From NCBI GenBank assembly GCA_024638165.1, contig JAHEKV010000003.1, positions 62,001 to 126,000 of the forward strand: a stretch of DNA of 64,000 nt. The letters are read 5' to 3'. The DNA is from Flavobacteriaceae bacterium. Lineage in GTDB: Bacteria > Bacteroidota > Bacteroidia > Flavobacteriales > Flavobacteriaceae. Under the pieces are notes generated by a model, which was not told the origin of the DNA, ran no database searches, and was given only the letters and a program-made list of their open reading frames with translations. The first letter of the stretch is position 1. The number at the start of each line of letters is the position of its first letter. A program made the translations under genes and the position numbers. Positions 1 to 64,000 of this stretch are shown here, in pieces.

Positions 1-93
1 TGGCAGTGTGTCCTTGAACTGCGGAAACCCAGCCGTTGCATAAATAGATAGAATCTTTCCTTCTGCGGATAGTCTTTCGGTCAATCGATTCAT
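1..93 (-). CDS. trpA: Tryptophan synthase alpha subunit, N-terminal fragment
   Basis: The first 31 codons of the alpha subunit, which cleaves indole-3-glycerol phosphate to indole for TrpB; the rest lies beyond the window edge. The visible start (MNRLTERL, then [10 protein letters not shown]) fits the TrpA N-terminus, whose beta1 strand ends in a T/A-GxP turn. Its ATG overlaps the trpB stop in an ATGA arrangement, so it is translationally coupled as the last visible gene of the trp operon. The identification rests on a short stretch plus context, but the context is strong. Confidence 0.93.
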
Positions 94-1274
94 AGGTTGA
101 AATAGTCAATATAGGTTTGTAGATCTTTATCGCCTCGCCCCGATAGATTAACAACGACGATTTCATCCTTTTTGAAATTGAGTTCATCAAAAATGGCAAA
201 GGCGTGTGCTGTTTCTATCGCAGGAATAATACCTTCTAATTCTGAAAGCTTACGTCCTGCACTCATGGCATGTTCATCGGTAATTGAAATAAACTGTCCT
301 CTTCCCGATTTGAAAAGGTGTGCATGCATTGGTCCAACCCCTGGATAGTCAAGGCCAGCAGAAATTGAATATGGTTCGGTGATTTGGCCATCATCTGTTT
401 GCATCAGTAAGGTTTTACTGCCGTGAATGATACCCACTTTCCCTAGTGCTGAGGTTGCTGCGCTATGTCCTGAAGAAACCCCTTTTCCTGCTGCTTCGAC
501 TGCGATGATATTGACTCTTGGATCGTCTAGATAGTGATAGTAAATACCGGCAGCGTTGCTTCCGCCTCCCACACAAGCAACTACATGATCCGGATAGTCT
601 CTACCGTGAAGCTCATTCAGTTGCCATTTGACCTCTTCTGAAATTACCGATTGAAAACGAGCCACCATATCGGGATAGGGGTGAGGACCCACTACTGAAC
701 CAATAATGTAATGGGTGTCAACGGGGTTGTTGATCCAATCGCGTATGGCTTCGTTAGTTGCATCTTTTAGCGTCTTACTTCCTGATGTTGCCGCTCTAAC
801 TGTCGCACCTAGCATTTTCATTCGTGCTACATTGGGGGCTTGGCGTGCAATGTCAATTTCTCCCATGTAAACCACACATTCAATACCCATAAGTGCACAA
901 ACTGTTGCCGTTGCTACACCGTGTTGTCCCGCTCCAGTCTCAGCGATAATTCGATTTTTCCCCAGAGCTTTGGCGAGAAGTATTTGACCAATGGTGTTAT
1001 TGACTTTATGAGCACCTGTATGGCAAAGATCTTCTCTTTTCAAGTAGATTTGAGTGTTGTACCGATCACTTAATCGCTCTGCCTTGTAGAGCGGTGTAGG
1101 TCGTCCCACGTAATCTCTTAAGAGCTGGTCAAACTCTTTTTTAAAGGACTCCCTTGAGGTAATTTCCAGATACGAATTACGTAGTTCTTCGGTATTGGGA
1201 TAGAGCATTTCTGGAATGTATGCTCCTCCAAATTCCCCGTAATAACCTTCTTTGTCTACATGATAACTTTTCAT
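90..1274 (-). CDS. trpB: Tryptophan synthase beta subunit
   Basis: PLP enzyme that condenses indole with serine to give tryptophan. With the start at 1274 the protein has 394 residues, the usual length. The PLP lysine is in HTGAHKVNN (about residue 90), the catalytic-loop motif ETGAGQHG is near 112-119, and the phosphate-binding GGGSNAAG is near 236. I prefer ATG 1274 to ATG 1280: it overlaps the trpF stop as ATGA and gives the family-typical start [17 protein letters not shown]. It is coupled to trpA by another ATGA overlap, as expected for partners of an alpha2beta2 complex. Confidence 0.98.
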
Positions 1275-1906
1275 AGCCATGCTTCGTTTTTTAGAGAAGA
1301 CACGAAGTTAGTTAGTTTTTCAACGTTCTTAACTCCAGGTAAATCTTCGAATTTACTATTAAGGTCAACCCCAACAAATTGGGGGTGATTGAGTTGTTTT
1401 TTAAAGTTTCTTATCGCATCGATATCACTAGGTCCAATACCCCCACTGAGAAGGAATGGGATAGTACCCTTATACTCGGATAATATATTCCAGTCAAACT
1501 GGATTCCGTTACCGCCAGGCAGTCTTCCTTTGGTGTCGAAAATGAATAGATCAACCATCTTTTCAAATCTATTTAAATGGACTAGGTCTTCTGTGGTAGC
1601 AACAGCTAAAGCTTTGATAATCAATATGTCGGGAAGTTTGACTTTTAACTGTTCAATGTATTTTTCATCCTCATTGGCGTGCAATTGAACCCCTTTAAGA
1701 TTAAGTTTTTTAGCGATCTTACTAACGGTCTCAATCGACTCATCAACGAAAACTCCAACCCTTTTATTATTGGTCGGTTGCAATGCGATTTGTTCAGGAT
1801 TAACATATCGTTTCGAGGGTTCCCAAAAGATATGTCCGATATAATCAATACCTAAATTATCGATGATTACGGTTTGACTCGTTATACCACAGACCTTGAT
1901 TTTCAT
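1271..1906 (-). CDS. trpF: Phosphoribosylanthranilate isomerase
   Basis: Catalyses the Amadori rearrangement of phosphoribosylanthranilate to CdRP, step 3 of tryptophan synthesis, as a TIM barrel of 211 residues. The catalytic base Cys6 (KVCGIT) and general acid Asp124 (FIFDTKG) are present, as is the C-terminal phosphate-binding [10 protein letters not shown]. It is a stand-alone protein rather than a TrpC-TrpF fusion. It starts 4 nt after trpC and its stop overlaps trpB. Confidence 0.97.
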
Positions 1907-1910
1907 GAGC

Positions 1911-2690
1911 TTATTTCAAACAATTATTCCACTTGGCTAATAATTCTTCAGGAGCCTTGTGTTTCATGATTGATTCTCCGATCAAGAAACCTTTGAAGCC
2001 AGCTTTCCACAACTTTTTCAAACTTTTTTTGGTATGAATACCGCTCTCAGCTACAGCGATTTGATTCTTGTCAATTTCAGGTAGTAGTTCTAATCCTAAA
2101 TCTAGATTCGTCTCAAACGTTTTTAAGTTACGATGATTGACACCGACTAAATCAACTAGACAATTTTTATTGGCTAAAAGCTCTTCTTTATCGTGTACTT
2201 CCAGCAACACTTCTAACCCTATATCGTGGGCATACGCTGTAAATTCTTGAATCTGATTGGGTGATAGAATCGCAGCAATTAGTAAAATAAAGTCTGCTCC
2301 GTATGCTTTTGCTTCGTCGATTTGATACGTGGAGATAATAAAATCTTTTCGAATGATAGGTAGGCTACAGCTTGCTCGTGCAAGTGCAAGATCTGTGAGG
2401 CTTCCTCCAAAAAACTGCGTATCAGTCAATATCGAAATGGCACTAGCTCCTCCGCGTACATAACGATTGATGGTATCAACCAAAGGTCGGCTAAGGTTAA
2501 TACTTTTCTTTGAGGGTGATTTACGTTTGTGTTCTGCAATGATCCCACCTAACCGCAAAGCATTTTTTGCTGAATACATTTCTCGATGATAATACATAGA
2601 GTCTTTCAGCTGCTGACTACTTATGGCTTGTTCGCTTGAAATAACTTCGAGACGCTTGTGTGCTACTATTTTTTCTAAAATTGGGGTCAT
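1911..2690 (-). CDS. trpC: Indole-3-glycerol phosphate synthase
   Basis: Closes the indole ring (CdRP to indole-3-glycerol phosphate). TIM barrel of 259 residues with the signature EHKRKSPS near residues 53-60, the strand motifs EVHDKEEL and GVNHRNL, and AESGI near the C-terminal phosphate site. It overlaps the trpD stop by 4 nt (ATGA). No domain is missing and no fusion is seen. Confidence 0.97.
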   Translation of the reverse strand: MTPILEKIVAHKRLEVISSEQAISSQQLKDSMYYHREMYSAKNALRLGGIIAEHKRKSPSKKSINLSRPLVDTINRYVRGGASAISILTDTQFFGGSLTDLALARASCSLPIIRKDFIISTYQIDEAKAYGADFILLIAAILSPNQIQEFTAYAHDIGLEVLLEVHDKEELLANKNCLVDLVGVNHRNLKTFETNLDLGLELLPEIDKNQIAVAESGIHTKKSLKKLWKAGFKGFLIGESIMKHKAPEELLAKWNNCLK

Positions 2691-3685
2691 GCCTCTACTA
2701 ATGTTTTTTTCAGCCTCTCAAAACAACCAAGGGCCTTTCGATTATGTAATGAATCCTCAGCCTTTTCAATAGCCCGTTCGATATTGATGTCTTCTGCAGT
2801 TGATATGGCGAGTGCGGCATTGGCTATAACCACCTTGTTTTGTGGTTCTGTCCCTTGACCATTCAACACCTTCATGAACAGATCTGCCGAAGAAGCTACA
2901 TCTTTACCGCCTTCGATTAATTTTGGGTCTATAGCTCTCGTACCAAAATGTGCAGGAGTTAAAAGGTGCTCTCCAGTTTTGTTGATCTGTTTTAAGTTAC
3001 CAGTTAGCGATGCTTCATCGTAGCCATCTAAGGCATAGATTACGCTATAGTTTTTGTCTGTTTTTTGGTAGAGATAGCCATATATTCGAGCTAATTCAAG
3101 GCTAAAAACTCCTACTAATTGTTTTTTTGGAAATGCAGGGTTGACCAGTGGTCCTAGCATGTTAAAAAAGGTTTTTACTCCTAATGCTCTACGTATGGGA
3201 GCTACTGCTTTCATAGCCGGATGAAAAAGCGGAGCATGAAGAACGGTGATATTTGCATCGTCTAGACACTTTTTAAGGACATCTTCTTCTTTACTGAATA
3301 CAATACCTAAATGTTCCATTACGTTACTACTTCCGCAAACTGAACTAACACCATAATTACCGTGTTTGCTAACAGCTACGCCTGCACCTGCAGTCACAAA
3401 GGAGGCAAGTGTTGAAACGTTGAAGGTGTCTTTACCATCACCGCCAGTACCGCATAGGTCAATCGGATCGTAATTATTGAGATTGACCGGAAGACAAAGA
3501 TCGAGCAGGGCTTCTTGAAACCCGCTTAATTCCTCTAAAGTAATGGGTCTCATCATATAGATCGTAAGGAAAGAAGCGACTTGATGAGGATCAAATTTTC
3601 CTTCAGCCATTTCAACAAGTACGTTTCTTGCCTCGTCTTTGGTCAAATGCTGGTGCTGAATGAGTCTATTTAAATACTGTTTCAT
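2687..3685 (-). CDS. trpD: Anthranilate phosphoribosyltransferase
   Basis: Transfers phosphoribose from PRPP to anthranilate. It has the PRPP/Mg loop GTGGDGKDTFN, the anthranilate-site KHGNYGVSS, and a helical N-terminal domain, in 332 residues. An ATG at 3697 is also possible. ATG 3685 gives a 4-nt overlap with the trpG stop and the family-typical MKQYLNRLIQH start, so I chose it. It is a separate protein from TrpG, unlike the fused enteric TrpGD. Confidence 0.96.
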   Translation of the reverse strand: MKQYLNRLIQHQHLTKDEARNVLVEMAEGKFDPHQVASFLTIYMMRPITLEELSGFQEALLDLCLPVNLNNYDPIDLCGTGGDGKDTFNVSTLASFVTAGAGVAVSKHGNYGVSSVCGSSNVMEHLGIVFSKEEDVLKKCLDDANITVLHAPLFHPAMKAVAPIRRALGVKTFFNMLGPLVNPAFPKKQLVGVFSLELARIYGYLYQKTDKNYSVIYALDGYDEASLTGNLKQINKTGEHLLTPAHFGTRAIDPKLIEGGKDVASSADLFMKVLNGQGTEPQNKVVIANAALAISTAEDINIERAIEKAEDSLHNRKALGCFERLKKTLVEA

Positions 3686-4254
3686 GCTTTTAGCCAATTT
3701 TGTAAAAGTTCGATTCCGTGATCAGTTAATATTGATTCAGGATGGTATTGAATACCCCAAATCGGTTTTTCGATGTGCTCAAGACTCATCACATTCGACG
3801 CTTCATCCCAAGCATTTGCTTTAAGTAACGGAGCTGATTCGATATCTGCAATCCATGAATGATAGCGACCTACAGTAAGTTTAGGTTCGAAATTTTGGTA
3901 TAATCTTGTGTTCGTATCAATATTGATTTTACTTGCAATCCCGTGATATACTTGAGATAAATTCCTGAGTGTGCCACCAAAAACTTCTGCAATAGCTTGA
4001 TGGCCCAAACAGATCCCAAGCATTGGAATGCAATGCTCTAATTGATTATTGAATTGAATAACTTCTAATAATTTGCCAGCTTCACTAGGAATTCCTGGCC
4101 CTGGCGATAGTACAACCTTATCGAATTCGAGAATCTCGTTTACTTCGAATTGATCGTTTCTTTTGACCGTAACTTCTTCTCCGAGTTCTCTTAGATAGTG
4201 AACGATGTTATATACGAAGCTATCGTAATTGTCTATGACAAGTATTTTGCTCAT
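3682..4254 (-). CDS. trpG: Anthranilate synthase glutamine amidotransferase subunit
   Basis: Class I glutamine amidotransferase that feeds ammonia to TrpE. Its 190 residues carry the full triad: Cys82 in GICLGHQ, and His171 and Glu173 in YHPES; the oxyanion motif PGPGIP is near 51-56. Its ATG shares a base with the trpE stop (TAATG), so the two subunits are translationally coupled. It could also serve PabB, as some TrpG proteins do, but the operon position favours tryptophan synthesis. Confidence 0.97.
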   Translation of the reverse strand: MSKILVIDNYDSFVYNIVHYLRELGEEVTVKRNDQFEVNEILEFDKVVLSPGPGIPSEAGKLLEVIQFNNQLEHCIPMLGICLGHQAIAEVFGGTLRNLSQVYHGIASKINIDTNTRLYQNFEPKLTVGRYHSWIADIESAPLLKANAWDEASNVMSLEHIEKPIWGIQYHPESILTDHGIELLQNWLKA

Positions 4255-5669
4255 TATCTCAGGTTTTCGGCAAGTTCAAGCGCCTTTTGAAGGGCCCCCA
4301 ATTTATTATAGGTTTCTTGTAATTCACTTTCTTCGTCTGAACTTGCTACTATACCGGCGCCGGCTTGATAGTACAATTTGTTATTCTTACTCAGAAAGCT
4401 TCGAATTAAAATGGCATGATTGTAATTACCGTCAAAATCGAAGAATCCAATAGCACCTCCATAAAAGCCTCTTCGAGTTGATTCGTACTTGTCGATTAGT
4501 TTTAGTGCCATCGGCTTTGGAGCTCCGCTCAATGTGCCTGCAGGGAAGGTGTCTGCCATTAATTGTAGGGTTGAAGTACCTTCTGTTTTCTTTGCAGTAA
4601 CCTTTGAGACGAGGTGAATGACATGAGAGAAAAATTGAACTTCGCGATAGGTTTTAACTTCAACGGCATGACCATTTCGGCTTAAATCATTTCGCGCAAG
4701 ATCAACAAGCATGACGTGCTCTGCATTCTCTTTTGGGTCTGCAGCTAGTTTCTTGGCAAGTTCTGCATCTTTCTCATCATCTCCGGTACGTTTGTAGGTT
4801 CCTGCAATGGGATGAATTTCAGCTTGACCCTCTTGTACAATAAGTTGGGCTTCGGGTGAAGAACCAAAAAGTTTGAAGTTGATGTAGTCGAAATAAAACA
4901 AGTAGGGACTAGGGTTAACTGATCGAAGAGCGCGATAGACGTTGAATTCATCTCCCTGAAAAGCCTGTGAAGTTTGTCTTGATAGTACGAGCTGGAATAC
5001 GTCGCCACGCTTACAGTGTTCTTTAGCTTTAACCACTAAATCTTTAAATGACTCATCACTAATATTGGCCTCTTTTTCTCCTAAATTCTTGTACGGATAG
5101 GTGCTCAATGACTCAACAGCTAGTAGTGCCTTAATTTCTTCGATATTAGGAGCGCTATCGTTATAAGAATGACAGATGAGATAGGCCTCATTTTTGAAAT
5201 GATCGATCGCTACGATGTTTTGATAAAGCGCGTAGTAGATTTCAGGAATGTCTTGCCCTGGTTTGTCAGTTTGATAATCGGGTAGGTTTTCAAAGTAGCG
5301 AACACTGTCATAGCTGGTGTATCCGAACCATCCATTGGTGATAAACTTAAAAGGAAGACGTTCCCCTTTAAATTGTTTACTAAACCCATCGATTTCTTCA
5401 AGTAAGGTGTTTGATTTACTCAGTGTAATCACTTCCTCAGATTGATCGGGTAAGATTTTAGTTAATTTTTCGTTGTGCAATGATATCGACGCAATCGGCT
5501 TGCAGCAGATGTACGAAAAACTGTTGTCATTAGTGTGATAATCGCTACTCTCGAGAAGGATACTTCCCGGAAAATGATCCCGAAGCTTTAAATAAACACT
5601 TACCGGTGTAAGCGTATCTGCCATGATCTTTTCGAAGGTGCTCGTAAATTCGAATTTTTTCAACTTCAT
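4254..5669 (-). CDS. trpE: Anthranilate synthase component I
   Basis: Converts chorismate to anthranilate with ammonia from TrpG; 471 residues. The N-terminal LLESS motif (about 38-42) is the known tryptophan feedback-binding element, so allosteric inhibition is expected. The chorismate-binding core shows HPIAGTYKRTG, LVDLARNDLSR and GTLSGAPKPMA in family order. It is the first structural gene of the operon, about 10 nt downstream of the attenuator U-tract, with no SD-like sequence before its ATG. PabB is a paralogue, but LLESS and linkage settle it as TrpE. Confidence 0.97.
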   Translation of the reverse strand: MKLKKFEFTSTFEKIMADTLTPVSVYLKLRDHFPGSILLESSDYHTNDNSFSYICCKPIASISLHNEKLTKILPDQSEEVITLSKSNTLLEEIDGFSKQFKGERLPFKFITNGWFGYTSYDSVRYFENLPDYQTDKPGQDIPEIYYALYQNIVAIDHFKNEAYLICHSYNDSAPNIEEIKALLAVESLSTYPYKNLGEKEANISDESFKDLVVKAKEHCKRGDVFQLVLSRQTSQAFQGDEFNVYRALRSVNPSPYLFYFDYINFKLFGSSPEAQLIVQEGQAEIHPIAGTYKRTGDDEKDAELAKKLAADPKENAEHVMLVDLARNDLSRNGHAVEVKTYREVQFFSHVIHLVSKVTAKKTEGTSTLQLMADTFPAGTLSGAPKPMALKLIDKYESTRRGFYGGAIGFFDFDGNYNHAILIRSFLSKNNKLYYQAGAGIVASSDEESELQETYNKLGALQKALELAENLR

Positions 5670-5677
5670 AATTATTT

Positions 5678-5714
5678 AAAAATAATAAAGGCCTGTCGCG
5701 ATGACAGGCCTTTA
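5678..5714 (-). terminator. trp operon attenuator terminator
   Basis: On the minus strand a perfect 12-bp stem (TAAAGGCCTGTC paired with GACAGGCCTTTA, loop ATCGC) is followed by a U-rich tail, TTATTTTT. It sits between the Trp-rich leader ORF and trpE, so it should stop transcription before the structural genes when formed. Its left arm overlaps the proposed antiterminator partner (segment 3). Confidence 0.93.
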
Positions 5715-5756
5715 CATATATCTATAGCCGATAATCATCGCATTACTACGACGATC
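5699..5756 (-). promoter_or_regulatory. trp attenuator alternative pairings (segments 1:2 and 2:3)
   Basis: Segment 1 (GATCGTCG, 5756-5749), just after the Trp codons, can pair with the first part of segment 2 (CGATGATT, 5740-5733), including G-U pairs. Segment 2 can instead pair with segment 3: CGATGA with TCATCG (5704-5699), and GGC (5729-5727) with GCC (5709-5707). Segment 3 includes the left arm of the terminator, so 2:3 pairing excludes termination. A ribosome stalled on the Trp codons would mask segment 1 and free segment 2. The pairings are read from sequence; their use is inferred. Confidence 0.8.
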
Positions 5757-5790
5757 TCCACCAGTTCTTATTTGTTCTTATTTGAATCAT
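5746..5790 (-). CDS. trpL: trp leader peptide
   Basis: A 14-residue ORF, MIQIRTNKNWWRSS, with tandem TGG codons at positions 10-11 and a TAG stop, followed by mutually exclusive hairpins and the terminator before trpE. This is the enteric trpL arrangement: charged tRNA-Trp lets the ribosome finish and the terminator form; scarcity stalls it on the two Trp codons. The ATG lies only 5 nt after a TATATTTG -7 box, so the peptide may be read from a nearly leaderless transcript. A GGAG sits immediately upstream but too close to act as a normal SD. Confidence 0.9.
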   Translation of the reverse strand: MIQIRTNKNWWRSS

Positions 5791-5795
5791 TGCTC

Positions 5796-5803
5796 CAAAT
5801 ATA
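5796..5803 (-). promoter_or_regulatory. trp operon promoter -7 box
   Basis: TATATTTG on the minus strand matches the Bacteroidetes sigma-A consensus TAnnTTTG. No convincing -33 TTG lies at 17-20 bp. Transcription would begin 4-7 nt downstream, at about the trpL ATG. Confidence 0.75.
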
Positions 5804-5839
5804 CAATGCTTGATACTCAATTAAAAGCACATTTAGAAT

Positions 5840-6478
5840 TTATATCGTTTCAAATAAAACGGAAGGGTCTAAACGCACCTTTTTAGCGTGTTGATTTTGA
5901 TCTTCTTCAGCTCTTCTGCCTAAAGCCAATAATACCGACACATGATAGTCTGAGGCTTCTAATTGAAGAATTTTATTCACCTCTTGTATATCAATCCCTT
6001 CAAGGGCACAGGTGTCGATTTTCAATTCAGCTGCGGCTAACATTCCAAAGCCTAAAGCGAGATAGGCTTGCTTTTCAGACCAAGATTTTTTGGCTTCCTC
6101 AGACCATTGGCTGAAAACTCCTTTCATGAAGTTGCTGTATCCAGAAACCTCTTCTTCTGTAAGTCCCCTGGTTTCCATACTGAGAGTAATGTATCGATCA
6201 ATAAGATCATTGTCAAAACGTTTTAGGCTTGCAATAGCCAACAGTTTAGAGGCATTTACAATTTGTTTTTGTCCGTATCCAGCCCCTTGCAGTTGAGTGC
6301 GAGTTTCAGGGTCTTCAATCTCTATAATTTTAAAGGGCTGTAAGCCGTAGGAAGTGGGTGCCAGTCGAATGGCCTCTTTAACTGCTTGGTAATCTCTTTC
6401 GTCAATCGACGCCTCCTGATTAAATCTTTTGGTGGCATATCGCCAATCCAGGTCATTCAGTAGTTCTTCTCTTTTCAT
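5840..6478 (-). CDS. NAD(P)H-dependent nitroreductase family oxidoreductase
   Basis: FMN-dependent nitroreductase-fold protein, 212 residues from ATG 6478 (MKREELLNDL). Family features are the N-terminal RYATKRFNQE, the APTSYGLQPFKII FMN contact region, and the C-terminal helical LLALGRRAEED. The frame is open 183 nt further upstream, but that extension is low-complexity and basic, runs through the divergent gene, and lies above the TAACTTTG promoter box, so I rejected it. The substrate cannot be deduced; members reduce nitroaromatics, quinones or flavins. Possible own promoter at 6494-6501. Confidence 0.88.
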   Translation of the reverse strand: MKREELLNDLDWRYATKRFNQEASIDERDYQAVKEAIRLAPTSYGLQPFKIIEIEDPETRTQLQGAGYGQKQIVNASKLLAIASLKRFDNDLIDRYITLSMETRGLTEEEVSGYSNFMKGVFSQWSEEAKKSWSEKQAYLALGFGMLAAAELKIDTCALEGIDIQEVNKILQLEASDYHVSVLLALGRRAEEDQNQHAKKVRLDPSVLFETI

Positions 6479-6484
6479 TTTGCA

Positions 6485-6501
6485 TATTTTTGACAAAGTT
6501 A
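6485..6501. promoter_or_regulatory. Overlapping divergent -7 boxes for nitroreductase and TlpA-like gene
   Basis: TATTTTTG on the plus strand (6485-6492) and TAACTTTG on the minus strand (6494-6501) both match TAnnTTTG and are one base apart. Each predicted start site falls within or next to the other box, so the two promoters probably cannot be occupied at once. Predicted leaders are about 10 nt (minus) and 10-28 nt (plus). Confidence 0.65.
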
Positions 6502-6524
6502 TTGAAATGCATTCTGTTCTAAAT

Positions 6525-7040
6525 ATGCGTCTATTCTTATTTCTTTTTCTAGCCCTTTTATTAGGTTCTTGTTCTCCCAAAGAAACGGCTGCTTCACCAG
6601 TTTCATTATCCGTAGATGAATTGATTTCTTTACTGTCAGAGGAAACAGAGCAATTGACCATTTATAATTTCTGGGCTACTTGGTGTACCCCTTGCCTAAA
6701 AGAAATGCCAGATTTTGAAAGATTTGCCAAGGATCACCCTGAGGTTAAATTAATCTTTGTAAGTCTCGACAGAAAATCGGTATGGGATAATAAGGTTCCT
6801 CAAGTTATTCAGGAGTTAGGTATTAAAAGTCAAGTATTTCTAGTCGAACCTGAAGCTGACTTAAACTGGCGATATAGGGTGAGTGAAAAGTGGAAGTTGA
6901 TGTCGATTCCTGTTACCTTAATGGTTGAGGGAAATAAGCGCTTGTTTTTTGACGCACCTTTGAATTATCGCGATTTGGGAATTGCGCAACTTCAGTTACA
7001 AAAGACATCATCGAATACTTTTATCTTTGAAAAAAATTAA
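6525..7040 (+). CDS. TlpA-like thioredoxin-fold lipoprotein
   Basis: Thioredoxin-fold protein of 171 residues with the redox motif FWATWCTPCLKEM (Cys54 and Cys57). The N-terminus MRLFLFLFLALLLGSC is a lipoprotein signal with lipobox LGSC, placing it on an outer or inner membrane leaflet facing the periplasm. TlpA/ResA relatives reduce disulfides, often for cytochrome c maturation or envelope repair; the partner here is unknown. ATG 6507 is an in-frame alternative, but 6525 gives a signal peptide of normal length. Rhodanese and PspC genes follow, so a sulfur/envelope stress context is plausible. Confidence 0.9.
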   Translation: MRLFLFLFLALLLGSCSPKETAASPVSLSVDELISLLSEETEQLTIYNFWATWCTPCLKEMPDFERFAKDHPEVKLIFVSLDRKSVWDNKVPQVIQELGIKSQVFLVEPEADLNWRYRVSEKWKLMSIPVTLMVEGNKRLFFDAPLNYRDLGIAQLQLQKTSSNTFIFEKN

Positions 7041-7051
7041 AATTACGCAAC

Positions 7052-7357
7052 ATGAATTTATCACAACAAGAGTGGATCGAAAAGCTTGAATCAACCGATA
7101 ATGCGGTTATCCTAGATGTTAGAACTGCTGATGAAGTAGCTTCAGGTAAGGTTAAGGGGGCTATCAATCACGATATTTTCAATCCGCAAGGATTCATGGA
7201 TGCAGTGGCTAGCTTTGATAAAAACACTTCTTATTTTGTTTATTGCCGCTCAGGAAATCGCTCAGGTCAAGCCTGTGCTATTCTAAGATCTCAAGGAATC
7301 GAAAACGCTTATAACTTGGTAGGCGGAATGATGGAATGGGAGGGTGGACTTGAATGA
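7052..7357 (+). CDS. Single-domain rhodanese-like protein
   Basis: A 101-residue single rhodanese domain with the active-site loop YCRSGNRS (Cys65) and an N-terminal VILDVRTADEVASG typical of the PspE/GlpE type. There is no signal peptide, so it is probably cytoplasmic. The activity would be sulfur transfer from thiosulfate or a persulfide; the acceptor is unknown. It lies 11 nt after the TlpA-like gene and its stop overlaps the PspC gene by 4 nt, indicating one operon. Confidence 0.93.
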   Translation: MNLSQQEWIEKLESTDNAVILDVRTADEVASGKVKGAINHDIFNPQGFMDAVASFDKNTSYFVYCRSGNRSGQACAILRSQGIENAYNLVGGMMEWEGGLE

Positions 7358-7584
7358 TTAAACCTTTGACACAGTTTATCTACACCTTACAGTTGTGGGG
7401 ATTTAAAGTTTGTCAACGGATCGGAGATTCTTGGGGGATTCGACCGAGAGTGATTCGATTAACCTTCATATATCTCACTTTTGTTACCCTAGGATTTGGC
7501 TTTGCCTTATATCTTTTTCTAGCCTTTTGGCTGAGAATAAAAGACCTTGTTTATACCAAGCGCAGTTCAGTTTTCGATCTCTAG
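7354..7584 (+). CDS. PspC-domain small membrane protein
   Basis: 76 residues covering one PspC domain: a short N-terminal helix, RIGDSWGIRPRVIRL, then a hydrophobic helix pair (about residues 36-60) ending FWLRIKD. PspC proteins belong to the phage-shock envelope stress response, but many Bacteroidetes copies stand alone with no PspA nearby, as here. Its ATG overlaps the rhodanese stop, so it is translationally coupled. A terminator follows directly. Confidence 0.85.
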   Translation: MIKPLTQFIYTLQLWGFKVCQRIGDSWGIRPRVIRLTFIYLTFVTLGFGFALYLFLAFWLRIKDLVYTKRSSVFDL

Positions 7585-7586
7585 TT

Positions 7587-7620
7587 AAAAGACTGCATAA
7601 AGATTGCAGTGCTTTTTTCT
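7587..7620 (+). terminator. Terminator after the PspC operon
   Basis: Inverted repeat ACTGCA / TGCAGT (7592-7597, 7605-7610), extended by AAAG and GCTTT with a mismatch, then a run of T. It lies just after the PspC stop codon and ends the TlpA-like/rhodanese/PspC operon. Confidence 0.8.
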
Positions 7621-7708
7621 TTATTTGTTTTTTAAAGCTTTCGTTGCTAAATCGTAAATTTTTTAGCAACTTGAGCTCTTTGTAATTTTAAAAATCCGAA
7701 GAAATTTT

Positions 7709-9307
7709 ATGGTTCGTTCTCTTCGACTGCTAGCTTTTATGTTTTTTGTGTTGAGTAGTAGTGCGTTAAGCGCTCAGGAAAAAGGTTTAGATCGTCGTAT
7801 TGACGAAGCCTTCAAGCCTTTTTCTGACTTCGTTACCAACGTAGTCTTTTTTGAAGTATTAGGTACTCCTTTCGTACTCATTCTACTTGTAGGGAGTGCG
7901 CTATTTTTCACCCTTTATTTCGGTTTCCCCAATATTCGATACTTCGGTACTGCCATTAACGTAGTTAGAGGAAAATACGATGAATTAGAGGCTAACGGTC
8001 ACGGAGCCGAAAAGTCTGAAGTAAATATTGTCGATGGTGATGTTGCGGGTACGATTAGAGATGAGAGTCAAGAAGGCGAGGTTAGTCACTTTCAAGCATT
8101 AGCCACTGCAGTTTCAGGGACGGTAGGTAATGGTAATATTGCTGGGGTAGCTTTAGCCATTGCTCTCGGAGGTCCTGGCGCTACCTTTTGGATGATTGTT
8201 TGCGGTCTTTTAGGGATGTCTACCAAGTTTGTGGAATGTACCCTGGGTGTTCAATATCGAGATGTGGATGAAAACGGAACGGTTTATGGTGGGCCTATGT
8301 ATTTTTTAAAGAAAGGTTTATCGAATAAAGGTTTCGCAAAACTTGGTAAAGTAGTTGCAGCCTTATTTGCCGTATTCTGTATTGGTGGATCATTTGGAGG
8401 AGGTAATGCTGCTCAGTCAAACCAAGCTACTATTGTCATCAAAGAATTGTTTGGATTAGACAGCGCGATGGCAGGTACTATTATTGGTCTTGTGATCGCT
8501 GCCGTGGTTGGAGTAATCATTATAGGAGGTATCAAACGAATCGCTTCGGTAACTGAAAAGGTAGTGCCCTTAATGGCTGTAATGTATATTCTAGCCTGCC
8601 TTTATATCATTGGAACCAACTTTGCACTTGTAGATGATGCGATTTCTCAAATTATAACTGAGGCTTTTAAGCCTAAGGCGATTGGTGTTGGTGGAGTTAT
8701 TGGTGTTCTTTTAATTGGATTTAGACGTGCGGCCTTCTCTAATGAAGCAGGTGCGGGTTCAGCTTCAATTGCTCACTCTGCAGTGAAGACCAACTATTCG
8801 GCGTCTGAAGGTTTGGTAGCCTTATTAGAGCCATTTATTGATACGGTTCTAATCTGTACGATGACAGCATTAGTTATCGTTATTTACAACATGGGTGGTG
8901 TTTTTGATTACGGAGGTGATGGTTCGGGTGTTGTTTTAATCGACGGTATGCCTTACGAAGGTGCAGGAATTACCTCTAAAGCATTCGCTAATTATATCCC
9001 TTACTCTAATGTTTTTCTTACCATCGCAGTAGTTTTATTTGCGGTTTCCACGATGATTTCGTGGTCTTACTATGGTCTCCAATCTTGGAAATTTCTATTC
9101 GGAAGAGGTCAGGTAATGGATTTAACTTATAAATTCTTATTCCTCGTATTTATCATTATTGGTGCTGCTGCAAGTATGGATTCGATTTGGGCCTTCTCAG
9201 ATGCGATGATCTTTGCAATGGTGTTCCCTAATATGGTCGGGTTATACTTCTTGTTCCCTGAGGTAAAACAACAACTGAAACGCTATCTAAAGGCGATTAA
9301 GAGTTAA
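7709..9307 (+). CDS. Alanine or glycine:cation symporter, AGCS family
   Basis: Inner-membrane Na+-coupled amino acid carrier of 532 residues. Family motifs include VSGTVGNGNIAGVALAI (substrate/Na+ site), the AGAGSASIAHSA-type segment near residue 350, and GGPMYFLKKG. About ten hydrophobic helices are visible. A cleavable-looking N-terminal signal (LSSSALSAQ) precedes the conserved core. An acidic linker near residues 88-115, between the first transmembrane segment and the core, is longer than in minimal AgcS proteins. The substrate is probably alanine or glycine; specificity cannot be read here. A strong terminator follows, overlapping the next gene. Confidence 0.94.
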   Translation: MVRSLRLLAFMFFVLSSSALSAQEKGLDRRIDEAFKPFSDFVTNVVFFEVLGTPFVLILLVGSALFFTLYFGFPNIRYFGTAINVVRGKYDELEANGHGAEKSEVNIVDGDVAGTIRDESQEGEVSHFQALATAVSGTVGNGNIAGVALAIALGGPGATFWMIVCGLLGMSTKFVECTLGVQYRDVDENGTVYGGPMYFLKKGLSNKGFAKLGKVVAALFAVFCIGGSFGGGNAAQSNQATIVIKELFGLDSAMAGTIIGLVIAAVVGVIIIGGIKRIASVTEKVVPLMAVMYILACLYIIGTNFALVDDAISQIITEAFKPKAIGVGGVIGVLLIGFRRAAFSNEAGAGSASIAHSAVKTNYSASEGLVALLEPFIDTVLICTMTALVIVIYNMGGVFDYGGDGSGVVLIDGMPYEGAGITSKAFANYIPYSNVFLTIAVVLFAVSTMISWSYYGLQSWKFLFGRGQVMDLTYKFLFLVFIIIGAAASMDSIWAFSDAMIFAMVFPNMVGLYFLFPEVKQQLKRYLKAIKS

Positions 9308-9312
9308 ACTCA

Positions 9313-9957
9313 TTGAACCCGAAAAGAACCCCTTTTCGTATCTCTAATGAAGAACGAAAAGGGGTTCTTTTTTTGCTGCTTGTTTTATGCGTAATAAAGT
9401 CTCTTCACTCCTTACTTACAGAAGGGTATCAACGCTTTGTTTTCAATCCAGATCGATTTGAAATCAGTTCTGAGGAAAAAAAGGTGATAGACACTACTCG
9501 AATAGAGGAGATTCAAATCGGTACGATTACGAATAAAATAACCAGCCCGAACGAACCAATCTACAAGCGAGACCTTAATAGGGCCTCAGCAACAGATCTA
9601 AAAAAGATTCGAGGTATTGGCCCGGTCTTATCTGAGCGGATCATAAAGTATGGTCATTCTTTAAATGGGTATTCTGATATCAATCAACTGTATCGAGTGT
9701 ATGGCTTAGATTCTGTCGTTGTAGATCGAATTAAAGAGGCTTTTGAAATAAGGTCAGACACTATAATTCCTATGAATATCAGACTAGCCTCTCGGGAAGA
9801 ACTCAGTACATTACCCTATCTTAGCCAATCAGAGATCGATTGGTTAATTAGTTTGAGAAATCGACCAGAAGGTTTGGGGAGTAAAGAATTTGTGACTAAC
9901 CTTTTATTAAAAACGTTAAACAAAAATGAAAAGCTTCTCGTATATTTGACTTATTAA
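9313..9957 (+). CDS. ComEA-like helix-hairpin-helix membrane protein
   Basis: 214 residues: a basic N-terminus (FRISNEERKG), one transmembrane helix (about 19-33), a linker, then a helix-hairpin-helix domain with DLNRASATDLKKIRGIGP (about 92-109), and a second weaker HhH-like half at the C-terminus. ComEA-type proteins bind DNA during uptake, and Bacteroidetes carry this form widely, though its role there is unproven. No ATG exists before the membrane helix; TTG 9313, 5 nt after the symporter stop, is the only suitable start. A strong intrinsic terminator occupies codons 4-21. Confidence 0.82.
   Translation: MNPKRTPFRISNEERKGVLFLLLVLCVIKSLHSLLTEGYQRFVFNPDRFEISSEEKKVIDTTRIEEIQIGTITNKITSPNEPIYKRDLNRASATDLKKIRGIGPVLSERIIKYGHSLNGYSDINQLYRVYGLDSVVVDRIKEAFEIRSDTIIPMNIRLASREELSTLPYLSQSEIDWLISLRNRPEGLGSKEFVTNLLLKTLNKNEKLLVYLTY
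9322..9374 (+). terminator. Strong terminator inside the ComEA-like 5' coding region
   Basis: A perfect 18-bp inverted repeat (arms 9322-9339 and 9354-9371, loop 14 nt) whose right arm runs into seven T residues. It follows the symporter stop by 14 nt and would end that transcript. It also encodes residues 4-21 of the following protein, so reading of that gene depends on readthrough or an unseen promoter. Confidence 0.92.
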
Positions 9958-9987
9958 TACAACGTCCATTATTATAGGTATTCGCTC

Positions 9988-11133
9988 ATGATGAATTTTG
10001 ATCGTACAGAAGAACAACAAATGGTTGCAGATGCTGCTCGTAATTTTGCAGAACAGTTCTTAACCAATAAAGTAAGAGAGTGGGATGAAACTCAGTACTT
10101 TCCGGTTGAGGTACTACGTGAGGCAGGAAATATGGGGTTTATGGGTATTTTGGTACCTGAAGCCTACGGTGGATCAGAGTTAGGATACCACGAGTATATC
10201 GCAATTATTGAAGAAATTTCTAAAGTTGATCCTTCTATTGGTTTATCGATTGCAGCACATAATTCGCTATGTACTAATCACATTCTTTCTTTCGGAAGCG
10301 AGGATCAGAAAAAGCGGTATTTACCCAAGTTAGCCTCAGGTGAGCATATTGGAGCTTGGGGATTGACCGAACACAATACTGGATCTGACGCAGGAGGTAT
10401 GAACACAACAGCTGTCAAAGATGGCGATCATTGGGTACTCAATGGGTCAAAGAATTTTATAACTCACGGTAAAAGTGGTGATGTAGCTGTGGTCATTGCT
10501 CGTACTGGTGAAAAAGGAGATTATCACGGAATGACTGCTTTCATTTTAGAAAAAGGAATGCTAGGATTTACCAGTGGTAAGAAAGAGGATAAGTTAGGCA
10601 TGCGAGCTAGTGAAACGGCAGAAATCATATTTGATAATTGTAGAATTAGTGATGATCAGCGCCTTGGTGAATTAGGAGAGGGTTTTATACAATCGATGAA
10701 GATTCTTGATGGGGGTCGAATCTCGATTGGAGCTTTGTCCTTAGGTATTGCTAAAGGAGCCTATGAAGCCGCTTTAAAGTATTCTAAGGAACGCGAGCAA
10801 TTTGGCAAACCGATATCGAGCTTTCAAGGAATTTCATTCAAGCTGGCCGACATGGCTACTGAAATTGAAGCGGCAGAGTTGCTATTGCATAAAGCAGCCT
10901 ATCTAAAGAATGAAGGACGAAAAATGACATTGCATTCAGCCATGAGTAAGATGTATGCTTCAGAACTTTGTGTTCGTGTTGCCAATGAAGCGATACAAAT
11001 TCATGGTGGGTATGGATACACAAAAGATTACCCCGTAGAAAAATTCTATCGAGATGCAAAGCTTTGTACGATCGGAGAGGGAACGACTGAAATACAGAAA
11101 GTTGTAATTGCAAAAAATATACTTAAAGATTAG
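9988..11133 (+). CDS. Acyl-CoA dehydrogenase
   Basis: FAD enzyme of 381 residues catalysing alpha-beta dehydrogenation of acyl-CoA. The N-terminal helical domain is followed by the signature GAWGLTEHNTGSDAGG (about 125-140) and the C-terminal QIHGGYGYTKDYPVEKFYRD, with the catalytic glutamate in GEGTTEIQ. Length and motifs match short/medium-chain ACADs, the form usually annotated in flavobacteria for fatty-acid or branched-chain acyl-CoA breakdown. Chain-length preference cannot be assigned. No ETF gene is adjacent. Confidence 0.95.
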   Translation: MMNFDRTEEQQMVADAARNFAEQFLTNKVREWDETQYFPVEVLREAGNMGFMGILVPEAYGGSELGYHEYIAIIEEISKVDPSIGLSIAAHNSLCTNHILSFGSEDQKKRYLPKLASGEHIGAWGLTEHNTGSDAGGMNTTAVKDGDHWVLNGSKNFITHGKSGDVAVVIARTGEKGDYHGMTAFILEKGMLGFTSGKKEDKLGMRASETAEIIFDNCRISDDQRLGELGEGFIQSMKILDGGRISIGALSLGIAKGAYEAALKYSKEREQFGKPISSFQGISFKLADMATEIEAAELLLHKAAYLKNEGRKMTLHSAMSKMYASELCVRVANEAIQIHGGYGYTKDYPVEKFYRDAKLCTIGEGTTEIQKVVIAKNILKD

Positions 11134-11152
11134 CGGCATTCGACTTTAATCG

Positions 11153-11160
11153 TATATTTG
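11153..11160 (+). promoter_or_regulatory. rpsU promoter -7 box
   Basis: TATATTTG matches TAnnTTTG and lies 30 nt before the rpsU ATG, after the acyl-CoA dehydrogenase stop. No clear -33 TTG is seen. Expected leader about 25 nt, long enough to include the Shine-Dalgarno site. Confidence 0.75.
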
Positions 11161-11172
11161 CAGCCGTAATTG

Positions 11173-11182
11173 AAAGGAGGTG
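11173..11182 (+). promoter_or_regulatory. Strong Shine-Dalgarno site of rpsU
   Basis: AAAGGAGGTG, with 8 nt before the ATG at 11191, is complementary over AAGGAGGTG (9 nt) to the anti-SD end of 16S rRNA. Almost no other gene in the window has such a site. In Flavobacterium johnsoniae the anti-SD is sequestered by bS21, bS18 and bS6, and rpsU is a known exception with a strong SD that lets bS21-lacking ribosomes translate it preferentially. Confidence 0.92.
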
Positions 11183-11190
11183 CAAGTAGT

Positions 11191-11385
11191 ATGCTAATTA
11201 TTCCAGTAAAAGAAGGTGAAAACATCGATAGAGCGCTAAAGCGTTTTAAGCGTAAATTCGACAAAACAGGTACCATGCGTCAGCTAAGAAGCCGTCAGCA
11301 GTTCGTTAAGAAATCGGTACGTATGCGCGAGCAGTTACAAAAAGCTCAATACATTCAAGGATTACGCGACCAAGAAGCGCTATAG
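11191..11385 (+). CDS. rpsU: Ribosomal protein bS21
   Basis: 64-residue small-subunit protein, MLIIPVKEGENIDRAL start, basic throughout (RFKRKFDK, RQLRSRQQF). The frame is open upstream, but ATG 11191 gives the family start and ideal spacing from the SD. Tyr54 in the C-terminal helix is at the position that, as I recall from the F. johnsoniae ribosome structure, contacts the anti-SD. The gene is monocistronic, with its own promoter and terminator, as expected for an autoregulated gene. Confidence 0.97.
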   Translation: MLIIPVKEGENIDRALKRFKRKFDKTGTMRQLRSRQQFVKKSVRMREQLQKAQYIQGLRDQEAL

Positions 11386-11406
11386 TCCAAAGAATTTTAG
11401 AATAAT

Positions 11407-11432
11407 AAAGCCTGCATTAGCAGGCTTTTTTT
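11407..11432 (+). terminator. rpsU terminator
   Basis: Perfect 9-bp stem AAAGCCTGC / GCAGGCTTT with an ATTA loop and a T-run continuing to 11432, 22 nt after the rpsU stop. Confidence 0.93.
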
Positions 11433-11444
11433 ATTTTCAAGGTT

Positions 11445-12359
11445 ATGTACGAAATCGAAGACTTTGTGAATTTCCTAAAGTTTGAGAAGAAATATTCTCA
11501 ACACACCTGTACTTCGTATTATTCTGATCTTTCTCAAGCCTTTGAATATTTTGAGCTGACGGTCGATCAGTTTTCAAGACTCACCGAGCTCGACTATTCT
11601 TTGCTGCGAAATTTTATCGTCTATCTGAGTAGTCAAGATCTCAATCCTCGAACCATCAATAGAAAGGTAAGTGCGCTTCGTCGATTTTATTCTTATTTCT
11701 TAAGTAAATCTGTGATTAGTATTCATCCGCTAGGTAATCATAAAGCCCTAAAGCAACCCAAAAAGGTTTCTGTTCCCTTTTCTGAGGATGAGATTCAAGA
11801 GTTATTCGATCATTTTAACCGTTCTAGTGACTCAGATGCTTTCGAAAAGTTAAGAGATCGATTAATTGTGGAATTACTTTACACGCTTGGAGTTCGTCGA
11901 AGTGAGCTTATTGGCATTAAAGATCGAGATTTGGACACTGATTCACGTACGGTTAAGATCTATGGTAAGGGAGGAAAAGAGCGATTGCTTCCACTGTTGC
12001 CTTCCACGGTGGATTTAGTAAAAGAGTATGTTAAGAAGAGAGGAGTAAAGTTTCAGAACTCCTCTTTTTCTTCATTTTTGGTTACGGATAAAGGACAAGA
12101 ACTGTATCCTAAACTTGTATACCGTAAGATAAATGACTACCTTAAAGGTGTGTCGGTTAAGCAGAAGAAGAGTCCGCATATGATTCGACACACGTTTGCG
12201 ACGCATTTGTTAAATCGCGGAGCTGACCTGAATACCGTTAAGGAGTTGTTAGGGCATAGTAGTTTAGCTGCTACCCAGGTTTATACCCATAGCAGTATTG
12301 AGGAGCTAAAAATGGTTTATCAGTCTTCGCATCCGCGCGGTAATCAATCTTCTTCTTAA
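11445..12359 (+). CDS. xerC: Tyrosine recombinase XerC
   Basis: Site-specific recombinase of 304 residues that resolves chromosome dimers at dif. An N-terminal SAM-like core-binding domain (about 1-90) precedes the catalytic domain, with the full set Arg151 (GVRRSEL), Lys in GKGGKER, His245-x-x-Arg248 (HMIRHTF), His271 (LGHSS) and nucleophile Tyr280. Housekeeping neighbours and absence of att-like repeats or phage genes favour XerC/D over an element integrase. XerC versus XerD cannot be separated with certainty. Confidence 0.92.
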   Translation: MYEIEDFVNFLKFEKKYSQHTCTSYYSDLSQAFEYFELTVDQFSRLTELDYSLLRNFIVYLSSQDLNPRTINRKVSALRRFYSYFLSKSVISIHPLGNHKALKQPKKVSVPFSEDEIQELFDHFNRSSDSDAFEKLRDRLIVELLYTLGVRRSELIGIKDRDLDTDSRTVKIYGKGGKERLLPLLPSTVDLVKEYVKKRGVKFQNSSFSSFLVTDKGQELYPKLVYRKINDYLKGVSVKQKKSPHMIRHTFATHLLNRGADLNTVKELLGHSSLAATQVYTHSSIEELKMVYQSSHPRGNQSSS

Positions 12360-12391
12360 GTAGAACGGGTTTACCCACAAAATTCAAAGTT

Positions 12392-12688
12392 ATGGTTGTA
12401 CAATTTCATGCAGTCAACTTTAAAGCTGATGCAAAGCTCAAAACCTTTATTGACAAAAGACTTGAGAAACTCGAACGATTCTATGGTCGTATTCTTGAAG
12501 CTGAGGTTTTTCTAAAGGTTGAAAACACGAAACAGAAGTCTAATAAGCTAACAGAGATTAAGTTAGTTGTTCCTAAAGGTAAGTTACTGGTAAGGAAGTT
12601 TGCAAAGACCTTTGAGCAGTCTGCAGATCAAGGAGTTCATGCTCTCGAACGTATGGTCAAAAAGAAAAAGCAAATCAGAGGTTTTTGA
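12392..12688 (+). CDS. hpf: Ribosome hibernation promoting factor, short form
   Basis: 98-residue HPF/RaiA/YfiA-type protein, beta-alpha-beta-beta-beta-alpha, with conserved basic C-terminal KKKKQIRGF. It binds the decoding centre of idle ribosomes; the short form lacks the dimerising C-terminal domain of long HPF. It lies 32 nt after xerC, an order common in Bacteroidetes, and a terminator follows at 12744. Confidence 0.93.
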   Translation: MVVQFHAVNFKADAKLKTFIDKRLEKLERFYGRILEAEVFLKVENTKQKSNKLTEIKLVVPKGKLLVRKFAKTFEQSADQGVHALERMVKKKKQIRGF

Positions 12689-12713
12689 TGATAGAAATTT
12701 GTTAGAATTTGTT

Positions 12714-12742
12714 TTGATAAAAAAAAATATTCTGTACATTTG
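12714..12742 (+). promoter_or_regulatory. Promoter of the tRNA/tuf superoperon
   Basis: TTG at 12714-12716 and TACATTTG at 12735-12742, 18 bp apart, match the Bacteroidetes TTG / TAnnTTTG promoter well. The next genes are four tRNAs and tuf. The predicted start (about 12746-12749) falls inside the left arm of the terminator hairpin at 12744-12772. Confidence 0.85.
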
Positions 12743-12743
12743 C

Positions 12744-12772
12744 AGTCCGTTAGAAATAGCGGACTTTTTTTT
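12744..12772 (+). terminator. hpf terminator overlapping the tRNA promoter start site
   Basis: Stem AGTCCG / CGGACT (12744-12749, 12760-12765) followed by eight T. It would end transcripts coming from xerC-hpf. Transcripts starting at the adjacent promoter would lack part of the left arm and so could escape. Confidence 0.82.
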
Positions 12773-12792
12773 GTTGGAAAAAGGCGTTTGAC

Positions 12793-12869
12793 GCCGGTGT
12801 AGCTCAGCTGGCTAGAGCAGCTGATTTGTAATCAGCAGGTCGTGGGTTCGAGTCCCTCCACCGGCTCCA
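12793..12869 (+). tRNA. tRNA-Thr (anticodon TGT)
   Basis: Cloverleaf with acceptor GCCGGTG / CACCGGC, anticodon loop TTTGTAA giving TGT (reads ACA and, with modification, other ACN codons), T-loop TTCGAGT, and an encoded 3' CCA. First of four tRNAs before tuf. Confidence 0.97.
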
Positions 12870-12902
12870 ATATCAAAAAGGGGGAGTGATCCCAACAGTG
12901 CC

Positions 12903-12988
12903 GGGGAGATACTCAAGCGGCCAACGAGGACAGACTGTAAATCTGTTGGTTTTTACCTTCGCAGGTTCGAATCCTGCTCTCCCCACCA
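12903..12988 (+). tRNA. tRNA-Tyr (anticodon GTA)
   Basis: Class II tRNA of 86 nt with long variable arm; acceptor GGGGAGA / TCTCCCC, anticodon loop CTGTAAA (GTA), T-loop TTCGAAT, and an encoded 3' CCA after discriminator A. Confidence 0.97.
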
Positions 12989-13026
12989 ATTGAAATAATG
13001 AAATATACGTCTAATGTAGACGAAAT

Positions 13027-13099
13027 GCGGGAGTAGCTCAGTTGGTAGAGCGTCAGCCTTCCAAGCTGAATGTCGCCGGTTCGAACCCGGTCTCCCGCT
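13027..13099 (+). tRNA. tRNA-Gly (anticodon TCC)
   Basis: Acceptor GCGGGAG / CTCCCGC, anticodon stem TCAGC / GCTGA with loop CTTCCAA (TCC), T-loop TTCGAAC. The 3' CCA is not encoded, so it must be added by tRNA nucleotidyltransferase. Confidence 0.97.
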
Positions 13100-13148
13100 C
13101 AAAATATTACAAAGAGTTTCAATGCTCTTGCTTTAAAGGAAACATTAG

Positions 13149-13220
13149 GCCGGTGTAGCTCAGGGGTAGAGCGTTTCCTTGGTAAGGAAGAGGTCACGGG
13201 TTCAAATCCCGTCATTGGCT
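13149..13220 (+). tRNA. tRNA-Thr (anticodon GGT)
   Basis: Anticodon stem TTTCC / GGAAG with loop TTGGTAA (GGT; reads ACC/ACT), T-loop TTCAAAT. The acceptor GCCGGTG / CATTGGC contains two G-U pairs. No encoded CCA. With the TGT isoacceptor 280 nt upstream, two of the four tRNAs in this array carry threonine. Confidence 0.96.
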
Positions 13221-13318
13221 CAAATAAAGAATTAATTATGGCGCTGCGCTCCCCAAAGGAGGGTATGTGTTTTTTTAAGATTATACACTAATATAAACTA
13301 AGATTAAATTCATTAACA

Positions 13319-14506
13319 ATGGCAAAGGAAACATTTGACCGGTCGAAACCCCACCTTAACATTGGTACTATTGGGCACGTAGACCACGGTAAGACTACTC
13401 TTACTGCAGCGATCACCACTGTACTTGCAAATGCAGGTTTATCAGAATTGCGTAGCTTCGACTCGATCGACAACGCTCCTGAGGAAAAAGAACGTGGTAT
13501 TACAATTAACACTTCACACGTAGAGTACGCTACTGCGAACCGTCACTACGCTCACGTTGACTGTCCAGGTCACGCGGATTACGTAAAAAACATGGTAACT
13601 GGTGCTGCTCAGATGGACGGTGCGATCTTAGTAGTAGCTGCTACTGATGGTCCTATGCCACAAACTCGAGAGCACATCCTTCTTGGTCGTCAGGTAGGTA
13701 TTCCTCGTATCGTTGTATTCATGAACAAAGTGGATATGGTTGATGACGAAGAACTACTTGAGCTTGTTGAGATGGAAGTTCGTGAGCTTTTATCATTCTA
13801 TGAGTATGACGGTGACAATGGACCTGTAATTATGGGTTCTGCGCTAGGTGCTCTTAACGGCGAGCAAAAATGGGTAGATACAGTTATGGAGCTTATGGAA
13901 GCTGTAGATAACTGGATTGAGCTTCCTGCACGTGATGTAGATAAGCCATTCCTAATGCCTATCGAAGACGTATTTACAATTACTGGTCGTGGTACTGTAG
14001 CTACAGGACGTATCGAAACTGGTGTTGCTAACACTGGTGATGCAGTTGATATCATTGGTATGGGAGCTGAGAAACTAGCTTCTACCATTACTGGGGTTGA
14101 GATGTTCCGTAAGATCCTTGACCGTGGTGAAGCTGGTGATAACGTAGGTATCCTTCTTCGTGGTATTGAGAAATCTGATATCAAGCGTGGTATGGTAATC
14201 TGTAAGCCAGGTTCAGTACAACCACACGCTAAATTCAAAGCTGAGGTTTATATCCTTAAAAAAGAAGAAGGTGGACGTCACACTCCATTCCACAATAACT
14301 ACCGTCCTCAGTTCTACGTTCGTACAACTGACGTAACAGGTAACATCAACCTTCCTGATGGTGTTGAGATGGTAATGCCAGGTGATAACCTTACTATTAC
14401 TGTTGACCTTATTCAGCCAATCGCATTAAGTGTTGGTCTACGTTTCGCTATCCGTGAAGGTGGTAGAACTGTAGGTGCAGGACAGGTAACTGAAATTCTA
14501 GACTAA
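13319..14506 (+). CDS. tuf: Translation elongation factor Tu
   Basis: GTPase of 395 residues delivering aminoacyl-tRNA to the ribosome. P-loop [12 protein letters not shown] (about 19-30), switch region [22 protein letters not shown] (about 81-92) and [10 protein letters not shown] are all present. Domains 2 and 3 are complete, ending [10 protein letters not shown]. It sits between tRNA-Thr and tRNA-Trp, the classic tRNA-tuf-tRNA-secE arrangement. Strong use of GGT/CGT-type codons suggests high expression. Confidence 0.99.
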
Positions 14507-14531
14507 GTTCTAGTTTACAATAGTGTATGCG

Positions 14532-14564
14532 CTAAAGGGTGTCCTGATTAAGGATACCTTTTAG
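14532..14564 (+). other. Hairpin between tuf and tRNA-Trp
   Basis: Inverted repeat CTAAAGGGTGTCC / GGATACCTTTTAG (13 bp with two G-U pairs, 7-nt loop), with flanking GTATG / CATAC able to extend it. No T-run follows, so it is unlikely to be a terminator; an RNA-processing site separating tuf mRNA from tRNA-Trp is more plausible. Confidence 0.6.
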
Positions 14565-14575
14565 TGTACATACAA

Positions 14576-14648
14576 ACGGGTGTAGCTCAGTTGGTAGAGC
14601 ACTGGTCTCCAAAACCAGGTGTCGGGAGTTCGAGTCTCTCCTCCCGTG
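14576..14648 (+). tRNA. tRNA-Trp (anticodon CCA)
   Basis: Anticodon stem CTGGT / ACCAG with loop CTCCAAA (CCA), D-stem GCTC / GAGC, T-loop TTCGAGT, discriminator G as usual for tRNA-Trp. The acceptor ACGGGTG / CTCCCGT has one T-T mismatch at position 6-67. No encoded CCA. It lies between tuf and secE, and is the tRNA sensed by the trp attenuator. Confidence 0.96.
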
Positions 14649-14690
14649 CAAGTATTACGGGGCTTAGCCTCAATTATAGACGAAGAAAAG

Positions 14691-14876
14691 ATGATTAATT
14701 ATATCAAAGAATCAGTAGAGGAATTAAAGAACCAGGTTTCTTGGCCTTCACGTCAAGAATCATCTAGCCTTATGGTTACTGTTGCAGTGTTCTCAATCCT
14801 TTTTGCCCTATTGACTTGGGGAGTAGACTCTGTATTTAGCCGCTTGATTCAGGTATACTTTAGTTTGATTAAATAA
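14691..14876 (+). CDS. secE: Preprotein translocase subunit SecE
   Basis: 61-residue single-span SecE of the minimal bacterial type: an amphipathic YIKESVEELKNQVSWPSR segment, then one transmembrane helix (about residues 28-48). Part of the SecYEG channel. The frame is open back into tRNA-Trp; ATG 14691 is the start that fits the family. nusG follows at 15 nt. Confidence 0.96.
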   Translation: MINYIKESVEELKNQVSWPSRQESSSLMVTVAVFSILFALLTWGVDSVFSRLIQVYFSLIK

Positions 14877-14891
14877 TAACGAAGCACAACA

Positions 14892-15443
14892 ATGTCAGAG
14901 GTACTCGAAAAGAAATGGTATGTGGTTCGTGCGGTAAGCGGACAGGAGAATAAAATCAGTGGTTATATTCAATCTGAGGTTGAGCGCCAAGGTTTGGGTG
15001 ATTATCTGGAAGATGTTCTTGTTCCGACAGAGAAGGTTGTTCAGATTCGTAACGGTAAAAAGATTCAAAAAGAACGTACTTATTTCCCTGGATATATCAT
15101 GATCAAGGCGAATTTAGGTGGTGAGATGGTTCACGTTATTCGTTCGATTACGAATGTCATTGGATTTTTAGGTGAAACCAAAGGTGGAGATCCTGTACCA
15201 TTGCGTAAGTCTGAGGTGAACCGAATGCTAGGTAAAGTTGATGAGTTAGCACTAAATGCTGATGATGTTGCTATTCCATTTGTGCTTGGTGAAACAGTTA
15301 AGGTGGTTGATGGTCCTTTCAATGGTTTCAATGGAACTATTGAGAAAATCAACGAAGAAAAGCGCAAACTTGAGGTTATGGTTAAGATTTTTGGTCGAAG
15401 AACACCTCTTGAATTGAGTTATTTACAAGTAGAGAAAATATAA
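14892..15443 (+). CDS. nusG: Transcription termination/antitermination factor NusG
   Basis: 183 residues: the N-terminal NGN domain (KWYVVRAVSGQENK, then FPGYIMIKANL) binds RNA polymerase; the C-terminal KOW domain (VVDGPFNGFNGTIEKI, about 136-151) contacts S10 or Rho. The order secE-nusG-rplK is near universal. No insertion or extra domain is seen. Confidence 0.98.
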   Translation: MSEVLEKKWYVVRAVSGQENKISGYIQSEVERQGLGDYLEDVLVPTEKVVQIRNGKKIQKERTYFPGYIMIKANLGGEMVHVIRSITNVIGFLGETKGGDPVPLRKSEVNRMLGKVDELALNADDVAIPFVLGETVKVVDGPFNGFNGTIEKINEEKRKLEVMVKIFGRRTPLELSYLQVEKI

Positions 15444-15508
15444 ATGTTACATAATCGCTCAGTTGTATCGCTTCCAACAATGCAACGGCAAACGATTAAT
15501 TATTAATT

Positions 15509-15946
15509 ATGGCAAAAGAAATAGGTAAAGTAGTTAAGCTACAAGTTAGGGGAGGTGCTGCGAACCCATCGCCACCGGTTGGACCCGCCTTAGGTGCCGC
15601 AGGTGTAAACATCATGGAGTTCTGTAAGCAGTTTAATGCTAGAACTCAAGATAAAGCTGGTCAAGTTTTACCGGTTGTTATCAATGTTTATACTGATAAG
15701 TCTTTCGACTTTGTGGTAAAAACACCTCCGGCGGCCGTTCAGCTATTGGAAGCAGCAAAAGTTAAAAAAGGTTCAGGTGAGCCTAATCGTTCAAAAGTTG
15801 CTTCGGTTACTTGGGATCAAATCAAAGGAATTGCAGAAGACAAGATGGTAGATTTAAATGCCTTCACTGTTGAGTCTGCGATGATGATGATTGCTGGTAC
15901 AGCAAGATCTATGGGTATCAAAGTTTCTGGAACTAAACCTTTTTAA
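15509..15946 (+). CDS. rplK: Ribosomal protein uL11
   Basis: 145 residues with the N-terminal proline-rich switch [12 protein letters not shown] (about 19-30) and a C-terminal rRNA-binding domain ending [16 protein letters not shown]. Forms the L7/L12 stalk base with 23S rRNA and is needed for the stringent response. 65 nt of untranslated sequence precede it, with no promoter box I can defend. Confidence 0.98.
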
Positions 15947-15961
15947 TAAACGACTGACGTA

Positions 15962-16651
15962 ATGGGAAAATTGACAAAAAAACAAAAAGAAGCTAGAGCG
16001 CTTATCGATAGTTCTAAGCTTTACTCACTTACCGAAGCCGCAGCTTTAGTTAAAGAGATTACCAAATCAAATTTTGATGCATCTGTTGATTTAGCAGTAC
16101 GACTTGGAGTAGATCCACGTAAAGCTAATCAAATGGTTCGCGGTGTTGTTAGCCTACCTCACGGTACAGGTAAAGATGTTCGCGTATTAGCATTAGTAAC
16201 ACCTGATAAAGAAGCAGAGGCTAAAGAAGCTGGAGCTGATTATGTTGGTTTAGATGAGTATCTAGACAAAATTAAATCAGGCTGGACAGACGTTGATGTT
16301 ATTATCACTATGCCTGCTGTTATGGGTAAACTAGGACCTTTAGGCCGTGTTTTAGGTCCTCGTGGTCTTATGCCAAATCCTAAAACAGGTACGGTTACTA
16401 TGGATGTTGCTAAAGCGGTAACTGAAGTTAAATCAGGTAAAATCGATTTTAAAGTAGATAAAGCGGGTAACGTTCATGCTGCTATTGCAAAGGTTTCATT
16501 CGAAGCTGATAAGATTGCAGATAACGCTAAAGAGCTTTTAGATACATTAAACCGAATGAAGCCTGCCGCTGCTAAAGGAGTCTACATGAAGAGTGTCCAT
16601 ATTTCTTCAACCATGAGTCCAAGTATTCCACTTGACCCAAAAGCCATTTAA
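15962..16651 (+). CDS. rplA: Ribosomal protein uL1
   Basis: 229-residue L1-stalk protein with the signature [20 protein letters not shown] (about 121-140). In many bacteria L1 represses its own operon by binding mRNA near rplK; no such leader was identified here. It starts 15 nt after rplK. Confidence 0.98.
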
Positions 16652-16670
16652 GTACTTAAGAACTTACGAC

Positions 16671-17186
16671 ATGACTAGAGAAGAAAAAGCACTAGCTATA
16701 GAACAACTTAAAGAGAAGTTAGCATCAAGCACTACGATCTATCTTACTGATATTTCAGGTTTAGATGCAGCTACTACTGCTGATTTAAGAAGATCTTGCT
16801 TTAAGGCAAATATTTCACTTACAGTAGTTAAGAACACATTGCTTGCAAAAGCAATGGAGGTTTCAGATAAGGATTTCGGTGATTTAACCACGATTCTTAA
16901 AGGTGAAACCTCAATGATGATTGCTGAGGCTGGTAACGGTCCGGCTAAATTGATCAAGAATTTCAGAAAGAAATCAAAGAAGCCCGTTTTAAAAGGAGCT
17001 TACATTGAAGAATCGGTTTATATCGGTGACGACCTACTTGATACGCTTGTAAGCATCAAGTCTAAGGAAGAACTTATCGGTGATATCATCACGCTTCTTC
17101 AGAGCCCAGCGAAAAACGTTGTATCTGGTCTTAAATCAGGTGGCGGTAAGCTTGCGGGTATTATTCAAACCCTTTCTGAACGATAA
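16671..17186 (+). CDS. rplJ: Ribosomal protein uL10
   Basis: 171 residues from ATG 16671 (MTREEKALAIEQL), which fits the family better than the open frame further upstream overlapping rplA. The N-terminal rRNA-binding domain is followed by the C-terminal helix that binds L7/L12 dimers. Only 19 nt separate it from rplA, so the long L10-binding leader found in E. coli is absent. Confidence 0.97.
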   Translation: MTREEKALAIEQLKEKLASSTTIYLTDISGLDAATTADLRRSCFKANISLTVVKNTLLAKAMEVSDKDFGDLTTILKGETSMMIAEAGNGPAKLIKNFRKKSKKPVLKGAYIEESVYIGDDLLDTLVSIKSKEELIGDIITLLQSPAKNVVSGLKSGGGKLAGIIQTLSER

Positions 17187-17237
17187 TTTGTACGCACTCA
17201 ATACACAATATTTTAAACTTTATTAAACGATAGAAAA

Positions 17238-17618
17238 ATGGCAGATTTAAAAGATTTCGCAGAACAACTGGTTAACCTAACTGTAAAAGAGGTTAACGAA
17301 TTAGCTAACATCCTTAAGGAGGAGTACGGTATCGAGCCTGCAGCTGCAGCTGTAGCTGTTGCTGGTCCTGCTGCTGGTGGTGGAGATGCTGCTGGTGGAG
17401 AAGAAAAGTCAGAATTTGACGTAATTCTTAAGTCAGCAGGTGCTTCTAAACTTGCGGTTGTTAAGCTTGTAAAAGAATTAACAGGTCTTGGGCTGAAAGA
17501 AGCTAAAGAAGTAGTTGACGGAGCTCCAAAACCAGTTAAAGAAGGTATTTCTAAAGACGAAGCTGAAGGTATCAAAAAATCTCTTGAAGAGGCTGGTGCT
17601 GAGGTTGAGCTTAAGTAA
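17238..17618 (+). CDS. rplL: Ribosomal protein bL12 (L7/L12)
   Basis: 126 residues: N-terminal dimerisation helices, an Ala/Gly-rich hinge (about 33-56), and the C-terminal factor-binding domain with [20 protein letters not shown] and [10 protein letters not shown]. Recruits translation GTPases. Three hairpins follow before rpoB. Confidence 0.98.
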
Positions 17619-17636
17619 TACTTCCATAGCTTATTA

Positions 17637-17720
17637 GGCAAAGGTCTATCCAACGAAAGTTGGTTAGACCTTCGCCTGTTTTAAACAACCTAGGTTGTTA
17701 GGGCCTTTGAAATAAGGCCG
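17637..17720 (+). promoter_or_regulatory. Triple hairpin region between rplL and rpoB
   Basis: Three consecutive inverted repeats. (1) 17637-17678: AGGC, AAGGTCTA and CCAAC pair with GTTGG, TAGACCTT and GCCT around a GAAA tetraloop, with two single-base internal mismatches. (2) 17685-17700: a perfect 16-nt palindrome AACAACCTAGGTTGTT. (3) 17703-17720: GGCCTT / AAGGCC. A T-run occurs at 17732-17739, 12 nt after the last arm. The place matches the attenuator/RNase III region between rplL and rpoB in E. coli; function here is inferred. Confidence 0.75.
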
Positions 17721-17758
17721 ACTTATAATACTTTTTTTGACTATAAATTGTCCGTTAG

Positions 17759-20700
17759 ATGGTTACAAAACAAACTGAAAGAGTACATTTTGCATCAGCA
17801 AAGAGCATTCCTGAATATCCAGACTTTTTAGATATTCAAATTAAATCCTTTCAAGATTTCTTTCAATTAGAAACTAAGTCGGACGCTAGAGGTAATGAAG
17901 GTCTTTTTAACACCTTCATGGAGAATTTTCCAATTACAGATACAAGAAACCAGTTTGTTCTTGAGTTTTTGGATTATTTCGTTGATCCACCCCGTTACAA
18001 CATTCAAGAGTGTATCGAGAGAGGACTTACCTACAGTGTGCCACTAAAAGCACGTTTAAAACTTTATTGTACTGACCCAGAGCACGAAGACTTTGAGACG
18101 ATTGTTCAGGATGTTTATTTAGGAACGATCCCTTACATGACACCTTCTGGAACCTTTGTTATTAATGGTGCAGAGCGCGTGATTGTTTCTCAACTTCACC
18201 GTTCCCCGGGTGTATTCTTTGGTCAATCGGTTCACGCTAACGGAACCAAATTATATTCAGCCCGTGTTATTCCATTTAAAGGTTCATGGATTGAATTTGC
18301 TACGGATATCAATGGCGTTATGTACGCTTACATTGATCGTAAAAAGAAATTACCGGTTACTACACTCTTTAGAGCTATCGGTTACGAACGCGATAAGGAC
18401 ATTCTTGAAATTTTTGATCTCTCTGAAGAGGTTAAGGTATCTAAGACTGGCCTTAAGAAGGTTCTTGGACGTAAACTTGCTGCTCGTGTATTAAATACTT
18501 GGCACGAAGACTTCGTGGATGAGGATACAGGAGAGGTAGTATCGATTGAGCGTAACGAGATCGTTTTAGATCGTGATACGATTTTGGAGAAGGAGCACCT
18601 TGATATGATTATTGAGGCTGATGTGAAAACGATCCTTCTTCACAAGCAAAACAACGCTCAAGCCGAATATGCAATTATTCACAATACCCTACAAAAAGAT
18701 CCAACAAACTCTGAAAAAGAAGCTGTTGAGCATGTTTATCGTCAATTGAGAAATGCCGAGCCGCCAGATGAGGAAACTGCTCGTGGTATTATCGATAAAC
18801 TATTCTTCTCAGATCAACGTTATAATCTTGGAGAAGTAGGTCGTTATAGAATGAATAAAAAGTTAGGTCTTGATATCGAAATGGATAAGCAAGTCTTAAC
18901 GAAAGAAGATATTATTACTATCATCAAGTATCTGATTGAATTGATTAATTCTAAGGCAGAGATTGATGATATCGATCACCTTTCAAACCGTCGTGTTAGA
19001 ACCGTTGGAGAACAACTTTCACAACAGTTCGGCGTTGGTTTAGCTCGTATGGCTAGAACCATTAGAGAACGAATGAATGTTCGTGACAACGAAGTGTTTA
19101 CCCCTATTGATTTGATCAATGCGAAGACGCTTTCATCGGTGATCAACTCGTTTTTCGGAACGAATCAGCTTTCTCAGTTCATGGATCAAACCAACCCACT
19201 TGCTGAGATTACGCACAAGCGTAGATTATCTGCCCTAGGGCCTGGCGGTCTTTCACGTGAGCGTGCTGGTTTCGAGGTTCGTGATGTCCATTATACTCAT
19301 TACGGTAGATTATGTCCGATTGAAACTCCTGAAGGTCCAAACATTGGTCTTATTTCATCGATGTCTGTATTCTCTAAAGTGAATACTATGGGATTCCTTG
19401 AGACTCCTTACCGCAAAGTTGAAAACGGAAAAGTTGATTTATCAGGCTTCACCTATTTAAGTGCAGAGGAAGAAGAAGAGCGTTTAATCGCGCAGGCTAA
19501 CATCCCGATGAATGCTGACGGAACGATTGAATCTGATAAAGTAATCGCACGTATGGAGGGTGATTTCCCTGTAGTTTCTCCGGAAGAAATTCACTACACG
19601 GATGTAGCACCCAACCAGATTGCTTCTATCTCAGCATCACTAATTCCTTTCCTTGAGCACGATGATGCAAACCGTGCACTGATGGGATCAAACATGATGC
19701 GTCAGGCGGTTCCATTATTACGTCCTGAATCTCCAATTGTTGGTACTGGTTTAGAGCGTCAAGTTGCTAAAGATTCAAGAGTACTTATTAATGCAGAGGG
19801 TGATGGTGTTGTTGAATACGTAGACGCAGAGCGTATCGTTATCAAGTACACTAAGACGGATGAAGAGCGTTTAGTTTCTTTTGATGAAGATGAGAAAGAG
19901 TACAACCTGATTAAGTTCAGAAAGACGAATCAGGGATCAAGTATCAACCTTAAACCCATCGTATCTCGTGGAGATCGTGTAGAGAAAGGTCAAGTACTTT
20001 GTGAAGGTTACGCAACTGAAAAAGGTGAACTTGCTTTAGGTAGAAACATGAAAGTTGCCTTCATGCCTTGGAAGGGTTATAACTTCGAGGATGCGATTGT
20101 AATCTCTGAGCGTGTAGTTCGTGAAGACATCTTTACTTCGATTCACGTAGATGAGTATGCCCTTGAAGTTAGAGATACTAAACTAGGAGCTGAAGAACTT
20201 ACCAATGATATTCCTAACGTTTCTGAAGAGGCTACTAAAGACCTTGATGAAAACGGAATGATTCGTATTGGAGCAGAGGTTAAGCCTGGTGATATCCTAA
20301 TAGGTAAGATTACTCCTAAAGGAGAATCTGATCCGACTCCAGAAGAAAAACTACTTCGCGCCATCTTTGGTGATAAGGCTGGAGATGTAAAAGATGCTTC
20401 ATTAAAAGCTTCACCATCGCTTAGAGGTGTGGTAATTGATAAGAAGTTATTTGCGAGAAGCGTTAAGGATAAGCGTAAGCGTTCAGAAGAGAAGGACGCT
20501 ATCCAAGCTTTAGAATTAGAATACGAAGTTAAATTCCAAGAGTTGAAAGACCGTTTGGTAGAGAAACTTTTCACTATCGTAAATGGTAAGACTTCTCAGG
20601 GGGTTCTTAACGATTTAGGTGAAGAGGTTTTACCAAAAGGTAAGAAGTACACGCTTAAAATGCTTCACGCTGTTGAAGATTTCGCTCACCTTGTAGGTGG

Positions 20701-21568
20701 AAGCTGGACGGTTGATGAGCCTGTAAACGCGCTTGTTGCAGATCTACTTCACAACTATAAGATCAAGCTTAACGATCTTCAAGGTAACCTTAGAAGAGAT
20801 AAGTTTACTATCTCTGTCGGAGATGAGTTACCTGCAGGTATTATGAAACTTGCTAAAGTCTACATCGCTAAGAAACGTAAGCTGAAAGTAGGTGATAAGA
20901 TGGCAGGTCGTCACGGAAACAAGGGTATCGTTGCACGTATTGTTCGCGACGAGGATATGCCATTCTTAGAAGATGGTACCCCTGTAGATATCGTACTTAA
21001 CCCACTTGGAGTACCTTCTCGTATGAACATTGGTCAGATCTATGAGACCGTTCTTGGTTGGGCAGGTCAAAAATTAGGTCAGAAATATGCCACTCCAATC
21101 TTTGATGGTGCGAATATTGACCAGATCAATGTTTTAACCGATGAAGCCGGTATTCCTAGATACGGACATACTTATCTATTCGACGGTGGAACAGGAGAGC
21201 GTTTCGATCAACCAGCAACAGTTGGTGTGATCTACATGCTTAAACTAGGCCACATGGTTGATGATAAGATGCACGCACGTTCTATCGGACCATACTCTCT
21301 GATTACTCAGCAACCACTTGGTGGTAAAGCACAGTTCGGAGGTCAGCGTTTCGGTGAGATGGAGGTGTGGGCACTTGAAGCTTATGGAGCTTCTTCTACG
21401 CTAAGAGAAATCTTAACCGTTAAATCGGATGACGTAGTAGGTCGTGCGAAGACCTATGAAGCGATTGTGAAAGGGGAGACTATGCCAGAGCCTGGTTTAC
21501 CTGAATCATTCAACGTTCTTATGCACGAATTAAAAGGATTAGGACTCGATATTCGTCTCGAAGAATAA
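17759..21568 (+). CDS. rpoB: DNA-directed RNA polymerase subunit beta
   Basis: 1269-residue beta subunit. The rifampicin-pocket region reads [20 protein letters not shown] and then [10 protein letters not shown]: the Asp, His and Ser positions classically altered in resistance are wild type, so sensitivity is expected. [14 protein letters not shown] and the C-terminal [10 protein letters not shown] and [19 protein letters not shown] motifs are intact. Near residues 900-1000 it has a charged insertion ([14 protein letters not shown]) in the region where lineage-specific beta insertions occur. Confidence 0.99.
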
Positions 21569-21603
21569 TTCTAAATATTAATTAAACAAAGCTTTACGTT
21601 ATT

Positions 21604-24600
21604 ATGGCTAGAGTTAACGATACAACTGAGCAAAGATTTAATAAGATTTCGATTGGTCTTGCTTCTCCAGAATCTATCCTTGGGGCATCTCGAGGAGAGG
21701 TGTTGAAGCCTGAAACCATCAACTACCGTACCCACAAGCCTGAAAGAGATGGTCTTTTTTGTGAGCGTATCTTCGGTCCTATAAAGGATTACGAGTGTGC
21801 TTGTGGTAAATATAAGCGTATCCGTTACCGCGGTATCGTTTGTGATCGATGTGGTGTTGAGGTTACGGAGAAGAAAGTTCGTCGCGACCGCGTTGGACAC
21901 ATTTCATTAGTAGTCCCTGTTGCTCATATTTGGTATTTCCGTTCGTTACCAAACAAGTTAGGTTACCTTCTTGGACTTCCGTCTAAGAAACTTGACATGA
22001 TCATTTACTACGAACGTTATGTAGTTATTCAACCAGGTATAGCAAAAGGCCCTGAAGGAGAAGAACTTCAGATGCTAGACTTCTTAACTGAAGAAGAATA
22101 CCTAAATATTATTGATGAACTTCCACAAGAGAACCAATATCTAGAAGATTCAGATCCAAACAAATTCATCGCTAAGATGGGTGCCGAATGTTTGATCGAA
22201 TTACTTCAACGTATTGATTTAGAGGCCCTGTCTTATGAATTACGTCACAAGGCAAACACTGAGACCTCTAAACAACGTAAAACGGAGGCGTTAAAGCGTC
22301 TACAAGTTGTTGAGTCTTTCCGTGAGTCACAGGCTAATCGCGAGAATAAGCCGGAGTGGATGATCATGAAAGTGGTTCCTGTAATTCCACCAGAATTACG
22401 TCCGCTTGTACCATTAGATGGAGGTCGTTTTGCTACCTCAGATTTAAATGATTTATACCGACGAGTAATTATTCGTAACAACCGTCTTAAGAGACTTATG
22501 GAGATTAAAGCTCCTGAAGTAATCTTAAGAAACGAAAAGCGTATGCTTCAAGAGGCTGTTGATTCATTATTCGATAACACACGTAAAGCTTCTGCTGTAA
22601 AGACAGAATCGAATCGTCCGCTGAAATCACTATCTGATTCATTAAAAGGTAAGCAAGGTCGTTTTCGTCAAAACTTATTAGGTAAGCGTGTAGATTATTC
22701 AGCTCGTTCGGTAATTGTTGTTGGCCCAGACTTAAAATTATTTGAGTGTGGTTTACCAAAAGATATGGCTGCCGAGCTATACAAGCCTTTTATTATTCGT
22801 AAACTGATTGAGCGCGGTATTGTAAAAACCGTTAAATCAGCGAAGAAGATTATTGATAAGAAAGAACCTGTAGTTTGGGACATATTAGAGAACGTGATCA
22901 AAGGTCACCCAGTTCTTCTCAACCGTGCCCCCACACTTCACCGTTTAGGTATTCAGGCTTTCCAACCTAAATTAATTGAAGGTAAAGCAATTCGTCTTCA
23001 CCCTCTCGCTTGTACAGCATTCAACGCTGACTTTGATGGGGATCAGATGGCGGTTCACTTACCATTAGGACCAGAAGCGATTCTAGAAGCTCAATTATTA
23101 ATGTTGGCTTCTCAGAATATCTTAAACCCTGCAAATGGTTCACCAATTACCGTACCTTCTCAGGATATGGTACTTGGTCTGTACTATATGACTAAAGAAA
23201 GACGTTCTACCCCAGAAGTTCCTGTTCAAGGGGAAGGGTTAACCTTCTATTCTCCTGAAGAGGTAGTGATCGCCTTCAATGAGAAGAGAGTAAATCTTAA
23301 TGCTGCAATTAAAATCCGCGTTAAGGATTTCAACGAGGCAGGTGAATTAGTGCCTCAGATCATTGAAACTACGGTAGGACGTGTATTATTTAACAACGTA
23401 GTTCCTGAAGAAGCTGGTTTTATCAATCAAGTATTGAATAAGAAAGCGCTTCGTGATATTATCGGACGTATCCTTGAATTAACTGATGTTCCTAAAACTG
23501 CTGAGTTCTTAGATCGTATCAAGCAGATGGGTTATGAGTTCGCCTTCAAAGGAGGTCTTTCTTTCAGCTTAGGTGATATTATTATCCCTGCTGAAAAAAT
23601 CAAGATGATCGAAGAGGCAAATACTCAAGTGGATGGTATCATAGGTAACTATAACATGGGACTGATCACAAATAATGAGCGTTACAACCAGGTGATTGAC
23701 GTTTGGACATCTACCAACGCAATGCTTACTGAACTTGCTATGAAGCGTATTCGAGAAGATCAGCAAGGATTTAACTCGGTATACATGATGCTTGATTCTG
23801 GTGCTCGTGGATCTAAAGAACAGATTCGTCAGTTAACCGGTATGCGTGGTCTTATGGCTAAGCCTAAGAAATCTACTGCTGGTGGGGGTGAGATCATTGA
23901 AAACCCGATTCTTTCAAACTTTAAAGAAGGTCTTTCAATTCTTGAGTACTTTATTTCAACGCACGGTGCTCGTAAAGGACTTGCGGATACTGCACTTAAA
24001 ACTGCGGATGCTGGATACCTTACTCGTCGACTCGTTGACGTTGCTCAGGATGTAATCATTACTACCGAGGATTGTGGTACGCTTAGAGGTGTTGAGGTTG
24101 AGGCCTTAAAGAAAAACGAAGAAATCGTTGAAACTCTTGGAGAACGTGTTCTTGGACGTGTTGCTCTTAACGACATCGTTGATCCATTAACAGGAGATGT
24201 GATCGTTGAAGCAGGCGGATATATCGAGGCTGCAGAAGTACAGAAAATTAACGCTACTGCTATCGACCGCGTAGAGGTTAGATCTGCACTGACTTGTGAG
24301 GCTGAGAAAGGTATTTGTGAGAAATGTTACGGTAGAAACCTAGCAACCAACAAACCGGTTCAAAAAGGTGAGTCAGTGGGAGTTGTTGCTGCTCAATCGA
24401 TTGGAGAGCCTGGTACACAGCTTACCCTTCGTACCTTCCACGTAGGGGGTATCGCAGGTAACGTCTCTGAAGAAAACCAGTTAATCGCTAAGTTCGACGG
24501 GGTTGCAGAGATTGAAGACTTACGTACTGTTCAGGGTGAAAACGCTGAAGGAGAAAAAGCTAACATCATTATTTCTAGAACCGCTGAATTCAAACTGGTT

Positions 24601-25914
24601 GAACCTAAAACAGGTGCTGTACTAAGTACACATAACCTTCCTTACGGTTCTCAAGTATTCGTAGAAAACGGAACTAAGATCAAGAAGGGTGATGTTCTAT
24701 GCCAATGGGATCCTTACAACGGTGTTATTATTTCTGAATTTACAGGTACCGTTGCCTTCGAAAATATTGAGCAAGGAGTAACTTATCAAGTGGAAATCGA
24801 TGAACAAACTGGTTTCCAAGAGAAAGTTATTTCTGAATCAAGAAATAAGAAATTAATCCCTACACTTCTTATCAATGATAAGAAAGGAAACGTACTGAGA
24901 TCATATAACCTACCTGTTGGTTCTCACCTAATTGTAAATGAAGGTGATTCCATTAAGGAAGGTAAGATCCTAGTTAAGATTCCACGTAAATCGGCGAAGG
25001 CTGGAGATATTACGGGAGGTCTACCAAGAGTAACCGAGTTATTTGAGGCAAGAAATCCTTCTAATCCTGCCGTGGTTTCTGAAATCGATGGTGTAGTTTC
25101 ATTTGGTAAAATTAAGCGTGGTAACCGTGAGATTATCGTAGAGTCTAAGCTTGGTGATGTTCGTAAATACTTAATTAAGTTATCGAATCAAATTCTTGTT
25201 CAAGAGAATGACTTCGTGAAAGCGGGTATGCCATTATCTGATGGTTCAATTACTCCGAATGATATTCTTTCGATCAAAGGGCCATCAGCAGTTCAGCAGT
25301 ACTTAGTTAATGAAATCCAGGAGGTTTACCGACTTCAAGGGGTTAAGATTAACGATAAGCACTTTGAGGTAGTTGTTCGTCAGATGATGCGTAAAGTAGA
25401 AATCGTTGATGCTGGAGATACGCTATTCCTTGAAGGGCAATTAGTACACAAGGATGAATTCATCAAAGAAAACGATGCTATCTTCGGTATGAAGGTAGTT
25501 GAAGATGCTGGTGAATCTGAAAATCTAAAAGCAGGTCAACTTGTTACTGTACGTCAACTTAGAGATGAAAACTCACTACTTAAGCGTCAAGATAAGACAT
25601 TAGTAAGTGCTCGTGAAGCGATTGCAGCTACGGCTACTCCAATTCTTCAGGGTATTACTAGAGCTTCACTACAGACCAAGTCATTTATCTCAGCGGCATC
25701 GTTCCAAGAAACGACTAAGGTTCTTAATGAAGCAGCGGTTAATGGTAAAGTAGACGGTCTAGAAGGTCTGAAGGAAAATGTGATCGTTGGTCATAAGATT
25801 CCTGCAGGTACTGGTCTTAGAGACTACGATCAGATTATCGTAGGTTCAAAAGATGAGTATGAGGCTAGCCAAGCTGCTCCGACTTTAGTAGACGAAGACG
25901 CGATTAATATCTAA
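21604..25914 (+). CDS. rpoC: DNA-directed RNA polymerase subunit beta'
   Basis: 1436-residue catalytic subunit. The N-terminal zinc ribbon ([10 protein letters not shown] then CDRCGVEV), the metal-binding [12 protein letters not shown], the trigger-loop area ([12 protein letters not shown]) and the second zinc site ([15 protein letters not shown]) are all visible. The gene is complete and in frame, 35 nt after rpoB. The 3' end is followed at 4 nt by the DUF3467 gene. Confidence 0.99.
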
Positions 25915-25918
25915 GTTT

Positions 25919-26221
25919 ATGTCAGAGAAGGATCAGAGCATAAATGTAGAAATCGATGAAAAAACCGCTGAGGGGATTTATTCCAACTTGGCGGTTATCA
26001 ACCACTCTGCATCAGAGTTTGTTGTAGATTTTGTAAGTATTATGCCTGCTACTCCAAAAGCAAAAGTTAAGAGTCGTGTAATCCTTACTCCTGAACATGC
26101 TAAGAAGTTGGTGAAGGCGTTGCAAAACAACATTTCCAACTTTGAGGCTGCACACGGCGAGATCAAGGAATATCAACAACCCACGATCCCGATCAATTTC
26201 GGTAAGATGGGAGAAGCATAA
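25919..26221 (+). CDS. DUF3467 family protein
   Basis: 100-residue acidic protein of unknown function. Recognisable by YSNLAVINHSASEFVVDF and the SRVILTPEHAKKLVKAL helix. In Bacteroidetes this family commonly follows rpoC. No catalytic motif, signal peptide or membrane helix. The 4-nt spacing and shared terminator imply co-expression with RNA polymerase, so a role linked to transcription is possible but unproven. Confidence 0.88.
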   Translation: MSEKDQSINVEIDEKTAEGIYSNLAVINHSASEFVVDFVSIMPATPKAKVKSRVILTPEHAKKLVKALQNNISNFEAAHGEIKEYQQPTIPINFGKMGEA

Positions 26222-26250
26222 AAAAAGGCGCCGTTTACGGCGCCTTTTTT
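26221..26250. terminator. Bidirectional terminator between the rpoBC operon and prfC
   Basis: Perfect 13-bp stem AAAAAAGGCGCCG / CGGCGCCTTTTTT with a TTTA loop. A on the left and T on the right let it act in both directions. It spans the DUF3467 stop and the last bases of prfC, whose TAA begins within its T-tract. Confidence 0.95.
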
Positions 26251-27838
26251 ATTTAAACTCTGAAGTGAGATGGAATCGAATACTTGGGTATTTCTGTTCG
26301 GCCATTTGCAGGGAAAAGGCTGAATCTGCTAGAAATACGAGTTGATCAGACTTATCTCTTGCAAGAAATTTCTGTTTGATTCGTTTGAATTCTTTAAACT
26401 CCTCACTATTTGGATTGTCTGTATCGATCCAACAAGCTTTATAAATGGGGAAGTTCTCATAGGTGCACTTTGCGCCATATTCGTGCTCTAAACGATATTG
26501 AATGACCTCGTACTGAAGTGCTCCTACGGTACCGATAATCTTTCTTCCATTAATATCCAGCGTAAACAACTGCGCTACCCCTTCATCCATTAATTGATCA
26601 ATCCCTTTGAATAACTGTTTTGCCTTCATTGGGTCTGCGTTATTAATGTATCTGAAGTGTTCTGGTGAGAAGCTCGGGATACCACGATAATTCAAATTTT
26701 CTCCAGATGTAAGGGTGTCACCAATTTTAAAATTCCCGGTATCATGTAGACCTACAATATCTCCAGGATATGATATATCAACGATCTCTTTGCGCTCAGC
26801 AAAGAAGGTGTTTGGGCTTGAGAATTTCAGTTTTTTCTGGTGTCTAACGTGCAGATAAGGCTTATTACGCTCAAAGGTTCCTGAAACGATTTTAATAAAT
26901 GCTAAACGGTCTCTATGTTTAGGATCCATATTGGCATGAATCTTAAAAACAAATCCACTAAACTCCTCTTCTTCGGGATTTACGACTCTTTCCTCGGCCG
27001 CTTTCAGCCGCGGAGTTGGAGCGATATCTATAAAACAGTCAAGGAGTTCTCTAACTCCGAAATTATTTAATGCCGAACCGAAAAAAACGGGTTGTTGGGT
27101 TCCGGCTAAATATTCATCACGATTAAAACTAGGATACACCCCCTCAACGAGTTCTAAATTTTCTCGTAGAGTATCTCCGGCATTTGAACCTACCAACTGA
27201 TCGAGTTGCTCATTTTGAACATCGTCTATTGCGGTCGTTTTAGATACGTGTGTTTTATTGCTTCCATCAAATAGATTGACGTTTTTCTCATAGAGATTGT
27301 AGATTCCTTTGAAATCGTATCCCATACCGATTGGGAAACTTAGGGGAGTAACTACTAGTCCTAATTTTTGTTCAACCTCGTCTAAAAGATCAAATGCATC
27401 TTTACCCTCGCGATCAAGTTTGTTAATGAACACAATCATAGGGATATTTCTCATTCTACAAACTGAAACCAGTTTTTCAGTTTGTTCCTCGACTCCTTTT
27501 GCCACATCGATTACTACAATTACGCTATCTACTGCAGTCAGGGTTCGATAGGTGTCTTCTGCGAAGTCCTTGTGACCCGGTGTGTCGAGAATATTTATCT
27601 TTTTATCGCGGTATTCAAAAGCAAGAACTGAAGTGGCTACGGAGATCCCTCTTTGGCGCTCAATTTCCATAAAGTCACTGGTCGCGGTTTTCTTGATTTT
27701 ATTATTCTTTACCGCTCCTGCCTCTTGAATCGCTCCTCCGAATAAAAGAAGCTTTTCAGTAAGTGTGGTTTTACCAGCATCTGGATGGGAGATGATTCCG
27801 AACGTTCTACGTTTATTAATTTCTTTCGCGATAGACAT
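26249..27838 (-). CDS. prfC: Peptide chain release factor 3
   Basis: 529-residue GTPase that recycles RF1/RF2. G1 is SHPDAGKTTLTEKLL, the switch is RQRGISVATSV, G3 is DTPGHKDFAEDTYRTL and G4 is NKLDREG; the C-terminal domains are RF3-like and not EF-G-like. Ten further in-frame codons exist upstream, but that ATG lies beyond the TATTTTTG box at 27856-27863, so ATG 27838 (MSIAKEINKRRTFG) is the better start. Predicted leader about 13 nt. Confidence 0.96.
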   Translation of the reverse strand: MSIAKEINKRRTFGIISHPDAGKTTLTEKLLLFGGAIQEAGAVKNNKIKKTATSDFMEIERQRGISVATSVLAFEYRDKKINILDTPGHKDFAEDTYRTLTAVDSVIVVIDVAKGVEEQTEKLVSVCRMRNIPMIVFINKLDREGKDAFDLLDEVEQKLGLVVTPLSFPIGMGYDFKGIYNLYEKNVNLFDGSNKTHVSKTTAIDDVQNEQLDQLVGSNAGDTLRENLELVEGVYPSFNRDEYLAGTQQPVFFGSALNNFGVRELLDCFIDIAPTPRLKAAEERVVNPEEEEFSGFVFKIHANMDPKHRDRLAFIKIVSGTFERNKPYLHVRHQKKLKFSSPNTFFAERKEIVDISYPGDIVGLHDTGNFKIGDTLTSGENLNYRGIPSFSPEHFRYINNADPMKAKQLFKGIDQLMDEGVAQLFTLDINGRKIIGTVGALQYEVIQYRLEHEYGAKCTYENFPIYKACWIDTDNPNSEEFKEFKRIKQKFLARDKSDQLVFLADSAFSLQMAEQKYPSIRFHLTSEFK

Positions 27839-27855
27839 AATAAGCAATAAGACCG

Positions 27856-27863
27856 CAAAAATA
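27856..27863 (-). promoter_or_regulatory. prfC promoter -7 box
   Basis: TATTTTTG on the minus strand, 17 nt before the prfC ATG; matches TAnnTTTG. It fixes the prfC start downstream of an alternative in-frame ATG at 27868. Confidence 0.65.
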
Positions 27864-27923
27864 GCCATATTTTCAGTTGGGTCATTTCGTGGCTACCGAA
27901 TAAGAATTGAGTAATTTTATAAA

Positions 27924-28448
27924 ATGAAAAAGGAATATGTAATATTGGTGGATACTGCCGATCGTGAATTAGGCACCATGGAAAAAATGGAGGCTCACGA
28001 GAAGGCGACCCTTCATCGCGCGTTCTCTGTTTTTATCTTTAATGATCGTGGAGAGCTTATGCTTCAGCAACGTGCTGCACATAAATATCACTCGCCGCTT
28101 CTTTGGACCAATACTTGTTGCAGTCATCAGCGACAGGGGGAGTCTAATATCGACGCAGGAAAGCGCAGGCTCAAAGAGGAAATGGGCTTTGAGGTCGATC
28201 TAGACGAGAAGTTTCATTTTGTATACAAAGCTGAATTTGATAATGGCCTTACTGAACATGAGCTTGATCATGTGATGGTGGGCTATTATAACGGTGAGCC
28301 TACCATTAACCCTGAAGAGGTAGCTTCGTGGAAATGGATTGATATGGAGGTGCTTCAACAGGATATTAAGGATCATCCTCAAGATTACACCGCCTGGTTC
28401 AAGATCATTTTTGATCGTTTCGTAGAATTTTTAACAAAGCAATCATGA
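27924..28448 (+). CDS. idi: Isopentenyl-diphosphate delta-isomerase, type I
   Basis: 174-residue Nudix-fold isomerase interconverting IPP and DMAPP. Catalytic cysteine in WTNTCCSHQR (about 65-66), metal/acid motif EHELDHV (about 111-117), Nudix-like GKRRLKEEMGFE. It supplies DMAPP for quinone and carotenoid synthesis; the crt cluster lies 28 kb downstream. A TAATTTTA element, one base off the -7 consensus, sits 4 nt before the ATG. It overlaps the next gene by 4 nt. Confidence 0.96.
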   Translation: MKKEYVILVDTADRELGTMEKMEAHEKATLHRAFSVFIFNDRGELMLQQRAAHKYHSPLLWTNTCCSHQRQGESNIDAGKRRLKEEMGFEVDLDEKFHFVYKAEFDNGLTEHELDHVMVGYYNGEPTINPEEVASWKWIDMEVLQQDIKDHPQDYTAWFKIIFDRFVEFLTKQS

Positions 28449-28855
28449 GAGTTAAGGTAAGTAGACAGGCCCATTTTAATGCAGCCCACCGTTTGTATCG
28501 TGCAGACTGGTCATTTGAAAAGAATCAGGAGATTTTTGGTTTATGCAATAATCCAAACTATCATGGTCATAATTATGAATTGATTGTTAGTGTTACCGGT
28601 GAAATTGATCCCATAACAGGTTACGTTATGGACATGAAAGTGCTCAAGGATTTAATCAAATCTGAGGTTGAAAACGCATTTGATCATAAGAATTTAAATC
28701 TTGAGGTACCTGAATTCAAAGAAATGAATCCTACCGCAGAGAATATTGCTGTTGTAATCTACCATAAACTTAGACCTCACATTGAGGCGGATAAGGATAT
28801 CGAAGTAGTTCTATATGAGACTCCTAGAAACTTTGTGACTTATTCGGGTAACTAG
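28445..28855 (+). CDS. 6-pyruvoyl-tetrahydropterin synthase / QueD family protein
   Basis: 136-residue T-fold enzyme. Zinc ligands are His15 (FNAAHRL) and His40, His42 (YHGHNY); the catalytic Cys34 is in GLCNNPNYHGH; and the substrate-anchor glutamate is in LYETPRNF. The family makes 6-carboxytetrahydropterin (queuosine path) or 6-pyruvoyltetrahydropterin; sequence alone does not separate them here, and no queC/queE/folE is adjacent. Translational coupling to idi (ATGA) is unexpected, since the pathways differ. Confidence 0.9.
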   Translation: MRVKVSRQAHFNAAHRLYRADWSFEKNQEIFGLCNNPNYHGHNYELIVSVTGEIDPITGYVMDMKVLKDLIKSEVENAFDHKNLNLEVPEFKEMNPTAENIAVVIYHKLRPHIEADKDIEVVLYETPRNFVTYSGN

Positions 28856-28962
28856 AATTTATAACCTTCTAATTATTCGTTTAACCTTTTTTTAAAAAAG
28901 ATAAACCAAACGTTTTTTGTTTAACTTTTTTAATTACCTTAATTTGAAATTAGAATAATATA

Positions 28963-29235
28963 ATGGCAAGTATTAAAGCTTTAAAGAAAGAGATCAACTA
29001 CGTTTTAGGCGAACTCATTGAGGCAGTTTACGAGTGGGAGTCTGAAACAAAAAATCTCAACTCTGAAGCAGGAAATCAAATCATCGACAACTGTATAGGA
29101 GTTTACGATGAGCTTATCGACCTTGTAAATGATAAAGAGAATCCAATGAAAAAGGATCACTTTAAAAAGGTTAATGAGTATTTAGAAAAGAAGGCAAATG
29201 AAATTGCCGATCAAATCAACAGTTTAGGAGATTAA
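28963..29235 (+). CDS. Small conserved-looking protein of unknown function
   Basis: 90 residues, strongly acidic and alpha-helical, no signal peptide or membrane segment, no motif I recognise. Two helical halves (LKKEINYVLGELIEAVYEWE and FKKVNEYLEKKANEIADQIN) suggest a helical bundle. The 107-nt upstream region is very AT-rich and carries TTAATTTG, a near match to the -7 consensus. It ends one base from the convergent DUF4369 gene. Coding is likely from length, start context and composition. Confidence 0.75.
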   Translation: MASIKALKKEINYVLGELIEAVYEWESETKNLNSEAGNQIIDNCIGVYDELIDLVNDKENPMKKDHFKKVNEYLEKKANEIADQINSLGD

Positions 29236-29236
29236 A

Positions 29237-29923
29237 CTACTGAGACAGTTGACCGTTCAGCAGTTGACCGTAGGTTGATTTTTTAATGGCATCAGAAAAG
29301 CCATTAAAAATTGAGTCCTTCCACTTTGGATTGAGTTCTTCCCCTTCACTAGTAACCAAATAAGCCGAAACGTATTTATTTGGGTTAGTAAGCGCATAGT
29401 TAGCTATGAACTGATAGCGTTTGAGGTTATTGCTATTGCTTTGATTCACTATTGAGTCTACGAAGCGTTCATCACTTATACGATCGGTTTGAGCTAATTG
29501 CATTAGCTCAAAGTCTTTCTTGGTAAAGCGACTCAGCATTACTTGAAGGCTTTCGAATGCCTCGTGCTCTTCGCCTGCCTTAATTACAGCGTCATTTTCG
29601 AAGTTGGTTAATGAAGTAGCGATTTGGATCGCTCCAGGCTCGGCAAAAAAAGCAAGGCGATCATTGAACGTTGAGCCGTCTGCCTTATCTAAGTAAGCAT
29701 AGATGAGTTCAGGATGATTTAGATTTAACCCCAGGTTAAGAGTCTCTTTTCCATTACTTTCTACAGAGTCTAAGTTAATGAGTCCTGCCTCTGTAATCTT
29801 TTGAAGATATACCGTGCCCTTTTTTAAACCATCAATAGTGATGGTTACTTCAGTATTATTTGAAGTTAAATTGCAACTAGCAAAGAGTGCTAATGCAGAA
29901 AGAGAAAGTAGAAAACGCTTCAT
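29237..29923 (-). CDS. DUF4369-domain lipoprotein
   Basis: 228 residues with lipoprotein signal MKRFLLSLSALALFASC and an N-terminal DUF4369-like domain (VTITIDGLKKGTVYLQK, about 26-42). In Bacteroidetes this domain usually heads a thioredoxin-fold protein of the TlpA type; here no CxxC or thioredoxin domain follows, so it is a DUF4369-only form. Envelope location is expected; function unknown. Confidence 0.85.
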   Translation of the reverse strand: MKRFLLSLSALALFASCNLTSNNTEVTITIDGLKKGTVYLQKITEAGLINLDSVESNGKETLNLGLNLNHPELIYAYLDKADGSTFNDRLAFFAEPGAIQIATSLTNFENDAVIKAGEEHEAFESLQVMLSRFTKKDFELMQLAQTDRISDERFVDSIVNQSNSNNLKRYQFIANYALTNPNKYVSAYLVTSEGEELNPKWKDSIFNGFSDAIKKSTYGQLLNGQLSQ

Positions 29924-29971
29924 AAATCCTTTTGATTATCCGAGGCAAATATCGATAAATGATCTGACTCT

Positions 29972-31222
29972 TTAAAGGTTATGTGCAACTTGAAGTAATA
30001 AAGCACAAAAATAAGCGCCTACCGTACCGACAATATAACCACAAATGGCTAGCAAGATACCCACTGAGCTAAGGGCTGGATGAAAACTTGCTGCAATCAC
30101 AGGTGCAGAGGCTGCTCCTCCAACGTTAGCCTGACTGCCTACTGCGAGAAAAAAGTAGGGTGCTTTTATCCATTTTCCAACTAAGAAAAGAAGTAAGGAG
30201 TGAATGGAGATCCAGATAAGACCGATAAGAAGAAGTTCAGGTTGCTCACCGATGGCTCGAAGATCGATTTGCATGCCTATGGTCGCCACAAGCAAGTAAA
30301 TAAACACACTACCTAAATTACTTGACCCTACACCCTCAAGCGACCTTAAATTAGTTCTAGAGGCTAGAATACCAATGATGGTTGCTGTCAGAACCATCCA
30401 GAGAAATGGTGAGGTGATAGAAGCCAAAATATGTTTGGGATCGTTAAGAACCGGAAACCAGTAGGGAAGGTGACTACTGATGTAATTACCGATAAAATGA
30501 GCTAAGCCTACGGCTCCGAAACCTACGCCTAATAGGAGCATTAAGTCTGTAGTGGTAACTACTCTTCGAACCCTTTTTTGGTAGCCTTCCATTTTCTCAA
30601 TGAGATGATCGATAGATCGATTGTCTGCTTTTAAATAACGATCGATTTGCGTCTTTTTTCCTACGAAGAAAATAAGTATTGCCAACCAAAAGTTGGCGAC
30701 AAGAACGTCCACTAAAACCATCGAGCCATATAGGTTCTTATTATAGCTAAACACCTCTAACATGGCTGCTTGATTGGCGCCTCCGCCAATCCAACTACCA
30801 GCGATGGTTGCAAGGCCTCTCCAAATCGCATCGTTTCCTTCGAGTTGTAACAGTTCTGGCCAGATTGATCCTGTAATAAGTAGTGCTAGGGGGCCACCAA
30901 TAATAATACCTAAGGTCCCCGTAAAAAACATAATGAGTGCTTTAGGACCTAGTCGTAAAACTGCTTTGAGATCAACGCTCAAGGTCATTAGTACTAATGC
31001 AGCGGGTAGGAGGTATCTAGAGGCTACAAAATAGAGCTTTGATTCTGCGGGGTCGATCACTTTCAAGTAAACCAATATCGCAGGAAGCAAATAACAGAGG
31101 AGAACTGCAGGAACTACCCTGTAGAAGGCCTGGAATCTTTTGTGTCTTTGGGTGTAGAAAACTCCGGCTAAGATAGCGGCTAATAAACCGAATAGGATGG
31201 TATCGTTGGTAATCGAATCCAT
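29972..31222 (-). CDS. DUF819 family integral membrane protein
   Basis: 416 residues, about ten or more transmembrane helices, with GSWIGGGANQAAM and ANVGGAASAPVIAASFHP as the paired re-entrant-like motifs typical of DUF819 (YjcL-like) proteins, which resemble secondary transporters. The substrate is unknown. ATG 31222 shares a base with the upstream TAA (TAATG), making it translationally coupled; ATG 31237 is also in frame. Co-transcribed with the DUF5916 gene. Confidence 0.9.
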   Translation of the reverse strand: MDSITNDTILFGLLAAILAGVFYTQRHKRFQAFYRVVPAVLLCYLLPAILVYLKVIDPAESKLYFVASRYLLPAALVLMTLSVDLKAVLRLGPKALIMFFTGTLGIIIGGPLALLITGSIWPELLQLEGNDAIWRGLATIAGSWIGGGANQAAMLEVFSYNKNLYGSMVLVDVLVANFWLAILIFFVGKKTQIDRYLKADNRSIDHLIEKMEGYQKRVRRVVTTTDLMLLLGVGFGAVGLAHFIGNYISSHLPYWFPVLNDPKHILASITSPFLWMVLTATIIGILASRTNLRSLEGVGSSNLGSVFIYLLVATIGMQIDLRAIGEQPELLLIGLIWISIHSLLLFLVGKWIKAPYFFLAVGSQANVGGAASAPVIAASFHPALSSVGILLAICGYIVGTVGAYFCALLLQVAHNL

Positions 31223-33414
31223 TAAATATTTAGCCAATAGGTGAGTTTAAGATTGATAGAACGACTTCTAGGTCCCCATTGGTTAACGAAATAGTTGTCG
31301 TTATACACTAGAAATAAATCGGATAGAGGTGCAAATCGCCATTGCAATCTTGAATTAATACCTAAATTATCCCTTTGGTTACTATACTGAATAAGAGTAG
31401 ACCAGAAAAGTGATCTGTTAAAGGTATAATCAATTCGAGGGCTAATTAGAACAATGGTAGCGCTGCCATAGTCTTCAGGTAGGTCGATTCGATCAATATT
31501 GGAGTTAAGACCTACATTTAATTTGGGTTGAACTCTGAAATTTAATCGAGTTTGAAACGAGGATTTGGTACCATTAAAGAATTCGCCAATATCGGTTTGA
31601 AGGTTATAGGAGAACAGCTTTCTTCGATCTGATTGAAATTGAAAGCGAACACTGGTATAGTTGTAGTCACTATTCGCTGGTAAAGGGGTAGCATCGTCTT
31701 GCCGGGTGGGACTAAATTCGTCAGTTAGAAAAGTGTATCGGTTATTAACGGAAAGCTCGATTTGTCCTTGATTATTTAGCCTGCCTTCATATCCGAAGTT
31801 TCTTAAGTAATCAGTTTGAGTATAATCTAGGCTAGACAGATGAGTATAACTTTGAAAGGTGTCAAAGCTGTGACTATTGAAAATTCCATTTTTAGGCCAG
31901 ATACGATAACCAATCTTTCCGCCCCATTTTAAGATACCTTTTCTTGGAATAAAACCTAGGTCTGAAACAAATTCTTCATCGATGTAAATGGCATCTAGAA
32001 ATCCGCTCCAACTTCGGGTGTTGTATTGAATATTAGTACCAACCGACAAGTTTCCGTCAGTATCACCTGGGGATAGCGATTTGTGTGTATAAAACTTACC
32101 GACATAAGTATTGTCTGCTGAAGCCAGGTTGTAATCGACTCCAATGACCCGATTGTATTTTTCGTAATCTGTATTTTCTGATTCTGAAGACTCTCGATTA
32201 AGGATGAAGGCAGAAATATTTGATCTACTAAATACTTTTTGTTGCAGTGCGATCATTGAGTTATTGTTCGACGGAATACCGTTGTCTAAATCGCTCTCGG
32301 TTTGAATAGAAAGAACCCCAACTCTCAATTTGTCATTTAATTTACCGGTCAATCGCATCCCTGCTGTTATCCCATTTTCAATGGTATTACCATTATTATC
32401 TTTTGCGATTCCGATACGGCGAGAGAAGAACGGGTTGGCGTCTCTTCCTCCACCGAAGGCTCCGAATAAGTCATTATTATCTATAAAGAATTGACGGCGC
32501 TCTGGGAGGGACACTTCAAAACGTGTCAAATTCGTAATGAAATTGTCTACCTCTACTTGCGAGAAGTCTGGATTAAAGGTTAAGTCAAGATTCATCCCTT
32601 TTCCTACTGGGATCTTCACGTCTCCACCAATACTTGAAAAACTTGATTTTGGAGTTGCGTTTTCGAAATCCTTAGAGGAACCAGCGGTCAGAAAAGGTAT
32701 CAAAGCCACTGAAGTTTTTGAATCTGAAAGCGGTCGCTCAAATTCAAGTTCTCCTGTAAAAGCGAGACTTCCTAAGATTTGGTTTTGGGGTATAGGTACC
32801 CAAACACTCGTTTCGTTGGTCTGCATATCGAATCGATGCACTCGGAATCCCCATTTAGTGGCGTTGTTTTCGAACTTCAATGAGTTAAAAGGAATCGCCA
32901 TTTCTAAACTGTAATATCCATCACCGATAAAGGCTTCCCCTTGCCATTTGGCATCCCATGAAAATTGATAGTCATTTCTTGTAGACCCTCCGTTGGTGAT
33001 CAATCCTTCGCGCTGAACTCCTAGTGGAGTCATACCAAAAATAAAAGCGTTGTTACCATCATTAAAGGTGTCAAACATGATGGCAATATTATCAATACCA
33101 CTACCTCTATAATCTCTCCTGAGTGAATTCACTACGAATTGGTCTGAGGATGTTTGCATCGTTAAACCAATGTAGATGGCATCCTTGTCATAAAGGATAC
33201 GGATTTCACTATCATTGGTTGCTGGAAGGGTGTCAGTAGGGAAGTATTGAGTAAATTCTCCCGATGGTTCTTGACTTAGCCATACCGATTCATCAAGTTT
33301 ACCATCAACAAGAATTTCTTGGTTAATTAGTTTAGCTGATATACTTCTTTTCTGACTGTATCCACTATAAGAAACCACTAGCAAAGCTAGAATCAATAAA
33401 AACCTTCTTTTCAT
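31222..33414 (-). CDS. DUF5916 outer-membrane protein with CBM9-like domain
   Basis: 730 residues. Signal peptide (cleavage near YSGYSQ), then a CBM9-like sandwich: KLDESVW (about 38-44), LYDKDAIYIGL, and FGMTPLGVQREGL. The C-terminal half is a DUF5916 region with alternating aromatic strands ending in LKLTYWLNI, consistent with an outer-membrane beta-barrel. Common in Bacteroidetes; function unknown. The CBM9-like fold suggests binding to a glycan or other envelope ligand, but no enzyme motif is seen. Confidence 0.9.
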   Translation of the reverse strand: MKRRFLLILALLVVSYSGYSQKRSISAKLINQEILVDGKLDESVWLSQEPSGEFTQYFPTDTLPATNDSEIRILYDKDAIYIGLTMQTSSDQFVVNSLRRDYRGSGIDNIAIMFDTFNDGNNAFIFGMTPLGVQREGLITNGGSTRNDYQFSWDAKWQGEAFIGDGYYSLEMAIPFNSLKFENNATKWGFRVHRFDMQTNETSVWVPIPQNQILGSLAFTGELEFERPLSDSKTSVALIPFLTAGSSKDFENATPKSSFSSIGGDVKIPVGKGMNLDLTFNPDFSQVEVDNFITNLTRFEVSLPERRQFFIDNNDLFGAFGGGRDANPFFSRRIGIAKDNNGNTIENGITAGMRLTGKLNDKLRVGVLSIQTESDLDNGIPSNNNSMIALQQKVFSRSNISAFILNRESSESENTDYEKYNRVIGVDYNLASADNTYVGKFYTHKSLSPGDTDGNLSVGTNIQYNTRSWSGFLDAIYIDEEFVSDLGFIPRKGILKWGGKIGYRIWPKNGIFNSHSFDTFQSYTHLSSLDYTQTDYLRNFGYEGRLNNQGQIELSVNNRYTFLTDEFSPTRQDDATPLPANSDYNYTSVRFQFQSDRRKLFSYNLQTDIGEFFNGTKSSFQTRLNFRVQPKLNVGLNSNIDRIDLPEDYGSATIVLISPRIDYTFNRSLFWSTLIQYSNQRDNLGINSRLQWRFAPLSDLFLVYNDNYFVNQWGPRSRSINLKLTYWLNI

Positions 33415-33482
33415 AACCCCTAAAAATAAAAGAATCTGATCTAGGATTATGTTAAATCTTCTTTTTTTGAAGATTATGCGGT

Positions 33483-33490
33483 TACTTTTG
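33483..33490 (+). promoter_or_regulatory. S1/P1 nuclease promoter -7 box
   Basis: TACTTTTG, a match to TAnnTTTG, 17 nt before the nuclease ATG. A TTG upstream is only 13 bp away, shorter than usual. Confidence 0.6.
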
Positions 33491-33507
33491 TTTCAAATCT
33501 GATCGAT

Positions 33508-34311
33508 ATGAAACTACTTATTGTCTTGTTAAGTCTGGTAACGTTTAACAATGCTCCTGAACCTTACAGCGAATACCTTTCTGAGGAAACAATTGTTTGG
33601 GGTCAGACCGGACACCGAGTTATTGGGCTCATCGCAGAAGGTCACTTGACCCGTAAAGCCAGTCGTAAAATTGAAAAATTGCTATCGGGAAAAAGTCTGG
33701 CTTTTGTTTCAACCTATGCCGATGAAATAAAATCTGACCGTGCTTATTCCAAATACAGCCCTTGGCATTATGTGAATTATGAATTGGATACTCGATATGA
33801 TGTTTCAAATAGAGCCGATGCTGGTGATATTGTTTTTGGTATTGAGCAGTGCATTAAGGTGCTGTCAGATGCTAATTCGAGTGTTGAAGACCAACAGTTT
33901 CACTTAGCTCTATTAGTTCATTTAATCGGTGATATGCATATGCCACTTCATGCCGGACGTAAAGAAGATCGCGGAGGAAACGACATCAAGCTTTCTTGGT
34001 TTTCAAAACCTACCAATTTGCATCGTTTATGGGATTCTGATTTGATAGAGTCAGTGAATCTCTCTTATACTGAACTGGCCGATGAATTGAACAGTCAGCT
34101 TTCGAGCAGTCAACTCACGCGATTTAACTCGGGAACTTACTTAGACTGGATTGAAGACTCTCATGAGGCCGCTGCAAGTATTTATGCCTCGGCTAAAGAA
34201 GGAGATCGTTTAGCCTATAGATATAGCTATGAGTATAACGACCTGCTTTTTACGCAGCTGCAAAAGGGTGGAGTGCGACTAGCTCGATTACTGAATCAAT
34301 TATTCGACTAG
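33508..34311 (+). CDS. S1/P1-type zinc nuclease, secreted
   Basis: 267 residues with a short N-terminal signal-like segment. The three-zinc site of the family is visible: Trp31 and His36 (VWGQTGHRV), Asp72, His87 (PWHYVN), His138/Asp142/His144/His148 (HLIGDMHMPLHAG), and a later HRLWDSDL. In P1 nuclease the Trp is the mature N-terminus, so cleavage near residue 30 is expected. Such enzymes degrade single-stranded DNA/RNA and 3'-nucleotides; a periplasmic or secreted nutrient-scavenging role is likely. Confidence 0.93.
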   Translation: MKLLIVLLSLVTFNNAPEPYSEYLSEETIVWGQTGHRVIGLIAEGHLTRKASRKIEKLLSGKSLAFVSTYADEIKSDRAYSKYSPWHYVNYELDTRYDVSNRADAGDIVFGIEQCIKVLSDANSSVEDQQFHLALLVHLIGDMHMPLHAGRKEDRGGNDIKLSWFSKPTNLHRLWDSDLIESVNLSYTELADELNSQLSSSQLTRFNSGTYLDWIEDSHEAAASIYASAKEGDRLAYRYSYEYNDLLFTQLQKGGVRLARLLNQLFD

Positions 34312-34316
34312 TGATT

Positions 34317-34598
34317 CTATCTTCTCTTAGAGATCTTATTTCCAGAGATGTGTCTTTGACGTGAACATTTGAAGCGTCCTTTGACGTTGTCTCTTAATTT
34401 CAAGTGTTTCGTCGCTCGGCCTTGAACACGAGCACGCCACATCCTGAAACTTGATGGCTTCATCTCTCTGCGCATGAGATTGATGGTCTCTTGCTCTGAT
34501 ATTCCAAATTGAAAAGTGATTGCATCGAATGGTGTGCGATCTTCCCAGGCCATTTCGATGATTCGGTCGATTTCTCTCTCAGTAAATTCTTTTTTCAT
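34317..34598 (-). CDS. TIGR03643 (DUF2805) family protein
   Basis: 93 residues, very basic C-terminus. The family block runs from MAWEDRTPFDAITFQFG through INLMRREMKPSSFRMWRARV. It looks like a helix-turn-helix-type DNA-binding fold (ISEQETINLMRREM). No experimental function is known to me. Coupled to the AlkB-like gene upstream (ATGA overlap); such pairing suggests nucleic-acid-linked activity, but that is inference. Confidence 0.87.
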   Translation of the reverse strand: MKKEFTEREIDRIIEMAWEDRTPFDAITFQFGISEQETINLMRREMKPSSFRMWRARVQGRATKHLKLRDNVKGRFKCSRQRHISGNKISKRR

Positions 34599-35182
34599 AG
34601 CGTTTCAAAGATATATCTAAAAGTGAGATTGATTCGAGGTTGGTGAATACGTTTTGACTTTGCGATTTGATGTTTAAAGTCTTCTTGAGTTCGTCCACTC
34701 ATTAATAGGAGGCTGCCATGGGTGAGTTCGATCCGTTTTTTTAATAGCGAATTCTTTTTGTGTTTTAAGTCGAAGTTACGTGTCACTCCGAGGCTGATTG
34801 ACGCAATAATGGGCTCGCTACCTAACTCTTTTTCGTCGTCTGAATGCCAACCATTACTGTCATTTCCATCCCTGTATAGATTCGCCAAGCAGCTATTGAA
34901 CTTCGCGGAAGTAATTTCTTCAATGCGATTCTTTAATGAAAGAAGACTTTCTGAAAATTCAACCGCAGGCAGTGTTAGCCCAGAGTAGGTGTAGTTAATC
35001 TTTTCGTTAGCAGCTAGAAAGCAAAGTCTCGGTTGGTCGTAAACTTTGCCGAATATTTTCACCTTGTCCTGTCTCCATAGATTAACTTTCATTAATTCTG
35101 TATTTAATTCATCTGCCTCAATAGTTGATAAAAAATTAGGCCAGAAGTGGAGTTTAGCACTGTCAATACTTAGGTCAATCAT
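34595..35182 (-). CDS. AlkB-like 2-oxoglutarate/Fe(II) oxygenase
   Basis: 195 residues with the full iron triad His113-x-Asp115 (NGWHSDDEKE) and His171 (DFKHQI), 2-oxoglutarate arginines Arg183 and Arg189 (PRINLTFR), and the AlkB-family ISLGVTRNFDLKHK. The closest functional relatives (ALKBH2/3-like bacterial forms) repair 1-meA/3-meC in DNA or RNA. It overlaps the AraC stop by one base (TAATG) and the next gene by 4 nt, forming a three-gene operon. Confidence 0.93.
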   Translation of the reverse strand: MIDLSIDSAKLHFWPNFLSTIEADELNTELMKVNLWRQDKVKIFGKVYDQPRLCFLAANEKINYTYSGLTLPAVEFSESLLSLKNRIEEITSAKFNSCLANLYRDGNDSNGWHSDDEKELGSEPIIASISLGVTRNFDLKHKKNSLLKKRIELTHGSLLLMSGRTQEDFKHQIAKSKRIHQPRINLTFRYIFETL

Positions 35183-36057
35183 TAAGAATCAATAATGGTT
35201 TTCATTTGGTTTCTGTAACGAAGTGGTGATACCCCTGTGAACTTCTTAAAGGTTCTGCTGAAATGAGAGAAGTTTTGAAATCCACATTCAAAGGCAATGT
35301 CGGTGATTGGCAAGTTGTTTTCTGCTAATAATTTAGAGGCATGAACTAATCGATATTCGTTTACGAATTGAGTAAAGGTTTTACTCGTTGTTTTTTTGAA
35401 GTATCGACAGAATGAAGGTTCAGTCATGCCCGCTAGATCAGATATTTCGTCTAGCGAAATACTCTCCTGATAGTGATTTTTAATGTAGTTAAAAACTCGA
35501 TTGATTCGATCGTTATCAGCTACTTCAGTAGAAATACTGAATCCTTCTGCATTTAAAATGGTGAACTCCTTAGAAGTACTTAAATCATGTAGAATATCTA
35601 GTAGCTTTAAAAGACGTTTAAAATCGGGAAGATGAAGCATGGCTTCCATTGCTTCGCCGACCTTCTCTTTGGTTATCCCATGAAATGCAAGCCCTTGCTT
35701 TGAAAGCTCGAATAAATCGTTAATAGCGATCATTTCTGGGATGTCGAAGAAGTTTGGCCCCAAAAAATCCTCTTTGAATTGAACTAAGGTTTCTTTTTTA
35801 TTGCCTGTAAAACGATCTGTAAATCCGCAATGGGGTAGATTCTTGCCGATTAGTATTAAGTCTCCGTCATTAAAATAGGACATATGTGAACCTATTTGTC
35901 GCTTGCCAGCTCCTCCATTAATGTATACGAGTTCTATTTCTGGATGATAATGCCAGCTCTTGTAATGATTAATGTTTTGCTCATCGAAGCTTTGCAACGC
36001 AAAGGAGTTTCCGAACACGGGGGTAATCACTTCAAATGCAATAGGTTGTTTACTCAT
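35182..36057 (-). CDS. AraC family transcriptional regulator
   Basis: 291 residues: an N-terminal cupin (HYHPEIELVYINGG, about 36-49) for ligand sensing and a C-terminal pair of HTH motifs (SLDEISDLAGMTEPSFCRYF; ITDIAFECGFQNFSHFSRTF) with the family signature. The ligand is unknown; homologues sense sugars or stress signals. A TTG further upstream is in frame but belongs to the TATTTTTG box at 36079-36086, so ATG 36057 is the start. It heads the alkB-TIGR03643 operon and may regulate it. Confidence 0.93.
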   Translation of the reverse strand: MSKQPIAFEVITPVFGNSFALQSFDEQNINHYKSWHYHPEIELVYINGGAGKRQIGSHMSYFNDGDLILIGKNLPHCGFTDRFTGNKKETLVQFKEDFLGPNFFDIPEMIAINDLFELSKQGLAFHGITKEKVGEAMEAMLHLPDFKRLLKLLDILHDLSTSKEFTILNAEGFSISTEVADNDRINRVFNYIKNHYQESISLDEISDLAGMTEPSFCRYFKKTTSKTFTQFVNEYRLVHASKLLAENNLPITDIAFECGFQNFSHFSRTFKKFTGVSPLRYRNQMKTIIDS

Positions 36058-36078
36058 TATTTTTCCCTTTAGACTTTT

Positions 36079-36086
36079 CAAAAATA
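36079..36086 (-). promoter_or_regulatory. AraC operon promoter -7 box
   Basis: TATTTTTG on the minus strand, 21 nt before the AraC ATG; matches TAnnTTTG. Confidence 0.65.
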
Positions 36087-36196
36087 CGACTGAATTGACT
36101 TGATATTCATTTTATAGCTCGAATTCTCACCTTTTAAGGTTAAAATTGTGCATAAACTGGATAATGTATGTGTATTTATCAGGCTCTTTGTGAATC

Positions 36197-36204
36197 TATA
36201 TTTG
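36197..36204 (+). promoter_or_regulatory. Promoter -7 box of the small secreted protein gene
   Basis: TATATTTG, 47 nt before ATG 36252, in the 194-nt space between the AraC gene and the secreted-protein gene. No clear -33 TTG at 17-20 bp. Confidence 0.65.
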
Positions 36205-36251
36205 CAGTATCAATCATCAATCAAGAATCATTAATCAAAAAACGAATAGAA

Positions 36252-36605
36252 ATGAAAAAAGTTATTTTAACCCTAGCCCTTGTTTTTACTGCATTATCAG
36301 CAGTTGCTAACCCTGCATCAGTAGTTACTACTACTTCTTTCGGTATCGAATCTGAAGTTCTTTCACTAGACCCAGTTTTCAAAAGAAAAGGTGAGAAGTT
36401 GTTAGTAAGCTTCTTAAATGCTGAGCAAGTAATGGTAGAGATCAGAGTACTTGATAGCCAGAACAATGTAATTTACAAAGAGCGTGTGGCTGGAGATTTA
36501 ATCGTAGAGAAAGCATTTGACTTTTCTAAAGCTTTCAACGATTCATACAAAATTGTGGTTGCCTACAATCAAAATGCTTTCGAGCAAATTGTAAAAGTGC
36601 AATAG
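36252..36605 (+). CDS. Small secreted protein of unknown function
   Basis: 117 residues with a clear signal peptide (MKKVILTLALVFTALSAVANP, cut after about 20). The mature part is about 97 residues of alternating beta-strand pattern (LLVSFLNAEQVMVEIRVLD, NNVIYKERVAG, YKIVVAYNQ), resembling the Ig-like/DUF3244-type small exported proteins of Bacteroidetes. No cysteine or lipobox, so free in periplasm or exported. The function cannot be named. It has its own promoter and a strong terminator. ATG 36252 was chosen because it opens the signal peptide. Confidence 0.8.
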   Translation: MKKVILTLALVFTALSAVANPASVVTTTSFGIESEVLSLDPVFKRKGEKLLVSFLNAEQVMVEIRVLDSQNNVIYKERVAGDLIVEKAFDFSKAFNDSYKIVVAYNQNAFEQIVKVQ

Positions 36606-36625
36606 TTTAGTTAATTGTTAAGGTT

Positions 36626-36657
36626 AAAAAAGGCCCTTCTTTCGAAGGGCCTTTTTT
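36626..36657. terminator. Bidirectional terminator between the secreted protein and htpG
   Basis: Perfect 14-bp stem AAAAAAGGCCCTTC / GAAGGGCCTTTTTT with a TTTC loop, suited to both the plus-strand gene and htpG arriving from the other side. Confidence 0.95.
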
Positions 36658-36677
36658 GTTTTCAGTCTTTACTGAAA

Positions 36678-38561
36678 CTATTTAATCAAATCGACACTTC
36701 GCTTAATAAAAGCGCTGAGGTCTGCCCCTTTAAGAACTCCCTTCGATAGCTTAGCCAGGTCAAGTGCTTGACGAATTAGCTTTTCTCGCTTTTTATCGGT
36801 TTTAGTCTCGAGAATCTCACTGGATAAAGGATGGTTGGTATTAATGACCAGGTTATACATGTCTGGCATGTTTTGCCCCATAAAGCCACCGCCTCCGGTC
36901 TTTTGCATATCCTTCATTCTTCTCATAAATTCAGGTTCAGTGAGCATAAAAGGTAGTGCCTCACTACTTAGAGCTTCGGTTTGAATGCTATATCCTGTAT
37001 CCTTTACCACTCCTTCAACTTTTTCTTTTAACGTAGTGATTTGCGTTTCATCTAATTTTGAGATTGATTCTTCTTTTTTCTTGATGAGATTCTCAACGGC
37101 GTCTGAGTCAACTCTGGCGAACGAGATGTTCTCCTTAGAGGTTTCTAATTTTTGAAGTAAATGAGGAACAATTGGGCTGTCTAAAAGTAAAACAGTGTAA
37201 CCTTTCTCCTTTGCAGCTTCAATATAAGCATGTTGTTCTTCTAGATTTGATGCATAAAGAAGAATAAGCTTACCATCTTTATCGGTATGAGCATCTTTAA
37301 TTTTTGCTTCTAACTCCTCATAGGTATAGTGCTCATTGTCAACTGTAGGATATAATGCGAACTTTTCTGCTTTTTCAAAGAATTTCTCTTCAGACAGCAT
37401 CCCATATTCAATGACCACTTTGATGTCGTTCCACTTCTCCTCGAATGACTTACGGTCATCTTTGAAAAGAGAGGTGAGTTTATCGGCAACCTTACGAGTG
37501 ATGTATGAGCTAATTTTCTTAACGGCACCATCTGCTTGAAGGTAAGATCTTGAAACGTTGAGTGGAATATCCGGAGAATCGATAACCCCTCTAAGCATGG
37601 TCAAAAATTCGGGTACAATGCCTTCTACATTATCGGTAACAAAAACTTGGTTTTGGTACAGTTGTATGCGATCCTTTTGAATATTCAGGTCATTCGATAG
37701 TTTTGGGAAATAAAGGATACCGGTTAAATTAAAAGGATAGTCAACATTCAAGTGAATATTGAATAAAGGCTCCTCAAACTGCATTGGATAGAGTTCGCGG
37801 TAGAAATTCTTGTAATCTTCATCATTCAGATCACCAGGCGATTTTGTCCATGCCGGGTTCGGATTATTTACAATGTCATCAACCTCCTTAGTGGGTGCTG
37901 GATCCTCTTCTTTCGCCCCCTCAGGTTTTGGGAGGGTCTCAGTTCGTGTACCCATTTTAATCGGAATAGGCATGAACTTATTATATTTCTCTAATAGACC
38001 TCTGATTTTTCCCTTCTCTAAATATTCCTTAGAATCTTCAGAAATGTGGAGAATAATCTCAGTTCCTCTATCGGTTTTGTCAGCAGGTTCAAGAACAAAT
38101 TCTGGTGATCCATCACAGCTCCAATGAACGGCTGGCGCATCGGTATGACTCTTCGTAATGATTTCTACTTTATGGGCTACCATAAATGCGGAATAGAATC
38201 CAAGACCAAAGTGGCCGATAATACCACTATCCTTAGCGCTATCCTTGTATTTATCTAGAAATTCCTCTGCGCCAGAAAAGGCTACTTCGTTAATGTATTT
38301 TTTAACTTCCTCTTCACTCATACCAATTCCTTGGTCAATGATATGAAGGGTATTTTCTTTTTCATTGATTTTAATCTCGATCTGCGGGTTTCCGTATTCA
38401 ACCGTAGATTCCCCTATGTTGCATAAATGTTGAAGTTTTAAGGTCGCATCTGTTGCATTAGAAACGAGCTCTCGTAAAAATATTTCTTGATCGCTATAAA
38501 GAAATTTCTTGATCAGTGGAAATATATTATCCACAGAAACATTGATTTTACCTTTTTCCAT
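36678..38561 (-). CDS. htpG: Molecular chaperone HtpG (Hsp90)
   Basis: 627-residue Hsp90. The N-terminal GHKL ATPase shows FLRELVSNATDATLKLQ (Asn/Asp ATP site), IIDQGIGMSEEEV and GHFGLGFYSAFMV. The middle domain has the catalytic Arg in LNVSRSYLQ, and a C-terminal dimerisation domain is present. A proline/acid-rich linker (about residues 210-235) joins the N and middle domains, as in other Bacteroidetes HtpG. Monocistronic; no TAnnTTTG box is seen immediately upstream, so a heat-shock sigma factor may be used. Confidence 0.98.
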   Translation of the reverse strand: MEKGKINVSVDNIFPLIKKFLYSDQEIFLRELVSNATDATLKLQHLCNIGESTVEYGNPQIEIKINEKENTLHIIDQGIGMSEEEVKKYINEVAFSGAEEFLDKYKDSAKDSGIIGHFGLGFYSAFMVAHKVEIITKSHTDAPAVHWSCDGSPEFVLEPADKTDRGTEIILHISEDSKEYLEKGKIRGLLEKYNKFMPIPIKMGTRTETLPKPEGAKEEDPAPTKEVDDIVNNPNPAWTKSPGDLNDEDYKNFYRELYPMQFEEPLFNIHLNVDYPFNLTGILYFPKLSNDLNIQKDRIQLYQNQVFVTDNVEGIVPEFLTMLRGVIDSPDIPLNVSRSYLQADGAVKKISSYITRKVADKLTSLFKDDRKSFEEKWNDIKVVIEYGMLSEEKFFEKAEKFALYPTVDNEHYTYEELEAKIKDAHTDKDGKLILLYASNLEEQHAYIEAAKEKGYTVLLLDSPIVPHLLQKLETSKENISFARVDSDAVENLIKKKEESISKLDETQITTLKEKVEGVVKDTGYSIQTEALSSEALPFMLTEPEFMRRMKDMQKTGGGGFMGQNMPDMYNLVINTNHPLSSEILETKTDKKREKLIRQALDLAKLSKGVLKGADLSAFIKRSVDLIK

Positions 38562-38672
38562 ACGTTTTAGTCAAATGATTAATTGAATGATAAAATTCAA
38601 AAAGAGTACCAAGCCTTACTTCAGTGACAAACTGACAGATTTACTGATTTTGAAAATTATGTTTAATTATTT

Positions 38673-38702
38673 TTGGATTTTAATAAACAAAATGTATATT
38701 TG
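38673..38702 (+). promoter_or_regulatory. Consensus promoter of an orphan transcription unit
   Basis: TTG at 38673-38675 (within TTTTGG) and TATATTTG at 38695-38702, 19 bp apart: the best match to the Bacteroidetes housekeeping promoter in this window. It points at a ~105-nt segment ending in a terminator, with no ordinary gene inside. Confidence 0.85.
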
Positions 38703-38706
38703 AAGT

Positions 38707-38811
38707 GTTGTGGAAATTTTGCTATGAAAAAGAAACACAACAGTTTGTTTATTTATTGGTTAGGTTGTTGAAAACGCGTTATCATTTCTACAGATAGCGC
38801 GTTTTCTTTTT
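38707..38811 (+). ncRNA. Candidate small RNA or leader RNA upstream of tetR
   Basis: Predicted transcript from about 38707, ending at an intrinsic terminator (38771-38805: 13-bp stem AAAACGCGTTATC / GATAGCGCGTTTT with one G-U pair, loop 9 nt, then CTTTTT). A 5' hairpin is possible: TGTTGTG (38706-38712) with CACAACA (38736-38742). A 15-codon ORF (38724-38771, MKKKHNSLFIYWLGC) ends at the first base of the terminator stem. It may be a stand-alone sRNA, or an attenuator controlling tetR, which starts 65 nt later. It does not match tmRNA, SRP, 6S or RNase P features I know. Confidence 0.6.
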
Positions 38812-38875
38812 CTCTGACTTTTATCTATTTCATTTTTTGTTCAGGGTTAATTAAATTTGTCTAAACACACTTGCT

Positions 38876-39538
38876 ATGGCTGCCAAATCTAAAGAGATTT
38901 CAAAACAAGAAATCATTTCACATTATATGAATACCTGCTTGGAACATGAAGTGGTTCCTAAGTCAGTCTTCAAATTTTGTTCTCATTTGGGAATTGAAGA
39001 TTCCCAATTCTACAAGCATTTTGGTTCTTTAGAGATCCTTGCCAAAGAGGTTTGGCTGGCTTTTCATGAAAATACCATGAAGGCTCTCGAAGGAGATCAG
39101 CAGTATAAGGGCTATGATCGACGATCGAAATTATTAGCTTATTACTTCTCGTTTTTTGAACTAATTACGCTCAATAGAAGTTATGTATTGTTTAGTTTAA
39201 AAAAGGAGCAAGGGATAAAGGGCCTACAATCGCTTTCTGAGCTTTCCAAACTTAGATCGGCTTTTTTAAAGTTTGCTGCCACACTTATCGAGGAAGGTAA
39301 TGAGGAGAAAAAGTTTTCATTCACCAAGCGTAACACTCAAATTTTCTCAGAGGCCGCATGGGCTCAGTTTTTATTTATCTTAAAATTCAATTTAGAGGAT
39401 GATTCACCGGGCTTTGAAAAAACCGATGTAGCTATTGAGAAATCGATCAATACGGTATTTGACGTTTTTGATCACACTCCTTTAGAAAATGTTATCGATT
39501 TGGGCAAATTCTTGGCTAAGGAGCTGTTTGCTAAATGA
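38876..39538 (+). CDS. TetR family regulator
   Basis: 220 residues. The N-terminal HTH segment (SVFKFCSHLGIEDSQFYKHFGSLE split around about 28-55) is followed by a long helical ligand/dimer domain. It belongs to the TetR subgroup found next to ABC1 kinases in Bacteroidetes; the ligand is unknown. A TAAATTTG box lies at 38852-38859. Its stop overlaps the ABC1 kinase start (ATGA), so the two are coupled. Confidence 0.85.
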   Translation: MAAKSKEISKQEIISHYMNTCLEHEVVPKSVFKFCSHLGIEDSQFYKHFGSLEILAKEVWLAFHENTMKALEGDQQYKGYDRRSKLLAYYFSFFELITLNRSYVLFSLKKEQGIKGLQSLSELSKLRSAFLKFAATLIEEGNEEKKFSFTKRNTQIFSEAAWAQFLFILKFNLEDDSPGFEKTDVAIEKSINTVFDVFDHTPLENVIDLGKFLAKELFAK

Positions 39539-40848
39539 AGACCTTAGATTCAATCCCTACATCCAAACTCGAGCGGGCGAGTAAATTGGTCAAAACTGGA
39601 GTTAAGATTGGGGGCAATTACCTCAAATATTACGGAGAGTCGCTAGTAGGCTCAGAAGAGGCAAAAGATCGTTTAAATGAGAATAATGCTTCGGACATCT
39701 ACGATGGTTTAAAAACGCTAAAGGGAAGTGCTCTAAAAGTAGCTCAGATGCTAAGCATGGAGCGCAACATATTACCTCGGGCGTATGTAGAGCGTTTTTC
39801 GCTTTCTCAGTTCTCAGTTCCGCCGCTTTCTGGTCCCCTAGTAAAGAAAACCTTTAGGAGATACATGAATGCCTTACCTGAGGATATTTTTGATTTTTTC
39901 GATTACAATGCAATCAATGCTGCTTCTATCGGACAGGTGCACAAGGCTAATAAAGACGGTAAGAATTTGGCCGTAAAGATTCAATATCCTGGTGTTGCTG
40001 AGAGTATTTCATCAGATCTAGCCTTGGTAAAGCCTATCGCGCTCAGAATGTTCAATATGGGAGCTCGAGAGTCAGAGAAGTATTTCAAGGAGATTGAAGA
40101 AAAGCTCAAAGAAGAAACCGACTATATACATGAGCTCGATATGAGTGTGTCCATTACTTCAAAGGCGAGTCATATTCCGAATTTGCGATTTCCACATTAC
40201 TATCCAGAATATTCTTCTGAACGAATTTTAACCATGGATTGGATGAACGGAGTGCCCTTAGGAGCTTTCTTTAATGATGAGTTTGATGCTAATGTAGCCC
40301 AAGCTTTGGGACAATCGCTTTGGGATTTTTATATGTTCCAGATTCACGGTCTGAAGGCGGTGCATGCAGATCCACATCCGGGTAATTTTATGGTGAACCA
40401 AAAGGGCGAGCTTATTGTTATTGATTTTGGATGTATTAAAGAAATACCTGATCAGTTTTACACACCTTACTTTGAATTGGCAGATGCCTCTGCCATGGAA
40501 GACCAGGATCTTTTTCTTTCGAAATTATACGAACTTGAAATGTTGGTGCCCTCTGATGGAGCAGAGGAAATAACTTATTTTACCAAGCTCTTTAGAGAAA
40601 TGCTACAGCTCTTCACGGCACCGTTCAATCGGGATCGATTTGATTTCGCTAATCCAGAATTCTGGGATGGAATTGGTAAAATGGCTGAATTTTTCTCTCA
40701 AGATCAAACCATCCGTAAGATGAATTCGAATAGAGGTTCGAAGCATTTTCTTTACATGAATCGCACCTTTTTCGGTCTTTATAATTTGCTTTACGATTTA
40801 AAGGCAGAGGTAGATACCAAGGCTTATCTCAAGTATTTGTCAAATTAA
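39535..40848 (+). CDS. ABC1/AarF/UbiB family atypical kinase
   Basis: 437 residues. The catalytic core is clear: the Ala-rich loop NAASIGQVH, the nucleotide-binding lysine in AVKIQYPGV, ETDYIHELD, VHADPHPGNF (catalytic loop) and IDFGCIKE (DFG). The family's N-terminal KxGQ motif reads KVAQ (LKVAQMLSM). Relatives are needed for ubiquinone/menaquinone or isoprenoid lipid metabolism. The genome context (tetR before, fabH after) points to lipid or quinone metabolism, without proof. Confidence 0.93.
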   Translation: MKTLDSIPTSKLERASKLVKTGVKIGGNYLKYYGESLVGSEEAKDRLNENNASDIYDGLKTLKGSALKVAQMLSMERNILPRAYVERFSLSQFSVPPLSGPLVKKTFRRYMNALPEDIFDFFDYNAINAASIGQVHKANKDGKNLAVKIQYPGVAESISSDLALVKPIALRMFNMGARESEKYFKEIEEKLKEETDYIHELDMSVSITSKASHIPNLRFPHYYPEYSSERILTMDWMNGVPLGAFFNDEFDANVAQALGQSLWDFYMFQIHGLKAVHADPHPGNFMVNQKGELIVIDFGCIKEIPDQFYTPYFELADASAMEDQDLFLSKLYELEMLVPSDGAEEITYFTKLFREMLQLFTAPFNRDRFDFANPEFWDGIGKMAEFFSQDQTIRKMNSNRGSKHFLYMNRTFFGLYNLLYDLKAEVDTKAYLKYLSN

Positions 40849-40877
40849 GCCTAACTTTAAAAGACTAAATTATTCTT

Positions 40878-41885
40878 ATGAACAGCGCTTATATCAAAGG
40901 ATTGGGATACTATGTGCCTGAACAGGTGGTAACCAATGACGATCTTTCAAAAATCATTGAAACCAGTGATGAGTGGATCACTGAAAGAACAGGTATTAAA
41001 GAAAGACGATTTGCCGTTAAAGGTAAAGACACCACCACGTCTATGGGCGTTGAGGCGGCTAAAGTAGCTATTGAGCGCGCTGGAATCGATAAAGATGAAA
41101 TTGACTTTATCATTTTTGCAACCCTTAGTCCTGATTACTATTTCCCAGGCCCGGGTGTTCTTGTACAGCGCGATTTAGGTTTGAAAACAGTAGGAGCTCT
41201 AGATGTAAGAAATCAATGTTCTGGGTTTGTATATGCCATTTCTGTGGCTGATCAATATATCCGTTCAGGGATGTACAAAAATATACTAGTCATTGGGTCT
41301 GAATTACACAGTCAAGGACTAGATATGACTACTCGCGGCCGATCGGTATCTGTTATTTTTGGAGATGGGGCAGGAGCAGCGATTGTTTCAAAAAGCGAAG
41401 ATGAAAATCGTAAAATACTTTCTACCCACTTGCATTCTGAAGGAGCTCATGCCGAGGAATTAGCCTTGATTGCCCCTGGAATGGGTAAGCGATGGGTGAC
41501 AGATATTCTAAAAGACAATGATCCGAACGATGAGTCGTACTTGCCTCATATGAACGGACAATTCGTGTTTAAAAATGCGGTGGTACGTTTTTCAGAGGTC
41601 ATTAAAGAAGGTTTAGCGTACAATGGTTTAACCAGCTCAGATATTGACATGCTTGTTCCGCACCAAGCAAATCTAAGAATAGCCCAATTTATTCAATCCA
41701 AATTCGGTTTGTCGGACGATCAGGTGTACAACAACATTATGCATTATGGTAATACCACGGCGGCATCTATCCCAATTGCCCTAACCGAGGCTTGGGAAAA
41801 AGGTAAAGTAAACGCTGGTGATCTTGTGGTTCTAGCAGCCTTTGGTAGTGGATTTACCTGGGGTAGTGTAATTATGAAGTTCTAG
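40878..41885 (+). CDS. fabH: 3-oxoacyl-ACP synthase III (FabH)
   Basis: 335-residue ketoacyl synthase III with the Cys114/His/Asn triad (NQCSGFVYA; VPHQANLRI; MHYGNTTAAS). Starts fatty-acid synthesis by condensing acyl-CoA with malonyl-ACP; Bacteroidetes FabH often prefers branched primers. It is not beside plsX/fabD, so it may be a second paralogue; the family also includes pigment/lipid-specific enzymes. Its 3' end overlaps the SSS transporter by 14 nt on the opposite strand. Confidence 0.93.
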   Translation: MNSAYIKGLGYYVPEQVVTNDDLSKIIETSDEWITERTGIKERRFAVKGKDTTTSMGVEAAKVAIERAGIDKDEIDFIIFATLSPDYYFPGPGVLVQRDLGLKTVGALDVRNQCSGFVYAISVADQYIRSGMYKNILVIGSELHSQGLDMTTRGRSVSVIFGDGAGAAIVSKSEDENRKILSTHLHSEGAHAEELALIAPGMGKRWVTDILKDNDPNDESYLPHMNGQFVFKNAVVRFSEVIKEGLAYNGLTSSDIDMLVPHQANLRIAQFIQSKFGLSDDQVYNNIMHYGNTTAASIPIALTEAWEKGKVNAGDLVVLAAFGSGFTWGSVIMKF

Positions 41886-43335
41886 ATCGAAATAAGTAAA
41901 GTAGACTGAAGGTTATCATCCCGTTGAGTGGTAATAACTCATATCCTAGTTTATAATTCCCTAAAAAGTCACTGGTCAAATTAGCGGTCAAGGTAATCAG
42001 AATTACCGATGCAATCGTTATCGGGAAAACTCGGTTGCCCTTGATGTGATGTGAGGTGAAAAGTCCGAACGCAAATAATCCCAGTAAGGGGCCGTAGGTG
42101 TATCCAGCCACAGTAAGAAGACTATCAATCACATTTTGGTCTACCCAGTAACTAAATGCGATGATTACCAAGATTAGAAGAATCGCTACCCCTAGATGTA
42201 TCCACTTTCGTTTTTGAATAGTTGCTCTGGAGTTGTCATTCTCTAAATCTAGAAAGTCAAAGCATATGGATGTGGTTAGGGAGGTAAGCGCACTGTCAGC
42301 GCTGCTATACGCGGCAGCTATTAATCCTAAGAAGAAGGAGATAGAAACTAGAATTCCTAAGTTTCCTTTCAGTGCGATTTCTGGAAACAATAAATCGGTT
42401 CTGGTGACACCATTTTGAGTAGGTATACCAATTCCCATGACCTCTGCGTAGGAATAGAGTAGTGCTCCTAAAAATATAAATAGGGTGGTCACTACCACGA
42501 GTACTGTACTGAAAACAAGCATGTTTTTCTGAGCATCTTTCAAATTTCGACAGCTAAGATTTTTTTGCATCATATCTTGATCGAGCCCGGTCATGCTGAT
42601 GGTGATAAACATTCCTCCGATTAGGGATTTGAGAAAGAAATCACTTCTTCCGAAGTCTTCAGTAACCCAAACTTGACTCATACTTTCAAAGGAAGCAGAA
42701 GTTAAATACTGAGAAACGCTGAAATTCAGCTCATCTAAAATGAGATAGATGCTTAGGCCGACACTTAGAAGCATTAAAAAGGTCTGTAAACTATCGGTAA
42801 TTACAATGGTTCGAATCCCACCTCTGAACGTGTAGGCATAAATTAGAGCTACGGATAGAATGACGGTAGCCTCTAGAGGTACTCCAAGCGGTTCAAATAG
42901 ATAGGTGTGCAATACGAGTGCTACCAAATAAAGCCTGAAAGAAGCTCCGATCACCCTTGAAACTAAAAAGTAGAAGGCTCCGACTTTTTGAGTACTTGGG
43001 TTGAATCGTTCACTTAAATAGCTGTAAATAGAGGGTAGGCGAAGTTTGTAATAGATAGGTAGTAGGATGTAGGCTACGACAAGGTATCCGAAAAAATAAC
43101 CGATCACTACTTGAAGGTAGGTGAAGCTCGTTTGACCCACCCAACCCGGAACTGAAATAAAAGTCACTCCCGATAAAGAAGCGCCTACCATACCAAAAGC
43201 AACAAGATACCAAGGTGAATTCGAGTTGGCTTTAAAGAAGGCCTCGTTAGAGTCGCTTTTTCCGGTAACATAGGAGATCACAAATAGTAAACCGAAATAA
43301 GCAATCAGAAGAATAAAAATTTGAGTGGGATTCAT
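41872..43335 (-). CDS. Sodium:solute symporter (SSS family)
   Basis: 487 residues, about 13 transmembrane helices, with FGMVGASLSGVTFISVPGWV (Na+ site region, helix 1-2), RVIGASFRLYLVALVL and AAYSSADSALTSLTTS (second Na+ ligand motif). The family moves sugars, amino acids, sialic acid or iodide with Na+; this type is frequent in marine Bacteroidetes. The substrate cannot be read. It is convergent with and overlaps fabH. Confidence 0.93.
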   Translation of the reverse strand: MNPTQIFILLIAYFGLLFVISYVTGKSDSNEAFFKANSNSPWYLVAFGMVGASLSGVTFISVPGWVGQTSFTYLQVVIGYFFGYLVVAYILLPIYYKLRLPSIYSYLSERFNPSTQKVGAFYFLVSRVIGASFRLYLVALVLHTYLFEPLGVPLEATVILSVALIYAYTFRGGIRTIVITDSLQTFLMLLSVGLSIYLILDELNFSVSQYLTSASFESMSQVWVTEDFGRSDFFLKSLIGGMFITISMTGLDQDMMQKNLSCRNLKDAQKNMLVFSTVLVVVTTLFIFLGALLYSYAEVMGIGIPTQNGVTRTDLLFPEIALKGNLGILVSISFFLGLIAAAYSSADSALTSLTTSICFDFLDLENDNSRATIQKRKWIHLGVAILLILVIIAFSYWVDQNVIDSLLTVAGYTYGPLLGLFAFGLFTSHHIKGNRVFPITIASVILITLTANLTSDFLGNYKLGYELLPLNGMITFSLLYLFRSRTS

Positions 43336-43348
43336 GAGTCGCTTCTAG

Positions 43349-43356
43349 TATTTTTG
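43349..43356 (+). promoter_or_regulatory. recR promoter -7 box, 4 nt before the ATG
   Basis: TATTTTTG followed by AAAA and the recR ATG. If transcription begins 4-7 nt after the box, the mRNA is leaderless. Confidence 0.65.
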
Positions 43357-43360
43357 AAAA

Positions 43361-43975
43361 ATGGAATATGGCTCAAAGTTATTAGAAAATGCGGTGAATG
43401 AAATTTCATTGCTCCCTGGGATTGGAAAACGTTCTGCACTTCGTTTAGCATTACATCTATTAAACAGACCTCAAACACAGACTGAAGACCTTTCTAGAGC
43501 CTTGCTTTCCTTGCGAGAAAATTCTAAAAATTGTAAACATTGCCATACACTATCGGATACCGAAACATGTCAAATATGTGAGGATCCTAGAAGAGATTTA
43601 GGAATCTTGTGCGTGGTTGAAGACATCAGAGACGTACTTGCGATTGAGGGTACTTCTGAATTCAGAGGGAGATATCACGTTCTTGGAGGTAAGATTTCTC
43701 CGATGGATGGAATCGGACCTTCAGACCTTACCATTGATTCTTTGGTTTCACGAGTGAAGACAGAGGGGGTTACTGAGCTTATTTTTGCACTGAGTTCTAC
43801 CATGGAAGGGGATACTACTAACTTTTACATTTACAAGCAATTAGCTGACCTTGATCTGAAGTTTTCTACCATCGCTAGAGGTATAGCAGTTGGAGACGAA
43901 CTTCAATATGCCGACGAAATAACCCTTGGCCGAAGCATTTCTAATCGTATTCCACTCGATTACGATAAAGGATAA
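43361..43975 (+). CDS. recR: Recombination protein RecR
   Basis: 204 residues: an N-terminal HhH ([20 protein letters not shown] area), a Cys4 zinc finger (Cys58, 61, 70, 73 in CKHCHTL and CQIC), a Toprim domain (VVEDIRDV) and the Walker-like C-terminus. Works with RecO/RecF to load RecA at gaps. The start [12 protein letters not shown] is family-typical, which fixes the ATG only 4 nt after the -7 box. E2 follows at 17 nt. Confidence 0.97.
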
Positions 43976-43979
43976 TTGC

Positions 43980-43987
43980 TAACTTTG
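43980..43987 (+). promoter_or_regulatory. E2 gene promoter -7 box, 5 nt before the ATG
   Basis: TAACTTTG, then TAGCC, then ATG. Matches TAnnTTTG and would give a leaderless mRNA; it lies between recR and the E2 gene. Confidence 0.6.
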
Positions 43988-43992
43988 TAGCC

Positions 43993-45369
43993 ATGGCGAA
44001 AATTGAGATTCGACTTCCTGAAATGGGTGAAAGCGTGGCTGAGGCTACGATAACTAATTGGATCAAATCGGTCGGTGACCGTGTAGAAGAAGACGAGGTT
44101 ATTGTTGAGGTAGCTACTGATAAAGTTGACTCTGAAGTAGTTAGTGAATATTCTGGTATTTTAGTTCAACAGCGATTTGCTATTGATGAGGTGGCTGAAG
44201 TAGGAGCTGTGATTGCTATCATAGAGACTGAAGGAGGATCAGATTCATCTGTTGAAACCGAATCTACTCCAGTTCAAAATCAGCAAGAGACAGAATCTAC
44301 AAAAGAATCAGAAGAGCCTGCGAGAGAAGAGCCAACCCCTGCAGTTATCGAAGCGGTTGAATCTCCGATAGCGAACCATTTTTCAAAACCCATAGCTACA
44401 TCTGGCTTATTATCTCCCCTTGTTAGAAACATGGCGAAGGAAGAGGGGGTTTCTGACGAAGAGTTAAGTCAGATTCAAGGTACGGGACTCGATGGTAGAG
44501 TTACGAAATATGACATGATCGCTTATCTCGAAAAACGCGGTGGTTCACCATCTGTTTCGGCTGCTCCTTCTGAAGTAGCTGTACCCTTGAAAGAATCTAA
44601 ACCAATGGCATCGAGCGCACCAGTAAAACCGGTATCAATGCCTCCTGCAGTTCCTAGCTCTGGTGATGAGATCATAGAATTGAACCGAATGGCCAAACTT
44701 ACTGCAGATCATATGATTGGTAGTTTGCAGACCTCTGCTCATGTTCAAAGTTTTATCGAAGTGGATATGACTAAGGTTGTTGAATGGAGAGCAGCAGTCA
44801 AAGGTCAATTTGAGCGAACTCATGGTGAAAAGTTAACATTTACTCCAATCTTTTTTGAAGTAGTAGCTAAAGCTTTGAAAGCCTTCCCAATGCTGAATAT
44901 TCAGTTTGATGGGGAAAAAATTATTAAGAAAGCTTCAGTAAATCTTGGAATGGCAACTGCTCTAGAAGACGGTAACTTGATTGTTCCGGTCATTAAAGAC
45001 GCAGATACTTTGAATTTAGTTGGTTTAGCTAAGAAAGTGAATGATTTAGCAGCTAGAGCTCGAAAGAGCGACCTTAAGCCTGATGAAGTGATGCAAGGCA
45101 CTTATACTATTACCAATATCGGTTCTTTTGGTAGTGTTATGGGAACGCCAATTATTCCTCAACCACAAGTAGCCATTTTAGCTATCGGTGCAATTAGAAA
45201 AGTTCCTGCTGTAGTTGATACGGATCAAGGTGAATTCATTGCGATACGTCATAAGATGTTTTTATCTCACTCCTATGATCACCGTGTAGTGAACGGAGCA
45301 CTAGGAGGCCTATTCATCAAACATGTAGCTGATCTCCTCGAAAATTGGTCGATGGATCGAAAAGTATAA
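43993..45369 (+). CDS. 2-oxo acid dehydrogenase E2 acyltransferase
   Basis: 458 residues. Lipoyl domain 1-78 with lipoyl-Lys44 (ATDKVDSE); a Pro/Glu/Ser linker; peripheral subunit-binding domain about 134-177 (SPLVRNMAKEEGV); a second linker; catalytic domain about 215-458 with SYDHRVVNG. It transfers acyl groups to CoA in pyruvate or branched-chain 2-oxo acid dehydrogenase. The branched-chain type is favoured by the single lipoyl domain and by RLPEMGESV near the start. The usual HxxxDG reads HRVVNG: Asp is replaced by Asn434. No E1 or E3 is adjacent. Confidence 0.92.
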   Translation: MAKIEIRLPEMGESVAEATITNWIKSVGDRVEEDEVIVEVATDKVDSEVVSEYSGILVQQRFAIDEVAEVGAVIAIIETEGGSDSSVETESTPVQNQQETESTKESEEPAREEPTPAVIEAVESPIANHFSKPIATSGLLSPLVRNMAKEEGVSDEELSQIQGTGLDGRVTKYDMIAYLEKRGGSPSVSAAPSEVAVPLKESKPMASSAPVKPVSMPPAVPSSGDEIIELNRMAKLTADHMIGSLQTSAHVQSFIEVDMTKVVEWRAAVKGQFERTHGEKLTFTPIFFEVVAKALKAFPMLNIQFDGEKIIKKASVNLGMATALEDGNLIVPVIKDADTLNLVGLAKKVNDLAARARKSDLKPDEVMQGTYTITNIGSFGSVMGTPIIPQPQVAILAIGAIRKVPAVVDTDQGEFIAIRHKMFLSHSYDHRVVNGALGGLFIKHVADLLENWSMDRKV

Positions 45370-45386
45370 TATTAAAAGCTTGCTTC

Positions 45387-46157
45387 ATGGCCTTAGAACT
45401 CTCTAAACCGATCTGTTTCTTCGATCTCGAGACCACAGGTATTAACATTGTTAAAGACCGAATCGTAGAAATTTCGATACTGAAATTGTTTCCTAATGGT
45501 ACTAGAAAACAGCAGAGTTGGTTGGTGAATCCTGAGATGCCAATTCCTGTTGAAGCTACCGCTGTTCATGGAATATCTGATAATAAAGTGGCTGATGAGC
45601 CTACTTTTAAACAGTTAGCTCACGAAATATATGATTGGTTTAAGGACGCGGATTTAGCTGGGTTCAATTCAGATCGTTTTGATATACCCATGCTAATTGA
45701 AGAGCTCTTGCGAGTCGGTGTAGATGTTGACCTTAAGAAAATGGTTTCTGTAGATGTACAGACTATTTTTCATAAAATGGAAAAACGTACCCTCACCGCA
45801 GCTTATAAATTTTACTGTGATAAGGATCTTGAGGGTGCGCACAGTGCTGAAGCAGACACCCTAGCCACCTATGAAGTTCTTGAAGCGCAATTAAACAGAT
45901 ATGATGATCTGCCTAAAGATGTGAAGTCATTATCTGAATTTACCTCGAGACAAGATCGAGTAGATTTTGCAGGTATGCTTACCAAGAATGAAAACGGAGT
46001 CCCTATTTTCAACTTTGGTAAACACAAAGGAGTTCCTGTATTAGAAGTTCTTGAAAAAGAACCGGGTTACTTCGGGTGGATTTTAGGAGCAGACTTTCCG
46101 CTTTATACCAAAAAGGTGCTCACTCAAATCAAATTAGGAACCTATTTTAAATCCTAG
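45387..46157 (+). CDS. DnaQ-like 3'-5' exonuclease (DEDDh)
   Basis: 256 residues. The exonuclease motifs are CFFDLETTGIN (Exo I, Asp/Glu), GFNSDRFD (Exo II) and HSAEADTLAT (Exo III, His/Asp). A C-terminal extension (about 195-256, NFGKHKGVPVLEVL then GYFGWILGADFP) matches a small domain seen in many Bacteroidetes homologues. Whether it acts as polymerase epsilon-like proofreader or in repair is unknown. ATG 45387 was chosen; the upstream frame overlaps the E2 end. Confidence 0.92.
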   Translation: MALELSKPICFFDLETTGINIVKDRIVEISILKLFPNGTRKQQSWLVNPEMPIPVEATAVHGISDNKVADEPTFKQLAHEIYDWFKDADLAGFNSDRFDIPMLIEELLRVGVDVDLKKMVSVDVQTIFHKMEKRTLTAAYKFYCDKDLEGAHSAEADTLATYEVLEAQLNRYDDLPKDVKSLSEFTSRQDRVDFAGMLTKNENGVPIFNFGKHKGVPVLEVLEKEPGYFGWILGADFPLYTKKVLTQIKLGTYFKS

Positions 46158-46159
46158 CT

Positions 46160-46771
46160 ATGAAACTTATTTGTATTGGTAGAAATTATACGGCTCACAT
46201 TGAAGAATTAGAAAATGAGAGACCAAAAGACCCTGTAGTATTCATAAAAGCAGATTCTGCTGTATTACCAAAGGAGCAGGACTTTTATTTACCACCGTTC
46301 AGTAACAATGTTCACCATGAGGTAGAACTTCTCGTAAAGATTACTAAAGTTGGGAAGCATATCGCTAAAGAGTTTGCGCACAAATATTACGATGAAGTAA
46401 GTCTAGGGATTGACTTTACTGCCCGCGATGTACAAGATGAATTGAAGTCTAAGGGGCTACCCTGGGAGAAGGCTAAGTCTTTTGATGGATCAGCAGTTAT
46501 TGGCAAATGGGTGTCAAAATCAAATTATAATGATCTCAATCAGTTAAGTTTTAGTTTGAAGAAAAACAACGAGGTAGTTCAATCGGCTAGTTCAGAACTA
46601 ATGCTTTGGAAGATCGACGAATTAATCTCCTATGTTTCTCAGTTTTTCACCCTTAAAAAAGGGGATATTATATTTTCTGGTACTCCTTCTGGTGTTGGCA
46701 AAGTAGAAGCAGGAGATGTATTAGAAGGCTTTATCGAAAATGAATCATTCTTTAAGGTAAGCGTGAAATAA
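46160..46771 (+). CDS. Fumarylacetoacetate hydrolase family protein
   Basis: 203 residues; FAH C-terminal-domain-only form. Motifs: ICIGRNYTAHIEEL, HHEVELLVKI (metal-binding Glu pair) and FSGTPSGVGKVEAGD. Such proteins include acylpyruvate hydrolases and oxaloacetate decarboxylases; the substrate is not determined. It begins 2 nt after the exonuclease gene and its TAA overlaps the cinA ATG, so the three genes are one operon. Confidence 0.93.
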   Translation: MKLICIGRNYTAHIEELENERPKDPVVFIKADSAVLPKEQDFYLPPFSNNVHHEVELLVKITKVGKHIAKEFAHKYYDEVSLGIDFTARDVQDELKSKGLPWEKAKSFDGSAVIGKWVSKSNYNDLNQLSFSLKKNNEVVQSASSELMLWKIDELISYVSQFFTLKKGDIIFSGTPSGVGKVEAGDVLEGFIENESFFKVSVK

Positions 46772-48033
46772 TGAAAACCCTGACGGCAGAAATAATCAGT
46801 ATTGGAGACGAGCTTCTTATCGGACAAGTTGTTAATACCAATGCTTCTTTTCTCGCTAAATCACTTACCGAATTAGGCATAACTGTAAAGTATATTAGTA
46901 CTTGTTGTGATACTGTTGAAGATATTACTTCGGCATTGCAACTAGCGCACAGTCGCGTAACTGTGGTATTGGTTACCGGAGGCTTAGGGCCTACTAGGGA
47001 TGACGTAACGAAAGCTGCACTTTGTCAGTTTTATGCCACTGAATTAGTCCTCAATGAAGAGGTTTACAGTCACTTAGAGTACCTTTTCGCCAATTACATT
47101 AAGGCGCCAATGAATGCGCATAATCGCGATCAGGCCAAGCTGCCTAAATCTTGCACCGTTCTATTTAATGATCACGGTACGGCTCCAGGTATGCTCTTTG
47201 AGCATAAGGGGGTAATGAGTGCTTTCATGCCCGGGGTGCCTTTTGAGATGAAAAGTCTTTTTGAAAATAAGTTGAAGCAAAAGCTTCTTGAACTACCGGG
47301 GCGTACAGCGATTCTTCAAAAGACCTTAATCACTTATGGGGTAGGTGAGAGTCGGCTTGCGGAGCGAATAGAAGACTTAGAAGACTCCTTACCTCAGGGT
47401 TTTTCTCTGGCCTATTTACCCAATTTTGGAAGAGTTCGTCTTAGAATTACTGCGAAGGTTTCAGCTCATGAGCGTTTTGAGGCGGAGCAAAAGGTAAATG
47501 CTTTTGCCCAGCAGTTAAAAGATCGACTTTTTGATTGTTATCAGGGCGAAGAGACAGAAGGGGGACTAGAATCGAGGATTCTGCGACTTGCAAAACAAAA
47601 AGGGGTTGATGTGGTAACGGCAGAAAGTTTTACTTCAGGTAGAATTGCATCCACACTTAGTTCGGTTTCAGGTTCATCAGCTTATTTCTTAGGTGGATAT
47701 ATTACTTACGCCACTGACATGAAATCTTCGATGCTTGGCGTTTCAAAAGACTTAATCGAAGCTCATTCGGTGGTTAGTGCTGAGGTAGCGTGCGCCATGG
47801 CTGAAGGTGCGAGATTAAAATCAGGAGCGGATCTAGCAATTGCTAGTACCGGTAATGCAGGACCTACTAAGGGAGATTCTGATGCTGAGGTGGGTCAAAT
47901 CTATTTAGCAATCTCAACTTCAGATAAAACTGAAGCATATCTTTTTTCTATGGGAACCCATAGAGAACGTGTGATTGGACGCAGCGTGAGTAAGGCTTTA
48001 GAGCTTATTTACAATGAATTGCTAAATTTATAA
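46771..48033 (+). CDS. cinA: CinA-like protein (NMN deamidase / ADP-ribose pyrophosphatase)
   Basis: 420 residues: an N-terminal MoCF/COG1058 domain (SIGDELLIGQVVNTN; LVTGGLGPTRDDVTKAAL) and a C-terminal PncC nicotinamide-mononucleotide deamidase domain (VTAESFTSGRIASTLSSV; ASTGNAGPTKGD). Family members recycle NAD by-products; despite the historical name, competence is not implied. Full length, with both domains intact. Confidence 0.95.
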   Translation: MKTLTAEIISIGDELLIGQVVNTNASFLAKSLTELGITVKYISTCCDTVEDITSALQLAHSRVTVVLVTGGLGPTRDDVTKAALCQFYATELVLNEEVYSHLEYLFANYIKAPMNAHNRDQAKLPKSCTVLFNDHGTAPGMLFEHKGVMSAFMPGVPFEMKSLFENKLKQKLLELPGRTAILQKTLITYGVGESRLAERIEDLEDSLPQGFSLAYLPNFGRVRLRITAKVSAHERFEAEQKVNAFAQQLKDRLFDCYQGEETEGGLESRILRLAKQKGVDVVTAESFTSGRIASTLSSVSGSSAYFLGGYITYATDMKSSMLGVSKDLIEAHSVVSAEVACAMAEGARLKSGADLAIASTGNAGPTKGDSDAEVGQIYLAISTSDKTEAYLFSMGTHRERVIGRSVSKALELIYNELLNL

Positions 48034-48041
48034 TCTACTGC

Positions 48042-48072
48042 TTGTGCATTTCTATTTTAACTCCTACATTTG
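48042..48072 (+). promoter_or_regulatory. rpmB operon promoter
   Basis: TTG at 48042-48044 and TACATTTG at 48065-48072, 20 bp apart, 35 nt before rpmB. Good match to TTG / TAnnTTTG. Confidence 0.8.
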
Positions 48073-48107
48073 CACACTCTTAAATTAGGATTTAAAGAAC
48101 AATAACG

Positions 48108-48344
48108 ATGGCGAAAATTTGTGAAGTTACTGGAAAGAAAGTGATGTTCGGTAACAATGTATCGTTCTCGATTAATAAAACGAAGCGTCGTTTTGATGTC
48201 AACATCAGCAAGAAACGATTCTATGTTCCTGGTGAAGACCGTTGGGTGACGCTTAACGTTTCATCGAAAGGGGTTAAGATTATCGATAAAAAAGGAATCA
48301 CTGAGGTTCTTAAAGAATCGAAGGCTAAAGGTTTCATTAAATAA
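48108..48344 (+). CDS. rpmB: Ribosomal protein bL28
   Basis: 78 residues; MAKICEVTGKKVMFGNNVSF and NKTKRRFDVN are family blocks; zinc ligands are absent, so this is the Cys-minus type. First gene of rpmB-rpmG-DUF4295-ftsY-rimO, a common Bacteroidetes order. Confidence 0.97.
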   Translation: MAKICEVTGKKVMFGNNVSFSINKTKRRFDVNISKKRFYVPGEDRWVTLNVSSKGVKIIDKKGITEVLKESKAKGFIK

Positions 48345-48354
48345 TTAAGTAGCC

Positions 48355-48537
48355 ATGGCAAAGAAAGGTAATAGAGTTCAAGTAATTTTAGAATGTACAG
48401 AGCATAAGACATCAGGTATGCCTGGTACTTCTCGTTACATTACAACTAAGAACAAGAAGAATACTCCTGATCGTATAGAAATTAAAAAATTCAACCCGAT
48501 TCTTAAAAAGATGACGGTTCATAAAGAGATTAAGTAA
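48355..48537 (+). CDS. rpmG: Ribosomal protein bL33
   Basis: 60 residues, start [18 protein letters not shown], with [20 protein letters not shown] (family core). Only one Cys remains of the four zinc ligands, so it is the zinc-independent form. The TAA shares its last base with the next ATG. Confidence 0.97.
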
Positions 48538-48689
48538 TGGCAAAGAAAACAGTAGCATCATTACAGACTAGTTCAAAGCGTCTTACTAAAGCGATTAAAA
48601 TGGTTCGCTCACCTAAAACCGGCGCTTATACTTTTGTAGAATCAGTTATGGCTCCTGAGCTTGTAAATGACTGGTTGAACGCTAAGTAA
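48537..48689 (+). CDS. DUF4295 family small protein
   Basis: 50 residues from ATG 48537 ([20 protein letters not shown]) to TAA 48687-48689, starting on the last base of the rpmG stop. Basic, Lys/Ser/Thr-rich N-terminus, then KMVRSPKTGAYTFVESVM. DUF4295 proteins occupy exactly this place between rpmG and ftsY across Bacteroidetes, and I assign it by context and by this pattern. Function unknown; size, charge and neighbours suggest a ribosome-associated protein. Confidence 0.9.
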   Translation: MAKKTVASLQTSSKRLTKAIKMVRSPKTGAYTFVESVMAPELVNDWLNAK

Positions 48690-48710
48690 TTGAACGTTAG
48701 CATTTGAATT

Positions 48711-48735
48711 AAAGCCGCTTCAAGCGGCTTTTTTT
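48711..48735 (+). terminator. Terminator after rpmB-rpmG-DUF4295
   Basis: Stem AAAGCCGC / GCGGCTTT (loop TTCAA) running into seven T. Lies between the DUF4295 stop and ftsY, so ftsY needs its own promoter or readthrough. Confidence 0.9.
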
Positions 48736-48763
48736 GTACTCATTCAGTTCGTAATTTTATCTC

Positions 48764-49714
48764 ATGGGATTATTCGATAAATGGTTTAGCGGGAGCGGTA
48801 ATAAAGAGGCGCTCGATAAGGGTTTAGAAAAGTCTAAACAAGGGTTTTTCTCGAAGGTAGCTACTGTGGTCGCTGGTAAAAAAACAATTGATGCTGAGGT
48901 TTTAGATAATCTCGAAGAGGTGTTAATTGCCTCTGATGTAGGAGTGGATACTACTCTAAAAATCATCGACCGATTAGAGGCCCGTGTTCAGAAAAATCCT
49001 TATTTAGGTACTGATCAGTTGAATGTTCTCTTAAAGGATGAAATTAAGTCCCTTTTCAAATCGAGTGAGATTAGCGAGTTTGGTTCTTCTTCTACTGAGA
49101 AGTTAACGGTTATTATGGTTGTAGGAGTTAATGGTGTAGGGAAAACAACCACAATAGGTAAGCTAGCAAAGAAGTGGTCTGATGATGGTAAAAAGGTAAT
49201 GCTTGCAGCCGCTGATACCTTTAGAGCAGCTGCTGTTGACCAGCTTGAGGTTTGGTCAGAGCGTGCTAATGTGCCCCTGGTTAAGCTTGCTGCCAACGCA
49301 GATCCTGCAGCGGTTGCCTATGAGGCGGTTAGTAAGGCTGTCTCTTCTGATATCGATGTATTACTCGTAGATACCGCTGGTCGCTTGCATAATAAGATTA
49401 ACCTGATGAATGAATTGTCTAAGATTAAACGCGTAATGTCTAAGGTGGTAGGAGATGCTCCTCACGAGGTCTTACTAGTACTTGATGGCTCTACAGGTCA
49501 GAATGCTTTTGAGCAGGCGAAACAATTCAGCGCTGCGACCGAAGTTACCTCACTTGCTGTTACTAAATTAGATGGGAGTGCAAAAGGGGGTGTAGTTTTA
49601 GGTATTTCAGATCAGTTTAATATACCGGTTCGATTTATTGGAGTCGGAGAAGGAATTGAAGATCTTCAACCCTTTGACGCTGAACGATTTGTCGATACTT
49701 TTTTTGAAGTTTAG
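48764..49714 (+). CDS. ftsY: Signal recognition particle receptor FtsY
   Basis: 316-residue NG-domain GTPase with G1 GVNGVGKTTTIGKL, DTFRAAAVDQL, DTAGRLHN (G3) and TKLDGSAKGG (G4/G5). The long acidic N-terminal A domain of E. coli FtsY is missing; membrane contact would use the N-terminal amphipathic stretch. Docks SRP-ribosome complexes at SecYEG. A TAATTTTA element (near -7 consensus) lies 4 nt before the ATG. Confidence 0.97.
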   Translation: MGLFDKWFSGSGNKEALDKGLEKSKQGFFSKVATVVAGKKTIDAEVLDNLEEVLIASDVGVDTTLKIIDRLEARVQKNPYLGTDQLNVLLKDEIKSLFKSSEISEFGSSSTEKLTVIMVVGVNGVGKTTTIGKLAKKWSDDGKKVMLAAADTFRAAAVDQLEVWSERANVPLVKLAANADPAAVAYEAVSKAVSSDIDVLLVDTAGRLHNKINLMNELSKIKRVMSKVVGDAPHEVLLVLDGSTGQNAFEQAKQFSAATEVTSLAVTKLDGSAKGGVVLGISDQFNIPVRFIGVGEGIEDLQPFDAERFVDTFFEV

Positions 49715-49716
49715 TA

Positions 49717-51030
49717 ATGAGAACAAAATCTATCCGCCCGAAGAAAATTAACGTGGTTACCCTTGGGTGTAGCAAAAACATTTATGATTCTGAGGTACTT
49801 AGCGGTCAGCTAAAGGCTAATGGTAAAGAGGTTGTGCATGAAGGACAGGGTGAGGTTGTGGTTATCAATACCTGTGGCTTTATTGCCAATGCTAAACAGG
49901 AAAGTATTGATACCATTCTTCATTTCGTTGATCAGAAAAACCAAGGAGCCGTTGAAAAGGTCTATGTAACCGGTTGTTTAAGTGAGCGTTATAAAGAAGA
50001 TTTGGAGAAAGAGATCCCTGATGTTGATCAGTATTTTGGTACTCGAAATCTCCCAGAGCTATTAAAGACCTTGGGTGCTGATTACAAGCACGAATTAGTA
50101 GGGGAACGCCTTAATAGTACCCCTAAACACTTCGCATATTTAAAGATTTCTGAAGGTTGTGATCGTCCGTGTTCTTTCTGTGCGATCCCGCTAATGAGAG
50201 GTTCCCACCGATCAACACCGATTGAGGATTTAGTGACCGAGGCCGAAGCCTTAGCTGCAAAGGGAGTTAAAGAATTGATTCTTATCGCTCAAGATTTGAC
50301 CTTTTACGGTCTTGATTTATACAAGGAGCGAGCCCTTGCACGACTATTGAAAGCACTAGTCAAGGTGGATGGTATTGAGTGGATTCGTTTGCACTACGCA
50401 TTCCCAACAGGATTCCCTGAAGACGTTCTTGAGGTTATCGCTAATGAGCCGAAGGTTTGTAACTATATCGATATCCCTCTTCAACATATTGCTGACCCAG
50501 TACTTAAAAGTATGCGCCGAGGTACAACCAAAGCTAAAACCGACGAGCTGTTGCGAAAATTTAGAGCTTCTGTGCCGGGTATGGCGATTCGAACTACGCT
50601 TATTGTAGGATATCCGGGTGAGACTGAAGAAGATTTTGAGATACTGAAAAATTGGGTCAAAGAAACTCGATTTGAGCGTCTCGGATGCTTTACTTATTCC
50701 CATGAAGAAAATACGCACGCTTATCAGTTAGACGATGACGTTCCTGAAGAAATCAAAGAGCAGCGAGCTGCAGAAATCATGGAAATTCAAGGACAGATTT
50801 CTTGGGAGCTTAATCAAAGGTATGTCGGTGGAGTCTATAGATGTTTGGTCGATCGAGTAGAAGATGGCTTTTTTGTCGCTCGTACCGAATTTGATTCACC
50901 CGAAGTAGATAATGAGGTATTGGTAGATGCCAAGAAGCATTACTTGCGCGTTGGTGATTTTGTTGATCTTAAAATTGTAGAGGCAGCAGACTTTGACCTT
51001 TATGCTGAACCGGTAGACTCGTCGATATAA
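49717..51030 (+). CDS. rimO: Ribosomal protein uS12 methylthiotransferase RimO
   Basis: 437-residue radical-SAM enzyme that methylthiolates an Asp of S12. Two Fe-S clusters: the N-terminal Cys18 (TLGCSK), Cys53 (NTCGF) and Cys87 (VTGCLS), and the radical-SAM CDRPCSFC (Cys148, 152, 155). A C-terminal TRAM domain (about 370-437) follows. It starts 2 nt after ftsY. The 3' end overlaps the opposing small gene by 31 nt. Confidence 0.96.
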   Translation: MRTKSIRPKKINVVTLGCSKNIYDSEVLSGQLKANGKEVVHEGQGEVVVINTCGFIANAKQESIDTILHFVDQKNQGAVEKVYVTGCLSERYKEDLEKEIPDVDQYFGTRNLPELLKTLGADYKHELVGERLNSTPKHFAYLKISEGCDRPCSFCAIPLMRGSHRSTPIEDLVTEAEALAAKGVKELILIAQDLTFYGLDLYKERALARLLKALVKVDGIEWIRLHYAFPTGFPEDVLEVIANEPKVCNYIDIPLQHIADPVLKSMRRGTTKAKTDELLRKFRASVPGMAIRTTLIVGYPGETEEDFEILKNWVKETRFERLGCFTYSHEENTHAYQLDDDVPEEIKEQRAAEIMEIQGQISWELNQRYVGGVYRCLVDRVEDGFFVARTEFDSPEVDNEVLVDAKKHYLRVGDFVDLKIVEAADFDLYAEPVDSSI

Positions 51031-51266
51031 ACTCCTCTGTGCGGTTTCAAATCTGTTTTTAATTTATCTAGACTTTCAGTCGATGTGTTCAGGTATACTG
51101 AACAGAAGGATTCATTAGTCACTTTAGTGCCAGAATCACCATGAATAATATCTTGATTATTCGGTTGTTTAAGGTATTGGAGTAAATGCTCTAGAAAGTG
51201 GGTCGCAGTAGGCTCTGAAGCAGGGCCTCTGAAGTCCCAAAGAAGCTGAATCTGTTTTGATTTCAT
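51000..51266 (-). CDS. Small protein of unknown function, opposite the rimO 3' end
   Basis: 88 residues from ATG 51266 (MKSKQIQLLWDFRGPASE). No signal or membrane segment. The pattern QLLWDFRGP..TATHFLEHL...GT...N.SFC..YL, ending LKPHRGVY, resembles short conserved Bacteroidetes proteins of unknown function that I have seen but cannot name. A TATCTTTG -7 box ends 5 nt before the ATG, supporting this start over an in-frame ATG at 51377. Its 3' end runs 31 nt into rimO. Confidence 0.7.
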   Translation of the reverse strand: MKSKQIQLLWDFRGPASEPTATHFLEHLLQYLKQPNNQDIIHGDSGTKVTNESFCSVYLNTSTESLDKLKTDLKPHRGVYIDESTGSA

Positions 51267-51271
51267 AAGGT

Positions 51272-51301
51272 CAAAGATACCAACGATTATGCTTAATTTT
51301 G
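51272..51301. promoter_or_regulatory. Divergent -7 boxes, each 5 nt from a start codon
   Basis: Minus strand TATCTTTG (51272-51279) ends 5 nt before ATG 51266; plus strand TAATTTTG (51294-51301) ends 5 nt before ATG 51307. Both fit TAnnTTTG and predict leaderless or nearly leaderless transcripts in both directions. Confidence 0.65.
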
Positions 51302-51306
51302 AACTT

Positions 51307-52176
51307 ATGATTTGTACTAGGCTCAGGCTGACTATTGCTTCCTTTCTGCTACTCTTTTTAGGTAGTTGTGATCTCATTGTTTCAGAGGAGCCGAACGCTG
51401 AAGCTGTTGCGCGAGTAGGTCGGTATGTCCTTTACAAATCTGACTTGCCTGACTTTTCTTATCTGACTGACTCTTTATCTATCGTATCTGCCGAGTACGA
51501 TTTTATTGAATCGTGGGCGGCTAAGAGGCTTTCTTTAGAAAATGCGTTGAATTATCTCTCTGAATCTGATCAATGGGAGCTTGATCGAATGGTTGAAAAT
51601 TATCGCATTGAATTATATACTCAGGCTTATTACAATACAGTAGCATCTGTTGGCGAAGATACCTTAGCCGAAGAAGAGGCGCTCCGGGAGCTTTACGAGA
51701 AGGAAAAATCAAGCCTTTTACTAGATGAAGATTTAATTAAGCTGCGATTCATAGCGCTCAGTTCGTCGTACACGAAGCCCGATGAAATTGAAGAGCGTTT
51801 TAAGAGATATAATGAGGAGGATCGCTTATTTATTGATTCGCTAAGTAGCCATAACTACCTCACTGAGGTTTATCTGAATGACTCTCTTTGGGTGCGTAGT
51901 TCGTCGATTATTGAGCGTATTCGACCTCTTACCTATCAGAATGCGAAGAGCTATCTAAAGCCTTATCAGTTTTTTAGCCTTCAAGATAGTATCGGATATT
52001 ACTATGGACAGGTATTAGATACGAGAAAAAAAGGCGATATTGCTCCTTTTACTTTTGCAGAATCAGAACTTCAGCAAATTTTAGATAACAGAAACCAATT
52101 TGACCGAATTGATAACATCCAAAAACAATTACTTAAAGATGCCCTACGTAAAGGAGATTTTGAAATATTCCGCTAA
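51307..52176 (+). CDS. Lipoprotein, PPIase-associated, degenerate
   Basis: 289 residues with lipobox signal (LTIASFLLLFLGSC), then ARVGRYVLYKSDLPDF, which resembles the SurA/PpiC N-terminal helix-strand, and a long helical, acidic body. No parvulin catalytic block is evident, so it may be an inactive SurA-type chaperone lipoprotein. It overlaps the active SurA-like gene by 38 nt and starts 5 nt after a -7 box. ATG 51307 was chosen because it gives a standard lipoprotein signal. Confidence 0.72.
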   Translation: MICTRLRLTIASFLLLFLGSCDLIVSEEPNAEAVARVGRYVLYKSDLPDFSYLTDSLSIVSAEYDFIESWAAKRLSLENALNYLSESDQWELDRMVENYRIELYTQAYYNTVASVGEDTLAEEEALRELYEKEKSSLLLDEDLIKLRFIALSSSYTKPDEIEERFKRYNEEDRLFIDSLSSHNYLTEVYLNDSLWVRSSSIIERIRPLTYQNAKSYLKPYQFFSLQDSIGYYYGQVLDTRKKGDIAPFTFAESELQQILDNRNQFDRIDNIQKQLLKDALRKGDFEIFR

Positions 52177-53521
52177 ATTTTTTCTCTTAGCACTAATTGC
52201 CTTTTCATTCACGACCTATGCCCAATCTACTCGAAGAGTTAAAATTGACGGGGTTACCGCTGTGGTGGGTGATTATGTGATATTAGACTCTGATATCGAA
52301 AAGCTCAAAGTAGATATCGAAAATCAAGGAGCAGCTGCTGGTGAAATTAGCGATTGCCAATTATTAGGTAAACTCATGGAAGACCGCCTGTATGCTCACC
52401 AAGCTGTTCAAGATAGTTTATTGGTTTCAGATACTGAGGTAAATGCCACTAGTGACCGTCAGATTCAACAACTGGCAAGCCAAATTGGATCGGTTGAGAA
52501 GGTTTTGGAGTTTTATAATCAACCTGATTTACAATCTTTTAAGGACGAGCTTTACGATATCAATAAGCTTAGAATGCTTGCAGAGAAAATGAAAATGGAG
52601 ATTGTTGGCGAGGTAGAGGTAACTCCTGAAGAGGTTCGACAATTTTTCTATGAGATTCCGATCACTAAGCGCCCGGTATTTGGTGCTGAGTTAGAGATTG
52701 CTCAAATTGTGAAACAACCCAAGCCTTCTGAAGAAGAGAAGCGTCGAGTAATTCAACGTTTAGAACAAATTCGTCAAGACGTTATTGAAAATGGTTCTAG
52801 TTTCAGTGTGAAGGCAATTTTGTATTCTCAAGATCCAGGTTCAAAGTCAAGCGGTGGCGCTTATAGCATGACACGGGAAACTCCTTTTGTTAAGGAGTTC
52901 AAGGATGTCGCTTTTTCGCTTCGCGAGGGGGAAATTTCTGAACCTTTTGAAACCGATTTTGGTTACCACATTATTTTAGTGGAAAAGATCCGTGGCCAGG
53001 AGGTAGATTTGAGACACATCCTAATCATCCCTGAAATTTCTAATGAGCAAATCACTGCGGCACAGAATCAGCTCGATAGTATTCGAAATGAAATTCTTGC
53101 TGATCGATTGAGTTTTGAAGATGCGGCTCTGCAATTTTCAGACGAGACGGAGACCAAATACGACGGTGGAATTCTTCGAAATCCTCAAGATTACAGTGCT
53201 CGATTTGAGCTGACTAATATGGATCCTACTTTGTATAATCAAGTCGCCCGATTAAGAGATAATGAAATCTCAAAACCTATTCGTGAAGACGATCCAAGGG
53301 GAGGAGCCCCGAAGTTTAAAATCATGAAGATTGCTAATCGTTATGATGAGCACATGGCAGACTTTGCGAGAGACTACACTAAGATCAAAGAATTAGCCCT
53401 TGCCGACAAAGAACGCAAGCTTATCGAAAAGTGGATTTCAGAAAAAATTGAACAAACTTATGTTCAAATTAACGACTCTCGAAAAGACTGCGATTTTACT
53501 AGTAATTGGCTGAAGAAATAA
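52139..53521 (+). CDS. SurA-like periplasmic peptidyl-prolyl isomerase
   Basis: 460 residues: signal peptide (cut near TTYAQS), N-terminal SurA chaperone domain (about 30-170, VDGVTAVVGDYVILDSDIEK-like), then two PpiC parvulin domains (AQIVKQP...GGAYSMTRETPFVKEF...FGYHIILVEKI, and DLRHILIIPE...FSDET...GGILRNP). It folds outer-membrane proteins. The ATG at 52139 lies inside the lipoprotein gene; an earlier in-frame ATG at 52100 would lengthen the N-terminus before the signal and is less likely. Confidence 0.93.
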   Translation: MPYVKEILKYSAKFFLLALIAFSFTTYAQSTRRVKIDGVTAVVGDYVILDSDIEKLKVDIENQGAAAGEISDCQLLGKLMEDRLYAHQAVQDSLLVSDTEVNATSDRQIQQLASQIGSVEKVLEFYNQPDLQSFKDELYDINKLRMLAEKMKMEIVGEVEVTPEEVRQFFYEIPITKRPVFGAELEIAQIVKQPKPSEEEKRRVIQRLEQIRQDVIENGSSFSVKAILYSQDPGSKSSGGAYSMTRETPFVKEFKDVAFSLREGEISEPFETDFGYHIILVEKIRGQEVDLRHILIIPEISNEQITAAQNQLDSIRNEILADRLSFEDAALQFSDETETKYDGGILRNPQDYSARFELTNMDPTLYNQVARLRDNEISKPIREDDPRGGAPKFKIMKIANRYDEHMADFARDYTKIKELALADKERKLIEKWISEKIEQTYVQINDSRKDCDFTSNWLKK

Positions 53522-53576
53522 GTGAATATTCGTATTTTCACGCACGCTAAAAAATAGATAATTAAACACACTGCAT

Positions 53577-55847
53577 ATGGCATTTGATATTGAAATGATC
53601 AAGGAGGTTTACGGGCGCATGGGTGCTCGTGTTGAAGCTGCTCGTACTCTTGCGGGTAGACCATTAACACTTTCTGAAAAAATTCTTTACAGTCACCTTT
53701 GGGATGGCACTCCTTCTACCGTTTTTAAGCGTGGAGTAGACTATGTAGACTTTACTCCGGATCGAGTTGCCTGTCAAGATGCAACCGCACAAATGGCACT
53801 ACTTCAATTCATGCATGCAGGTAAGCCTAAAGTTGCTGTACCAACTACGGTTCATTGTGACCACCTTATCCAAGCTAAGCAAGGAGCAAGTGAAGATTTA
53901 AAAAGAGCCAATGAAACTTCCAACGAAGTATTCGACTTCTTAGGGTCTATTTCAAACAAATACGGTATTGGATTCTGGAAACCAGGTGCAGGAATTATTC
54001 ACCAAGTAGTACTTGAAAACTACGCCTTCCCAGGAGGTATGATGATCGGTACCGATTCACACACCGTGAATGCAGGTGGATTAGGAATGATCGCAGTTGG
54101 TGTTGGTGGTGCAGATGCTGTTGATGTCATGTCGGGAATGGCATGGGAACTTAAATTCCCTAAACTTATCGGTATCAAATTAACCGGTAAACTTTCAGGT
54201 TGGACAGCGCCTAAGGATGTTATTCTTAAGGTAGCTGATATCTTAACCGTTAAAGGAGGTACTGGAGCAATTATTGAATATTTTGGAGAGGGTGCAACAA
54301 GTATGTCTTGTACCGGGAAAGGAACGATTTGTAACATGGGAGCCGAAGTAGGTGCGACTACCTCTACTTTCGGATACGATGAGTCTATGGATCGCTACCT
54401 TAGAGCCACTAATCGCGCAGATGTTGCTGATGCTGCTTCTGAGGTTAAAGAGCACCTGACTGCTGACCCTGAAGTGTACGCGAATCCAGAGCAATATTTC
54501 GATCAAGTAATCGAAATTGATCTTTCAACGCTTGAGCCACACCTTAATGGGCCATTTACACCAGATTTAGCTACTCCAATTTCAAAGATGTCTGAAGTAG
54601 CTAAGGAAAATGATTGGCCACTTCAAGTGGAGGTAGGTCTAATCGGTTCTTGTACGAACTCTTCTTACGAAGACATTTCGAGAGCAGCATCTCTTGCAAA
54701 ACAAGTTGCCGAAAAGAAACTAACCACTAAGGCGAATTTTAAAATCACTCCAGGTTCAGAGCAAGTGCGTTATACGATCGAACGCGATGGATTTATTGAC
54801 ACATTCAACGCTATCGGTGCTACCGTTTTTGCAAACGCATGCGGTCCATGTATTGGTATGTGGGATCGATATGGTGATAACGCTGCAGATGCGCCTAGAA
54901 ATACAATTGTACACTCATTTAACAGAAACTTTGCTAAGCGTGCCGATGGTAATCCAAATACCTTAGCCTTTGTAGGTTCACCAGAGCTAGTTACGGCGAT
55001 CGCAATTGCAGGACGTTTAGATTTCAACCCAATGACTGACACTCTGATCAACGATGAAGGGGTAGAAGTTAAATTAGATGAGCCAAGAGGATACGAACTA
55101 CCTCTAGAAGGTTTTGCGGTTGAGGATGCCGGTTACGTATCACCCTTAGAGGATGGTAGCGGAGTTTCTGTTAAAGTTTCTTCAGAGTCACAAAGACTTC
55201 AGCTATTAGATCCTTTTATTCCGATTAACCGAGGCGGATTAAAGAATATTCCATTACTGATCAAAGCCTTCGGAAAATGTACGACCGATCATATTTCTAT
55301 GGCAGGACCATGGTTACGTTACAGAGGCCATCTAGATAATATTGCAAATAACACACTTATCGGTGCAGTGAATGCGTTCAATCAGCAAACGAATCTTGTT
55401 AAAAATCAATTAACCGGAGCCTATGGAGCGGTTCCTGATACTCAGCGTGATTATAAGGCAAATGGTATCTATTCAATCGTTATTGGAGATCACAACTATG
55501 GTGAAGGTTCTTCAAGAGAGCACGCTGCCATGCAGCCTCGTCACCTTGGAGTAGCTGCAGTACTTGTAAAGTCTTTCGCTCGCATTCACGAGACCAACCT
55601 TAAGAAGCAGGGGATGCTAGCGCTTACCTTCGACAATGAGGCTGATTACGATTTAATTCAAGAAGACGACCGTTTTGATTTTGTTGATATTGACGAGTTT
55701 GCACCGGGTAAACAACTTACTTTGGTGATAAACCATAAAGACGGTAACTCAGATACCATCAAGGTAAATCACAGCTATAACGATTCTCAAATCGGATGGT
55801 TTGTAGAAGGCTCTGCCCTTAACGTGATCAAAAAGGAGAACGCTTAA
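53577..55847 (+). CDS. acnA: Aconitate hydratase
   Basis: 756-residue [4Fe-4S] aconitase of the mitochondrial type, interconverting citrate and isocitrate. Cluster cysteines in GSCTNSS and NACGPCIG; other motifs [40 protein letters not shown] (swivel domain). Bacteroidetes commonly use this form for the TCA cycle. The symbol is used loosely; the mitochondrial-type enzyme is often simply called acn. crtA follows at 8 nt. Confidence 0.95.
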
Positions 55848-55855
55848 ATCATCTT

Positions 55856-56554
55856 ATGTCTCAGCAGGTAACTACGATCACTTTTTTTCGATTTGATCGA
55901 TGGTCAACCAAAATCTGGGCTTTTTTAATGATGCAATTCGCTCGTGGTCCCTTACGAAAGGTAAAGGGTCAGGAGCGTTTTTTTTTGATGGGTACAGGTA
56001 AGCAAGGGTTCTCACCTTGGCCTGATTGGTCTACCTACGCTTTGGTCCAAATTTGGGAAAACAAAGAGACTGCTTCTTACTTCTTCAGTAGTTCTATGCT
56101 CTACTCTTCGTATGTTCGAAAATGTGCTGAACTACTTCGAGTATCTATGCGCAGTATAGAGGCTAAGGGTGAGTGGGGAGGAGTAAATCCTTTTCGTGCT
56201 TCATCTGAACTTGATGAACAGCAAAAAATGATTGCAGTAATTACCCGTGCCACGATAAAAACACGTTATCAATTCAAGTTTTGGAGTGCTGTACCAGCAG
56301 TTAGTCAAAGAGTTTTTCAAAGTTTAGGCTTGCGCTTTACTAAGGGTATTGGTGAAGTTCCTTTTCGAAACATGGCTACGTTCTCTATTTGGAATTCACA
56401 AGAAGAGATGATGGCCTTTGCTTATCGAAAAAAGGAACATCAAACGGCAATTTCAATGACTAAAAAGCTAGACTGGTATAGTGAGGAACTATTTAGTCGC
56501 TTTCAACCCTACGAGGTTCTTGGCTCGTATAGAGGTTTTCAATTATCTGAATAG
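55856..56554 (+). CDS. crtA: CrtA-family carotenoid monooxygenase (probable 2-hydroxylase)
   Basis: 232 residues with the CrtA-family pattern: ITFFRFDRWSTKIWAFLMM, FFLMGTGKQGFSPWPDWSTY, ITRATIKTRYQFKFW, KGIGEVPFRNMATFSIW, ending DWYSEELFSRF. Spheroidene monooxygenase of phototrophs is the namesake; in a marine flavobacterium (strain P99-3) a crtA-related enzyme is a carotenoid 2-hydroxylase in myxol synthesis, which fits the nearby genes. It is on the plus strand right behind acnA and converges on cruF with a 12-nt overlap. Confidence 0.88.
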   Translation: MSQQVTTITFFRFDRWSTKIWAFLMMQFARGPLRKVKGQERFFLMGTGKQGFSPWPDWSTYALVQIWENKETASYFFSSSMLYSSYVRKCAELLRVSMRSIEAKGEWGGVNPFRASSELDEQQKMIAVITRATIKTRYQFKFWSAVPAVSQRVFQSLGLRFTKGIGEVPFRNMATFSIWNSQEEMMAFAYRKKEHQTAISMTKKLDWYSEELFSRFQPYEVLGSYRGFQLSE

Positions 56555-57208
56555 AGCAAGAGTTCCGAAAAATACAACTTGGGCAAGATAGATGTGTGTA
56601 GCCACCCGAAGTGAATCTTGATCACTTGCAAAATCTTTCTTTTCAATTCCTAATAAGAGAAGTTGAAAAAGAAACCCGAACGCCCACCAGCTGATATAGT
56701 TTTCTAATGGGGGGTGTATCGGTGTGAAGGTCCAGTAATCAAAATGGGGAGCAAGGAGCTCAAGTAAAAGATCTAATGCGACCATAAGCACCGCACCGAA
56801 TGCAGCAATCAAAATAAAGTTGGTTTTGTCAGGTAGTAGTGCTTTAGCTATTCTTGCAGTGATAAAGGTAAGTACTGCCCAGAAAATACCTATGATTAGG
56901 GGGATGCCATCGATTTTCGGCCCGAGATTTTCTCCATAGCTGTAGTTGCCAAAGAATAATCCGTGATGTACCCCTAACCACTCTACCGTCATCCCGCCTA
57001 AGAAGAATAAACTGAAGAGCATCCATCTTCGTCTATCTTGAATGGGAAAATAAAGGGAAAAGAACCCAAATGAGGCGATGAGGTTGAGAACTGTTTTCTG
57101 CACAAACCACTCTTGAAATCCCAAACTAATACCAATGATACCTACCACGTGAGGAAGCCAAATAAAGGCGATCACTTGAGAGATGAGGTTATTTTGGGAA
57201 GTCTTCAT
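56543..57208 (-). CDS. cruF: CruF-like carotenoid 1',2'-hydratase (DUF422)
   Basis: 221-residue membrane protein with about seven helices. The family blocks are VEWLGVHHGLFFGNYSYG, GPKIDGIPLIIGIFW, DLLLELLAPHFDYW and PLENYISWWAFGF. It hydrates the psi-end group of gamma-carotene (or lycopene). It is distinguished from CrtYcd-type cyclases, which carry PLEEW and a different topology. It overlaps crtD by 20 nt and ends the operon. Confidence 0.86.
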   Translation of the reverse strand: MKTSQNNLISQVIAFIWLPHVVGIIGISLGFQEWFVQKTVLNLIASFGFFSLYFPIQDRRRWMLFSLFFLGGMTVEWLGVHHGLFFGNYSYGENLGPKIDGIPLIIGIFWAVLTFITARIAKALLPDKTNFILIAAFGAVLMVALDLLLELLAPHFDYWTFTPIHPPLENYISWWAFGFLFQLLLLGIEKKDFASDQDSLRVATHIYLAQVVFFGTLALFR

Positions 57209-58658
57209 TGATGAGTTCGCTTACTATTTTTCCTGATTGCACACAAAGGGGAATACCTCCACCAGGATGCACCGATCCACCACAAAAATAAAGGTTTGAA
57301 ATTTGAGGTGCTCTATTCGGATGCCTTAAAAACGCAGCCATACGATCGTTACTTGCGGCGCCGTAAAGCGCTCCCAAGAACGAGTCTGTTTTGGCTTCAA
57401 TACCTCTTGGATCCCAAACAAATTCGGTTTCAATGAGGTCTTTGATATTTTCTCCTAATAAAGAACTCAACTTGTTTAAAATGCGCTCCCGTGATAAATC
57501 AATCAGTTCTTCCCAATTTTGGCCGTAGTTTCCTGGGGCGTTGATCATAACGAACCAGTTTTCTCCGCCCTTAGGAGCATCAGAAGCGGTGTGTTTACTA
57601 CTTATATTCACATAAATCGTTGGGTCTTCAGAAAGCGTCTTTTTCTCGAAAATACAGTTGAATTCTTCCTCATAACTATCTGAAAAGAAAATATTGTGTA
57701 GGTCTAATTCTTTAAAGGTTTTCTGGATTCCCCAATAGAAGATCAAAGCGCTGCTCGATCGTTCTTGAGCAAGTGTTTTTTCGGGAGCTTTGATGCCTGT
57801 AAGTAGTTTTCTATAAGTAGGTACCACATCCATATTGCTTACGACAATATCAAAAGGATAAAAACCTTTAGCCGTTGAAAGTCCAATTACTTTGCCTTTG
57901 TGTAAATCGATTCGGGTTACTTTTTCATCAAAGTGAAATTGAATGCCATGCCTTAGCGCAAGCTGATAAAGCGATTCGGTAATACTTCTCATTCCACCTT
58001 CAGGATAATAAGTTCCAAAATGCATCTCTAGATGGGGAATAAGTGACATAATCCCAGGAGTTTGGTAGGGAGAACTACCATTGTAAGTAGCATGCCGGCT
58101 AAAAAACTGTAGGCTTTTAGGGTTTTTGAAATAGGTCTTTAGGGTACTGTAAAGTGATTTTAACAAATCGAGTCGGTAAATCTTTGCGATCGCTTTAACC
58201 GTAATCCTATTGAGGTAGGTTTTTAAGCGGTGCAGTGAACGGCCAAGAAATAAGGGAGCAGTAAGTTCGTATTTCAGCGAATTATCTTCAAGAAACTGCT
58301 TTACTTTCGCCGGATTCTCTTGAAAACAAGTACTAAAAGAATTGATAAACTGTTCTTTATCGGCCGGGGTTTGAAATCGAGTACCATCGGTCCAGAAATA
58401 GTTGCAGAGGGTTTCTTTCTTAAGGTAATTGAAATGATCTCTTGGGTTTTCGTCAAATAATTCAAAGAGTTCATCGATGTACTGGGGCATGGTAAATAGG
58501 GATGGGCCAAGATCGAATCGGTACCCATCTTGACTAATTTCATCGAGCTTACCCCCTGGTCCTGAATGTGCCTCAAAAACAATTACTTCATAACCTAGAC
58601 TTCTGAGTCGAAGTGCAGCAGAGAGTCCTGCAATTCCAGAACCGATGATTCCAATCAC
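57189..58658 (-). CDS. crtD: CrtD-like carotenoid 3',4'-desaturase
   Basis: 489-residue FAD oxidoreductase of the CrtI/CrtD family. Rossmann IGSGIAGLSAALRL at the N-terminus, RFDLGPSLFTMP, and the C-terminal FCGGSVHPGGGIPLCVQSGK. It clusters by motif with 1-hydroxycarotenoid 3,4-desaturases rather than phytoene desaturase, the second copy here being CrtI. Neighbour cruF makes its substrate. The start is directly adjacent to the crtZ stop. Confidence 0.85.
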   Translation of the reverse strand: MIGIIGSGIAGLSAALRLRSLGYEVIVFEAHSGPGGKLDEISQDGYRFDLGPSLFTMPQYIDELFELFDENPRDHFNYLKKETLCNYFWTDGTRFQTPADKEQFINSFSTCFQENPAKVKQFLEDNSLKYELTAPLFLGRSLHRLKTYLNRITVKAIAKIYRLDLLKSLYSTLKTYFKNPKSLQFFSRHATYNGSSPYQTPGIMSLIPHLEMHFGTYYPEGGMRSITESLYQLALRHGIQFHFDEKVTRIDLHKGKVIGLSTAKGFYPFDIVVSNMDVVPTYRKLLTGIKAPEKTLAQERSSSALIFYWGIQKTFKELDLHNIFFSDSYEEEFNCIFEKKTLSEDPTIYVNISSKHTASDAPKGGENWFVMINAPGNYGQNWEELIDLSRERILNKLSSLLGENIKDLIETEFVWDPRGIEAKTDSFLGALYGAASNDRMAAFLRHPNRAPQISNLYFCGGSVHPGGGIPLCVQSGKIVSELINEDFPK

Positions 58659-59102
58659 CTATTTGAAGTATTTTTTGGGAACGACCAGCATGCCAAAATT
58701 CTCACCTTTCTCTTTACCGAGGTGTTTGTGGTGAATTTTGTGAGCACGACGAACTCCTCGAGCATAAGCGTTATCAATATTTCTGAGCCATTTAAAACGT
58801 TGGTGAATAAAAATGTCATGAACAACGAAATAGGCGATACCGTAGGCCAAAATTCCTAAACCTATTGGGGTAGCTAACCAAAAGTATTCTTTGGCAAACA
58901 TTAAGAAGAACATACTAAGACTCGCGAAAAACAAAAAGAAGGCGTCGTTTCTTTCAAACCAAGAATCGTGGTCTTTCTGATGATGATCTTTATGAAGTAC
59001 CCATAATGCGCCATGCATGATGTATTTGTGAATGAACCATGCCATGAATTCCATGATCGCGAACGTTCCTAAAAATGTCAAAATTGCTAGAAGTGTATTC
59101 AT
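58659..59102 (-). CDS. crtZ: Beta-carotene 3-hydroxylase CrtZ
   Basis: 147-residue fatty-acid-hydroxylase-type di-iron membrane enzyme. Histidine clusters HKYIMH, HKDHHQKDH, HDIFIH and HKIHHKH are complete. It adds 3-OH to beta-ionone rings, giving zeaxanthin from beta-carotene or saproxanthin-type rings from monocyclic carotenoids. It needs a cyclised substrate, but no cyclase gene lies in the window. It sits 4 nt downstream of crtB. Confidence 0.93.
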   Translation of the reverse strand: MNTLLAILTFLGTFAIMEFMAWFIHKYIMHGALWVLHKDHHQKDHDSWFERNDAFFLFFASLSMFFLMFAKEYFWLATPIGLGILAYGIAYFVVHDIFIHQRFKWLRNIDNAYARGVRRAHKIHHKHLGKEKGENFGMLVVPKKYFK

Positions 59103-59106
59103 AGAA

Positions 59107-59946
59107 TTATACGCGTTGAAATTTTATTTCAAAATAGGATTGAGCTACTAGTCCAAGCTTTTCATAGTTTGGAACTCGTATACGGCTATTCTTAATTTCA
59201 AGTGGGGGTGTGTTTTTCAGACGATCAAGTAGTCGCTTGTAGTAGCGGTAAGCGGTATACACTCCCAATCTTACCGTTGCGGGTAATTGTTGTATTCCTT
59301 CAAAACCTAGATTAAAATCAGCCTCAATTTCATCAATAATGGCTTGCTTAGAAACTTCATCAAGAGCCTCGAGATTTGCATTGGGAAAATAGGTTCTCCC
59401 AAGACTTTCAAAATCTGCCTTGAGATCTCGTAAAAAGTTAACTTTTTGAAATGCTGAGCCTAAGGCCATCGCAGACTCTTTTAAAGAAGTGTATTTCTCT
59501 TTATCCCCATCTACAAAAACAGTAAGACACATGAGCCCCACTACATCTGCAGATCCATAGATGTATTCCTTGTATTCCTCAACACTTTTATAGGTACTCT
59601 TAGTGAGATCCATTCGCATACTTTTCATAAAAGCAGCTACTAGATCATAGTCAATGTTAAAAGTGTGATAGGTGTATTGAAAGGAGTTAAGAATCGGATT
59701 TAAACTAATCCTATGTTCTAAGGCCTCTGCTAAATCACGCTCGAAGTTTTTGAACAGTTGTTCTTTGTCGTAGTCATGAAAACTATCTACGATTTCATCT
59801 GCGAACCGAACGAAGCCATAGATATTGAAAATATGGGAGCGAACAGAGGGTGCTAGCAATGCTGTTGCGGTTGAGAAGCTCGTACTGTAGGCCTTGGTAA
59901 CTAACTGGCTGCATTGCTCAGAAACATGGTCGAACAAGTTTTTCAT
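59107..59946 (-). CDS. crtB: Phytoene synthase
   Basis: 279-residue trans-isoprenyl-diphosphate synthase-fold enzyme joining two GGPP to phytoene. The two Mg-binding motifs are FADEIVDSFHD and NFLRDLKADFESLGRTYFP. Squalene synthase is the related alternative, but the crt operon settles it. The ATG overlaps the crtI stop by 4 nt. Confidence 0.96.
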   Translation of the reverse strand: MKNLFDHVSEQCSQLVTKAYSTSFSTATALLAPSVRSHIFNIYGFVRFADEIVDSFHDYDKEQLFKNFERDLAEALEHRISLNPILNSFQYTYHTFNIDYDLVAAFMKSMRMDLTKSTYKSVEEYKEYIYGSADVVGLMCLTVFVDGDKEKYTSLKESAMALGSAFQKVNFLRDLKADFESLGRTYFPNANLEALDEVSKQAIIDEIEADFNLGFEGIQQLPATVRLGVYTAYRYYKRLLDRLKNTPPLEIKNSRIRVPNYEKLGLVAQSYFEIKFQRV

Positions 59947-61409
59947 ACACTTTGTTTTAAAAGTAGTTCGGAGACAATTTTCCCAGATATTAGAGCAGGC
60001 GGTACTCCAGGACCAGGTACTGTTAATTGTCCAGTAAAGAAAAGATTAGACACTTTCTTAGAGGCTAATTTTGGTCTTAAAAATGCTGTTTGACGTAAGG
60101 TATTTGCTAAGCCATAGGCATTTCCTTTGTACGAGTTATACTCACTTACAAAGTCATTTACACAGAAACTTTCTGTGAATTCTATATGTTCTTGAAGCGA
60201 GGCTCCATAGAAGTCTTCAAGCCGTTTGATAATCTTGTCAAAGTACTTTTTTCTTAGCTCTTGGGTATCTTCAATTCCTGGAGCTATAGGTATTAGAAAG
60301 AATCCTGCCTCTTTACCCTTAGGTGCCATCGATGCGTCTGAAGCTGATGGGAAATTGGCATAGAACAGTGGTTCTTTTGGCCAATTGGGTTTATCGTAGA
60401 TATCACTTGCATGTGCTTTGAAGTCTGTATCAAAGAATAGGTTGTGATGAGCAAATGTGTTATCTAACTTTTTATTGAACCCGACGTAGAAAAGAAGTGA
60501 AGAAGGGGCGAAGGTGCGTTTTGCCCAATATTCTTCTGAATATTGTCGATATTTTTTAGGAAGTAAGGTTTCAGAGTGATGATAGTCGGCACCACTCACT
60601 ACAAAATCAGCCTCATGAAAACTTCCATCTTCAAGAACAATACCTTCTACTTTTCCATTTTGTGAAACCTTAATTTCAGATACCGCTGAGGAGGTGTGAA
60701 TTTTAACCCCGTTTGACTCGGCGATAGCTACCATTGCCTTAACAATCTCGTACATTCCTCCTTTCGGGTGCCAGGTACCAAGGCCGTAATCGGCATAATT
60801 CATAAAGATATAGAAGGAGGGTGTGTTTTCTGGTTTAGCTCCTAAGAACAAAACGGGAAACTCTAATGCAGCTCGTAAAGCCTCGTCTTTAAAGTCTTTT
60901 TGAATGACGTCACTCACCGATCTTAAAAATTGACCCACTCGAACCGCGGTTTCTGGAGTAACTAATTCTAATGGGGATTTCCCCGGACGCATTACTACTT
61001 TACCAATCGCAATTTTATAGTTCTCTTTGGCCTTTGCTATAAACTTAGCCAATTTTTTACCACTCCCTTTTTCAATTTCTTCAAAGGTTTCACAGAGTTT
61101 ATCTAAGTCGGCGTAAACTTTAAGTAGTTTGTCTTTGAAGTAGATTTGATAACCCGGATCTAAACGTTCTAATTCGTAGAAGTCACTGGTGGTCTTTCCA
61201 AAATTTTGAAAGAAGTTTTCGAAAATATCAGGCATCCAATACCAAGAGGGGCCCATATCGAAAGTATATCCATCCCTTTTAAGCTGACGGGCTCTTCCGC
61301 CAGGAGTGTCATTTTTTTCAAAGATTGATACCTCAAGACCTTCCTTAGCTAGATAACTAGCCGCCGATAAGGACGAAAACCCTGATCCAATTACGACTAC
61401 TTTCTTCAT
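59943..61409 (-). CDS. crtI: Phytoene desaturase
   Basis: 488-residue FAD enzyme that desaturates phytoene to lycopene (or neurosporene). Dinucleotide fold VVVIGSGFSSLSAASYL, MGPSWYWMPDIFE, and C-terminal FFTGQLTVPGPGVPPALISGK. The paralogue CrtD follows two genes later. Its ATG shares a base with the carH stop (TAATG), so the regulator and the first enzyme are co-translated. Confidence 0.95.
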   Translation of the reverse strand: MKKVVVIGSGFSSLSAASYLAKEGLEVSIFEKNDTPGGRARQLKRDGYTFDMGPSWYWMPDIFENFFQNFGKTTSDFYELERLDPGYQIYFKDKLLKVYADLDKLCETFEEIEKGSGKKLAKFIAKAKENYKIAIGKVVMRPGKSPLELVTPETAVRVGQFLRSVSDVIQKDFKDEALRAALEFPVLFLGAKPENTPSFYIFMNYADYGLGTWHPKGGMYEIVKAMVAIAESNGVKIHTSSAVSEIKVSQNGKVEGIVLEDGSFHEADFVVSGADYHHSETLLPKKYRQYSEEYWAKRTFAPSSLLFYVGFNKKLDNTFAHHNLFFDTDFKAHASDIYDKPNWPKEPLFYANFPSASDASMAPKGKEAGFFLIPIAPGIEDTQELRKKYFDKIIKRLEDFYGASLQEHIEFTESFCVNDFVSEYNSYKGNAYGLANTLRQTAFLRPKLASKKVSNLFFTGQLTVPGPGVPPALISGKIVSELLLKQSV

Positions 61410-62311
61410 TAGTTAGGTAATTGAGCGGTAAAATGAGCGATAGATTCAAAAATTTCTACGAAATCAAAGTTGGGTTTTGATTGAAGCTTCTGAGTTTGAT
61501 AGCCGAGAATCATCAGCTTTGAGTTTTTTCCGCGAAGTTCATTTGAGAAGGCTTCAAAATACTTGTCTAGTTCATCGGGTCCTGGGCTTATGGTAAAATA
61601 AGATACAAAGTTTAGGTTGTCATAATAATTCAATAGCTCCTTCAAACTGTGAATGCTATTTGACTGACCTAGAAAAATCGTTTTATGACCTCTCGAAACT
61701 AATTCGTAATTCAAGAAAAGTAATCCTATTTCGTGTACTTCGCCTTCTGGTAAATAAAGCACATATACTGGCACCTCTTTGGTAGGAGGTAACTTTTGAT
61801 ACTTCTCGGTCTGTATATAGATTTTCTGTTTGATTAAGCTGCTAATAAAATGCTCATGAGCAGGAGAAATCGTTTTGGACTGCCACAACATGCCGAGCTC
61901 GGTCATTAGAGGAATAAAGACTTCATTAAAAAGCTCTTTAAAACTTCGATCTGCAACCAGACTATTGTAGGTGTTATAGAATTGGTGCGTGTCAAAATTC
62001 ACCATGGCTAGCTTGAAGGCATTGATCGCATGGTTCTTTTCACTGTTTTTAGCGATAATCTCGTTGACAAGAAGAGGAATGTCTTCTCCTTTAATTTTAG
62101 AAATCTTGGAGATTTTATATCCGCTATTGTAAAGGAGTGTAATATTTAAAAGCCTCTGAAGGCTCTCGAGTGAATAGGTTCGAATATTTGTTTCAGTACG
62201 TTCAGGGCTCAGAAGATCGTATCTCTTTTCCCAAATTCTTATGGTATGTGCCTTGATTCCTGAAAGATTCTCAAGATCTCTAATGCTAAACGATTTTTTA
62301 CTACTGTTCAT
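61409..62311 (-). CDS. carH: CarH-like MerR regulator with B12-binding photoreceptor domain
   Basis: 300 residues. MerR HTH about 7-73 (FSIRDLENLSGIKAHTIRIWEKRYDLL split), then a helical-bundle plus Rossmann cobalamin domain. The CarH signature W-x9-EH is intact (Trp143, Glu153, His154), as is the B12 motif ExHxxG with His193 (EGEVHEIG). In Thermus and Myxococcus CarH is a dark repressor of crt genes, released by light via adenosylcobalamin cleavage. As first gene of the crt operon it would repress itself. ATG 62311 was chosen over an in-frame ATG at 62335 that lies in the -7 box region. Confidence 0.93.
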   Translation of the reverse strand: MNSSKKSFSIRDLENLSGIKAHTIRIWEKRYDLLSPERTETNIRTYSLESLQRLLNITLLYNSGYKISKISKIKGEDIPLLVNEIIAKNSEKNHAINAFKLAMVNFDTHQFYNTYNSLVADRSFKELFNEVFIPLMTELGMLWQSKTISPAHEHFISSLIKQKIYIQTEKYQKLPPTKEVPVYVLYLPEGEVHEIGLLFLNYELVSRGHKTIFLGQSNSIHSLKELLNYYDNLNFVSYFTISPGPDELDKYFEAFSNELRGKNSKLMILGYQTQKLQSKPNFDFVEIFESIAHFTAQLPN

Positions 62312-62332
62312 CTTTCTATCTAAAATCTTAAA

Positions 62333-62340
62333 CAAAAATA
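62333..62340 (-). promoter_or_regulatory. carH-crt operon promoter -7 box
   Basis: TATTTTTG on the minus strand, 21 nt before the carH ATG; matches TAnnTTTG. The -33 region lacks a clear TTG. Two copies of a TTTTGTTTAA / TTTTGTTAAA element (minus strand; cores near 62333 and 62375, 42 bp apart) flank this region and could be operator half-sites. Confidence 0.6.
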
Positions 62341-62472
62341 GGTAAAATCAGCCTTCGATTTATATATCGTTTAACAAAATGCTTGAATTCTTTCTTTTTG
62401 TTGAATTTTGAGAAATTATTGTGAAGATAGCATCTTATTTGTTGGTGATTCAAGTTTCACCTATAGTCTAAA

Positions 62473-62508
62473 TCAAAAAAGCACCGCATAACAGCAGTGC
62501 TTTTTTGA
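62473..62508. terminator. Terminator after tRNA-Leu
   Basis: Stem TCAAAAAAGCAC / GTGCTTTTTTGA (12 bp, 12-nt loop). On the minus strand it follows tRNA-Leu by about 10 nt; the A/T symmetry would let it act both ways. The remaining 62336-62472 is AT-rich, with only the carH promoter recognised in it. Confidence 0.9.
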
Positions 62509-62517
62509 TTTTTGAAG

Positions 62518-62600
62518 TGCTCACGACTGGAGTCGAACCAGCACGTCCATAGGACACCACCCCCTCAAGATGGCGTGTCTACCAATTCCACCACGTGAGC
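62518..62600 (-). tRNA. tRNA-Leu (anticodon GAG)
   Basis: Class II tRNA of 83 nt; acceptor GCTCACG / CGTGAGC, anticodon stem CCATC / GGTGG with loop TTGAGGG (GAG; reads CTC/CTT), variable arm, T-loop TTCGACT, discriminator A. CCA not encoded. Confidence 0.96.
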
Positions 62601-62670
62601 ATAAATTGAAACTTAAAATTACAGTTTCTGGTAAACAAAAAAAGTTAAGACAGGTTTGCCTTAACTTTTG

Positions 62671-62743
62671 TGACCTGACTGGGGCTCGAACCCAGGACCC
62701 TCTCCTTAAAAGGGAGATGCTCTACCAACTGAGCTATCAGGTC
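62671..62743 (-). tRNA. tRNA-Lys (anticodon TTT)
   Basis: Acceptor GACCTGA / TCAGGTC, anticodon stem TCTCC / GGAGA with loop CTTTTAA (TTT), T-loop TTCGAGC, discriminator A. CCA not encoded. First gene of a tRNA-Lys-tRNA-Leu unit with a consensus promoter just upstream. Confidence 0.97.
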
Positions 62744-62754
62744 TAAATCGGCTG

Positions 62755-62784
62755 CAAATATAAGAGCTATATTTGAAAATTCAA
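62755..62784. promoter_or_regulatory. Divergent promoters of tRNA-Lys and aroK
   Basis: Minus strand TATATTTG (62755-62762) with a TTG at 62782-62784, exactly 19 bp upstream, drives the tRNAs. Plus strand TATATTTG (62768-62775) drives aroK. The two -7 boxes form a perfect inverted repeat, CAAATATA-AGAGC-TATATTTG. Confidence 0.82.
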
Positions 62785-62793
62785 CAAGCAAAT

Positions 62794-63309
62794 ATGAAAA
62801 TTATTCTTCTCGGATATATGGGGTCTGGAAAGTCGACCATAGGTAAGGTATTAGCTAATGAATTAAACCTATCCTTTGTTGATTTAGATCATGCTATTGA
62901 GAATGAGATGGGTATGACGATTAGGGAGTTCTTTGAGGTATCTGGCGAGTTGAAATTCAGACGTTTAGAAAATGAGGTATTGAATAAAGTTCTTGCTGAA
63001 AATGATCGAATGATTCTTTCGACGGGTGGGGGTACTCCTTGCTATGGAAATAATTTACAGCTTATGAAGTCGGCATCGAATGCGAAAGTTCTTTATCTAA
63101 AGGCTTCGATAAAAACCCTTACAGAAAGATTATGGTCAGAAAAGGACACACGTCCGCTGATACAATCGATTGGCGATGACGATTTGCCAGAGTTCATAGG
63201 TAAGCATCTATTTGAGCGCTCGAACTTCTATCTTCAGGCTCATCATGTGATTGAGATCGATCAAAAATCAGTTGAAATGATCGTTAGAGAAATAGCAGAA
63301 TTACTTTAA
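62794..63309 (+). CDS. aroK: Shikimate kinase
   Basis: 171 residues from ATG 62794. P-loop GYMGSGKSTIG, shikimate-binding DLDHAIE and STGGGTPCY, lid RLWSEKDTRPLI. Phosphorylates shikimate toward chorismate, the precursor for TrpE. An in-frame TTG 21 nt upstream overlaps the -7 box and is rejected. The 3' end overlaps the PRTase gene by 9 nt on the other strand. Confidence 0.96.
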   Translation: MKIILLGYMGSGKSTIGKVLANELNLSFVDLDHAIENEMGMTIREFFEVSGELKFRRLENEVLNKVLAENDRMILSTGGGTPCYGNNLQLMKSASNAKVLYLKASIKTLTERLWSEKDTRPLIQSIGDDDLPEFIGKHLFERSNFYLQAHHVIEIDQKSVEMIVREIAELL

Positions 63310-63798
63310 ATAAGCCCGGTCATTATTTTCTTCGAAAACCACTTCGATGTGTTCATAGGATGATGTGGATAGTGAAAGGCCTTTGAAATCAGCTTTAATC
63401 GGAAATTTTTTATGGTTTCGATTAACGAGAACAGCGGTCTTTAATTTTTTGACACCGGCGTGAAGAAAGGGAAGACATCCGTGCATTAAAGTAGCTCCAG
63501 AGTTTAGTACATCATCAACAAGTACAACAGCTTTATCTTTTAGGTTGGTAGCATCAATATCTAATTCAGGCGACTGGGTTCCTGGTTGATGTTTATCTAA
63601 TGAAACAGTTACGACCTTAATGTCTAACTCATCAATTTTTTTTAATTCCATGGCAATTTTTTCTGCCAGTAGACTACCCGACCCTTGAATACCTGCGATA
63701 ATAATTTCAGATTCATCAGAATAAGTTTCGAGAATTTGAAAAGCGATTCGACGTATAGTATGCGCAATCTTTTGATGATCTAGGATAAGTTCTTTCAT
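63301..63798 (-). CDS. PyrR-like phosphoribosyltransferase family protein
   Basis: 165 residues. PRPP-binding motif VVLVDDVLNSGATL (about 90-103), GIQGSGSLLAEKIA, and a C-terminal LSLSTSSYEHIEVVFEE similar to PyrR. PyrR proteins are uracil PRTases or pyr regulators, but many Bacteroidetes homologues have unknown substrates. Its ATG overlaps the upstream gene's TGA. Not near pyr genes. Confidence 0.88.
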   Translation of the reverse strand: MKELILDHQKIAHTIRRIAFQILETYSDESEIIIAGIQGSGSLLAEKIAMELKKIDELDIKVVTVSLDKHQPGTQSPELDIDATNLKDKAVVLVDDVLNSGATLMHGCLPFLHAGVKKLKTAVLVNRNHKKFPIKADFKGLSLSTSSYEHIEVVFEENNDRAYLK

Positions 63799-64000
63799 TC
63801 TGATTCTGAGGTATAAGCTTCAAGAGAGCGACGATCTTTTTTAGTAGGACGTCCTTCTCCTTTTTGTCGATAATATTCTTGAGAAAGTTTTGCGAATTCT
63901 CTGTGCTCAAAGGCTTCTTTCGGGGTATGATCTTTTCGGTATTGATCGACCAACTTCGCTCCAACTCGGCTTTTAGGTAGGTCGAGGACTTCTATTTCGT
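63795..64000 (-). CDS. S4-domain RNA-binding protein (Hsp15-like), C-terminal part
   Basis: The window edge cuts the N-terminus; 68 codons remain. Readable C-terminus: VLDLPKSRVGAKLVDQYR, KDHTPKEAFEHREFAK, and the basic tail GEGRPTKKDRRSLEAY, which match the C-terminal extension of HslR/Hsp15-type proteins. The S4 domain itself is outside the window. Hsp15 binds 50S subunits carrying stalled nascent chains. Coupled to the PRTase gene by TGA/ATG overlap. Confidence 0.82.
   Translation of the reverse strand, partial: EIEVLDLPKSRVGAKLVDQYRKDHTPKEAFEHREFAKLSQEYYRQKGEGRPTKKDRRSLEAYTSESE

Follow-up and report, generated by a model that had tools for sequence, protein, structure and literature searches.

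A probable ribosome-mediated trp attenuator with a tandem-Trp leader peptide upstream of trpE in a Flavobacteriaceae genome, compared across the family

The region preceding trpE in the window (the whole stretch of 64,000 nucleotides that was analysed) most probably attenuates transcription of the trp operon by a ribosome-mediated mechanism, a reading to which we give a probability of roughly 0.9. It was preferred over other explanations because short open reading frames (ORFs) with tandem Trp codons recur in the trpE upstream regions of the family. The parts of the locus, their conservation, their pairing potential and their spacing were taken from the sequence, and from these we infer the start site, translation, ribosome stalling and termination in the cell. 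The following features were located:

5826-5823, minus strand: weak -33-like TTTT, placed by eye (putative)
5803-5796, minus strand: -7 promoter box TATATTTG, an exact Bacteroidetes TAnnTTTG consensus
5791, minus strand: putative transcription start, one base ahead of the leader ATG, from the F. psychrophilum box register
5790-5746, minus strand: leader peptide ORF MIQIRTNKNWWRSS, 14 codons, with stop codon TAG at 5748-5746
5763-5758, minus strand: tandem Trp codons TGG TGG
5756-5747, minus strand: segment 1 GATCGTCGTA, partner of segment 2 (helix compared with shuffles)
5742-5734, minus strand: segment 2 TGCGATGAT
5715-5685, minus strand: intrinsic terminator hairpin, 31 nt
5705-5697, minus strand: segment 3 GTCATCGCG, covering the terminator loop, flanked by the end of the 5' arm and the first 3'-arm base
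5684-5678, minus strand: U-tract of the terminator
5669-4254, minus strand: trpE, opening the operon and encoding anthranilate synthase component I (TIGR00564)
4254-3682, minus strand: trpG
3697-2687, minus strand: trpD
2690-1911, minus strand: trpC
1906-1271, minus strand: trpF
1280-90, minus strand: trpB
ending at 5840, minus strand: nitroreductase-like gene, co-directional with trpE

The first-pass annotation had proposed a promoter, a 14-residue leader with tandem Trp codons, mutually exclusive segments and a perfect 12-bp terminator with a U-tract, and all of these were located on the minus strand. The terminator comprises 12 Watson-Crick pairs as proposed, plus one G-U pair (6 of the pairs being G-C), with a 5-nt loop and the tail TATTTTT; an intrinsic terminator so placed, between leader ORF and trpE, is one of the marks of a trp attenuator. 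The predicted fold of the 126-nt leader RNA has an energy of -40.6 kcal/mol; shuffled sequences averaged -21.6 (z -5.8), and 0 of 200 of them were as low. The genes run in the order trpE-G-D-C-F-B toward the left edge of the window. The trpE product scored 427.8 bits against TIGR00564, under the model cut-off of 517.7, and is 98% identical to a TrpE from the same genus; TrpG, TrpD, TrpC and TrpB each reached a curated cut-off, unlike TrpF.

The family search covered 120 Flavobacteriaceae genomes (119 genera), with a TrpE match in 109, and upstream DNA was taken from 107 of these (G066 and G079 had no usable upstream DNA). A short ORF with tandem Trp codons was found in 104/107 regions, window included, so the expected conservation of the Trp codons in homologous leaders was confirmed. 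In the other three regions, L027 had no ORF called as a contig edge cuts the region, yet three Trp codons are visible; in L091 no ORF was called and the examined 450 nt reach only the terminator and the preceding stretch, behind an inserted ORF; and no leader was found in the trpE upstream region of L108. The first Trp run, as counted by script, holds three codons in 90/104 leaders, two in 13 (window included) and one in a single leader (L093), where three Trp codons lie further along. Eight codons stand ahead of the tandem Trp codons in 83 of the 104. A second set comprised 80 named loci chosen for the similarity of their TrpE, many genera being represented by more than one species, and 74 of them carry a tandem-Trp ORF, among them Pontibacter (Cytophagales). 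Of the six misses, L139 and L183 are short of upstream DNA, L119, L120 and L168 carry an inserted stretch (by eye), and L188 has no leader ORF upstream of trpE. The family counts indicate that trp attenuation is general rather than exceptional among the trpE-bearing Flavobacteriaceae genomes sampled.

Some loci of the two sets depart from this layout. The Pontibacter Trp leaders (L162, L170-L175, L178 and L180) have an AWWWH core and mostly lack TAnnTTTG near the ATG (a gap of 27-52 nt or no box in 8/9, and 12 nt in L175), so promoter placement differs in them. In three Bacteroidia MAGs (L182, L184 and L185) the leader-like ORF has a WLWW core, ends in KSIWLWWGNTFLC and lies 239-271 nt before trpE, farther than in nearly all other loci. 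The small ORF inserted between attenuator and trpE in L091 (115-411, minus strand) encodes a protein of 98 aa with a GIY-YIG domain (Pfam PF01541, 61.9 bits) and is adjoined by GC-rich palindromic stretches (by eye); like stretches occur in L052, L119, L120 and L168, whose resemblance to that of L091 was judged by eye only. A short repeat close to ctgaaataaattcagca was seen by eye after the terminator, directly before trpE, in L056, L058, L060, L067, L074 and L089, which represent several genera.

Two mutually exclusive helices were found in the window. The 1:2 helix (GATCGTCGTA:TGCGATGATT) has an energy of -10.8 kcal/mol, with 0/200 shuffles as good, and the 2:3 helix (TGCGATGAT:GTCATCGCG) an energy of -11.5 kcal/mol, with 1/100 shuffles as good; segment 3 here consists mainly of the terminator loop, to which three nucleotides from the end of the 5' arm and a single 3'-arm base are added. 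The 2:3 pairing was tested in 100 leaders (the terminator finder failed on L096, L098, L102 and L107), and L006 and L099 were excluded for a weak helix from the spacing, 1:2 and ribosome-fold counts, leaving 98. Pairing of segment 2 with the terminator loop and its edges was matched by at most 5/100 shuffles in 94/100 leaders, which upholds the conserved alternative hairpin looked for by the first-pass annotation, and the mean helix energy was -7.8 kcal/mol versus -2.2 for shuffles. When segments and loops were re-paired among the 100 leaders, with segment 2 set by distance alone, 0/1000 permutations reached the true mean. L099, which has no good helix, pairs poorly with its own loop. The compensatory changes that had also been anticipated were found in part: relative to the usual TCGTGA:TCACGA, both sides are changed in the window (GCGATGA:TCATCGC), in L094 (TCGCAAT:ATTGCGA) and in L103 (GGATTCAG:CTGAATCC), but among leaders with variant loops the own partner beat both swaps in only 6/12.

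Two helices were considered as general elements and rejected. The 1:2 helix does not, across the leaders, exceed chance (20/98 leaders at no more than 10/200 shuffles, median rank 44 of 200) and is weak except in the window and a number of relatives. The helix of the Rfam model, between the Trp codons and a downstream stretch, reached the same level in 7/98 leaders (median rank 71 of 200) and was left out of the mechanism because it is close to chance in this test.

The position of segment 2 follows the Trp codons. It starts 17-19 nt past the last Trp codon in 86/98 leaders (15 nt in the window). Measured from the first base of the stop codon, its start lies anywhere between 9 nt upstream and 13 nt downstream, a spread of 22 nt over the 98 leaders. 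The distance to the Trp codons, fixed and independent of the stop codon, is a strong sign that it is these codons that set the switch; part of its constancy comes from shared ancestry. No earlier description of the 17-19 nt spacing, of segment 2 pairing with the terminator loop, or of the short gaps between promoter and ATG given below was found in the searchable literature.

According to the mechanism that we propose, RNA polymerase would start about 1 nt before the leader AUG, and the 5' end of the nascent RNA would load a ribosome, which would read the 14-codon leader. When charged tRNA-Trp is plentiful, this ribosome would reach the UAG and cover segment 2, the terminator would form and transcription would end before trpE. 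When charged tRNA-Trp is scarce, the ribosome would stall at UGG UGG and cover segment 1; segment 2, left unpaired, would seize the upper part of the terminator (the loop and the end of the 5' arm) on its emergence, and polymerase would pass the U-tract. If no ribosome loads, 1:2 pairing would let the terminator form.

These states were examined by ribosome-constrained folding, with the footprint taken as 11 nt beyond the A-site codon; in the available portion of a paper from the Lyubetsky group, the ribosome is described as covering up to 12 nt. With this footprint a stall on the last Trp codon leaves 4-11 nt free before segment 2 in the 98 leaders, and a ribosome at the stop codon reaches 1-23 nt beyond the start of segment 2. 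At loop emergence, the probability of the 2:3 pairing, P(2:3), exceeded 0.5 in 98/98 leaders with the ribosome on the first Trp codon, 97/98 on the last, 1/98 at the stop codon and 35/98 with no ribosome, the corresponding values for the window being 0.91, 0.91, 0.00 and 0.03. The folding therefore predicts that a ribosome on the Trp codons exposes a mutually exclusive antiterminator and that one on the stop codon blocks it. In the window, with a stalled ribosome, the antiterminator holds 5 nt past segment 3 and is gone 8 nt past it. Once complete, the terminator prevails at equilibrium wherever the ribosome is placed and also in its absence (median P(2:3) 0.00), so that antitermination, as modelled here, would have to be kinetic.

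The first-pass annotation had also remarked that the leader ATG lies only 5 nt from the -7 box and had suggested that the ribosome may load on a leaderless RNA. The spacer is indeed GAGCA (5 nt), between the box and the ATG at 5790, and the box at 5803-5796 is the one exact TAnnTTTG in the 200 nt that precede the leader ATG. In the available text on F. psychrophilum (PMC9723704), TAnnTTTG is placed at -12 to -5, and under this register the 5-nt gap would correspond to a 5' UTR of 1 nt, with a putative start site. The leaderless reading of the window leader thus draws on promoter spacing; with partial support from the comparison below, it is plausible that the window leader and some relatives are leaderless.

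An exact TAnnTTTG lies within 60 nt of the leader ATG in 102/104 family leaders; its density over 464 kb of the window's genome is 0.026 per 60 nt of strand. Gaps between box and ATG in these 102 leaders were 0-3 nt in 2, 4-6 nt in 29, 7-13 nt in 28, 14-26 nt in 39 and more than 26 nt in 4, an earlier in-frame ATG after the box having been used for L006, L022, L077, L085 and L105, which shortens their gaps; the gap is exactly 5 nt in 22/102. The baseline, drawn from 20-kb samples of 40 relatives, consisted of the 136 box-bearing genes among 569 ORFs, with 7, 15, 7, 74 and 33 genes in the same classes. A gap of at most 13 nt was found in 59/102 leaders versus 29/136 ordinary genes (Fisher p = 9e-9; p = 7e-4 for 4-6 nt and 2e-6 for 7-13 nt), a comparison in which the baseline relies on a crude ORF caller and guessed start codons and the leaders share ancestry. 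In the second named set, which is clustered, short gaps are not clearly above the baseline, with a gap of 4-6 nt in 10/67, a gap of at most 13 nt in 19/67 and no box in 7/74 leaders. The suggestion of leaderless loading is thus plausible in view of the excess in the 102 leaders, but weakened by the second set, and it has precedents in Sinorhizobium and Streptomyces.

Ordinary genes with a 4-6 nt gap numbered 3/49 in the genomes of the 15 leaders with a gap of at most 6 nt, and 6/43 and 6/44 in genomes with longer leader gaps; the leader gap therefore does not track the general habit of the genome. When a gap of at most 6 nt was mapped as a label on a quickly built TrpE tree (94 rows), it required 9 changes, of which well-supported branches force only 2; with 36/91 inner branches weak and a long-branch warning, this tree neither shows nor excludes a single origin of the short gap. 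Leaderless initiation special to the trp leader was rejected, as 16/91 box-bearing ordinary genes in the window's genome share the 4-6 nt gap.

The same attenuator could instead have a normal 5' UTR, the true start lying farther upstream and the leader not being leaderless, which we consider improbable. Long gaps are common enough to be compatible with it (at least 14 nt in 43/102 family leaders and 48/67 of the second set), and F. psychrophilum mRNAs, in the available part of the source, have a median 5' UTR of 24 nt with 5.5% leaderless; in B. thetaiotaomicron about 3.7% have a 5' UTR under 10 nt. Against this stand the sole exact -7 box, 5 nt from the ATG, the 22 leaders with this very gap, and the 16/91 ordinary genes in the window's genome, from which such starts seem usable. 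A broader proposal, that many Flavobacteriaceae trp attenuators were selected for a leaderless or ultra-short leader mRNA, combined with loop capture at 17-19 nt from the last Trp codon, is possible but doubtful, its estimate having been kept low because the second set has no clear short-gap excess. If it were true, a leaderless leader would allow immediate ribosome loading on the nascent RNA without a Shine-Dalgarno site, and the short-UTR signal, if real, would offer a natural system for studying the timing of Shine-Dalgarno-free translation against transcription.

The window was also compared with known RNA families. The Rfam model RF01692 (Bacteroid-trp) aligned from end to end (1-131) with 5810-5703, scoring 33.6 bits at an E-value of 0.063, short of its cut-off of 49; the best E-value in the scan (0.02) belonged to STnc370, an enterobacterial sRNA, on the other strand, below its own cut-off and at chance level. 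RF00513 (Trp_leader) did not match the window at any E-value up to 10. Sensing of tryptophan or tRNA-Trp without a ribosome, by a T-box, a TRAP-like protein or a riboswitch, with the ORF secondary, would agree with a complete terminator that forms with or without a ribosome; it is very unlikely, since the tandem Trp codons and their distance to the segment are conserved and neither T-box nor riboswitch is among the 16 Rfam matches in the window at E up to 10. That the hairpin is a mere terminator or RNA-processing site for upstream transcription, as might serve the nitroreductase-like gene ending at 5840, with coincidental Trp codons, is scarcely credible and already contradicted by conservation, the Trp codons recurring in place (104/107 family regions, 74/80 named loci) and box, ORF and terminator remaining together.

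Under strict filters RF01692 matched 29/296 genomes of a phylum sample and exceeded the cut-off in 27; Flavobacteriaceae account for 27 of the 29, and the window's own genome had no match under these filters. Among control genomes 1/14 matched, a Bacteroides. Matches lie directly before trpE in G001, G032 and G119. Of 20 chosen family loci, 7 pass the cut-off, 7 score 34-44 bits and 6 are unmatched at E up to 1. The window leader lies where the family lies, upstream of trp genes in Bacteroidetes, and by position and sequence it appears to be a ribosome-mediated trp attenuator related to Bacteroid-trp; formal RF01692 membership was withheld because its score is under the cut-off, as for plain relatives. 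The Rfam model thus misses divergent members such as the window leader.

The trp leader of E. coli has 14 codons with Trp-Trp, the 1:2, 2:3 and terminator pairings, and a longer 5' UTR with a Shine-Dalgarno site. The window resembles this enteric attenuator (RF00513) in its logic, with the same three pairings and a 14-codon Trp-Trp leader, and differs in that segment 3 lies mostly in the terminator loop. It shares with Bacteroid-trp the position before trp genes and the order of AUG, Trp codons and terminator start, but its Trp codons number two, against three in most family leaders, and its segment 2/loop sequence is different; the Rfam consensus structure stops before the 3' arm of the terminator and has no 2:3 pairing.

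Bacteroid-trp (RF01692) was described by Weinberg et al. 2010 (PMC2864571, available portion). In the accessible parts of two F. psychrophilum papers, a Bacteroid-trp element is said to precede the trp operon and is likened to the E. coli leader (2019), and strong clues for leader-peptide attenuation before amino-acid operons are mentioned (2021 transcriptome paper). The trpL/rnTrpL of the alphaproteobacterium Sinorhizobium meliloti encodes a 14-aa trp leader on an RNA reported to start with the ATG (PMC7298713, available text), and the window may likewise have a leaderless attenuator mRNA. In Streptomyces lividans, trpL1, a WWW leader before trpE, is reported to be transcribed leaderless and to have a seemingly Rho-independent terminator (PMC8079986, as far as available); it differs from the window in being actinobacterial, with a monocistronic trpE. 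No description of leaderless attenuators in Bacteroidetes was found in the accessible literature, most subscription journals lying outside the scope. An enteric architecture outside Proteobacteria, initially implied to be a surprise, is therefore not one, given Bacteroid-trp since 2010, the F. psychrophilum mentions and the Streptomyces trp leaders. The window holds a divergent trp attenuator of a kind already known; what the short-gap signal and the spacing of 17-19 nt add to it is modest.

One family leader (L103) has no Bacteroid-trp match at E up to 1 and a sub-threshold match to RF00513 (31.6 bits, cut-off 41); its segment 2/loop helix has 8 bp and an unrelated sequence.
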